Virus record (IMG/VR): IMGVR_UViG_3300021956_000049
Span: 1 to 33,271 of that record
DNA: 33,271 nucleotides
Strand: one strand, 5' to 3'
Source of the DNA: a virus
Shown: one piece after another, positions 1-33,271 of the stretch
How the letters are laid out: every line of letters begins with the position of its first letter
Position numbering within the stretch: the stretch's first letter is position 1
Notes under the pieces: model-generated
Seen by the model: only the letters and a program-made list of their open reading frames with translations
What the model was told of the DNA's origin: nothing
The model's database searches: none
Program-made: the position numbers and the translations under genes

Positions 1-1
1 C

Positions 2-235
2 GGTTGTGGTCTCAAAGATGCAGCTCCTCCGGTGCAGGCAGTTACTTCTTACAAAGGTACTGACATGCTTGGAGTGTACTACAAAAATCTTGAAGAGCTA
101 GGGATGAAAGCTAAGAAGCTGGAGCCCGTTGCAACTAAAGTTGGTGCCATTGATATTGCTAACTACCTGGCTGATCTTGTTGGTATGGCATTTAAAGCCG
201 CTTGGCAAATCAAAGCCACCCTTAGAAACTCTTAA
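2..235 (+). CDS. 3' end of an unidentified phage protein (partial)
   Basis: An open frame enters from the left edge and runs 77 codons to a TAA; its start lies outside the window. The visible C-terminal part has lysine-rich amphipathic helices and a small hydrophobic stretch near IANYLADLVGMAF, but no motif I recognise. It is the only plus-strand gene before a minus-strand block, and its stop overlaps the end of the HNH gene by four bases, so the two are convergent. An internal ATG at 68 exists, but the frame is open to the edge, so a longer protein is more likely. Function unknown. Confidence 0.6.
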   Translation, partial: GCGLKDAAPPVQAVTSYKGTDMLGVYYKNLEELGMKAKKLEPVATKVGAIDIANYLADLVGMAFKAAWQIKATLRNS

Positions 236-486
236 TCAACCCAATGTACAAGCCTATGACAGTTGCAACATAACGGAATGCATTTATTTATTTCTTCTTG
301 GATTCGGCGCCAGGCGAATCCTTGAGTGACCATTGCACCAACATTCCTATCTTTACTATCAATGTGATGAAACTCTAATACACGGTGATCATTTAAGCCA
401 CAATGTTGACACTTCAAAGATTTCTTGTAGTCAAGAAATTTCTGACGTGTTTTATTAATTCGTTGTTTATCTTTGGCCCAGGGCAC
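232..486 (-). CDS. HNH endonuclease (small, homing type)
   Basis: An 84-aa protein with a clear HNH zinc-ribbon: CQHCG near residue 26, LEFHHID near 37 (the first His pair), and CIPLCCNCHRLVH near 68. The two CxxC pairs would bind structural zinc and the His residues the catalytic metal. Free-standing HNH enzymes of this size are common in cyanophages as homing endonucleases that nick DNA near their own gene. The frame opens with GTG at 486 and I see no good Shine-Dalgarno, so the start is uncertain. It lies just downstream of two tRNA-like elements on the same strand, a typical site for such selfish genes. It is convergent with the partial gene at the left edge. Confidence 0.85.
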   Translation of the reverse strand: MPWAKDKQRINKTRQKFLDYKKSLKCQHCGLNDHRVLEFHHIDSKDRNVGAMVTQGFAWRRIQEEINKCIPLCCNCHRLVHWVD

Positions 487-522
487 TAACTTTGTTATAT
501 ACCTGGCCTAAATATTGTATAG

Positions 523-622
523 CACACAGAAGGGATTCGAACCCTTATCGCATTAACTACTTATAGTGCTGCGTCCAGCACATCAATAGATGCCGCCCTA
601 TCCAATTGGTTTGCACTGTGTG
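523..622 (-). tRNA. tRNA-like element with long variable arm, anticodon unclear
   Basis: Read on the minus strand, this 100-nt element has a perfect 7-bp acceptor stem (CACACAG with CTGTGTG), a perfect T arm (AAGGG, loop TTCGAAT, CCCTT) and a D-loop-like AATTGGATA followed by GGGC. Its length fits a class II tRNA: CGCA/TGCG and ACTA/TAGT can form a long variable arm. The rest is poor. The D stem pairs at only about two positions, and the best anticodon arm has GU pairs and an 8-nt loop (CTATTGAT), so I assign no amino acid. No CCA is encoded. It could be a diverged phage tRNA, a decaying one or a tRNA mimic. Confidence 0.5.
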
Positions 623-625
623 AAT

Positions 626-696
626 CGGTCGCGCTGGAATCGAACCAGCTTTCCACGTAGCTTGTCGCCCTGTCCTTACCAATAGACTACCGACCG
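626..696 (-). tRNA. tRNA-like element, anticodon arm not canonical
   Basis: Read on the minus strand, this 71-nt element has a 6-bp acceptor stem (CGGTCG with CGACCG, plus one G-G mismatch next to the T arm), a good D arm (GTCT, loop ATTGGTAA, GGAC) and a perfect T arm (GCTGG, loop TTCGATT, CCAGC). An A follows in the discriminator position. The 21 nt between the D and T arms do not fold into a 5-bp stem with a 7-nt loop, so no anticodon can be named. It ends three bases before the second tRNA-like element on the same strand. Either a degenerate phage tRNA or a tRNA-shaped element with another role. Confidence 0.5.
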
Positions 697-728
697 AGTG
701 ACCCCCAGGTTTGTGCTTCATCCTTAAA

Positions 729-756
729 ACCATTTTGTGCACGTGAACAAAATGGT
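729..756. repeat. Perfect 10-bp inverted repeat upstream of the tRNA-like pair
   Basis: ACCATTTTGT and ACAAAATGGT flank an 8-nt loop containing CACGTG. On the minus strand the hairpin is followed by a short TTTT, so it could terminate transcription entering from the structured RNA or mark a processing site. It could equally be a protein-binding dyad. Nothing in the sequence decides between these. Confidence 0.55.
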
Positions 757-821
757 CTATTTAGTAGGAGAGAGGCATAGGGGGTGTTGTTGAATGGAAA
801 GGGGTAGCCTGTATTTTTAAT

Positions 822-838
822 CGTGATTTAAAATCACG
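822..838. repeat. 17-bp near-perfect palindrome
   Basis: CGTGATTT, one A, then AAATCACG forms a DNA dyad too tight for a natural RNA loop unless the inner pairs open. It lies in AT-rich DNA between the structured RNA and the hairpin at 729-756. An operator for a dimeric repressor is the simplest reading. No promoter is clear next to it. Confidence 0.4.
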
Positions 839-877
839 CCACTGACATCCCTTCCCATTTCCGGTTATTACTGGGGA

Positions 878-1135
878 CACTACCTACACACCGGCAAACT
901 CTGGTAGTGAACAGTCCGTCAAGCTTGCCAAATGGGTCGAGGGCTCAACCGTGGACCAAACGGGCGGAGGTGATCAACCCTCCGGCCTGGAAACCCAGGT
1001 CTTAAACGCAAACCAGGACAGGCAGGTGTGCCTTCATGGGCTGGTTGCACCCTGCCGACAGAGCAGCAGGGGTAGTTGATGGATCAGGTGTGTCGCCTTC
1101 TAGGCTATGTGCCTAACGCGCACAGGGACCTGACC
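878..1135. ncRNA. Candidate structured noncoding RNA (run of hairpins)
   Basis: This stretch has no plausible protein frame, is GC-richer than its flanks, and contains a chain of stems: CACTACC/GGTAGTG (878-884 with 903-909), CGGAGG/CCTCCG (965-970 with 979-984), CCTGG/CCAGG (986-990 with 995-999), GGCAGG-t-GTGC/GCAC-CCTGCC (1021-1031 with 1047-1056), and an outer TCAGGT/ACCTGA (1084-1089 with 1128-1133). The last encloses GTG/CAC, CGC/GCG and an AGGC/GCCT tip. The nested, bulged stems look like evolved RNA. Strand is undetermined; minus is favoured because the tRNA-like pair lies downstream on that strand. Known large phage RNAs beside tRNAs (GOLLD, ROOL) are the nearest precedent by location. 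I do not recognise the sequence. Confidence 0.5.
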
Positions 1136-1154
1136 GCTATCATTTGTAATGATA

Positions 1155-1183
1155 CAACAAAAAATAACACTGTGCAAGTGTTA
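1155..1183 (-). terminator. Rho-independent terminator of the tail-fibre operon
   Basis: On the minus strand TAACACT, loop TGCAC, AGTGTTA forms a 7-bp stem followed directly by TTTTTTGTTG. It lies 14 bases after the stop of the 108-aa gene and so closes the three-gene operon that begins at 4006. Confidence 0.8.
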
Positions 1184-1197
1184 CATGTAGCAAATTG

Positions 1198-1524
1198 CTA
1201 CGCTGCAAACACCCGCACCGGATTTGCAGGCTCCACCACGTAGGTGTCCCATCCCTCCGGCAGTTCACCGATCAGGTTCACGTGCCACCCGTCCAACACC
1301 GTGGGCGATACCAGCACTTCACCAGTCACGGGGTCGTACTCGCCACCACGGGTGATGGTGCCAATGCAGTCGAGCGCATGGGTGTGACTGGCGGTGAGGA
1401 TCCGCACGGTGCCGTCCTCATCGACGGTGGTGAAGCCAGCCTCGGCCAGGGCAGCCATGCCGGTGGCTTCGTCGGGGAAGCGGAAGTACGGGCCGGTGGG
1501 GGGCGTGAGCGTGGTGTCGGTCAT
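1198..1524 (-). CDS. Conserved small protein downstream of the tail fibre
   Basis: A 108-aa acidic protein. The N-terminus is threonine/proline rich (MTDTTLTPPTGPYFRFPDE) and the C-terminus carries the block GWHVNLIGELPEGWDTYVV, which I associate with small proteins encoded next to cyanophage tail fibres; that association is from memory. Its ATG overlaps the tail-fibre stop in an ATGA arrangement, so the two are translationally coupled. It may be a fibre assembly factor or tip protein, or a small virion protein. The segment is clearly GC-richer than the genome around it, hinting at recent acquisition with part of the fibre gene. Confidence 0.75.
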   Translation of the reverse strand: MTDTTLTPPTGPYFRFPDEATGMAALAEAGFTTVDEDGTVRILTASHTHALDCIGTITRGGEYDPVTGEVLVSPTVLDGWHVNLIGELPEGWDTYVVEPANPVRVFAA

Positions 1525-3287
1525 CGGGTCACCTCCTGGAGCACCTCGTTTCCAAGACGGCGGGGCCAGAACACCAGACGTTTGATGGTTCCCCCGAGGT
1601 TGTTTGTACCAAAAATTGTGCCAATCCGAAGATTATTAACGCCATTTGGCGCTGATGCAGGAGAGCTTGCAGCAGGAATTGCTCCATTCACGGATACAGC
1701 CGCTCCGTCTGTTCCAACGCGATAGCAAATAACGGATTTAGCAATAGATGAAGATGTAATGCTGCCGGTGTTTGTTGGATTAGATGCTACGCCACCTGAA
1801 ACAACTCGTGAAGCAACAGCCAAGGGGAAATTCCCTGCAGGGATAAACAGTGAAACGCGGTTATTGTTTGTTCCATCATCAACTGCAGTAACGCCTCGGT
1901 TGTTTGCAGCATCTTGAACTGCTGTTTGAAATTCCGCAAACACCGTCCCCTCATCCTGCCGATACCAGCTGGAGAAGTTGCTACCACTAATGCTGGCCAC
2001 GTCAGCACTGCGGGTGACCGTGGCGGTGGTGGTGGGGATGTAGCTGGTGGGGAAGGCGCCGGCTTCTAGTTGGGCACCAAGGGCGATGACAGTTTGCCCT
2101 GCTGTCGCGGAATCCGGCCCAATGCGGAACCAGTAATCAGTGCTTGTATTGCTGGGTGTAAAGGTTCCGGTGACGACGTAGGTTAGTCCATCACCCCAGC
2201 GGTACTGCGAAAGCACAGTCACGCTGCCAGCAACTGCGCTTACTGTGCTGAGCGAACCTACGGGTCCAGCGAGTACGGTTTCGGTCGAAAGAGTATTATT
2301 CCTGAGCACAATGCGCGCTCTGCCCGAGGTGCCAGCCCTATAAAATGCAGTAAAAGCATAAGTGGTTGATCCGGTCAGGTTTATACCTGCCCTAAAGATA
2401 GTGTGCCAGATCTGCCCACCGCTATTGACTTGAACTCCGCTAAATATACCCAGAGCCGATAGGCCCAGGTTATACACTGCCGAAAAGTCTGCTGACCAAT
2501 TAGCGTTGCACCCAGAGTATGTTACAAGGTTCGTCCTCTGCTCTTCCATCAGCAGCCCCAGGCACTCGCCGGTCGTGGGGTTGTGGTCAAACCGTGGGGC
2601 GCTGTTGATCGTGCTGGTGGTGGGGATGTACTCGCCCACCGTGCTGGATTGCTCTAGTTGGGCGCCCCAGGCGTACAGAGTTCCCGCTGGTATGCCATTA
2701 AGCTGAAAATTATAAGAAGCAGCGGAAGGCGGATTAGTTGTAGTAACGCTAAATCGTTGCCAATTTGTGGTAACAGTAATATTTGCTGTTCCGATATTAG
2801 TAAAAGGTGAATTGGAAAGGTAAACAATTAGCGACATGTTTAATGTGCCGCTTAAAGTCCTTAACCAAATACTGCCCGTTGAAACCGTAGAAATAACAGC
2901 GGCTTGTCCAATTGCGCCCGTTCCACTAGAAGCAATTTTGGTTGCCGTTGATCCGCCAACTGGATCTAAAGTATCGCCTGTATTGTTTGTAAGAGTGACG
3001 TTTGCATTAAACCAAGGGCTTGTTGCCAGCTCTTGACTCCTGAGCAGCAGGTTCGTCGTCGCCGTATTGATCAACCCGTTGCTGCCCGTGCTCATCCCAC
3101 TGCTGGCGCGGGTGAAGGTGATCAGCGACTGGCCGGTGACCGCATCTACCAACGACTTGTTATCCGCAAAACGCAAGTCAAGGCTGGGTACTGCCTTGGC
3201 GCGGCGCCATAGTTCGTTCTTTACCCAAGGGCCGGCAAGTACACCGCCAGGTGCAATCGCTGCACGAAATGCTGAAGAACCACGCAT
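1521..3287 (-). CDS. Tail fibre / receptor-binding protein with lectin-like domains
   Basis: A 588-aa protein. The N-terminal part has DLRFADNKSLVDAVTGQ followed by ITFTRASSG and TTNLLLRSQE, a signature of phage fibre proteins with concanavalin-like heads. Two beta-sandwich, carbohydrate-binding-like repeats follow; each ends in a similar block (LEQSSTVGEYIPTTST and LEAGAFPTSYIPTTTA). The C-terminal third (SSWYRQDEGTVFAEF to FWPRRLG) resembles a LamG/concanavalin A fold. It probably binds the cell-surface polysaccharide and sets host range. Its ATG overlaps the stop of the 239-aa gene. Base composition changes sharply along the gene: GC-rich near 1521-1590, 1970-2110, 2560-2690 and 3050-3240, AT-rich between, as expected for a mosaic gene built by domain exchange. 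Confidence 0.85.
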   Translation of the reverse strand: MRGSSAFRAAIAPGGVLAGPWVKNELWRRAKAVPSLDLRFADNKSLVDAVTGQSLITFTRASSGMSTGSNGLINTATTNLLLRSQELATSPWFNANVTLTNNTGDTLDPVGGSTATKIASSGTGAIGQAAVISTVSTGSIWLRTLSGTLNMSLIVYLSNSPFTNIGTANITVTTNWQRFSVTTTNPPSAASYNFQLNGIPAGTLYAWGAQLEQSSTVGEYIPTTSTINSAPRFDHNPTTGECLGLLMEEQRTNLVTYSGCNANWSADFSAVYNLGLSALGIFSGVQVNSGGQIWHTIFRAGINLTGSTTYAFTAFYRAGTSGRARIVLRNNTLSTETVLAGPVGSLSTVSAVAGSVTVLSQYRWGDGLTYVVTGTFTPSNTSTDYWFRIGPDSATAGQTVIALGAQLEAGAFPTSYIPTTTATVTRSADVASISGSNFSSWYRQDEGTVFAEFQTAVQDAANNRGVTAVDDGTNNNRVSLFIPAGNFPLAVASRVVSGGVASNPTNTGSITSSSIAKSVICYRVGTDGAAVSVNGAIPAASSPASAPNGVNNLRIGTIFGTNNLGGTIKRLVFWPRRLGNEVLQEVTR

Positions 3288-4006
3288 CAGAGACCTGCCT
3301 CTAAGGTAGCAACACGCACATCAACGGTGCTACCGGAAACAGGTGTATAGGCACCACGGGTTTCAAGCTCTGCATATAATGTTGTGCTGGCACTTGCAAG
3401 CTTGACTTGACGTCCAGCGTAATCGGTTTGTGTGTACAAGCTGCTACCAAAGTCTGCCGGTGCGGCTAAATCAACATAGCCCATGTAACTAGAACGCTCA
3501 CCACTTGCTAAATCAAATGGTGCATTATCTGCAGTTGCTGTGGGAGATGCGTTGTATAAATGAAGCCGGAATGCGCCCATGCCACTCGGTACCGAAGTAT
3601 CACTAAATACAAGACTGACGGATTGAACTAGTACATATCCACCGCTTGGGCCAATGCCCGATAAAGTGATAATTGCAGAACCACCAGTGTCACCAACAAC
3701 GTCACCGGCTGTATATGGAGTTGCGTTTGACGGTCTTGTTACAGTGACGGTAGCGCGATAAGCTTTACCATCAACTGTTAAACTACCGCTATTATCACCA
3801 ACCGGTACAGCGCCTGATTGTAGTGCAGGCGTTTTGGTGTCAATGCTATTTAAACTGGTATTGCCGCTGACTTGATTAGCGCTTGTTGCTGCACCACTTG
3901 GCAAGGGCAGCCCTGATGCAGTGATATTAACGTTTCCAGTTACAGATGCGGGATTGGAAGAATCGTTTGTAATTCGTACTTTCCAACCTTGATTAATATC
4001 TGACAT
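3287..4006 (-). CDS. Virion structural protein preceding the tail fibre
   Basis: A 239-aa protein starting MSDINQGWKVRITNDSS. It is rich in Ser, Thr, Gly and Val with predicted beta-strands and no membrane segment. A linker region near residues 30-80 (SGAATSANQ, DTKTPALQSG, PVGDNSGS) leads into a compact beta domain ending in VDVRVATLEAGL. Small proteins of this kind precede fibre genes in many tailed phages and may form the baseplate adaptor or fibre base; this is inference from position. It is the first gene of the operon and is preceded by the A-rich leader at 4015-4031 after a terminator, so it must have its own promoter. Confidence 0.75.
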   Translation of the reverse strand: MSDINQGWKVRITNDSSNPASVTGNVNITASGLPLPSGAATSANQVSGNTSLNSIDTKTPALQSGAVPVGDNSGSLTVDGKAYRATVTVTRPSNATPYTAGDVVGDTGGSAIITLSGIGPSGGYVLVQSVSLVFSDTSVPSGMGAFRLHLYNASPTATADNAPFDLASGERSSYMGYVDLAAPADFGSSLYTQTDYAGRQVKLASASTTLYAELETRGAYTPVSGSTVDVRVATLEAGL

Positions 4007-4014
4007 TTTGTTGT

Positions 4015-4031
4015 TTTATTTTTTATTTTAA
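4015..4031 (-). promoter_or_regulatory. A-rich leader element shared with the gene at 7270
   Basis: On the minus strand TTAAAATAAAAAATAAA sits 8 nt upstream of the ATG of the structural gene. The identical 17-mer lies 10 nt upstream of the 162-aa gene that starts at 7270. It follows a terminator, so transcription of the fibre operon probably starts nearby. It may be part of a late promoter or an unstructured translation-enhancing leader. Confidence 0.4.
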
Positions 4032-4049
4032 CAGTCTTTTGTTTAGGTA

Positions 4050-4087
4050 AAACAAACAAAAAATCCCGGTTGCTCAAGCCGAGATTT
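4050..4087 (-). terminator. Rho-independent terminator of the small-gene operon
   Basis: On the minus strand AAATCTCGGCTT, loop, AACCGGGATTT pairs over about 11 bp with one mismatch and is followed by a run TTTTGTTTGTTTT. It closes the operon that starts near 5872 and separates it from the tail-fibre operon. Confidence 0.75.
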
Positions 4088-4153
4088 GGTACTAACTACA
4101 TCCCGCCAATGCCTACGTCACAAGACGTTAACATTGAGCATTTGTAGTATAAA

Positions 4154-4333
4154 TTACTTTTTCTTGGGTGCAGGTTTCTTGGCTGTTTTAGCAGAGTCTT
4201 TAAATGCTTTGGCAGTAGGGGCGCCTTTGTCGCCAGGCTTACGCATTTTTTCGCCACTACCAGCGGCAATGCGTTCTTTCTTTTTGTTGATGTTGTCGTA
4301 AAGGCCGGGATCACCTGGTTTCTTTTGAGGCAT
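4154..4333 (-). CDS. Small basic protein (59 aa)
   Basis: Translation from the ATG at 4333 gives 59 aa starting MPQKKPGDPGLYDNINKKK, then RIAAGSGEKMRKPGDKGAP and a lysine-rich tail ending PAPKKK. The repeated KPGDxG motif and strong positive charge suggest a nucleic-acid-binding or virion-internal protein. I associate this type of sequence with cyanophage small proteins, but know of no function. Its start overlaps the stop of the upstream gene by 23 bases, and it is the last gene before the terminator at 4050-4087, which supports it as real. Longer frames on both strands at this place have poor composition and look like shadows. Confidence 0.75.
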   Translation of the reverse strand: MPQKKPGDPGLYDNINKKKERIAAGSGEKMRKPGDKGAPTAKAFKDSAKTAKKPAPKKK

Positions 4334-4475
4334 GAGACTTCTGTTTCTCTTGTAACATCTTAAGCCACTTACATTCTTTTGCAGATTTTGCCCAGTCTTT
4401 TCCAGGGTTGGGCATGATCCGCTCTAGTTGCCAGAAGTATTCTTCGAGGCGTTCAGCCTCGGTAGGAATCTTCAT
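4311..4475 (-). CDS. Small helical protein (54 aa), unknown
   Basis: From the ATG at 4475 the product starts MKIPTEAERLEEYFWQLER and continues IMPNPGKDWAKSAKECKWL to a Lys/Gln-rich tail. It is charged and predicted mostly helical, without membrane segment or recognised motif. A longer frame reaches 4520, but the ATG at 4475 leaves only a 23-base overlap with the upstream gene and fits the packed operon. Function unknown. Confidence 0.6.
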   Translation of the reverse strand: MKIPTEAERLEEYFWQLERIMPNPGKDWAKSAKECKWLKMLQEKQKSHASKETR

Positions 4476-4659
4476 TTGTTTTAGCACCAAACTTTTGCAT
4501 AATATCTTCCATGGCTTCAAGAGATTCCAAGCGGATCAGGATATCAGACAAAGTGTTAATGGTGATGGGATGCTCAGCACGTGCAGCAAACGCAAGGGCA
4601 TCACGCAGGCTTGTCGTCGCTTGTTGCATAGACTCTTTGACTTGGTTTGAAAGAGACAT
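4453..4659 (-). CDS. Small helical protein (68 aa), unknown
   Basis: From the ATG at 4659 the product starts MSLSNQVKESMQQATTSLR and is an alanine/leucine-rich, probably coiled-coil protein (DALAFAARAEH, LSDILIRLESLEAMEDIMQ). No known family was recognised. It overlaps the following gene by 23 bases, a sign of translational coupling. The upstream extension to 4725 would cover the 3' flank of the inverted repeat and has a less protein-like sequence, so the inner start is preferred. Confidence 0.6.
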   Translation of the reverse strand: MSLSNQVKESMQQATTSLRDALAFAARAEHPITINTLSDILIRLESLEAMEDIMQKFGAKTNEDSYRG

Positions 4660-4722
4660 CTCAGATTCTTTGGGTAGCCTTACTATAACGGTTGCCGGCT
4701 GCATGCGCACGTAAAACGGAAT

Positions 4723-4763
4723 CACATATAAAACAGTATGACAAACACACCGTTTTATATGTG
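4723..4763. repeat. 12-bp inverted repeat between operon genes
   Basis: CACATATAAAAC (4723-4734) and GTTTTATATGTG (4752-4763) are perfect complements separated by 17 nt, in the gap between the methyltransferase stop and the 68-aa gene. No U-tract follows on either strand, so a terminator is unlikely. The TATAAAA core on each arm could be a pair of divergent promoter elements or an operator controlling an internal promoter for the three small genes. Confidence 0.5.
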
Positions 4764-4792
4764 TAGAAACCTTAACAATGCAGTGCGGAAAA

Positions 4793-5377
4793 CTAGTCTT
4801 CCTCCCAGATCCAGGCCACTTGATAATCGTTAATGTACGGTTTAATGCCCAGGGACTTCATTAATTCAAAAATCAATCGCCCTTTGCCAAGGCGACGACC
4901 AAAGTTGTCAATGATGTTGTCATCCACAACAATCAAAGTTCCGTTCTTAATGATGTTTTTAGCAGCAAACAGCTCCTTGAGGTGGTGGGATGCAGGCGCC
5001 CAGTCGTCAAACCAGTTCTTGATGTTGTATGAATCCAAGTACAAAAGGTCGGCTTTGCCTGTTAATTCCCCCAGGGCTTCAACAGAATCTGAACAGATAA
5101 CCTCTGCCCATTCCGTGCTTTTTTCTGCTAGCTCGCAAGCTTTTGGATCGATGTCGATGCTGATGAGTTCGCCACCGTGGAACTCAACGTAGTTATCAAA
5201 CAAAAGTGTGGAGCAACCATCGCCTGCGTAGTTGTTTTCCTCTCGGTATGTACCAGTTTCGATGATGACTGGACGCTCAATGCCGTCAAGGTAATCAAAG
5301 ATTGCTTGAAAACCTTTCTGTCGGTTGCCCAGCTTGGGTTTGGTTTGGTAAAAATAATCTGCCCAGGAGTCACTCAT
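4793..5377 (-). CDS. SAM-dependent methyltransferase-like protein
   Basis: A 194-aa protein with a Rossmann methyltransferase layout: VIIETGTYR near residues 37-45 as motif I, GGELISIDIDPKACE near 68-82 with the acidic residues expected to hold the SAM ribose, VICSDSVEALGEL near 93-105, ADLLYLDSYNI near 109-119, and a late strand GTLIVVDDN near 146-154. The order and spacing fit class I enzymes of the Methyltransf_24 type, which often act on sugars or small molecules. The target is unknown. It is the fourth gene of the operon that starts with the 34-aa membrane protein and the Hli-like protein. The motif I glycine pattern is unusual (ETGTY), so a non-catalytic relative cannot be excluded. Confidence 0.65.
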   Translation of the reverse strand: MSDSWADYFYQTKPKLGNRQKGFQAIFDYLDGIERPVIIETGTYREENNYAGDGCSTLLFDNYVEFHGGELISIDIDPKACELAEKSTEWAEVICSDSVEALGELTGKADLLYLDSYNIKNWFDDWAPASHHLKELFAAKNIIKNGTLIVVDDNIIDNFGRRLGKGRLIFELMKSLGIKPYINDYQVAWIWEED

Positions 5378-5380
5378 GGC

Positions 5381-5542
5381 CTATAGGTCGACACGAATGT
5401 AGGTAATGTCATCTAACTTTAGCTGCTCTTCATGTTGATCTGCATCCAGTGTCTCGATGTCTTCATACACGCGACCATTAAAACAGCCTGTACGGCAGTC
5501 CTCGTCTACGTCGTAATAAAACCGAGTCAAATTAATAGACAC
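5381..5542 (-). CDS. Small acidic protein (53 aa), unknown
   Basis: A 53-aa frame read from GTG at 5542: MSINLTRFYYDVDEDCRTG, then CFNGRVYEDIETLDADQHEEQ, ending DDITYIRVDL. It is strongly acidic with two cysteines (CRTGC) that might bind metal or form a disulfide. It overlaps the stop of the Hli-like gene by 11 bases and ends 3 bases before the methyltransferase gene begins, so it fits the operon without gaps. I do not recognise a family. Confidence 0.6.
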   Translation of the reverse strand: MSINLTRFYYDVDEDCRTGCFNGRVYEDIETLDADQHEEQLKLDDITYIRVDL

Positions 5543-5771
5543 CAATAAACTCCCAAATTGATTTATGGGTGATTAACTCCCACTGCATGATGAAGATTAC
5601 TGCAAGCATGGCGGCACGACCATTAACTCGCTCTGCGTACCAGAGGTAATCGGTAGGGTGCGTCGGCATATCATACAAGTTTAGGTCTGGACAATACTCC
5701 TTAACAAGTTCGTACACAAACCAGGAAATGCAAGACCACATCCCTTGAAGCCAGAGGATTGATTTTTTCAT
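5532..5771 (-). CDS. High-light-inducible (Hli/HLIP) type protein
   Basis: A 79-aa protein whose C-terminal half carries the chlorophyll a/b-binding helix motif: AERVNGRAAM at residues 46-55 (Glu47, Asn50 and Arg52 being the pigment-ligand and helix-pair residues) followed by a hydrophobic run and Glu65 (MQWELIT). Hli proteins sit in the thylakoid membrane, pair as helix dimers, bind chlorophyll and carotenoid, and protect photosystem II; cyanophages often carry them to keep photosynthesis running. The N-terminal 40 residues (MKKSILWLQGMWSCISWFV) are longer than in the minimal 35-50-aa phage versions and contain a second hydrophobic, Trp-rich segment. The ATG overlaps the stop of the 34-aa membrane protein gene (ATGA), so both are made together. 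Confidence 0.8.
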   Translation of the reverse strand: MKKSILWLQGMWSCISWFVYELVKEYCPDLNLYDMPTHPTDYLWYAERVNGRAAMLAVIFIMQWELITHKSIWEFIGVY

Positions 5772-5872
5772 TGGCGCGTGACGGTTTTGGTAATAATAAG
5801 GTAGGCATCAATGCCGACTACCGATAGCATAGCCAACAAAATTGCTCCGATAGCAACTTCAAAATTGTCCAC
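5768..5872 (-). CDS. 34-aa single-span membrane protein coupled to the Hli-like gene
   Basis: From GTG at 5872 the frame encodes MDNFEVAIGAILLAMLSVV, then GIDAYLIITKTVTRQ and TGA. It has a short acidic N-terminus, one hydrophobic helix of about 22 residues and a basic tail, the plan of the very small photosystem and cytochrome b6f subunits. The length and the IITKTVTRQ ending recall PsbM (which ends near KTVSQ), but identity is low, so this is a suggestion only. The TGA overlaps the ATG of the Hli-like gene, which argues strongly that it is translated. Alternatives are an unrelated membrane peptide or a phage inhibitor of a membrane complex. Confidence 0.6.
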   Translation of the reverse strand: MDNFEVAIGAILLAMLSVVGIDAYLIITKTVTRQ

Positions 5873-5924
5873 GCGCAATTAGTTACTTTATGGTATAGGA
5901 TAAGAATAATATATAAACCTTTTA
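5873..5924. promoter_or_regulatory. Divergent promoter region
   Basis: Fifty-two AT-rich bases separate the minus-strand Hli operon from the plus-strand exonuclease gene. They contain several -10-like blocks: TATAGGAT and AATATATAAAC on the plus strand, TATATTATTC and TATACCATAAAG on the minus strand. Both transcription units must start here because no gene lies upstream of either. The exact start sites cannot be read. Confidence 0.5.
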
Positions 5925-6778
5925 ATGGTTGCTAAAATTAAAGAAGGCGATCATTGGTCGCTGAAATACCAAGAGCAACCAGAGTTGATGCGGGAGCTGA
6001 ACAGCCGCCCCGCCCGAATTACAATCAACGGGAAACGACATTACCATACACCGTTTGTAACTGGGCCGGCGCCCTCGGTAACTACTATAATTTCGGAAAC
6101 TGCATCTGAAGCAAACAAGCGCAAGCTTGAGATGTGGAGCAAGAATAATCCAGGCGTTAAAGAAGCTGCTGCCGAAAGGGGTACTGCCATCCACTATGGG
6201 ATGGAATGTTACTTAAAAGGGGATAAAAATCCAAAGATTCCAGAGGAGTATAAAGAATTTTGGGCAGGTATGCCAGGGATTCTTGATCAATTTGACGAGG
6301 TGTTGTGGGCGGAAACTCCTTTGCTTGATCGGCATCAGTTCACATTATCAGACGATGGAATTGGTAGGGTATGGGCTCATGATGAGGAAGGGAGAGCGTG
6401 GGTTGGTTCTCCTGACATCATTGGTGTTGTAGGAAACAAACTGACGCTTGCCGATTTGAAAACCAGTGTCAAACCTTACAGCAGGAAGTGGCCCAAAGAC
6501 CTGGAAAAGGGTCTATGGAGTGGAGAGATCTGTTGGGTGGTCACATGAAATTTAAAAAAACATGCAAACAGCTCGCAGCTTACGACATTGGTATCGAACA
6601 AACTCTTGGGATGAGGGTCCAGCAGGCAGCCATTCTTGTTTCAACACCCTTGCGTACTCAAGTTTTTAAGATTTCCAGGAGATTTCTTGATTGTTTGAGG
6701 GACGACTGGTTGAAAGTGGTGGCTGAATACTATGCACAAATTGAAAATGGCAATGAGTATGATGCTGATTTGATTTAA
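5925..6778 (+). CDS. PD-(D/E)XK (RecB/Cas4-type) exonuclease, -1 frameshifted
   Basis: The product is read in two frames. Frame one (5925-6512) gives SVTTIISETAS, ERGTAIHYGME with His90, then GSPDIIG with Asp164 and LADLKTS with Asp177 and Lys179, the metal-binding core of the RecB-like nuclease fold. It then meets a stop at 6546. The next frame continues with the expected C-terminal part, KQLAAYDIGIEQT, which holds the Q-x3-Y motif of RecB nucleases, and AAILVST. Joining them at the heptamer A-AAG-GGT gives a 284-aa protein, typical for phage exonucleases that degrade host DNA or process ends. Either a programmed -1 frameshift, a real mutation or a sequencing error. Without the shift the 207-aa product would lack the QxxxY motif. 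Confidence 0.75.
6506..6512 (+). other. Slippery heptamer A-AAG-GGT (candidate -1 frameshift site)
   Basis: The heptamer has the XXXYYYZ form and is in the correct register (zero-frame codons AAG GGT). Slipping back one base lets reading continue as TCT ATG GAG TGG into the frame that holds the rest of the nuclease. The zero-frame stop comes 34 bases later. No strong downstream stem-loop is evident by eye. Confidence 0.45.
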
Positions 6779-6781
6779 TTT

Positions 6782-7270
6782 TTAAAAGTTATCCATCATG
6801 CCAGCCAGACCACCTGCTGCAATGTCACGTCGGCCTTCAACAGACTTTTGACGCTGTTGCTTCATCTTGGAGCTTTCAAGTTTACCAAGCAAACTTTCAA
6901 ATTCACCCATGTCAAAACTTGAAGGGGTATACTGCTTTTCAAAATTTTCTTTTAATACTTGCTTGCGTGTCTCTTCATTAACCCCTTCAGCACCGCGAAG
7001 CTCTCCGGTGCGTCGCTCGTAATCACTTAAACCGGCAAGAGCATTTCGATAGGCTTCCCCCTCAGTAGTGCCTTCGTTTCTTCCAAACCTTTGATAATGA
7101 AGCCTGGCTAACTCATCTTCTGAATATTTTGAAACATCACTTTCGTTCTTACCATACTTTTCATTTGCCCAATCGCGCCAGCCGGTACCCTTTATTTCTC
7201 GTTCATTGCGAATATAGTTGAGAACGTCAGGGCGTGAACGATAATACGCCTCAAGATTTAAGCCGGCCAT
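6782..7270 (-). CDS. Virion-type protein with a Y-x-PDV...HY-x-x-x-G module
   Basis: A 162-aa protein starting MAGLNLEAYYRSRPDVLNYI, later with LARLHYQRFGRNEGTTEGEA near residues 53-72. This pattern (E-x-Y-Y-x-x-x-P-D-V, then H-Y-x-x-x-G-x-x-E-G) resembles a short module found repeated in bacterial surface proteins, and it appears again in the 1097-aa protein at 26201-29494. The C-terminal half is charged and helical (LLGKLESSKMKQQRQKS), ending in GGLAGMMDNF. It probably belongs to the particle or the host-contact apparatus. It is convergent with the exonuclease gene, with three bases between the stops. Confidence 0.6.
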   Translation of the reverse strand: MAGLNLEAYYRSRPDVLNYIRNEREIKGTGWRDWANEKYGKNESDVSKYSEDELARLHYQRFGRNEGTTEGEAYRNALAGLSDYERRTGELRGAEGVNEETRKQVLKENFEKQYTPSSFDMGEFESLLGKLESSKMKQQRQKSVEGRRDIAAGGLAGMMDNF

Positions 7271-7280
7271 TATTGAACTA

Positions 7281-7297
7281 TTTATTTTTTATTTTAA
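7281..7297 (-). promoter_or_regulatory. Second copy of the A-rich leader element
   Basis: On the minus strand TTAAAATAAAAAATAAA precedes TAGTTCAATA and the ATG at 7270. It is identical to the element at 4015-4031 upstream of another virion-type gene. Here the element also spells AATAAATA, close to the NATAAATA late promoters described for T4-like cyanophages. Confidence 0.4.
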
Positions 7298-7302
7298 GAC
7301 TG

Positions 7303-7308
7303 TATAAT
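7303..7308 (+). promoter_or_regulatory. Perfect TATAAT -10 box for the replication operon
   Basis: ACTGTATAATTTAAATTTG lies 20 bases before the ATG at 7328. A TTTATT at 7281-7286 is a weak -35 match at 16-bp spacing. It is the only good sigma70-like box before the run of plus-strand genes from 7328 to 12073, whose end is marked by a terminator. Confidence 0.5.
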
Positions 7309-7327
7309 TTAAATTTGCTTCAGATCC

Positions 7328-7519
7328 ATGGCGTGGAATCCTAATGATCCGATGGAATTACGCAAGCGGATTGCCTGGTCTGTTGCAACTTCAACTTGCA
7401 TTGAGACAAGGAAAGATCCGGTGACTGTCTACCAGCAAATCATGGACGAATGGGATGAAGAAGATAAAAAAAAGTTATGTTCTACTGATGAGACTAATGA
7501 ATCTAAAGAAAGTTCATGA
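7328..7519 (+). CDS. Small acidic protein (63 aa), first gene of the replication operon
   Basis: The product starts MAWNPNDPMELRKRIAWSV and continues with helical, increasingly acidic sequence (QQIMDEWDEEDKKK) to a Ser/Glu-rich end. No motif recognised. It follows the TATAAT box and leads a chain of overlapping genes to the primase-helicase, so a role in early takeover or replication is possible but unproven. A single Cys pair is too far apart to suggest a zinc site. Confidence 0.6.
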   Translation: MAWNPNDPMELRKRIAWSVATSTCIETRKDPVTVYQQIMDEWDEEDKKKLCSTDETNESKESS

Positions 7520-7611
7520 AGATTGAAGGGTTCCTTTGGATTGGGCACCCTAGGATAAGAAGACACACAACCGAGACCTCCGATGGAAATCCACCAGGTT
7601 TCCGTTGGTGA
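7516..7611 (+). CDS. Possible 31-aa peptide
   Basis: ATG at 7516 overlaps the preceding stop (ATGA) and encodes MKIEGFLWIGHPRIRRHTT followed by ETSDGNPPGFRW. The coupling with the gene before it is the only support. It overlaps the next gene by 29 bases. It may be a chance frame. Confidence 0.3.
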   Translation: MKIEGFLWIGHPRIRRHTTETSDGNPPGFRW

Positions 7612-7771
7612 GTGGATGAATACGTTCCAAAGCCTCATGATGAATGCGGCGGATGGGGATTGTTTTTGTCTGCCCACCACGATGCATCTTCATGCATTTT
7701 TACTATTAAAAGAGGAGGTTTTCCCCACGCGAGATTTTAAAGTAGAAGTCAAACAATCAACGGAAGCATGA
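7583..7771 (+). CDS. Small protein (62 aa), unknown
   Basis: It starts MEIHQVSVGEWMNTFQSLM, continues NAADGDCFCLPTTMHLHAF and ends FKVEVKQSTEA. The CFC and HLH residues might bind metal, but no family is recognised. Its stop overlaps the primase ATG (ATGA), so it is likely to be translated in register with that gene. Function unknown. Confidence 0.55.
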   Translation: MEIHQVSVGEWMNTFQSLMMNAADGDCFCLPTTMHLHAFLLLKEEVFPTRDFKVEVKQSTEA

Positions 7772-10401
7772 CCAGCAAGAACAAGTTATCCCTTAAGCCC
7801 GGAGAAGTACGTCTTGACTACATCCCCAAGGACTGGCCCCTCACTCCTCTCGGCGCTAACAAAAATCCATATGTATCCGGCTGGCAGAACAAACCGTTTG
7901 ATGCGCAACAAATTGAGGAAGAAATACTCACGGGAAAATGCAAGGCTGTCGGTCTGCTTGGCGGGCCTGTTTACAACTATCCTTATGGTCTGGTCTGGGT
8001 TGATGTTGATGGACCAAGTGTATACAAACTCATCGAGCAGCTTTCGGGACTCCCATTTAATGAAGCACTGCCCCCAACCCTGACTATCTTCAGTGGAAGA
8101 GAAGGAAGAGAGCGGAAACTATATCGTTTGGACAGGGAGAAACATAAAAATTTTGTAAGGAATAAATACACCTGGCTTGGTGACGAGAACAAAGAAAAGC
8201 TAGAGATTCTTTGGAAGAGGTGCCAAGGGGTGTTGATGGGTCTTCACCCTGATACCGATGGGTATTACACAGGGGAAGACCAAGGATTTGAGTGGGTGGA
8301 TGAACTGCCTGAATTCCCCGACTGGTTGATGAACGCCATCATCAACAAAAATATTCGAGTCGGTGTTCCAGCAAAAGAGGTGACTCGGGTTATTGGGCCG
8401 GGGTTTGCTGTCAATATTCAGATTGATCTTGAACGTGACATGAAGCTGGCAAAGGAGGCAATGTGGGCTATGCCTCCAGAAGCTGCTGATGACTACGACA
8501 TTTGGATCACGGTTGGCCAGTCGCTCCATTCACTGGATGAATCGCTGGTGGATGAATGGGATAACTGGTCCAGGCAGTCGGATAAGTATAGGGAGGGTGA
8601 ATGCCATAAGCGTTGGTTATCTTTTAGTGGAAGTGGGGGCCGTGGCGTCGGCTCTCTGATTCATATTGCAAAGGAACACGGTTGGACTCCACCTCAAGAT
8701 CACAAGGTACAACCCATTGATGATGCGACATTAGAACGTGTGTCGAAACTGCTGGAAGAAATAGAAGAGGATCTTGAAATGAATCATGTGGCCACTTTAG
8801 AGCAGGAAGCTGCTCAACCGCAAAAGAAGATGAGGCGTGTGCTGGAGTCTGATGCTGATACAGCAGGGGAAGAACAAGAAACCAAAGGACGCAGGAACCC
8901 TTCATCAAACCAGGTGACGGATGTATTGCTCCAGATGTATAAGGGTAATCTGCTCTACAGTCAACCCCACGGTCAATTTTTCTTTTACGAGAAAGATCGA
9001 AAGCGTGGACTCTGGTCTCCACTAACCAAGATTGATGTGCTTGGGGATATTAGAGGGAAGCTTAAGGAGTTGGGTGGTTTTCTGCCAGGGGGGTTTAGTA
9101 CGAATTTAATGAACGATATCTTTGCTCAGCTGCAGGCTGAGTTGGCATTTGACCAATGGTATGACGGTGACGAGTACCTGTTATTTACCAATGGTGTATT
9201 AAACATTAATACGCGTGAACTACTTCCTTTTAATAGGGAGCTTCACATGACGCAGCAAATGCCCTACGGGTATGATGCCTCGGCCACTTGTGAAGAAATT
9301 GTTAAATGGTTGAAACATACTCAGCATGGTAGCTGGGAACGTGCTCAAGTTTTAAGGGCGTGGTTGCGTGCCACACTTTTGGGTTGTTATGAGATCCAGA
9401 AGTTTATTGAAATTGTGGGTCCAGGTAAGTCTGGTAAATCAACCTATGCAAACCTGGCCGTGGCATTGGTTGGCAAGCAGAATACCTATTCAACAGACTT
9501 TGAAAACCTGGAAAAGAATAGGTTTGAGGCGGCTAGCTACATGGGTAAAAAGCTGCTGCTGTTCCAGGATGCAGACCGATGGGGTGGTTCCGTATCAAAA
9601 CTGAAAGCAATCACTGGTAATGACTGGATTCGTTCTGAGCGTAAGTACCAGACGGAAAGTCAAGATCCGTTTCAATATCACGGGGTTGTAATGATTACAG
9701 CCAATGAAGCTATCCAGTCAACTGACTACACGTCTGGTCTTGCTCGGCGGCGTCTTACTGTTCCGTTCGACCGTCCATTTGAAGGTGGTCAATCAGAACA
9801 AAAGGAACTGATTAAATTTGATGCTAAGGGGATGCCACAGGGTGTGTTTGCGCCCATGCTGCCAGGGTTGGTGAACTGGTTGTTGGATATGTCGGCTGAT
9901 GAGATGCGGACATATCTAATGGAAACTGGCAAGAAAGTTGATTTCTTCCAGCGGTATGAGAAACAGCAGAGTCTGAGATCTAACCCACTACTGGACTGGT
10001 TAGACCACAAGGTGGTATTTGATCCAGGTGTATCGGCTCCTGTTGGTTTCTGTAAGCCTTTGCCGGGTGGTAGTTCGGGAGCTTATATGAACTGGAACCA
10101 GTGGTTGTACGCAAGTTATGCAGAGTTCTGTCGTAGCTGTAATGTAGGCATAATGTCACGTGGTCGATTTGAACCGCTGCTGTTGGACATTTGCAAACAC
10201 CAGCTCAAATTGAATGTCTATGCAAAGAAAAACAGCAAGGGCATGAGAGTGTTTAATGCTGCCGTAAGAGAATCAAACCAAAAGTATGAGACCTATCCAT
10301 CAATTGTGGAAGTGTCTTCTGATCGTGGAAAGTATAGAGATTTCTATGGATCGACAATTGATACGCCTACTAATGAGACAATAGAAGAAGCTGCTGAATA
10401 A
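7768..10401 (+). CDS. Primase-polymerase / SF3 helicase (P4/D5 type)
   Basis: An 877-aa multidomain replication protein. Residues about 15-190 form a prim-pol-like domain with Asp79 and Asp81 in VWVDVDG as metal ligands and MGLHPDTDGYY near 157-167. Residues about 228-310 resemble the PriCT-2 linker (DDYDIWITVGQSLHS, then HKRWLSFSGSGGRGVGSLIHIA). A lysine/acid-rich hinge precedes a D5-type region (FFFYEKDRKRGLWSPL). The SF3 helicase has Walker A GPGKSGKST at 551-559, Walker B LLLFQDAD at 596-603, motif C VVMITANE at 640-647 and arginine residues GLARRR at 657-662. It should melt an origin, unwind DNA 3' to 5' and make primers. This differs from the gp4 of T7-like and gp41/gp61 of T4-like cyanophages. 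Confidence 0.9.
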   Translation: MTSKNKLSLKPGEVRLDYIPKDWPLTPLGANKNPYVSGWQNKPFDAQQIEEEILTGKCKAVGLLGGPVYNYPYGLVWVDVDGPSVYKLIEQLSGLPFNEALPPTLTIFSGREGRERKLYRLDREKHKNFVRNKYTWLGDENKEKLEILWKRCQGVLMGLHPDTDGYYTGEDQGFEWVDELPEFPDWLMNAIINKNIRVGVPAKEVTRVIGPGFAVNIQIDLERDMKLAKEAMWAMPPEAADDYDIWITVGQSLHSLDESLVDEWDNWSRQSDKYREGECHKRWLSFSGSGGRGVGSLIHIAKEHGWTPPQDHKVQPIDDATLERVSKLLEEIEEDLEMNHVATLEQEAAQPQKKMRRVLESDADTAGEEQETKGRRNPSSNQVTDVLLQMYKGNLLYSQPHGQFFFYEKDRKRGLWSPLTKIDVLGDIRGKLKELGGFLPGGFSTNLMNDIFAQLQAELAFDQWYDGDEYLLFTNGVLNINTRELLPFNRELHMTQQMPYGYDASATCEEIVKWLKHTQHGSWERAQVLRAWLRATLLGCYEIQKFIEIVGPGKSGKSTYANLAVALVGKQNTYSTDFENLEKNRFEAASYMGKKLLLFQDADRWGGSVSKLKAITGNDWIRSERKYQTESQDPFQYHGVVMITANEAIQSTDYTSGLARRRLTVPFDRPFEGGQSEQKELIKFDAKGMPQGVFAPMLPGLVNWLLDMSADEMRTYLMETGKKVDFFQRYEKQQSLRSNPLLDWLDHKVVFDPGVSAPVGFCKPLPGGSSGAYMNWNQWLYASYAEFCRSCNVGIMSRGRFEPLLLDICKHQLKLNVYAKKNSKGMRVFNAAVRESNQKYETYPSIVEVSSDRGKYRDFYGSTIDTPTNETIEEAAE

Positions 10402-10403
10402 AT

Positions 10404-10763
10404 GTGAGCAATGGTCGGCACTTAATACTAGATCTCTACGACTGCGACAAAGAGATCTTGGATAACTATGAGGAGCTTCAACGGTTGCTTGAGACTTCTC
10501 TTGTGATGGCAAAAGCAAATATCTTACGCATTATTGGAGAAAAGTTTGAGCCTCAGGGGGTAACGCTACTTGCGTTGCTGGCTGAGTCCCATGCATCTGT
10601 CCATTCATGGCCAGAGATTGGTTATTGCGCTATTGACTTATATACCTGTGGAGATACAACGCAGACCCATCGTGCCGCTGAGTTTTTAAAAACAAAACTC
10701 AAGGCTCAAACATGCGAACAAAAAGAATTAACGCGTTCAACTACACCGTCTATTTGTGTATAG
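10404..10763 (+). CDS. speD: S-adenosylmethionine decarboxylase, prokaryotic type
   Basis: A 119-aa protein starting at GTG 10404, three bases after the primase stop. It has GRHLILDLYDCD at residues 4-15, FEPQGVTLLALLAESH near 48-63, HSWPEIGYCAIDLYTCG near 67-83. The proenzyme cleaves itself between Glu61 and Ser62 to make the pyruvoyl cofactor; His67 and Cys82 are the expected catalytic partners. It decarboxylates SAM to supply aminopropyl groups for spermidine. Cyanophages carry speD as an auxiliary metabolic gene, possibly to aid DNA packing or protect photosynthesis. Length fits the bacterial class 1b enzyme. The C-terminal 17 residues run over the candidate upstream start of the next gene. 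Confidence 0.93.
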   Translation: MSNGRHLILDLYDCDKEILDNYEELQRLLETSLVMAKANILRIIGEKFEPQGVTLLALLAESHASVHSWPEIGYCAIDLYTCGDTTQTHRAAEFLKTKLKAQTCEQKELTRSTTPSICV

Positions 10764-10786
10764 TTGGCAAAGGTATATCTATTGAA

Positions 10787-12073
10787 ATGACTCAAAGACC
10801 TAAATTGCTCTGGTCTGGTGACATCATCGCCAAAACTGGGTTCGCTCGTGTAACTGAAAATGTTCTCGAACGAATTTGCGATGACTATGAAGTGGTGGTA
10901 CTAGCAAATAACCACTGGGGTGATCCAGATCCTTTGTGTAATAAATATAAGATTTATCCTTCTTCTAACAGGTTCCAGACGGCGCCCTTTGGTGAACAGC
11001 GCATCAGGGAAATTGTGGAGAAAGAAAAGCCGGATCTTGTCTTCATTATGAATGATCTGTGGATTCTGAACGAGTTGTATCGTCAGATTCAGGACATTCA
11101 CAAGACTGGTGCCTTTAAGTTTGTGGGCTACTACCCAATGGATAGCTACGGGTGGACGGGCTGCATTCTCGATACCATGAATGACTGGGATGCGTCAATC
11201 TGTTATACGGAATTTGGCGCTAAAGAAGTGGTGGCAGCTGGTTACCAAAAACCTATTGCTGTCATTCCCCACGGAATTACCAAGGGTCAGTTCTATCCCA
11301 TGGATAAAACTAAAGCCAGGAAAAGACTGGGGCTATCGGATGACATCTTTGTGGTGTTTAACGGCAACAGGAACCAGTTCCGTAAACGTATTGATATTAC
11401 GGCTGAAGCCTTTGCCAAATTTGCGGTTGACAAACCGGATACCCAGCTGTATCTCCACATGGGGTTGAAGGATCAAGGGTGGGATGTAATGCCTCTGTTT
11501 GCCAGGGCCATGAGTCGCGTTGGACTTGATCCGAACGGACGAATTATTCTTACGTCCCAGACGGAAGGGCCGCCGAATGTGGAAGTGGACTTCTTGAATG
11601 CCATCTATAACTCTGCCGATGTGGGCGTCAACACCTGTAAAGGTGAAGGCCATGGGCTTGTGAACCATGAGCATGCAGCCTGTCGAGTAGCGCAGGTAGT
11701 GCCGGACCATACCAGTACCAAAGAGATTTTTGAAGGGTATGGGAAGCTGATCAGGTGCGACCACGTGGATGTAGATACGAACTATGCACGTGAGATGCCA
11801 TGCCCTTCTTCAAATCATTTGGCCGAGATCTTGACGGAACTATATGAGGATCGGGAACTGTTGGATGATGTGGCCCAGCGGTGCTATGAGCGTGCAACAT
11901 CTCGGTATTACGACTGGGACTATGTAGCTCCTCAGTTCAATGGACTATTCCACGAGGTATTGGATGGGTCTTACGGTAAGGCACACGACGTGCGCGAAGT
12001 GACGGAAGAGGAAAAGGAGGAGGAAGTCGTTAGGCCACGCAAGGAGCGGAAAAAGCGGGTCGTCGGGAAGTAA
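10787..12073 (+). CDS. Glycosyltransferase, GT4-like
   Basis: From the ATG at 10787 the product starts MTQRPKLLWSGDIIAKTGF and has about 428 aa. It shows a GT-B layout: an N-terminal domain with GFARVTENV near 18-26 and PDLVFIMNDLW near 78-88; then VIPHGI near 154-159; NRNQFRKRIDITAEAF near 186-201; and a C-terminal nucleotide-sugar site with GEGHGLVNHEHAACR near 286-300, where Glu287 and Glu294 match the E-x7-E motif of GT4 enzymes. It could glycosylate virion proteins, DNA or host envelope sugars. The tail is very charged (EEEKEEEVVRPRKERKKR). A longer frame begins at 10712 inside speD; the inner ATG is chosen because homologous sequence starts there. Confidence 0.85.
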   Translation: MTQRPKLLWSGDIIAKTGFARVTENVLERICDDYEVVVLANNHWGDPDPLCNKYKIYPSSNRFQTAPFGEQRIREIVEKEKPDLVFIMNDLWILNELYRQIQDIHKTGAFKFVGYYPMDSYGWTGCILDTMNDWDASICYTEFGAKEVVAAGYQKPIAVIPHGITKGQFYPMDKTKARKRLGLSDDIFVVFNGNRNQFRKRIDITAEAFAKFAVDKPDTQLYLHMGLKDQGWDVMPLFARAMSRVGLDPNGRIILTSQTEGPPNVEVDFLNAIYNSADVGVNTCKGEGHGLVNHEHAACRVAQVVPDHTSTKEIFEGYGKLIRCDHVDVDTNYAREMPCPSSNHLAEILTELYEDRELLDDVAQRCYERATSRYYDWDYVAPQFNGLFHEVLDGSYGKAHDVREVTEEEKEEEVVRPRKERKKRVVGK

Positions 12074-12093
12074 GCTGTCTCAGTGAGACGAGG

Positions 12094-12122
12094 GCCTCCG
12101 CACCAGCGGGGGCTTTTTTATT
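12094..12122 (+). terminator. Rho-independent terminator after the glycosyltransferase
   Basis: GCCTCCGC, loop ACCA, GCGGGGGC forms an 8-bp GC-rich stem (one GU pair) followed by TTTTTTATT. It ends the plus-strand unit that carries primase, speD and the glycosyltransferase. Confidence 0.9.
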
Positions 12123-12226
12123 GGCGTGAAATGGGCAGAAGACGGCTAAAAGTAGTTGGTTTGTACCAAAGAGTGGGGTGTTGTGCGGGGAAATGGTGGG
12201 TTGAGGGGCGGAGAAGGTGGTCTAAA

Positions 12227-12493
12227 AACCGACTATACGTCAGTTCATACCCTTACATGAGCCAAATGACATTTTGGGCAAAAATGTAATGTAAACCGAT
12301 TATACGCAACAAATGAGACAATTTTAAGACAGGTATGAGATTCCGATTATACGCAAGCAACTAGATGAGCTACATGACAAAATGAACCAAAATGTCATCT
12401 GGCTTATATAAAAGATAAAACTGTCATATAATCGGAAATATCCACCACCTTGACACCGCCACCCCAGTCGCCTACATTCGAATAACCGATTAT
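12227..12493. repeat. Repeat-rich gene-free region: iteron-like boxes and a long inverted repeat
   Basis: After about 100 bases with nothing notable (12123-12226), this AT-rich stretch holds repeated boxes: CCGACTATACGTCA at 12229, CCGATTATACGCAA at 12296 and again at 12343, an inverted partial copy ATAATCGG at 12427-12434, and CCGATTATT at 12486. The two perfect copies lie inside the loop of an imperfect 34-nt inverted repeat (12260-12293 with 12371-12404) whose core GCCAAATGACATTTTGG pairs with one mismatch. Inverted repeats, iterons and AT-rich DNA just downstream of a primase-helicase operon suggest a replication origin. The boxes could instead be promoters for a phage-modified or phage-encoded RNA polymerase, since one copy sits just before the next gene. 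Confidence 0.55.
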
Positions 12494-12500
12494 TCAACAC

Positions 12501-12881
12501 ATGCCAAGGCCGTATAAGCCCTTGCTTCCCCTCTGGTACCTACGGTCAAAGCTCAAGCTCACTGTCCAGTACCCCAGTGCCCTTGAGTGGCGCGAAACGA
12601 CGGGCCACCACAAGGAAGGGGAGATGGCTGGTAAGTGGAATAGCAGGGGCAGGTACTACGTGGTACGCATGAACGGCGACCAGTACCACGCGCATCGGAT
12701 CGTGTACTACCTGCGGACAGGCAAAGACCCCAAAAACAAAGACGTCATTCACGGCGACGACAATCCCGATAAAGACAATCGGAAAAGGTTGTTTTTATTT
12801 GAGAGGCAGAAGCCTAAACACCAAAGAAAAAACACTCAGCGCAAAGATTTTCAACCCGACGCTCAGCAGCTAAATGGCTAA
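12501..12881 (+). CDS. HNH-like homing endonuclease (HNH_3/AP2-type plan)
   Basis: A 126-aa basic protein. The segment GRYYVVRMNGDQYHAHRIV leads to YYLRTGKDP, VIHGDDNPDKDNRKRL and QKPKHQRKN, matching the order of HNH_3 family nucleases (AHRxxxYLxxG, then DHINGDxxDNRxxNL, then QNxxN). The usual DHING block is altered to VIHGDDN, so the catalytic His is kept but shifted and the enzyme may be degenerate. It starts 20 bases after the last repeat box of the preceding region and overlaps the next gene by 8 bases. A selfish element beside a possible origin or promoter region is a plausible reading. Confidence 0.6.
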   Translation: MPRPYKPLLPLWYLRSKLKLTVQYPSALEWRETTGHHKEGEMAGKWNSRGRYYVVRMNGDQYHAHRIVYYLRTGKDPKNKDVIHGDDNPDKDNRKRLFLFERQKPKHQRKNTQRKDFQPDAQQLNG

Positions 12882-13527
12882 TGCAATCGACACATCTGTT
12901 TCTTTTGTTTACCAGGGGGACCTGGCCAAGCGATCAAAACAAGATCTACAAGAACTTGGGTACTACCGGGGTTATCCATGCCCTCACGGTCATACCATCA
13001 GACGGCAGGAATCGCATTGGTGCTATGAGTGTATAAACAAAATCCTTTCTAATATCTGCGGATTTGACGTCAATTATCTAGATGCAAACTATAAACACAA
13101 GTACGTTTCAATCTGGGACTCAATTGAAATTGGTGCAACGCTTGACTGTTGGGAACCCAAAAGCCTTGCTGGTAAAGAGCTGAAAAGAATTTGCATGCCT
13201 TCTTACAGGGCTGCGTACAGCAAACAAGCGGCTGAAAACGTCACAGTACACAAAGCAATTTATCAATGCGCCTGGGGAGACGTTGGGTCTTTAAGTGTTA
13301 CACGTACGTGTGGAAACCGCAGGTGCTACAACCCTTTACACATGGTTTCCAGCTTTAATCGCAATCTTCCACCCAAGACCATTTCACCATTTGATATTGA
13401 GTTCAAAGCAGAAAAACTTGTGTTTTATGCAAGGCAACAAGAAGCCGGCACACTGCAGTCATTTATAAAGCGCCAGTATAAATTTTCTATTACGCGCCCG
13501 GAACTTTTAAAAGACGACGAAGAGTAA
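12874..13527 (+). CDS. Zinc-binding HNH-like protein
   Basis: A 217-aa protein. Near residue 35 YPCPHGHTIRRQ and then HWCYECINK form a C-x-H...C-x-x-C zinc-ribbon pattern. Near residue 120 VHKAIYQCAWGD and later TRTCGNRRCYNPLHM match the C-terminal block of HNH-like enzymes (C-G-N-x-x-C-x-N-P-x-H). The spacing and the N-terminal zinc ribbon suggest a nuclease or a nuclease-derived DNA-binding regulator. The first catalytic His is not certain. It overlaps the preceding HNH_3-like gene by 8 bases. A GATAAATA motif follows its stop. Confidence 0.6.
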   Translation: MANAIDTSVSFVYQGDLAKRSKQDLQELGYYRGYPCPHGHTIRRQESHWCYECINKILSNICGFDVNYLDANYKHKYVSIWDSIEIGATLDCWEPKSLAGKELKRICMPSYRAAYSKQAAENVTVHKAIYQCAWGDVGSLSVTRTCGNRRCYNPLHMVSSFNRNLPPKTISPFDIEFKAEKLVFYARQQEAGTLQSFIKRQYKFSITRPELLKDDEE

Positions 13528-13531
13528 AATG

Positions 13532-13539
13532 GATAAATA
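13532..13539 (+). promoter_or_regulatory. GATAAATA, late-promoter-like element
   Basis: The octamer sits 15 bases before the ATG at 13555 of a probable virion gene and fits the NATAAATA consensus described for late promoters of T4-like cyanophages. This phage has no recognised T4-type late sigma factor in the window, so the match may be chance. Confidence 0.3.
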
Positions 13540-13554
13540 AAGTAAACGTAAATA

Positions 13555-14481
13555 ATGTCCCGTAATTCCAACAATACATCTCAACGTCAAAGGACCAGGC
13601 AAAATCCTTTGTTGCTTGGCACGTTTAGTGAAACGTCCTTACGTGAACTAACGGGAAAACTTGGGCCAGAAAACAAGGTTATTGGTCGAGCTGATACCAA
13701 TCAATATTCAAACGGTGGTTTTGGTGGCGGTACCATGAACCACTGGTTTCAAATCAATATCACAAGCCCCGCTTGGATCATTACAAAAAAAGGAGGCCCA
13801 CGTCCTAATTACATTGAAATATCTGCTTTTGATTTAAATCACAACCCCGTTCAGGGGCGGATGATTTTTCAAGCTGATAGTGTCAATACACCTCTTGCAA
13901 ACGGAGAAACTTTTTATCCGTACCTTGGGCATGTAATGGGAGCCCAATCGGATCTATACAACAACTACAATCCTTACGCTTTACATAAAGGTAATGATCT
14001 TTATTTTATTTTAGAAGCCGGCAGTTATTTAATCTGCGTTTCAAGTACACGTAATGAACCACTTGACTACACACTTGCTTTAGTTGTTGAGTTTCCAGCT
14101 TTAGACTCTTTTGTTCTGCTAGAAGACTTAGACGGCAGTTTTTTGGTTGCCGAAACTACTCTTGATTTTTCCAATACAATTGTTATCGGGCCTTCTTTTG
14201 CGGTTAATTACACTATTCCAACATCTTTTAACGCTTACACCTTTGACTACGCAACCATTAATACTGGTATAACAGTTATTATTCCTGAGACATCCACGTG
14301 GTGGATTGGCTTTGTGTCTCCAGATACTAACGACAAGTTTGAATTAGAGCCTAGTGACAGCTACGATATAGATGCTGAGCACGAACACTCTTTAACAGAA
14401 TGGACTACAGCATGGAAACGCGAGCGTGACCCAGATGCCCACCTTCCTGAAATTTTTGTGCCTCTTGTTAACCGCCCGTAA
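13555..14481 (+). CDS. Probable virion structural protein (308 aa)
   Basis: It starts MSRNSNNTSQRQRTRQNPL and has a Gly/Asn-rich stretch (DTNQYSNGGFGGGTMNHW) followed by beta-rich sequence (FQINITSPAWIITKKGG, YFILEAGSYLICVSSTR). This resembles the beta-sandwich domains of adhesins and pre-peptidase-like modules, but no family is firm. The C-terminus is rich in aromatic and acidic residues. No signal peptide or membrane helix. It is the largest gene in a plus-strand block and precedes small genes and a holin-like protein, so a tail or decoration role is likely. Function not established. Confidence 0.6.
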   Translation: MSRNSNNTSQRQRTRQNPLLLGTFSETSLRELTGKLGPENKVIGRADTNQYSNGGFGGGTMNHWFQINITSPAWIITKKGGPRPNYIEISAFDLNHNPVQGRMIFQADSVNTPLANGETFYPYLGHVMGAQSDLYNNYNPYALHKGNDLYFILEAGSYLICVSSTRNEPLDYTLALVVEFPALDSFVLLEDLDGSFLVAETTLDFSNTIVIGPSFAVNYTIPTSFNAYTFDYATINTGITVIIPETSTWWIGFVSPDTNDKFELEPSDSYDIDAEHEHSLTEWTTAWKRERDPDAHLPEIFVPLVNRP

Positions 14482-14485
14482 AACC

Positions 14486-14599
14486 ATGTTTAAATTCATT
14501 TTGCATTTGTTGAACAAAAAACACAATACAACCAAGGCTTTTTGCACCTACTGCCAAGAAAATCCATGGGCTCTTGAATGCCGTATCTATGAGGATTAA
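14486..14599 (+). CDS. 37-aa cysteine-containing peptide
   Basis: ATG at 14486, four bases after the preceding stop, opens a frame encoding MFKFILHLLNKKHNTTKAF, then CTYCQENPWALECRIYED. The CxxC plus a third Cys suggest metal or disulfide binding. Its end overlaps the ATG of the next gene by 11 bases. The tight packing supports it; no homologue is recognised. Confidence 0.5.
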   Translation: MFKFILHLLNKKHNTTKAFCTYCQENPWALECRIYED

Positions 14600-15005
14600 A
14601 AGACACAAACAAGTTTTTACTTTTAACCTGAACAGTCATTTTTATTTGAAAATGCAACTACTACCATGGAAAAAAGAAAACAAAAATTACGTGTGGCTTG
14701 TGTCTTTAGCAGTCAGTAAATCCAAAAGGCAGTTAAACGACTGGCTGACTAAACGAAAAAACAAACGTGTACGACAATTAAACAGTCAACTAACAGGTAA
14801 AGAAGGTCCCAAAGTTCAAGCTATTGCTGTTAGACAATTGCGCAAATGGCTAGAACTTGTTCCATCAAATGACCTTGTAGTGTTTATATGTGAATCTTGT
14901 GTATCGAACAAGCAGTTTCAAGTGTGGTCTAAATGGTTTGCACGTCATGAAGATAAACGTTGGGTTGTAAATACTGAGTTTAAATATTTTGTTTACTGCA
15001 AGTAG
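14589..15005 (+). CDS. Basic protein (138 aa), unknown
   Basis: From the ATG at 14589 it starts MRIKRHKQVFTFNLNSHFY. The middle is very basic (KSKRQLNDWLTKRKNKRVRQ) and the C-terminal half has hydrophobic strands (NDLVVFICESCVSNKQFQVW). It could bind nucleic acid; no family is recognised. A TTG at 14574 would add five residues, but the ATG fits the overlap with the 37-aa gene. Confidence 0.55.
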   Translation: MRIKRHKQVFTFNLNSHFYLKMQLLPWKKENKNYVWLVSLAVSKSKRQLNDWLTKRKNKRVRQLNSQLTGKEGPKVQAIAVRQLRKWLELVPSNDLVVFICESCVSNKQFQVWSKWFARHEDKRWVVNTEFKYFVYCK

Positions 15006-15033
15006 TTTAGAATAAAAGAAACGGAATATACCC

Positions 15034-15198
15034 ATGGCACACCTTAACCAGTATTTGGAAGTTGCTCTTGCAATTCACGCTGCTTGTTCTGCTGTCTGCG
15101 CACTGACCCCGACTCCGCGGGACGATCAGTTTCTGCGCAAAGTTTACAAGCTGATTGAAATTGGCGGTTTGGTGATTGGTCGTGCCAAGATGCGCTGA
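15034..15198 (+). CDS. Holin-like small membrane protein (54 aa)
   Basis: ATG at 15034 starts MAHLNQYLEVALAIHAACS, then AVCALTPTPRDDQFLRKVY and KLIEIGGLVIGRAKMR. One helix of about 18 hydrophobic residues is followed by a TPTPRDD turn and a weaker C-terminal helix. I recall similar small proteins beside lysis genes of cyanophages, but this is from memory. It faces the endolysin gene from the opposite strand, with 15199-15381 between them. A holin role fits place and shape; other membrane roles are possible. Confidence 0.5.
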   Translation: MAHLNQYLEVALAIHAACSAVCALTPTPRDDQFLRKVYKLIEIGGLVIGRAKMR

Positions 15199-15381
15199 TT
15201 AATCAGTTAACACCTGCGTCCAGAAGATAACACCATCGTTGTCTTCAACCCATTTCCTTGTTGCGTAAGCCTCTTCTTTACTGAGGGTTGCGCACTTTTT
15301 TTCGTCGCCAACTTCCCAACACATATTAATGCGGTGGCTATAATTTCTCTTTTGTTTCACTTTGATACCAAAATAGCCCAA
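15199..15381 (-). CDS. Small protein after the endolysin (60 aa)
   Basis: It starts MGYFGIKVKQKRNYSHRIN, continues MCWEVGDEKKCATLSKEEA and ends FWTQVLTD. It overlaps the end of the endolysin gene by 25 bases and abuts the holin-like gene stop to stop. The two Cys and mixed charge suggest a small folded protein. Possible lysis accessory by position only. Confidence 0.55.
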   Translation of the reverse strand: MGYFGIKVKQKRNYSHRINMCWEVGDEKKCATLSKEEAYATRKWVEDNDGVIFWTQVLTD

Positions 15382-16463
15382 CCAGTATTAGCACCATCGC
15401 ATTCCCAACGACGCAACCAATTTTTTTTGCTGTACTTAACCCAATTACCACGTGATGCAACATTACTAACGTAGCCGCCGTTTATCATATCTGCTTCACC
15501 ATTTGGGTCATTATGCACAAATGCATCTGGTGCAAAACCAACACAACAAGTCCAATGACCACCACCAGAGGGGTTACTTACATTTCCTTTATGTAACCAG
15601 CCAACAGCTACGGGCCTGTTGTTACGAATTTCATTTTCTAGTAATGCAGCATTCCCATTAGTAATAAACGTTGGCTTAAGTCCCAGGGATTTTAATGCAG
15701 CTAACTGAGCATCTTTATCAGTTGTATCTCCGTATTTTGCGCGGATTTTATTGTATTCATCATCTGTTTTAACTTTGCCATAATAAGCAGCAATCATTGC
15801 GCAAGTGGAAGAAAAGCACTCGCGGTAACCAGTACCAGATTGATTGTCTAGTTGATAAAAGTATGGAACATCTAATGTTTTAGAGCTAATGACACCTGTT
15901 GAATTTCCTCCAGGCGTGCCAAGCTGTTTATCCATGATCTGGATCAACTTGGTGCTGTAGTCAGGATCTGTAGCATATTGCTCGGTCACTAAGAGCTGAG
16001 CACATTCATTCCGATTCGTGGCCCGGTTAACACCGTTGTAAGTACCGTAGTCCTTGTACCAACGATCAACTAGATAGCAGACACACGTGTATAAATCAGG
16101 GAAATCAAGGAACCCAGCCTTGATTGTGACCCATTGACCGTTAATAAATTCTTGAGTATTGGTTGTAGTTCCCGACCCTTTCAGTCCAAAGTAGTTATAA
16201 GTTCCTGATGTGTGTTTACCCCAGCTCGATTCAAGTGCCCATTGGGCTGCCACAACTTCAGGATATTTAGCCCCAGCGTTTTTTGCTGCTGCTGCCACGC
16301 CATCCCATGTATTTAGATATGCGCTGTTAATCGGTGTGCGGTATTTAACAGCAAAAGACTCCAGGGTTTCAGGAGATACCTGAGCCTGGAGCCAACTCCA
16401 CGCTTCAATTTGATGCTGTTTTTCTACAAAGAATTTTGCAGCATCAACTAATTTTATTGTCAT
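15357..16463 (-). CDS. Endolysin: glucosaminidase plus C39-like peptidase
   Basis: A 368-aa two-domain lytic enzyme. Residues about 50-182 form a glucosaminidase domain: VVAAQWALESSWGKHTSG carries the catalytic Glu, and NYFGLKG, FLDFPDLYTCV and TEQYATDPDYSTKLI match the family order. Residues about 198-368 resemble a C39-like cysteine peptidase: DVPYFYQLDN, then YRECFSSTCAMIAAYY with the candidate active Cys, and GGGHWTCCVGF with the candidate His, followed by HNDPNGE. It would cut the glycan chain and the peptide stem. The domain pair is known in phage endolysins. The start at 16463 lies just after a hairpin, with no free Shine-Dalgarno seen. Confidence 0.85.
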   Translation of the reverse strand: MTIKLVDAAKFFVEKQHQIEAWSWLQAQVSPETLESFAVKYRTPINSAYLNTWDGVAAAAKNAGAKYPEVVAAQWALESSWGKHTSGTYNYFGLKGSGTTTNTQEFINGQWVTIKAGFLDFPDLYTCVCYLVDRWYKDYGTYNGVNRATNRNECAQLLVTEQYATDPDYSTKLIQIMDKQLGTPGGNSTGVISSKTLDVPYFYQLDNQSGTGYRECFSSTCAMIAAYYGKVKTDDEYNKIRAKYGDTTDKDAQLAALKSLGLKPTFITNGNAALLENEIRNNRPVAVGWLHKGNVSNPSGGGHWTCCVGFAPDAFVHNDPNGEADMINGGYVSNVASRGNWVKYSKKNWLRRWECDGANTGWAILVSK

Positions 16464-16466
16464 GGC

Positions 16467-16491
16467 TCTAGATCTTTTTTACAAATCTAGA
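16467..16491. promoter_or_regulatory. Hairpin in front of the endolysin start
   Basis: TCTAGAT and ATCTAGA form a 7-bp stem with an 11-nt loop, ending three bases from the ATG of the endolysin on the minus strand. No U-tract follows. It could hide the start from ribosomes, stabilise the mRNA or be a processing site between two genes of the same operon. Confidence 0.45.
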
Positions 16492-16501
16492 CCAGAGAAT
16501 C

Positions 16502-16807
16502 TTACCAAGGCACACCAGCTGCTTTTGAAGGCGCGTGTTTTTCATCAAGTTGAGATTGAAGAGCAGCTTCAATTTCTTCAACTTTTTCTGTGCCAAATTT
16601 ATCCTTCACCCATTGCACTACAATTTCTTCCGTAAGAGAATCAAACGGAATCAATTGACCTTCAGGCCGCTCAAGACCAATAGATCCATAGGCACCAGCG
16701 GAGTATGTGCCATCGTTAGAGTCAATCACATAATGAGCAGTAAAAACATAACCGTCAGCAGTTTCCCGCTCCAGGTTTGCAATTTTCCAGGTGGTTGTGG
16801 TGGTCAT
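16502..16807 (-). CDS. Conserved small phage protein (101 aa)
   Basis: It starts MTTTTTWKIANLERETADG, continues with YVFTAHYVIDSNDGTYSAG, then a C-terminal helix region (FGTEKVEEIEAALQSQLDE) ending APSKAAGVPW. I recognise this pattern from tailed-phage genomes, where it recurs near tail genes; no function is established. It lies between the tail fibres and the endolysin, in the same direction. A structural or fibre-associated role is possible. Confidence 0.7.
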   Translation of the reverse strand: MTTTTTWKIANLERETADGYVFTAHYVIDSNDGTYSAGAYGSIGLERPEGQLIPFDSLTEEIVVQWVKDKFGTEKVEEIEAALQSQLDEKHAPSKAAGVPW

Positions 16808-16906
16808 AGGACAAAATGTTTTTAACAGTATACCGTATTTAAGCAGTGGTGAGTAGGGCTAATTGCTCTAGCAAGCCATTAGCACGCAAGACGTTGCCTT
16901 TTAATT

Positions 16907-18715
16907 TTAATAGGCAATCATTAACGTGCCATCAGATTTACGGTAGATGTCACCAGCCACTAAACCACCGGCCAGGGCGGCGGTGTTGTCGGCGTAAGTA
17001 GGAGTATTTCCAATATTAATAATCCCAGTGGATTTAATCCTCATCCGCTCCGTAGGACCGCTCGCTCCATCGGCCGTGGTGCAAAAGACCAGCCTGCCTG
17101 GTGTGTCATTAGCGCCGGGAGTGCCGTCAATTGCACATGCAATCGCCGCAACAGAACTTTCTAAGTCCGTGCCATCATCCGCAACAAAAACAAATGCACC
17201 TACTTCGTCGTTATTTTGCAGAATTGTTCTAGATCCAGGGCTTGCGTTACGGCTTTTTGCAAGAAGAACATTTACGCCATAACCGTCATTTGATCCACGC
17301 AACCAAGAAAAAGCGTGTTGATTTGTTGAAAATATTTGTTGCTTACTTGGAGCGCTAGCAATCGTAACAGAATTGGAGAGTCCTACCAACAAATTACCAG
17401 GGCTGTCGATGCGGCAACGTTCGCTTCCGTTGGTATATAACTGGACGTTGTCTATAGAAAAACCGCTACCTCGATTGATTACTATTGCATCCTGTGCTGC
17501 TGTATAGGCATCGTTAATCGTACGGATTTTAAATTCACCACTTGATCCAGTTAATAATTCCCATGTCTTTTGATCAGCTGGTGCGCCTTCTCTAGTAAGA
17601 CTGATTGAAGTTTGGCCTGTTCCACTTCCATTGGAGGCTATAAGCGCTGAACCAGATCCAACACCTCGTATGCGTCCGTTTACATCAAGCAAATATACAG
17701 GCGCACTCGTCCCAATCCCTACGTTGCCTAATGTATCAACGCGGACACGCTCCGTGCCTGCGCCAAGCACCCCGTTGTAGAAACGAAACGATCCGTCGCC
17801 TTCAGTGCCGATGTGCCAGTTTTCAGTTGCAGTGGCAGAAGTTCCAAATTGATGAAAACCATATCCAGCTCCACCTGCGCCTGTTCCAGAGCCGCTAGAA
17901 CTTCTAACTATGCCTCTCACATCGAGTGCATATGCTGGGCTCGTCGTGCCAATACCAAGCCGCCCGCTGGTGTCAATTGTCAAATAATCAGTTTCCGATC
18001 CAGCGACGCTCTTACTCAGCTTGAAGCTGTGATCTGTGCCAGTCTTTTGACCAAATAGCCATCCGGCAACACTGCCTCCGTTGTAGAGGTGGTAACGGGC
18101 CTGGCCTGCAGTGCTGGGCTCAATGCGGATGTTGCCGATGGTGGCTGAAGGCGCTGGCAGTGCTACGTCAAAGCTTGTAGCGGGATTGGTATTTCCGAGG
18201 CCAAGGCGGCCTGTCGAATCAACAAACAACCGTCCCGCTCCACTAGTTGTAATACCAACTTGATCCGCGCCAGGCGAATAAAAACCTGTATTTGAATCCC
18301 CAACAAAACTAATTGAAGGGTTGGTTGCAGTACCAGATGCAAACACCCCTGATGTGACCGTACAAGTACCACCACTAAACGTAGTGATATTACCGCTTGT
18401 AAAATTTGCGGTTGTACCAGTGACTGTTGCACCTGAAATTTGATTTGTAAAAACGCCAGACACAAAAGATGCATTTGCGCCTGTGATTGTAGTTCCCGTT
18501 AAAGACGTGAACGTACCAGTAGTACCAACAACGGTAAGTCCTGATACCCGAGAACTAAAAGTTCCTGTAGCAAAAGTTGCTGTTACACCAGAAACAGTTC
18601 CTGTAACCGTTAAGTTGCCGGAGGTAGATGCAAATAATCCGGAAACGGTAATGCTTTTATCTACGCCACCATTGGTAAACGTAATCGTATCAACCCTGAT
18701 TTCTCCGTACGGCAT
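16907..18715 (-). CDS. Tail fibre with GRLGIG repeats
   Basis: A 602-aa fibre. The N-terminal 150 residues carry the same Gly/Thr/Ser repeat as the neighbouring fibre (SGATVTGTTANFTSG and variants). The middle holds repeated units of the form D-x-x-G-R-L-G-I-G-x-x-x-P-x-x-x-L-D-V (STGRLGLGNTNP, TSGRLGIGTTSP, TLGNVGIGTSAP), typical of cyanophage trimeric fibres. The C-terminus ends AGGLVAGDIYRKSDGTLMI, a tip I recognise from many cyanophage fibres. It probably forms a trimer at the tail tip. No intramolecular chaperone was identified. It is preceded by the repeat-rich fibre on the same strand. Confidence 0.85.
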   Translation of the reverse strand: MPYGEIRVDTITFTNGGVDKSITVSGLFASTSGNLTVTGTVSGVTATFATGTFSSRVSGLTVVGTTGTFTSLTGTTITGANASFVSGVFTNQISGATVTGTTANFTSGNITTFSGGTCTVTSGVFASGTATNPSISFVGDSNTGFYSPGADQVGITTSGAGRLFVDSTGRLGLGNTNPATSFDVALPAPSATIGNIRIEPSTAGQARYHLYNGGSVAGWLFGQKTGTDHSFKLSKSVAGSETDYLTIDTSGRLGIGTTSPAYALDVRGIVRSSSGSGTGAGGAGYGFHQFGTSATATENWHIGTEGDGSFRFYNGVLGAGTERVRVDTLGNVGIGTSAPVYLLDVNGRIRGVGSGSALIASNGSGTGQTSISLTREGAPADQKTWELLTGSSGEFKIRTINDAYTAAQDAIVINRGSGFSIDNVQLYTNGSERCRIDSPGNLLVGLSNSVTIASAPSKQQIFSTNQHAFSWLRGSNDGYGVNVLLAKSRNASPGSRTILQNNDEVGAFVFVADDGTDLESSVAAIACAIDGTPGANDTPGRLVFCTTADGASGPTERMRIKSTGIINIGNTPTYADNTAALAGGLVAGDIYRKSDGTLMIAY

Positions 18716-18762
18716 TTCTTTTTTAAATACTTTTTATGATTCTAGCTTTTTAAAGCTTATAT

Positions 18763-20736
18763 TCAAAGAATAATCAAGGGACCTTGGATTATAAAGCCAC
18801 TTGCACTGCCAGACACAACACCAGAACAAACAATGGCTGGAGTCGTACCAGACGGCGTTGTAATTGCAAGCGTAGCCCCGGTAATATTTGTAATGCTTGC
18901 ATTGGTTCCAGAAATATTTGCACCCGAAAGAGTGCTTGTAAACGTCCCGGAAACACCAGTGATATTACTAAATTGACCAGTGTTACCTGTGATTGTTGCA
19001 CCTGACAGTCGAGTTGTGAACGTGCCGCTAACACCCGTTGCATTGCTGAATAGTGCCGTGTTACCCGTGATTGTTCCACCTGAAACGTAGGTGTATATAC
19101 CGGAAACACCAGTGATGTTTGAAAATAATGCTGTGTCACCGGTGATAGTTGCACCTGACAACCTTGTGGTAAATACTCCGGATACTCCTGTGACAGACGT
19201 AAATGCAGCAGTTGTTCCTGTAACTGTTTGCCCGCTGATTGTCCCGGTTACAGATAAACCTGAACCAATAAAACCAGAACCAACAACAGTTAAATTACCT
19301 GAAACTGTTGTGTTGGTAAAGCTAAGGTTAGTTGCCTGAAGTGTAGTAAAAACACCTGTTGCTGCGTTGACCGTAACACCTGTAATCGTGGTGCCTGTTA
19401 CATAAGAAAATGTACCTGTAGCACCGGTAACCGTTGTACCGACAACAGTAGCACCCGAAACAGAGGTGGTGAATACAGCAGCAATACCAGTTACATTCGT
19501 AAATAAACCCGTGTCACCTGTAATAAGGGTGCCGGATAAATTTGTAAAAATCCCAGTTCCTGCCGTTAGTCGACTGAATAAACCAGTCGCACCTGTAATG
19601 GTAGTGCCTGAAATTTGAGTTGTAAATACACCAGATATTCCAGTAACCGTAGAGGCCAGGATTATGTCACCTGTAATTGTCGCCCCTGAAACACGGCTTG
19701 TAAATACGCCAGAAACCCCAGTAATACTAGAAACAAGTGCAGTATTACCAGTGATTGTTGCACCGGATAAATTGGTATATACGCCAGAAACACCTGTTAA
19801 TGTTGTGAATTGTCCAGCGTCTCCTGTAATAACAGCACCAGAAAGAAACTGAGAAAATACGCCAGAAATTCCACTTACGTTACCAAAAGATGCATTATTA
19901 CCCGTAATAGTTGCACCTGAAATCCGGGTGGTAAAAGTTCCAGAAACTCCTGTTAAGTTGCTGAATAAACCCGTATTACCCGTGACGGTTGCGCCTGATA
20001 CGGATGTAGTAAATGTCCCGGAAACACCGGTAACCGTAGAAAATACTGCCGCTGCACCTGTTATTGTTGTGCCAGATAATGTGCCGGTGACTTGAACACT
20101 ATTGGCAAATTGAGCAAGACCAGATACGGTCAGACCACTACCAACGGTTAAATTACCTGTAACACTAAGAACAGGTGTACCAAGAGACTGGAACGTACCA
20201 GTGGTTGCATTGATATTTGTACCAGTAATTGTCGTTCCGCTCAGCGCAGAAAACACACCAGAAACACCGGAAATATTATTGCCAGTAATTGTGGCGCCCG
20301 ATAGGTACTGATAAATACCGGACGTAAAACTGGCTGTGGTTCCAGTGGCTGTCGTTGTTGTTAATGCAACGGCGTTGACGTTAGTACCTTGAACGTTAGT
20401 GCCTGTTAACGTCGCGCCACTAACTGTGCCACTAATAACAGCAGAGTTTTTTACAACTAATCCACTAAAAGTTGCATTGCCGCTACCTGATATAGCCGAC
20501 ACGTATGTTGTGCCGCTTACCGTTAAATTGTTTTGTATTGACAGAGAACCAGTAATGGTTGAGCCCGTAGTTGCTACGTACTTTGTATTTAAATAATCTC
20601 TTAACCCTGAAAAGGTGATTTTTTTGTTTTTTAATGTTGGATCAACTTCGTAAACGTGAACAACCGTCAGCAGATCTTCTTCCGCAACATCGCCACCGGC
20701 GAGTACGGGCAGTTCACTTATGCGACGGTTGGCCAC
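18763..20736 (-). CDS. Repeat-rich tail fibre
   Basis: A 657-aa fibre. The N-terminus MANRRISELPVLAGGDVAE and ITFSGLRDYLNTKY is an attachment domain often seen in cyanophage fibres. From about residue 75 to 640 the protein is a chain of some 17 imperfect repeats with the core G-V-S-G-x-F-T-x-x-x-S-G-A-T-I-T-G-N-T, about 26 residues each, likely a long triple beta-helix. There is no distinct head domain at the C-terminus (ends SGFIIQGPLIIL), so the receptor tip may be the next fibre. The frame opens with GTG at 20736, and CAGGAG lies 14 bases before it, farther than usual. Confidence 0.85.
   Translation of the reverse strand: MANRRISELPVLAGGDVAEEDLLTVVHVYEVDPTLKNKKITFSGLRDYLNTKYVATTGSTITGSLSIQNNLTVSGTTYVSAISGSGNATFSGLVVKNSAVISGTVSGATLTGTNVQGTNVNAVALTTTTATGTTASFTSGIYQYLSGATITGNNISGVSGVFSALSGTTITGTNINATTGTFQSLGTPVLSVTGNLTVGSGLTVSGLAQFANSVQVTGTLSGTTITGAAAVFSTVTGVSGTFTTSVSGATVTGNTGLFSNLTGVSGTFTTRISGATITGNNASFGNVSGISGVFSQFLSGAVITGDAGQFTTLTGVSGVYTNLSGATITGNTALVSSITGVSGVFTSRVSGATITGDIILASTVTGISGVFTTQISGTTITGATGLFSRLTAGTGIFTNLSGTLITGDTGLFTNVTGIAAVFTTSVSGATVVGTTVTGATGTFSYVTGTTITGVTVNAATGVFTTLQATNLSFTNTTVSGNLTVVGSGFIGSGLSVTGTISGQTVTGTTAAFTSVTGVSGVFTTRLSGATITGDTALFSNITGVSGIYTYVSGGTITGNTALFSNATGVSGTFTTRLSGATITGNTGQFSNITGVSGTFTSTLSGANISGTNASITNITGATLAITTPSGTTPAIVCSGVVSGSASGFIIQGPLIIL
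18800..20530 (-). repeat. Tandem coding repeats, about 78-84 bp each
   Basis: Within the fibre gene about 17 units code for S-G-A-T-I-T-G-N-T followed by a variable turn and V-S-G-x-F-T. At DNA level the units are clearly similar but not identical. Similar units recur at the start of the neighbouring gene (18350-18640). They explain the many spurious plus-strand frames rich in Val, Pro and Thr seen here. Confidence 0.8.
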
Positions 20737-20786
20737 TTATTCAACTAAAACTCCTGTATTACGATTATAATTCCGCTGTGTTTAAC

Positions 20787-21128
20787 TCATTTGATTTTTA
20801 CTTCAATCTTTGGAAGTGAAGTAGAAATGAAGTTCCAGCTAACTTGACTAACCGCAACCAATCCCGTGGACAGCAGTAGTACAAGCAATAGCTCAGCCAC
20901 TGTCAGGTTACGGCGAACATACACAACTTGTGGTTGTTGGACTTGAGTTGCCTGCTGAGCTGACCTTTGCTGGATTAGAGTTTGCTGAATGGCAAGCTCC
21001 CTTGCACGTGCCTTCATTTGCTCCAGGTCTTGGAGGCTAATACGACCATCGACAGGGGCCTGAGTAAATTCTTGCTGAGCTATCGGCTGAGCAGGCGGAA
21101 CTTGACTGTTTGGAATTTGCTCTTCCAT
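20787..21128 (-). CDS. Membrane-anchored Gln/Pro-rich protein (113 aa)
   Basis: From the ATG at 21128 it starts MEEQIPNSQVPPAQPIAQQ. A helix region follows (ISLQDLEQMKARARELAIQ), then a Gln-rich linker and a single hydrophobic segment near residues 76-95 (VAELLLVLLLSTGLVAVSQ). The tail is short (SWNFISTSLPKIEVKIK). The topology, a soluble N-terminal part with one C-terminal membrane span, fits a spanin-like or injection-related protein. It lies directly upstream of the fibre operon on the same strand. Function unproven. Confidence 0.6.
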   Translation of the reverse strand: MEEQIPNSQVPPAQPIAQQEFTQAPVDGRISLQDLEQMKARARELAIQQTLIQQRSAQQATQVQQPQVVYVRRNLTVAELLLVLLLSTGLVAVSQVSWNFISTSLPKIEVKIK

Positions 21129-21140
21129 AAAACACACAAA

Positions 21141-21163
21141 GATGCTAGAAAAAGACTAGCATC
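21141..21163. promoter_or_regulatory. Perfect 8-bp hairpin between divergent genes
   Basis: GATGCTAG, loop AAAAAGA, CTAGCATC lies midway between the start of the membrane-anchored protein (minus) and the HTH protein (plus). On the minus strand it is followed by TTTGTGTGTTTT and resembles a terminator in a leader. It could also be the operator of the HTH protein encoded beside it. Confidence 0.5.
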
Positions 21164-21183
21164 TAAACAAAGAAAACGCTTTA

Positions 21184-21641
21184 TGTCTGCAAACGGAATC
21201 AGAAGAGGAATAGAGGATGTAGCCCACGAGTTAAAGGGTATCAAGAATATTCTTTCGGCTATGTGGAGTAGTCGTTACAAAACGGGAGAAACCAATGAGG
21301 TACACCCAGAAGCCTATACAGATGAATACATTTCAACTGAGGAATGCGCCAGAAGATTAAATGTATCTGACCAAACAATTCGCAACTGGATTTTGGCGGG
21401 AAAAAAAAATCCGGAGTCCGGCTGGGTGCAAGACCTGCATTACGTCAATATCTCACCAGATAAAAGAAAAAAAGAAACCATCCGCATTCCATGGAACGCA
21501 TTGATTACATCCTTTTCTAAAAACAACGAAGTTTCGTTGCTCTCTTTTAGGCCACTTGGAAAGTACAGGGACGTACAACAAAAACAAAATCATATTCCAA
21601 ACCCTTCCGTACCTGACGTGGAGAATACAGATGAGGAGTGA
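21184..21641 (+). CDS. Helix-turn-helix DNA-binding protein (152 aa)
   Basis: From the ATG at 21184 it starts MSANGIRRGIEDVAHELKG. Near residue 55 ISTEECARRLNVSDQTIRN is a MerR/excisionase-type winged helix-turn-helix (helix, turn, recognition helix), with the wing in WVQDLHYVNISPDKRK. The upstream frame to 20982 overlaps the divergent gene and is poor, so this start is preferred. The C-terminal 50 residues are polar and unstructured. It may regulate the divergent promoter with the dyad at 21141-21163. Its ATGA-type overlap with the next gene suggests an operon. Confidence 0.7.
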
Positions 21642-22101
21642 ACGGTTTGATGGCATTGATATTGCCTCATTGACTTTTGAAAATTTTCACGATTACTTGC
21701 CGGCCAGTCTTGCAGCCCAAGTGGAAAAGTTTTTGCCACCACTGGGATCTTTTGATGTTTTTGACATGCGTCGGTACCTAGAAAACATAAAAGATTTTGA
21801 AAAACTAGATCCGCATTTCAACATGACTCTTGCCAATAGATTGCGATTGGCTTTTGTCGATATGAAACCAGATACAATCTGTGGTAAATTCCCCGACGCA
21901 GATCTGTCTTTAAAACGAAGACTACGGTGCGTTGCTGAATACTTAATTAGGTCTGGCGAGTTTGATAAGCTAAAAGATGAAAACAACAAGTTAATTAAAC
22001 GGCGAGGGAACCTGGGCAAACTTGTTGTAATTTATGAACCTCTTCCTCGCATGAAACAAATTCTAGTTCGTCAAGGACTTTTAAAACATGAACAGGCGTG
22101 A
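21631..22101 (+). CDS. Unknown protein (156 aa) of the early operon
   Basis: From the ATG at 21631, overlapping the preceding stop, it starts MRSERFDGIDIASLTFENF. It is helical and has a basic middle (SLKRRLRCVAEYLIRSGEF) and C-terminus (NKLIKRRGNLGKL, LPRMKQILVRQGLL). No membrane segment or known motif. It overlaps the next gene by 14 bases. Function unknown. Confidence 0.65.
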   Translation: MRSERFDGIDIASLTFENFHDYLPASLAAQVEKFLPPLGSFDVFDMRRYLENIKDFEKLDPHFNMTLANRLRLAFVDMKPDTICGKFPDADLSLKRRLRCVAEYLIRSGEFDKLKDENNKLIKRRGNLGKLVVIYEPLPRMKQILVRQGLLKHEQA

Positions 22102-22477
22102 AAAACTAATTGCCTCTGCGCTCCAGGGGGATTTGACAGAGACTAAAACCAAGATGCTTGATGCCACCATAAAGCTCATCCTTGGTGACATGGGGCAACA
22201 TTACTTCAAAATGTGGCAGGCAGAAGGCCCTGGAATCATGGTTTTTCAGCCGGAGAATAAAGATCGTTCGATGTTTTTTATGACCTTAAAAGAACTTCAT
22301 GCGGCGCAAGAAAGTTGTGAACAAGAAAACAATGGTGATATTGCGGAATCCTTTAGGCGCATTTTGTCGGCAGCGCAAAAAATCAACCCAGAAGAAAAGG
22401 CTGGGTATCTTATTAACGACCATGACGGCATGCGTTATCTTGAAATTGATTATTGCCAAGTAAGTGAAACCAAATGA
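22088..22477 (+). CDS. Unknown protein (129 aa) of the early operon
   Basis: It starts MNRREKLIASALQGDLTET, with GQHYFKMWQAEGPGIMVF, then a charged helical part (FMTLKELHAAQESCEQEN) and YLEIDYCQVSETK at the end. No family recognised. Overlaps on both sides (14 bases upstream, ATGA downstream) suggest coupled translation with the Dam-like gene. Function unknown. Confidence 0.65.
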   Translation: MNRREKLIASALQGDLTETKTKMLDATIKLILGDMGQHYFKMWQAEGPGIMVFQPENKDRSMFFMTLKELHAAQESCEQENNGDIAESFRRILSAAQKINPEEKAGYLINDHDGMRYLEIDYCQVSETK

Positions 22478-23067
22478 CATCATATAGAAAAAAGAAGTTT
22501 ACAGAAGAGTTTGAATGGATTAGCGGAGAAGACTTTGTCAACTCCGCTCATTTATTAATGGGTGGAATTGATTTGGATCCAGCAAGCTCTCATGCTGCCA
22601 ATCAATATGTTGGAGCCGATAAGTATTACACACCAGAAGATGACGGCTTGAACGAACAAGACTGGTTTGGAAATGTTTATTTGTTTCCACCTAGCTACAC
22701 ATACTATTGGGATATGAAGTCCCAGCGTTGGAAACGAACCAAAGGCATGGCGCACACATTGGTATCAGGCCATGCTCTTTGGTGGCGGACACTGAAACGC
22801 AAGTGGTTGTCCGGTGAAGTGCGACAAGGCTTGTATTTCAGCAACAGTCCCGACATGGTACGGTATTGCCAAGACATCTTTGATTTTCCTGTCTGCTTTT
22901 TAAAAAACACGCCCATGCTTCGGCGTCATTATTTTGCAGATGGTAAGATCATGCCCAAAAATACTTGCACTTCTTTTATCGTTTACCTCCAGCCAAGCGA
23001 TGGAGCCGAGGACTACACCCAAAACTTTTTTGACATTTATTCAGAAAAAGGTCGGATCATTGCTTGA
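22474..23067 (+). CDS. Phage Dam-like (N6-adenine methyltransferase family) protein, altered catalytic motif
   Basis: A 197-aa protein. EWISGEDFVNSAHLLMGGI leads to DLDPASSHAANQYVGADKY, YTPEDDGLNEQDWFG and NVYLFPPSYTYY, the same order as phage Dam-type enzymes (LDxxAs...YFTxexDGLxxxW...vwxNPPY). In those, (D/N)PP(Y/F/W) holds the target adenine; here the residues at 71-74 read FPPS, which lacks both the Asn/Asp and the aromatic residue. The C-terminal part is unusual too (ALWWRTLKRKWLSGEVRQG, YFSNSPDMVRYCQDIFDFP). It may be inactive as a methyltransferase, or a variant branch. It overlaps the preceding gene in ATGA. Confidence 0.7.
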   Translation: MTSYRKKKFTEEFEWISGEDFVNSAHLLMGGIDLDPASSHAANQYVGADKYYTPEDDGLNEQDWFGNVYLFPPSYTYYWDMKSQRWKRTKGMAHTLVSGHALWWRTLKRKWLSGEVRQGLYFSNSPDMVRYCQDIFDFPVCFLKNTPMLRRHYFADGKIMPKNTCTSFIVYLQPSDGAEDYTQNFFDIYSEKGRIIA

Positions 23068-23103
23068 TTTTTCTGTAGACTGCTTGTCGAGTCCATCAAT
23101 TCT

Positions 23104-23691
23104 ATGAGCGTTCTTGCCGACTGGGAAATCAAAAAACTTGCTGAAGAAAACGGCATGATTTCGCCTTTTGTTGATCGATTGGTCAACAAAGAGAATGGAC
23201 GCAGGCTACTGAGTTATGGACTCAGCTCTTATGGGTATGATATTCGTTTATCACCCAAGCAGTGCCTTGTATTTGGCAAAATTCAGTCCGGTGACTGTGA
23301 TCCTAAAGATTTTGATGAGACAATCTTAAAACCAGCCGACTTACTAGAAGATGAAAAAGGCGAATATTTTCTTTTGCCGCCTTATGGCTACTGTCTTGGT
23401 GTGGCAATGGAGCACATCAAACTTCCCAGAGATGTTACTGTCGTTGCTGTAGGCAAATCTACGTATGCCCGATCGGGAATATTGGTAAATATTACGCCAG
23501 CAGAAGCAGCTTGGGAAGGCTATCTAACTCTGGAGATTAGCAACTGCACCGGCCTGTTTAACAGGGTTTATGCTAACGAAGGTATTACACAACTTCTTTT
23601 TTATCGCGGCAAGCCTTGCGAAATAAGCTATCAAGATCGCAAAGGCAAATACCAGAATCAACCATATGAAGTTGTGTATAGCCAGGTTTAA
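23104..23691 (+). CDS. dcd: dCTP deaminase
   Basis: A 195-aa protein of the dCTP deaminase/dUTPase fold. VGKSTYARSGILVNITPAE at 117-135 contains the nucleotide-binding Ser119 and Arg123; WEGYLTLEISN holds Glu144, matching the catalytic Glu of the E. coli enzyme; GITQLLFYRG near 160-169 holds the conserved Gln. It makes dUTP from dCTP, feeding dTTP synthesis and lowering dCTP in a host with different base needs. Cyanophages often carry nucleotide genes. Its length is close to the E. coli enzyme (193 aa). It is last in the early operon and convergent with a minus-strand gene. No dUTPase or thymidylate synthase is seen in the window. Confidence 0.93.
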   Translation: MSVLADWEIKKLAEENGMISPFVDRLVNKENGRRLLSYGLSSYGYDIRLSPKQCLVFGKIQSGDCDPKDFDETILKPADLLEDEKGEYFLLPPYGYCLGVAMEHIKLPRDVTVVAVGKSTYARSGILVNITPAEAAWEGYLTLEISNCTGLFNRVYANEGITQLLFYRGKPCEISYQDRKGKYQNQPYEVVYSQV

Positions 23692-24072
23692 CTACGCAAA
23701 GCCATAGAAAGTGCCACTACTGCGTCCAGGTTTTCGTGCGTAGTTGACACCACCAGCTTCTCCTACTCGATCCCCAAGGTTTGGAAAAGTGACCCCCTTG
23801 ATGGTTGCTTCCGACCTTGGGGTTTTTCCGTTAAGCGTTGTGTCTGTCAACATACGCGATTGACGGAACTTTCCAGCACTTCTAGATGCCCGAAGAAATT
23901 TAGCTACTCGATCCTGCGGTTCATTAACACTTTCAGCCGCTTGCCTTGAGTCTGCATCAACACGTCTTAAGTCTGTGTCATATGCTTGCTCGGGCCGCAG
24001 ATCCGAAACCTCGGCGCCAGATGTACCAGCGTCATTGCGAGGATCGTAAGTAGAATCAAAAAATCTTGCCAT
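23692..24072 (-). CDS. Small virion-type protein (126 aa)
   Basis: From the ATG at 24072 it starts MARFFDSTYDPRNDAGTSG. It is polar, Arg/Asp/Ser-rich (DTDLRRVDADSRQAAESVN, FLRASRSAGKFRQSRML) and ends YARKPGRSSGTFYGFA. A TATAAT box on the minus strand at 24079-24084 is only about 7 bases from the ATG, so its use is unclear. It abuts the dCTP deaminase stop to stop. Likely a small internal or tail protein by composition; not proven. Confidence 0.6.
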   Translation of the reverse strand: MARFFDSTYDPRNDAGTSGAEVSDLRPEQAYDTDLRRVDADSRQAAESVNEPQDRVAKFLRASRSAGKFRQSRMLTDTTLNGKTPRSEATIKGVTFPNLGDRVGEAGGVNYARKPGRSSGTFYGFA

Positions 24073-24113
24073 GATAACATTATAGAAAGAGTAAATCAAG
24101 CCAGGTAATAACC

Positions 24114-24455
24114 ATGCATGGCGCTGCAGGGTTTTTAGATAGCTTTGTTCAAGATGAGTTGGGGTGTCGGTGTGTTACTCCTGACACGTTTGGTGCGCCG
24201 CTCGACAACGAAGAAAATGACGTACCATTGTATGATCAATACAATCGCGGCTTAACGTTATGCGAGCAGGACCTGGAACGGAATCCACTAAATCTCGAGG
24301 GGCAACGTCCTGGAATGACGGGTTATATCCCATCAATGGAGCAGGGCTTACAGATAGGAGCATCACCCAAACCCAAGGCGTTAGTGCTGGACCTGGAGGG
24401 ACCCAACGAGGAGATGCTGGAGCAGTCCCGCAAACGTCGTGGTTTACTGCGATAG
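24114..24455 (+). CDS. Small acidic protein (113 aa), unknown
   Basis: It starts MHGAAGFLDSFVQDELGCR, continues DNEENDVPLYDQYNRGLTL and ends with an acidic helix and basic tip (NEEMLEQSRKRRGLLR). Codon use is protein-like to its end. A CCAGGTAA lies before the ATG as a possible ribosome site. It runs over the upstream part of the DUF3310 frame, which is in another frame, and supports a later start for that gene. Function unknown. Confidence 0.55.
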   Translation: MHGAAGFLDSFVQDELGCRCVTPDTFGAPLDNEENDVPLYDQYNRGLTLCEQDLERNPLNLEGQRPGMTGYIPSMEQGLQIGASPKPKALVLDLEGPNEEMLEQSRKRRGLLR

Positions 24456-24520
24456 AAGAAGACACTGAATGCCCTGGTGGAGTATGCCCAGTACCCTGGG
24501 CCACACAAGAAACTTCTCCT

Positions 24521-24751
24521 GTGGTCCAAGAGGATGTAGTCAATCATCCCGCGCATTACACGGAAGGTGGTATTGAAACAATTGATGCTATTGAAGCTGC
24601 TTTAACCAACGAAGAATTCCGTGGTTACTGCAAAGGTAATTGCATCAAATATATTTGGAGGGAACGCCACAAGGGCGGTACCGAATCACTGAAAAAAGCT
24701 CAGTGGTATTTAGATCGTCTTATTGCTCTTGACGAAAGTCAGAACGGCTGA
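24521..24751 (+). CDS. DUF3310 (T7 gp1.7-like) protein
   Basis: The protein has the DUF3310 signature: VVNHPAHYTEGGIETIDAI then FRGYCKGNCIKYIWRERHK and ESLKKAQWYLDRLI. In phage T7 the related gp1.7 is a nucleotide kinase, but most DUF3310 proteins are uncharacterised. From the GTG at 24521 it is 76 aa, close to the core domain. The frame is open back to an ATG at 24260; that longer form would overlap the preceding gene by 196 bases, and its extra N-terminal sequence looks like a shadow. The segment from 24456 (IEEDTECPGGVCPVPW) is plausible protein, so the true start remains open. Confidence 0.75.
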   Translation: MVQEDVVNHPAHYTEGGIETIDAIEAALTNEEFRGYCKGNCIKYIWRERHKGGTESLKKAQWYLDRLIALDESQNG

Positions 24752-25047
24752 CACTCTTCTTCATCTTCACCATCGTCCTCGTCGTCGTATACGCATGCGG
24801 CGGCGAGTTCTTCTAGTTCAATATCGGTGGGAATATCAAAGTCAAGTTCGATATTTTCTGATGCCATGATCTCTTTAACTGCGTACCACTCCATCAGGCG
24901 TTGGTGGTACAAGTTCAAGAGTGCTGCGTACAACTGCTCCCAAGTCATCTCTTGGGCGTGCAACTCTGCTTTGCGCATAGAGAATTGAAGCTCTAAAGGA
25001 AGCTCAAACTCCCGTGGCTCAACTGAACGCTCCATGCCGCTTTGCAT
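24739..25047 (-). CDS. nblA: NblA-like phycobilisome degradation protein
   Basis: Residues 15-66 match the NblA plan: ELPLELQFSMRKAELHAQE, MTWEQLYAALLNLYHQRLM and a final helix (EWYAVKEIMASE), two antiparallel helices as in the 54-65-aa host proteins (consensus LxLEQxFxxR...MSxEQ...LL). NblA binds phycobilisomes and the Clp chaperone and triggers their breakdown; phage copies are known from Microcystis and other freshwater cyanophages. This one has an extra acidic tail of about 35 residues (LEELAAACVYDDEDDGEDE) ending ECQPF, absent in the usual proteins. M5 at 25035 is another possible start. It ends against the DUF3310 stop with 13 bases of overlap (convergent). Confidence 0.78.
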   Translation of the reverse strand: MQSGMERSVEPREFELPLELQFSMRKAELHAQEMTWEQLYAALLNLYHQRLMEWYAVKEIMASENIELDFDIPTDIELEELAAACVYDDEDDGEDEEECQPF

Positions 25048-25071
25048 GTTTGTAATGCAACTATTCTAATT

Positions 25072-25746
25072 CTACTTGTCAAAGACAGTATTAAAGTCGT
25101 TTTCCGGGTAGTTTTCTGGCGGGTATTCCTCCCACCTATTGTCAGCTACTTTAAATTCATTGGCAAACCTAGAAAGCACATAAGGGTTGATGCGTTCTTC
25201 CAGGTTTTTAATTGCTTGAATTTCGTAGGGTGCTCCAGCATAGATCCTGAATGCTGTGAGAAGAATTTCAGATGCAGGTGGTGTCAGTTCTCCGGAGTCT
25301 TGCAGCAATAAACTAATTTCTTCCCTGCGCCGGTCAAGAAGGTTTCCAATTACGTTATGATCTACATCAAAAACCCACCGCGACATCTCTGCCGTAATTT
25401 CTGGCAGGTCGTCGGTTTCCAGGTTATCAACAATACTGCTGTAGAAAAAAGACTCCCATCCAATTGAATGGATAAACGAAATCAACGCCTGCCGTACCGA
25501 GTGCGTCAACACAATATTTAATTTTGTTAGCTGCGTATCAATTACATCAACTTCGTGGAACAAATATTCCAGCGCTTTTTCTTTACTGCAAAGTTGACCA
25601 CGCTTTACAGGTGAACCATCGGGATAGAACTGTGTTCCATAACCAATGGTATATGGTTCCCCACCTGTAAATGGATCTGGATAAGCCTTCTCGTTGAACC
25701 CCGAATACTTACAGATTAAATTAATTGAATCAGTGTAATCAGTCAT
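25072..25746 (-). CDS. Lysozyme-fold protein (GH24-like) without the catalytic Glu
   Basis: From the ATG at 25746 the protein is 224 aa and starts MTDYTDSINLICKYSGFNE. KAYPDPFTGGEPYTIGYGT matches the T4 lysozyme active-site strand: Asp20 and Thr26 of T4 align with Asp in YPDP and Thr in YTIGYG. T4 Glu11 (in the DEG block) aligns with Ser in KYSG. The rest keeps the lysozyme shape (KEKALEYLFHEVDVIDTQL, RQALISFIHSIGWESFF). So it may bind peptidoglycan or be a tail-associated, inactive relative, unless another residue acts as acid. A longer start at 25779 is less likely. Confidence 0.75.
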   Translation of the reverse strand: MTDYTDSINLICKYSGFNEKAYPDPFTGGEPYTIGYGTQFYPDGSPVKRGQLCSKEKALEYLFHEVDVIDTQLTKLNIVLTHSVRQALISFIHSIGWESFFYSSIVDNLETDDLPEITAEMSRWVFDVDHNVIGNLLDRRREEISLLLQDSGELTPPASEILLTAFRIYAGAPYEIQAIKNLEERINPYVLSRFANEFKVADNRWEEYPPENYPENDFNTVFDK

Positions 25747-25779
25747 AGGGGCAACAAGCGTTACCCCCAATATACACAA

Positions 25780-25908
25780 TTATTTTTTGCCTTGTCCTCG
25801 ATAAGCCTTTCTGCCTTTGCGGCGAGGGCGACTATTAATGCCGTGGCCAATAGAAGTTGTCTTGGGCTTGGACTCAACGTGAACAGAAGTTGACTTTGGT
25901 TTTGCCAT
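25780..25908 (-). CDS. Small basic peptide (42 aa)
   Basis: Read from ATG at 25908 it gives MAKPKSTSVHVESKPKTTS then IGHGINSRPRRKGRKAYRG and QGKK. Arg/Lys-rich with Gly turns, it resembles DNA- or RNA-binding peptides of phage particles. It lies between the lysozyme-like gene and the 95-aa gene, in the same direction, with short spacers. No family recognised. Confidence 0.65.
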   Translation of the reverse strand: MAKPKSTSVHVESKPKTTSIGHGINSRPRRKGRKAYRGQGKK

Positions 25909-25913
25909 TGTAG

Positions 25914-26201
25914 TTACCAGTTGTAGTTACAAGCCCACCACCCCGGAGTAAGTTTGTTTTTCTTATCCGAGCAGTTGTGGCGGGCCTTAAAGTTAGCACG
26001 CCTTCCTTCATCGTGGTGCTGGGTATAGTCTTCGTAACCCCTGGCACCAAAGCGTACAATCGCCTCCTTGCCGTTGTCGCAAGCCTTGACCACGTACTTG
26101 TGCTTGTCCCCCGCAGGAGCCCTCTGAGGCTTGTTACAGGCCATTTTATCTTTCTGATACCTGCGGGAGGCTTTGGCTGCCTGCTTGCGTTTATCTGCCA
26201 C
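25914..26201 (-). CDS. Small basic Cys-containing protein (95 aa)
   Basis: It opens with GTG at 26201, overlapping the TAG of the large virion gene (TAGTG), starts MADKRKQAAKASRRYQKDK and continues MACNKPQRAPAGDKHKYVV. The core KACDNGKEAIVRFGARGYE, HDEGRRANFKARHNCSDKK and GWWACNYNW recalls a small protein seen in several phages and large algal viruses, where the blocks IRFG and RRxNFxARHxC recur; this is from memory. Four Cys and two His may bind zinc. Likely a virion component. Confidence 0.65.
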   Translation of the reverse strand: MADKRKQAAKASRRYQKDKMACNKPQRAPAGDKHKYVVKACDNGKEAIVRFGARGYEDYTQHHDEGRRANFKARHNCSDKKNKLTPGWWACNYNW

Positions 26202-29200
26202 TAGAAAGAACCAAAGAAAGAACTAGAGAACGGATCTGATAAATCAGTACTTTTACTTTTGCCTGCCGTAGGCGACAAGTTTAAGCGTGATTTAAATTCA
26301 GCAAGAATGTCACTGCCTCTTTTAATTTTAACCGGAGAACTTTCTTCTTCTTCTTGCAGGGATGCATCTTCTTCATCTGGGAAAAAAGAAAAATATTTGC
26401 TCTTTGGTTTTGCGGCTGTGGCTGTTGAGGTCTTTGCCGGTTGTGTTGTTTTATCTGTTTCTTCGCCAAACGAAGATAAGTTCTCAAGTTGTCCCAGGTC
26501 GGAAAACGGATCACCTGTCGGTTTGAACTTGTACGTTTCAGCCAGTGACTTTTTGCTGAATGCGGCCTGGTAAATGTCTTTATCTTCCTCGGTTACATCT
26601 GGCATGAACTCTTTGTAAAAATCATCCTGCGTCCCTTGGTACCCAGCAGATTTAAACCTGTTGTAAAGAGCGTCATCAACTTTTACAGCTTCTTCTCTTT
26701 TGTCAGAAGCACGTTGAATGTACTCAACACCCAAGAGTTCCTGTGTTGGAGTCTCACTTGCTTCATTCAGTTTTTTAATTTGCTCTCGAATAGAAATTGC
26801 ATCACTGCTTCGGATTGATTCCGAAATCATTTTCTTTAACTCAGTAAGATCCTCGGTATTTGGATCTAACCCGTAAAGTTTTAATACCTTTTCTGTTTGC
26901 TCTTTATTTTTTAGCGGATCTAAAGTGTTTACAAAATCGTCTGCAAACTTATCTGGATCAGCAAATTGACCAAATACAGTACCAATTGTTTTGTATTTAT
27001 CTGCAAGGTAGGGAGTTAAAACTTGTTTTAAATAAATTTGCGCAATTTTTGGGTTAAAAACATCCGGGGCAGAGTCGTAATTTTTAGTTTGCCCCAGGAC
27101 TTCGTAATGCAGTTTCGCAAAATCTTCTTTGTTGTTTATATCAAACCCATATAAATAAGCTTTGGCTTGCCAGTTAATATCATTGCCGTTATTGTCTTTT
27201 GTTGTTTCTCCTGCCTTTGCTTTTTCCCAAGTTGTTTCAATATCTTGTTTTTGTTTAACATATTCTTCGGGTACTTGATTGCCCCACTCTTTTTGAAACT
27301 GTTCACCAAGAAGAACAGGAGCGTCGTCTTTACCGCCAACGCCTTTGTTTAAATAATAACCAGCAGGATCAAAATAGTAATCTGCGTTAAACTTACTAGG
27401 CGAAAGGGCATCAAGTGCTTTCATCCAAGAAGCGGAGGCAGCTTGGGCAGCATTCCTCAGGCTAGTCAAACGGTCTTCTGTTTGAAAAATGTTTTGTTTG
27501 TCTTTGTCAACGTTAATGTAATCTCTAAACTCGCTAATAGACTTAGAAGCGTTAAAGCGTGGCAGCAAATAATCGTTAAAAAAGTCTTGAGTAAATTGAA
27601 TGTCTGCTTTTCTTTCTTCAGAAATAGAGGGATCGTCGAGGAAAGCTTTTCGTTTTGTTTCATAATCAAGCCATTCCTGTTTAGTTGTTTTTCTTTTATC
27701 TACTGGAATATAATCCTTGGGAAGATTAGATGGATTTACGGTGCGTTGAGCAAAAAGATTTCCTGGATCTTTTTTTAATGTTTCATAAGCATCATCGTAT
27801 TGTTTCCAGGATTTGATTTGTTCTGGCGTTACAAATCCATTATCCACATTCCGCTGGTACGCAGGAACATAATCATTTGGCACATCCAAGCCGCCAGAGT
27901 ATTTCTTTTCGATTTCATCAAAAAACCACTTTTCCCAGTTGTAAAGAATACCGTTATTGCTTCCAAATACTTTGCCGGTATCAAGGGACAGCCCCAGCTG
28001 CTCTCCCAAGTCTGCTTGTTTTTTTCCCGTCAAGCCTAAAATTCCACCGACACCAGACTCCTGAATCAAAGAGTTGGCAATATTTTCTCTCATCCCAAGA
28101 ATCTCTTGGCCAAACGACGTCCCAGACAGTAAATCAAACTTCTGTTCTTTCTGTTTGGCTTCAATTAAAGCTCGTCTTGAGTCCTCAAGAAACTGCTTTT
28201 GTAGTTCTCCGGCTTGTTCTGTTCTTTTCTTTTCAGCTTCTGTTGCTATTTGACTAAAAGCAACATCGTATTCAGATAGTTTTGTGTCTATGGTGCCGAT
28301 GTTTTTATCAGCTTGGATATCTGTAATTAATGCTTTGGCTCCAGGGTATTTATCTGAATCGAGTTTGTAGGCTTTTAAAAGCAGCTCACCAAACCCTGCT
28401 GCTGATTGAATATCAGGACGACCGCCTGTTGCGTCTTTAACTGCTTCATATAGTTTCGCCCAAGGTTTTTTGTCTTCCCCTGGGAATCGCTCGGCATATA
28501 GAATCTCTGACTTAGCTGTTTTCCATTTATCTTGTAAATCCTTGTTGCCGTTAACTAAATTCTCATACTGTGAAATAACATCCTTTAATTCATATCCTTC
28601 ACCAGCTTGCTTCAAGCCAAGGATATCACCTGCGAGTTTGTCACGTTCAAATTGACGTGCGGCATCTGTTTTACCAGGGACTGTCTCTTCTACCTTTTCG
28701 TAATCAAACCCGTCTGTTGGCGCTTGTGGTTTAAAGCCTGGATCGCGTGCACCACGTTTCTTTGCTTCATTTTGACCAACGTTGCTGTAGTGCCAAAAGG
28801 AGTAAGCTTCGTAGTTTGGGTACCTGCCCAACAGGTCAAGATCACCTTCTTTGACTGCATTTTCCCATGCTGTCTTTGTGTTTTCTCCAATAGAAGTTGA
28901 TCCATAGTATTCAGGATCAAAGCGAATTGTGTTTTCAAAACCTTCAAACGGAACCTTAGCCCCTGTTTTGATATCCCAAGGCGATACAACCTCCGTCTTG
29001 TAAAAAGAATCAAAAGCAGACTTGGCATTTTCTTTGACTGTTTTATCTACATTGGTATCTTCTATTAATTTTTTATATGTTAAATAATTTCCAGGCTCAG
29101 CAACTTTAGCGTATCCGCTTATTTTGTTGTACAGATTGTTTGTTTTTTCTGCTTCTTCATTTCTTTTTCTATTGACATCATTGTCTTGACGCGCTATCAG

Positions 29201-29494
29201 TTGTGCTGTTTTTAAATCATTTTCTGGATCCCAGGGCCTTGGATTTGGTATGCCAGCGGCATTCAATGCATTGATGATGTCTTGGTAGTTACCGTTAACA
29301 TCAACTGTTGCTGTCCTGTCTTCAAAAACAGGAACCATTGTATATGTTTGTTGGCCTTTAACTGCAGGGCCTAAAACCTGCTTGTAGCCAACAGGTACAT
29401 TTCGTGTGATAGATACTGTATTTAAAACAGGATGATCTTGTTTTTCATATTGAATGTTCCATCGCTTTGTAGTTAAGTCATATGAAATAGGCAT
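26201..29494 (-). CDS. Very large virion-type protein (1097 aa)
   Basis: It starts MPISYDLTTKRWNIQYEKQ. The body is charged and helix-rich without membrane segments, with long Lys/Glu/Gln stretches (KKRTEQAGELQKQFLEDSR). Two places carry the module also seen at 6782-7270: YEAYSFWHYSNVGQNEAKK near residue 228 and KEDFAKLHYEVLGQTKNYD near residue 800, each following a Tyr/Pro/Gly-rich lead (FDPEYYGS, FNADYYFDPAGYY). The C-terminus is Ser/Lys-rich (TAGKSKSTDLSDPFSSSFF). Size and content would suit an internal virion or tail component that enters the host. Tape-measure identity is unlikely, because there are no hydrophobic repeats. Confidence 0.65.
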   Translation of the reverse strand: MPISYDLTTKRWNIQYEKQDHPVLNTVSITRNVPVGYKQVLGPAVKGQQTYTMVPVFEDRTATVDVNGNYQDIINALNAAGIPNPRPWDPENDLKTAQLIARQDNDVNRKRNEEAEKTNNLYNKISGYAKVAEPGNYLTYKKLIEDTNVDKTVKENAKSAFDSFYKTEVVSPWDIKTGAKVPFEGFENTIRFDPEYYGSTSIGENTKTAWENAVKEGDLDLLGRYPNYEAYSFWHYSNVGQNEAKKRGARDPGFKPQAPTDGFDYEKVEETVPGKTDAARQFERDKLAGDILGLKQAGEGYELKDVISQYENLVNGNKDLQDKWKTAKSEILYAERFPGEDKKPWAKLYEAVKDATGGRPDIQSAAGFGELLLKAYKLDSDKYPGAKALITDIQADKNIGTIDTKLSEYDVAFSQIATEAEKKRTEQAGELQKQFLEDSRRALIEAKQKEQKFDLLSGTSFGQEILGMRENIANSLIQESGVGGILGLTGKKQADLGEQLGLSLDTGKVFGSNNGILYNWEKWFFDEIEKKYSGGLDVPNDYVPAYQRNVDNGFVTPEQIKSWKQYDDAYETLKKDPGNLFAQRTVNPSNLPKDYIPVDKRKTTKQEWLDYETKRKAFLDDPSISEERKADIQFTQDFFNDYLLPRFNASKSISEFRDYINVDKDKQNIFQTEDRLTSLRNAAQAASASWMKALDALSPSKFNADYYFDPAGYYLNKGVGGKDDAPVLLGEQFQKEWGNQVPEEYVKQKQDIETTWEKAKAGETTKDNNGNDINWQAKAYLYGFDINNKEDFAKLHYEVLGQTKNYDSAPDVFNPKIAQIYLKQVLTPYLADKYKTIGTVFGQFADPDKFADDFVNTLDPLKNKEQTEKVLKLYGLDPNTEDLTELKKMISESIRSSDAISIREQIKKLNEASETPTQELLGVEYIQRASDKREEAVKVDDALYNRFKSAGYQGTQDDFYKEFMPDVTEEDKDIYQAAFSKKSLAETYKFKPTGDPFSDLGQLENLSSFGEETDKTTQPAKTSTATAAKPKSKYFSFFPDEEDASLQEEEESSPVKIKRGSDILAEFKSRLNLSPTAGKSKSTDLSDPFSSSFFGSF

Positions 29495-29495
29495 A

Positions 29496-29858
29496 TCAAA
29501 CTGCTTCTTGTAAGGTGTTTACGGTATAAACAAAAACATCAAGAGGTTCTTGTTTGGTCCAAGAGTTTATTCTATCCATCTTAGCTTGTGTAAAAAACTC
29601 TTGTCTCTCAAACCATTCCTGCACTCTTTCACTGGCTTTGGAAGCATTGCAACGTCTGCAGGCTGGCACCAGGTTTGTTCTGTTACTTGAACCAGATTTA
29701 AAGCGTGGGACCACGTGGTCCAGGGATGTAGCAGGTGCTTCACAATAAGCACATTTGGACTCCCAAGCGTCGTATATTGCTTGTCTATAACGTTTCTTGG
29801 CTAGTTTTGGAGTTAGTTCAATGAGCAGGGCGAGAGGTTCTTGCTCGCTGTTGAACAT
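29496..29858 (-). CDS. HNH endonuclease
   Basis: A 120-aa classical HNH enzyme: CAYCEAPATSLDHVVPRFK near residues 36-54 has the first zinc pair and the metal-binding His in LDHVVPR; SSNRTNLVPACRRCNASK near 57-74 has the Asn and the second zinc pair. Flanking helices carry charge. It ends one base before the large virion gene starts, in the same direction. As a free-standing nuclease it may be a homing enzyme; in other tailed phages an HNH protein next to virion genes helps DNA packaging, but no terminase is seen here. Confidence 0.9.
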   Translation of the reverse strand: MFNSEQEPLALLIELTPKLAKKRYRQAIYDAWESKCAYCEAPATSLDHVVPRFKSGSSNRTNLVPACRRCNASKASERVQEWFERQEFFTQAKMDRINSWTKQEPLDVFVYTVNTLQEAV

Positions 29859-29940
29859 ACTATTAGCAGCCGTTAACTAATTTTAAATCGGCCTTACATA
29901 GGGCAAGATAAGCAAAGAGATAAAATTTTGCTTAAATCTC

Positions 29941-29969
29941 TTGACAAGCTCTTGCCGTCCTGTAAGTTA
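29941..29969 (+). promoter_or_regulatory. Sigma70-like promoter of the small HTH gene
   Basis: A perfect TTGACA at 29941-29946 is followed at 16-bp spacing by TAAGTT, a weak -10 (TATAAT, three matches). A hairpin AGAGAT/ATCTCT covers the -35 (29916-29941). The start codon at 29994 is about 25 bases farther on. With the terminator at 30232 this makes a stand-alone transcription unit. Confidence 0.5.
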
Positions 29970-29993
29970 CGTGAGTACAAGACTTCTCTAGTC

Positions 29994-30212
29994 ATGGCCA
30001 AACACTCTGGGTGGGTCTCCGTTCAACAAGCGGAAGAACTCCTTGGTATCGACCGCAAGATTCTCTTCAAGTACCGCGATAATGGTACCCTGAAACTAGG
30101 TCCCCATTACGCAGCCTTCCCTGAGACCCGTTCACGTGATAGCTATCGCTGGAACGTAAGCGCCGTACGCAAACAACTGCAGAAGATGAACGCTTGTGCA
30201 ATGGCGTCCTGA
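29994..30212 (+). CDS. Small HTH (MerR/excisionase-type) regulator
   Basis: From the ATG at 29994 a 72-aa protein starts MAKHSGWVSVQQAEELLGI and continues DRKILFKYRDNGTLKLGPH, the helix-turn-helix plus wing of the excisionase-like HTH_17 fold; SYRWNVSAVRKQLQKMN closes the domain. A frame from 29928 runs over the promoter and is not likely. Proteins of this type bend DNA as excisionases or switch phage promoters. It stands alone on the plus strand between two minus-strand blocks. No integrase is visible in the window. Confidence 0.75.
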   Translation: MAKHSGWVSVQQAEELLGIDRKILFKYRDNGTLKLGPHYAAFPETRSRDSYRWNVSAVRKQLQKMNACAMAS

Positions 30213-30231
30213 GGCTGCTCACAGATGACAC

Positions 30232-30256
30232 AAGACCCCTTCGGGGGTCTTTTTTA
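30232..30256 (+). terminator. Rho-independent terminator with TTCG loop
   Basis: AAGACCCC, loop TTCG, GGGGTCTT is a perfect 8-bp stem with an ultra-stable tetraloop and a run of T after it. It ends the HTH gene. On the minus strand no U-tract follows, so it acts in one direction. Confidence 0.92.
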
Positions 30257-30475
30257 TGCTGGGCCGATGCCGCTGGCATAGGCTGCCCACGCATTACCTA
30301 GGGCTTGCATCGTTGAGGTTTCCCCTGTTTCGTATGGAAGATTTACTACGTCCCCTGGAGAATACAAAGTAGGACTTCCGCTGTAGTAAACTTCACTAAA
30401 ACCAAATTTACTTGCCGCAAGTTGTTCTGCGGATAATACATAACGCGTTTCAACAACTTCACCAAAGTCAGCCAT
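30254..30475 (-). CDS. Small virion-type protein (73 aa)
   Basis: From the ATG at 30475, one base after the stop of the upstream gene, it starts MADFGEVVETRYVLSAEQL and ends with NAWAAYASGIGPA. A short beta-rich middle (YYSGSPTLYSPGDVVNLPY) suggests a compact fold. It is the last gene of the structural block and overlaps the edge of the HTH terminator. No family recognised. Confidence 0.65.
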   Translation of the reverse strand: MADFGEVVETRYVLSAEQLAASKFGFSEVYYSGSPTLYSPGDVVNLPYETGETSTMQALGNAWAAYASGIGPA

Positions 30476-30476
30476 G

Positions 30477-31991
30477 TTAATTTGCTGGGTACTCACCTGC
30501 ACTCGGATTGTAAAAAGCGCCGGTCTTATCCTGCATTCTAAAATTCTCTAATCTGATAAAAGAAGCTGGAACGTTCAATAGTTTTTGCATCATTGGAAGC
30601 ATTACTGGTGATTGAAAATTCTTTGGTGGCACATCCATTAAGGCCATGCCTCTTACAGCTTGCATGTCATTTATGTGTTTATTTGTCACTGACATTTCAT
30701 ACACTAACCTTTGTTCCCATTCCGTAATACTTTCTTCTGTTGCAAAGGGTAGATCAGATGGCTCTGGCGGCAGAATACCTTCTTCAAAGCGAAGAGCGTA
30801 AATATGTTTGCAATAACGCATTTCATCTAATAACGGTGACCAGTAATCCGTATACGACGTTATTTGATTATTTTTTGCCGTGTAGTCCACAAATGTGGTA
30901 GGACCTTCCGCTCTGCGTGCTGCACTAAAGTTGCGAAGATAACGTCCACCAAAGTCATTGTACACACCAGGGTTATCAATAGATTGCGTTGTAAGTGCTA
31001 AGTCTCTGTTTTGATTGGCATCCGTCATGGCGCTGTTGTTAACAGAACCAGTATTAGGGTCCGTTAATACTTCAGACCGTCCGTATTTTAAAAGTGCTGG
31101 TCTTGTAAAAGGAAAGCGTTTTTTCTCACTGCCTTCTAGATTCATCATAAAACTATAACTACGACGGCTAAAATCCTGGCATGTGCATGCATAACGTGTG
31201 CCTACTGTAAAAAACCTCCCAACCGAAAAAGTTTTAGTAGCGGGAGTTAAATAAAGATTGTCCGGACTAGCTTCAAACGAACTGCTTTTTTGAAGTTTTA
31301 GAATCCCATTAGGACCATCAACATCAATTAAAATTGCCTGAACGTATCCATATCTTTTTGATGTGGAGGGGTCTAGCGTGTCTTTGGTGACAGGTGACCC
31401 ACCAACAGCAAGAATTCGATCTTCTAAGATTTCACCCAGCAACGGCTTAATAGGGTCGCCGGATGGGTTTGGAACGTACAAAGGAGGGGGTAGTGGATTT
31501 GTTGTACTCCAGCTACCAGCTAATTGTACATACCAAAATTCATCATCTTCTGTAATTGATGCAATTGTTGCAGGAGTACCTATTGAATCCCTGACGTTAT
31601 CAAAACGCAAAATAGATCCAATACGACAACCTACCCAGTGAACTCCAAATTCTTTTCCTGCTGTAAAAAATCCTTGTACAACACCAAGAATTAAAGGTTG
31701 TCGGCCTTCAGCAGGCGGGGTCCCGTCTGGGCTGGGTATCTGATATTCAAACGGATATGTCAATGCATGCTGAATACCAACAGCAGTTGAAATTTCGTAC
31801 CCACGGCGCCATCTGCTCCAGGCTGATTCCCGGTCCATGCGTACAATAGAGTTTGGAACGGAGCCCTTTGAAAACTCTGTTGTAATAGGCTTTATTTTAT
31901 CGATGTCAGGTATGTCTTGCGCACCAAAGGTGCCAAAAGCTGCTCCTTTGTTTTTAAACGCACCAAAGGAATTACCCCCTTTGATTGCCAT
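30477..31991 (-). CDS. Large virion structural protein (504 aa)
   Basis: It starts MAIKGGNSFGAFKNKGAAF. A Gly-rich start leads to a soluble, aspartate/proline-rich body with beta regions (WVGCRIGSILRFDNVRDSI, YGYVQAILIDVDGPNGILK) and a helical C-terminal part (YKCEM-like composition, e.g. MRYCKHIYALRFEEGILPP, WEQRLVYEMSVTNKHI). No membrane spans. It is in the middle of four co-directional genes with 1-3 base spacers or overlaps, the layout of a tail or head-completion module. A baseplate or tail-tube role is possible; no motif proves it. Confidence 0.7.
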   Translation of the reverse strand: MAIKGGNSFGAFKNKGAAFGTFGAQDIPDIDKIKPITTEFSKGSVPNSIVRMDRESAWSRWRRGYEISTAVGIQHALTYPFEYQIPSPDGTPPAEGRQPLILGVVQGFFTAGKEFGVHWVGCRIGSILRFDNVRDSIGTPATIASITEDDEFWYVQLAGSWSTTNPLPPPLYVPNPSGDPIKPLLGEILEDRILAVGGSPVTKDTLDPSTSKRYGYVQAILIDVDGPNGILKLQKSSSFEASPDNLYLTPATKTFSVGRFFTVGTRYACTCQDFSRRSYSFMMNLEGSEKKRFPFTRPALLKYGRSEVLTDPNTGSVNNSAMTDANQNRDLALTTQSIDNPGVYNDFGGRYLRNFSAARRAEGPTTFVDYTAKNNQITSYTDYWSPLLDEMRYCKHIYALRFEEGILPPEPSDLPFATEESITEWEQRLVYEMSVTNKHINDMQAVRGMALMDVPPKNFQSPVMLPMMQKLLNVPASFIRLENFRMQDKTGAFYNPSAGEYPAN

Positions 31992-31994
31992 TAT

Positions 31995-32780
31995 TTAGAA
32001 GAAACCACCTTGTGCAATTACGTGAGCACCAGGGATGTAACCAGAACTGTTGGGACCGTCTGGAAATACGCCCACATAGACACGATCACCCCGCTCTAGA
32101 TAAATACCCTTGTTGCGGAGGGGAGATGTTTCACCTAAGCCATTGGTATTACCTGCATGCATGACGGGCGCAGCAAGTTGCGGCATCACGTCTGAGCAAT
32201 CAACTGTTTGTGTGTTGGCCGGTACCGTCTTGGCAAACAGTAGGCGATAATCCCCAGAAGCAGGAATGGGTGTGGTCGTGCCACGCACGTGATAAAACAC
32301 AAAGGTAACAGGTTGCTGATAGCCGTATGCAACACCGTTATAAGCAAAGCCAGATGCAGTGCCTGTGGTATAGAGAAGCGCTGAGTTAACTCCCGTGAGA
32401 GTAGTTGCTCCGGTATAGGTGTAATAACCATAACCGCTAAATGGCGCACCAGCGCCAGTCAGCACACCTGTAGTAGAAATAAAAACAGTCTGCCCACTAA
32501 CTAGCGAGATGGGTGTGCCAGAGGTTGACGTTTTTACTTCGTAGTCCGCATCCCGGTAAAAATCATTGCGTGTAATTGTGATGGAATCAACAATACCACC
32601 TGAATTATTATCTTCACTTAATGTGGCATCCATGTCCACAAGGATAGAAGGAGCCTGGCCGCCCTGGACAAACAATGTGTTGGTAGAAGCGCTACCAACG
32701 GTTTGCGTAGTGACACGAACCGTATCAATTAACGGACGATCAATTAACAAGGGTTGCTTGTTACTGTTTGTACTTGACAT
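31995..32780 (-). CDS. Virion structural protein (261 aa)
   Basis: It starts MSSTNSNKQPLLIDRPLID. It is beta-rich (SITITRNDFYRDADYEVKT, FAYNGVAYGYQQPVTFVFY), Gly/Thr/Ser-heavy and ends GYIPGAHVIAQGGFF. AGAGGAAAGG on the minus strand, 5 bases before the ATG, is a strong ribosome site and suits high expression of a particle protein. It is one of the first genes of the structural block after a 63-base spacer. Likely tail, decoration or baseplate; not specified further. Confidence 0.7.
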   Translation of the reverse strand: MSSTNSNKQPLLIDRPLIDTVRVTTQTVGSASTNTLFVQGGQAPSILVDMDATLSEDNNSGGIVDSITITRNDFYRDADYEVKTSTSGTPISLVSGQTVFISTTGVLTGAGAPFSGYGYYTYTGATTLTGVNSALLYTTGTASGFAYNGVAYGYQQPVTFVFYHVRGTTTPIPASGDYRLLFAKTVPANTQTVDCSDVMPQLAAPVMHAGNTNGLGETSPLRNKGIYLERGDRVYVGVFPDGPNSSGYIPGAHVIAQGGFF

Positions 32781-32843
32781 TCAACCTTTCCTCTTTTACC
32801 TGTAAACTGTATGTTGAAAATATTCTAATCTAAAAGTATCTCG

Positions 32844-33140
32844 TTAGCTTTCAGCAAAACTACCAAGGGGGCCAAAAGGCGTATTTGGCATTTTCATTGA
32901 TGAACGAGCGAGAAGATCTGGGTCTTGTTGAAGAGCAAGAAAACGTTGGAAGGCTTCAGATCTTGGGGTATTACCTACAGAGGATGCTAAACGATTAAAG
33001 TCATCAACTTTATACAGCCTGGCAAGTCTGTATTGAATGTCCCGCTTGGGATCTGGCTTGCTTGAATCCTTGCCGGAAAGATAACGATTGTAGTCTCCCG
33101 GTAAAGCATCATCACTTCCAACGTAATCTCTGCGATCCAT
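32844..33140 (-). CDS. Small virion-type protein (98 aa)
   Basis: It starts MDRRDYVGSDDALPGDYNR and has basic/acidic helices (PKRDIQYRLARLYKVDDFN) with a C-terminus KMPNTPFGPLGSFAES. The ATG overlaps the stop of the upstream gene (TAATG). No family recognised. The neighbours point to a particle component. Confidence 0.65.
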   Translation of the reverse strand: MDRRDYVGSDDALPGDYNRYLSGKDSSKPDPKRDIQYRLARLYKVDDFNRLASSVGNTPRSEAFQRFLALQQDPDLLARSSMKMPNTPFGPLGSFAES

Positions 33141-33271
33141 TATTGCAGCTGAATGGGATTCATAATATTCATGATACCCGGCGACAATATTGGATTGGAT
33201 GGAAGCAAACTCGGCAGTACCATCTGTTTAAATGCATCTACCAATGTGTTGGCTTTTGTAGAAGGAGCTTC
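33140..33271 (-). CDS. C-terminal part of an upstream protein (partial)
   Basis: The minus-strand frame enters from the right edge and codes for 43 residues ending in GIMNIMNPIQLQ, then TAA. The visible part is hydrophobic and Pro/Met-rich (MVLPSLLPSNPILSPGIMN). It overlaps the next gene by one base in TAATG form. Its start and identity lie outside the window. Confidence 0.6.
   Translation of the reverse strand, partial: EAPSTKANTLVDAFKQMVLPSLLPSNPILSPGIMNIMNPIQLQ

Follow-up and report, generated by a model that had tools for sequence, protein, structure and literature searches.

The abiF RNA family (Rfam RF03085) includes RCd22 of a C. difficile prophage, an RNA with two abiF motifs that binds and neutralises AbiF directly, both in cis and in trans (PMC12373285). 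An abiF RNA was reported earlier in S-CREM1, without a function (PMC9964418). The tRNA cluster of S-CREM1 also holds the structured cyanophage RNAs manA and wcaG. GOLLD and ROOL are phage-associated RNAs that lie near tRNAs, and pseudo-ToxI of phage PhiTE repeats a single 36-nt unit in tandem, as ToxI does. Precedents exist for structured phage RNAs that neighbour tRNAs and may act as antitoxin mimics; for a mosaic array such as the one described here, no precedent is known.

The DNA analysed was a 33,271-nt stretch of a virus (IMG/VR record IMGVR_UViG_3300021956_000049), called the window below, and coordinates without a locus number (L) refer to it. The source virus infects freshwater cyanobacteria. 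By primase, its closest named phage was the freshwater Synechococcus phage S-EIVl (58% identity over 98% of the protein). The minus strand from 1142 to about 796 is almost certainly a structured non-coding RNA that belongs to an RNA family; this large family has no name and is made of swappable folded modules. The modular RNA forms the 5' portion of an array of RNAs only, in which the promoter-like sequence, the modular RNA, an abiF-like motif (786–701) and tRNA-like elements A (697–625) and B (622–523) follow each other on the minus strand. The features are listed in this order.

1149–1177, minus strand: sequence resembling a promoter, TTGCAC and TATCAT with 17 nt between them, ending 6 nt ahead of P1
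1077–1142, minus strand: P1 module, with outer stem TGAT/ATCA, six-base stem GTCAGG/CCTGAT, internal loop and CGC/GCG
within 1077–1142, minus strand: P1 apical hairpin, TTAGGC-ACATA-GCCTA
1050–1071, minus strand: P2 hairpin, CCCTGC-TGCTCTGTCG-GCAGGG (covariation)
1011–1046, minus strand: P3 arm, AACCAG ... CTGGTT, enclosing a hairpin AGGC/GCCT (module typing, and L029, L045 and L058 aligned with the window)
984–1003, minus strand: P4 hairpin, CCTGG-GTTT-CCAGG (fold and covariation)
965–984, minus strand: P5 hairpin, CGGAGG-GTTGATCA-CCTCCG (fold and covariation)
913–964, minus strand: pseudoknot domain, with P6 CCG/CGG, P7 GGTCC/GGACT crossing P6, and P8 TGAGC/GCTTG
796–909, minus strand: further structured module with a CACTACC/GGTAGTG stem, common to L043 and L061 (read by eye)
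701–786, minus strand: abiF-like RNA motif whose loop carries a 40-nt hairpin insert (RF03085 match)
625–697, minus strand: tRNA-like element A, a cloverleaf in which a 3-bp arm with a GACAA loop replaces the anticodon arm (fold and covariation)
523–622, minus strand: tRNA-like element B, a cloverleaf with a long anticodon-side stem ending in a GACG loop (fold)

Structure, extent and strand of the RNA

The preliminary description had marked 878–1135 as a gene-free stretch with at least five stems, one of them nested. The nested stem (TCAGGT outside GTG/CAC, outside CGC/GCG, outside AGGC/GCCT) was identified as the P1 module at 1142–1077 on the minus strand, and at least five further helices follow P1. 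The stretch is a real structured RNA, but its limits had been set too narrowly, since the first module begins at 1142 and structured, conserved sequence runs on to about 796; the abiF-like motif of the same array had been overlooked. ORFs inside 878–1135 encoded only 42–43 aa, stops occurred in all six frames of the window RNA, and no protein frame was common to the relatives checked. As had been stated, the stretch was richer in GC (58.5%) than its flanks (47.3% on the left, 55% on the right); the window mean was 44.7%, and the 65 nt immediately to the right had 31%.

Rfam analysis at gathering scores found nothing in this region of the window, and none of the Rfam 15 models matched the modules at 1142–796. 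At lax thresholds, the matches besides the abiF-like one were a weak tRNA-Sec match (element A) and implausible eukaryotic and plastid ones. No description of the modules was found among open-licence papers; an earlier description could exist.

Single-sequence folding was weakly unusual (z −2.3 for the plus strand and −1.2 for the minus strand). Folding energy by itself would not have settled the structure; covariation among relatives does. In each of three regions (the pseudoknot domain, P2 and P4/P5), the four best-covarying pairs all lay in predicted helices. Together with the lack of an Rfam 15 match over 1142–796 and of a conserved protein frame, these pairs support the earlier suggestion of a structured phage RNA class, here one absent from Rfam 15, by the tests proposed with that suggestion. 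The wobble pairs were asymmetric between the strands, with 51 G-U against 3 A-C cells, which shows that the RNA strand is the minus strand.

Promoter-like sequence and P1 module

The promoter scan of the window gave a single weak consensus match at 1149–1177, which was not above chance in the window alone. The promoter claim therefore rests on the relatives: a TATANT-like box lay at the same spot, a few bases before P1, in nearly all of 30 distinct P1 versions. This promoter-like box in a fixed place is the only point in favour of transcription of the array, which is presumed here from sequence.

The P1 versions were collected by a search that required six-base pairing and left the flanks and the TATANT-like box free. 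Constant flanks, GAYAG-like on the 5' side and CCATC-like on the 3' side, enclosed a six-base stem that varied from phage to phage and a constant internal loop (for example, TCCCTG opposite CACA, or CCTCTG opposite CACG). P1 stood alone before abiF, without the middle modules, in several contigs and in the cultured phages S-SZBM1 and S-EIVl. In S-EIVl, an unannotated gap contained the promoter-like box, P1, the abiF-like motif and elements A and B, arranged as in the window.

The hairpin GGC-NNATA-GCC, followed by GAA, lies in P1 (1101–1116, minus strand). The same hairpin with GAA forms the anticodon arm of another tRNA-like type (downstream in L041, L047, L057 and L058) and is free-standing in S-SZBM1 (L232, about 965–1000). 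The copies may reflect common origin or convergence.

P2 to P5 modules and module exchange

In the P2 region, the four top covarying column pairs were all in one stem, with a best E of 0.0025; in L005, whose RNA was 90% identical, a G-C pair of the P2 stem was changed to A-T. In the P4/P5 region, the four best pairs were all helix pairs, none of them below E 0.2.

P3 was the most exchanged module, with at least five types among the relatives. L029, L045 and L058 were near-identical in P1, P4, P5 and the pseudoknot, but P3 was of the window type in L029 and of another type in L045 and L058. Simple pattern typing gave 13 module combinations among the 33 pseudoknot loci with enough sequence. The modules are exchanged between phages like cassettes.

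A second pseudoknot, between the P1–P2 linker (CATCAAC) and the P5 loop (GTTGAT), was considered and rejected: it fits the window and L005 and fails in L022, L011, L025 and L015.

Pseudoknot domain and its distribution

P7 crosses P6, so the domain is an H-type pseudoknot. It was found in 39 viral contigs including the window, 31 of them distinct. The neighbouring 108-aa protein, used as a lead, gave two loci, of which one was useful and led to L005; further relatives were recruited by pattern scans of viral contigs, and a covariance model added two pseudoknot contigs (L224 and L225).

The helices were drawn by eye from the same sequences, ahead of the covariation test. In the 31 distinct sequences, 95.2% of the cells were paired and 62 cells were changed on both sides; the covariation score was 0.414, compared with 0.183 for shuffled and at most 0.106 for slid versions. 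Since the recruitment pattern fixed most of columns 35–56, conservation in those columns carries no weight; the pattern left free P6, the 5' strand of P7 and of P8, and the 3' strand of the last three P7 pairs. For a phylogenetic null, an R-scape-like procedure compared all 1711 column pairs with 200 alignments that had been simulated along the tree with no structural constraint. The four top pairs were all in the proposed helices: 16–58 (E 0.005, P7), 27–50 (E 0.03, P8), 10–22 (E 0.44) and 9–23 (E 2.2), the last two in P6. Only 16–58 and 27–50 were significant over all pairs. In the module that follows (796–909), L061 has CACTGC/GCAGTG where the window has CACTAC/GTAGTG.

When the pseudoknot model was run against 98 loci from the abiF scan, nothing convincing was found, which indicates that the pseudoknot is optional and no constant partner of abiF. 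In 84,980 bacterial and archaeal genomes, 49 exact pattern matches were found, none with the surrounding structure, and they were regarded as chance. BLAST of phage isolates with the RNA or its relatives revealed no true match; isolates surfaced only through the abiF motif.

Other RNAs were observed in the relatives. Glutamine and glutamine-II riboswitches in the same contigs (L027:2610-2674, L029:667-720, L043:4273-4328, L045:6976-7029 and L058:2935-2988) are consistent with cyanobacterial hosts. A conserved RNA-like stretch (GGGTACAACAAGGAACGTTGTATTAAACGAA...GTAGGTGGATACT) lay beside tRNAs in L003 (about 2902–2985, minus strand) and L022 (about 4675–4772, minus strand); it is common to S-CREM1 and a metagenomic phage.

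abiF-like motif

The window matched RF03085 at 784–701 with 30.6 bits (E 0.003), below the gathering cut-off of 37. At the same place, the cut-off was passed in L022, L029, L042, L054 and L058 (40.9 to 55.7 bits), and matches above it were also obtained in three cultured phages: S-SZBM1, S-SRM01 and mycobacteriophage Redno2. The window motif has the outer stem, the inner XGC/GCX stem (UGC/GCA) and the GC-CAAAC segment, and the inner stem covaries in the relatives (AGC/GCU, GGC/GCC). A strict abiF motif lay within 330 nt 3' in 26 of the 31 distinct pseudoknot loci, compared with 22 of 2000 random windows. By eye, the motif was also seen in L037 and L047; three other pseudoknot loci, namely L050, L051 and L055, lacked it.

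A search of 20 viral records and five phage genomes for an Abi_2 (PF07751) gene was negative; many of the viral records are fragments, beyond which such a gene may lie, and a PF07751 search misses AbiF proteins outside that family.

Motifs like abiF are common in phages. The abiF core scan revealed the motif in at least 120 viral stretches, with cyanophages among the abiF-carrying phages; examples lie in L113-L223, L231:1100-1316 and L233:1501-1537. A few matches, such as L211, had a tandem pair of motifs. About 64 mycobacteriophage records had a weak BLAST match to the abiF-like motif, one of which was confirmed by Rfam. In a large abiF group, a TTGACA/TATAAT-like promoter and a short conserved leader (GGGGTCCAAAC...GTAAGTCC) precede abiF, which is followed by a tRNA.

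tRNA-like elements

The two tRNA-like elements noticed earlier on the minus strand both folded as cloverleaves, one of them with strong covariation. Acceptor, D and T arms were present by fold in A and B, and neither had a 5-bp anticodon arm with a 7-nt loop and an anticodon. ARAGORN called no tRNA in the window, neither A nor B; elsewhere it called some copies of element A, with inconsistent anticodons.

Element A was searched with acceptor pairing required and the short arm and T stem left free. In 27 distinct sequences, 99.4% of the cells were paired and the covariation score was 0.722, compared with 0.214 when shuffled; the short arm had three covarying pairs and 97.5% of its cells paired. 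Element B showed paired changes in L005, from GTGCTG/CAGCAC to GCACTG/CAGTGC.

Element A occurs in many cyanophages and was unannotated in the phage records examined, S-PM2 included. Copies were located at L002:2991-3061, L003:2991-3061, L004:2991-3061, L229:16384-16451 and L232:1070-1140. In L025-L027, a compact RNA resembling a four-way junction (GCGTCTTGGTGTAAGGAACACGCCTGGCACATAGCCAGGAGATACCGCCCGATACGGTAAGACGC) comes right after the abiF-like motif and resembles a tRNA with an altered T arm. In the window, a short HNH endonuclease-like frame (PF01844; 232–486, minus strand) comes just after the tRNA-like elements, and an HNH gene likewise follows element A in phage DSL-LC03.

Proposed role and alternative explanations

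The preferred but tentative reading, which we consider quite possible, is that the array yields RNA decoys that are produced on infection and act against host defences that cleave RNA. Its abiF-like motif would mimic the antitoxin RNA that silences the AbiF toxin by binding to it; elements A and B, without a normal anticodon arm, would imitate tRNAs for tRNA-cleaving defences; and the swappable modules, one of them a pseudoknot, would be mimics of further RNAs to which host defence proteins bind. In such an anti-defence role, the array would be transcribed, processed and bound by proteins.

Firm ground for the decoy reading is provided by the abiF motif, for which no toxin gene was found in the records searched. 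The strict motif stands directly 3' in 26 of the 31 loci, and the tRNA-like elements lack a normal anticodon arm. Cassette-like exchange of modules is expected of an arms race and was counted in favour of the decoy role, which for the modules other than abiF is suggested by position and exchange. Against it, these modules resemble no known antitoxin RNA, the abiF match of the window is below the cut-off, a locus usually has one abiF motif where RCd22 has two, and L050, L051 and L055 are without abiF. In a wider and more doubtful form of the proposal, aquatic phages would carry a general RNA counter-defence island of promoter, exchangeable module cassettes, abiF mimic and tRNA mimics that have no anticodon for decoding, in which each module would bind a different RNA-cleaving or RNA-sensing defence protein.

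It is rather unlikely, yet worth weighing, that the modules and the abiF-like motif form the 5' leader of a phage tRNA transcript, stabilising it or guiding its processing, and that the abiF likeness stems from a shared sturdy hairpin and not from toxin binding. The constant order of promoter-like box, modules, abiF motif and tRNA or tRNA-like element would suit a leader, as would the other arrangement of leader, abiF and tRNA in many viral contigs; however, the letters of the abiF loop and inner stem are kept, beyond the hairpin alone, and a plain leader leaves the exchange of whole modules unexplained.

The array could also be a phage regulatory RNA, either a cis-acting ligand sensor or an sRNA or protein sponge acting in trans to alter host expression, like cyanophage manA and wcaG. 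Its compact pseudoknot is similar in form to riboswitch aptamers, and manA and wcaG lie in the tRNA cluster of S-CREM1. We consider this explanation unlikely, because abiF and tRNA-like elements lie downstream instead of a protein gene, and the modules match neither RNA: the models of manA (RF01745) and wcaG (RF01761) gave no match in the window at any threshold used, and both were found in S-CREM1.

A hairpin-rich, gene-free region with exchanged pieces might be a DNA element such as an origin, a packaging site or a recombination hotspot, but the excess of G-U over A-C cells, the pseudoknot and the RNA families on the same strand make this very improbable. Membership in the giant phage RNAs GOLLD or ROOL, which had been suggested by position near the tRNA-like elements, was the weakest explanation and can practically be dismissed, as neither covariance model matched at the gathering threshold or up to E 5 on 200–1300, and the RNA differs in size (about 260–350 nt), in its swappable modules and in its constant neighbour, the abiF-like motif.

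The family, absent from Rfam and with strong structural support, has its first module in cultured cyanophages and is tied to abiF motifs of phages in which the matching toxin gene was not found. If the array is indeed a set of decoys, counter-defence would be part of what the tRNA clusters of phages do, and from each module one could trace a host defence based on RNA sensing or RNA cutting; with S-EIVl, S-SZBM1 and S-SRM01, cultured phages are available in which to test the idea.

Comparison with known systems

GOLLD and ROOL are like the window RNA by position only; the window RNA is shorter and modular, without a match to their models. manA and wcaG differ from it in structure. With phage tRNAs, elements A and B share the acceptor, D and T arms; in place of the 5-bp, 7-nt anticodon arm, A has the 3-bp arm with GACAA loop and B the long arm with GACG loop.

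Compared with type III antitoxins, each locus had one pseudoknot and no tandem repeats, and no toxin gene was found in the 420 nt downstream. The proposed likeness to pseudo-ToxI is that of a phage RNA imitating an RNA antitoxin and, in general terms, of a pseudoknot fold; in contrast to the repeated unit of pseudo-ToxI, the window modules are unlike one another and, apart from abiF, match none of the known antitoxins.

The phage loci differ from RCd22 in that no AbiF gene was found nearby in the records searched, one motif is usual instead of two, unrelated modules precede the motif, and the loop in the window has the 40-nt hairpin insert. The motif 3' of the modular RNA nevertheless has the same conserved stem and loop letters as abiF RNA such as RCd22.
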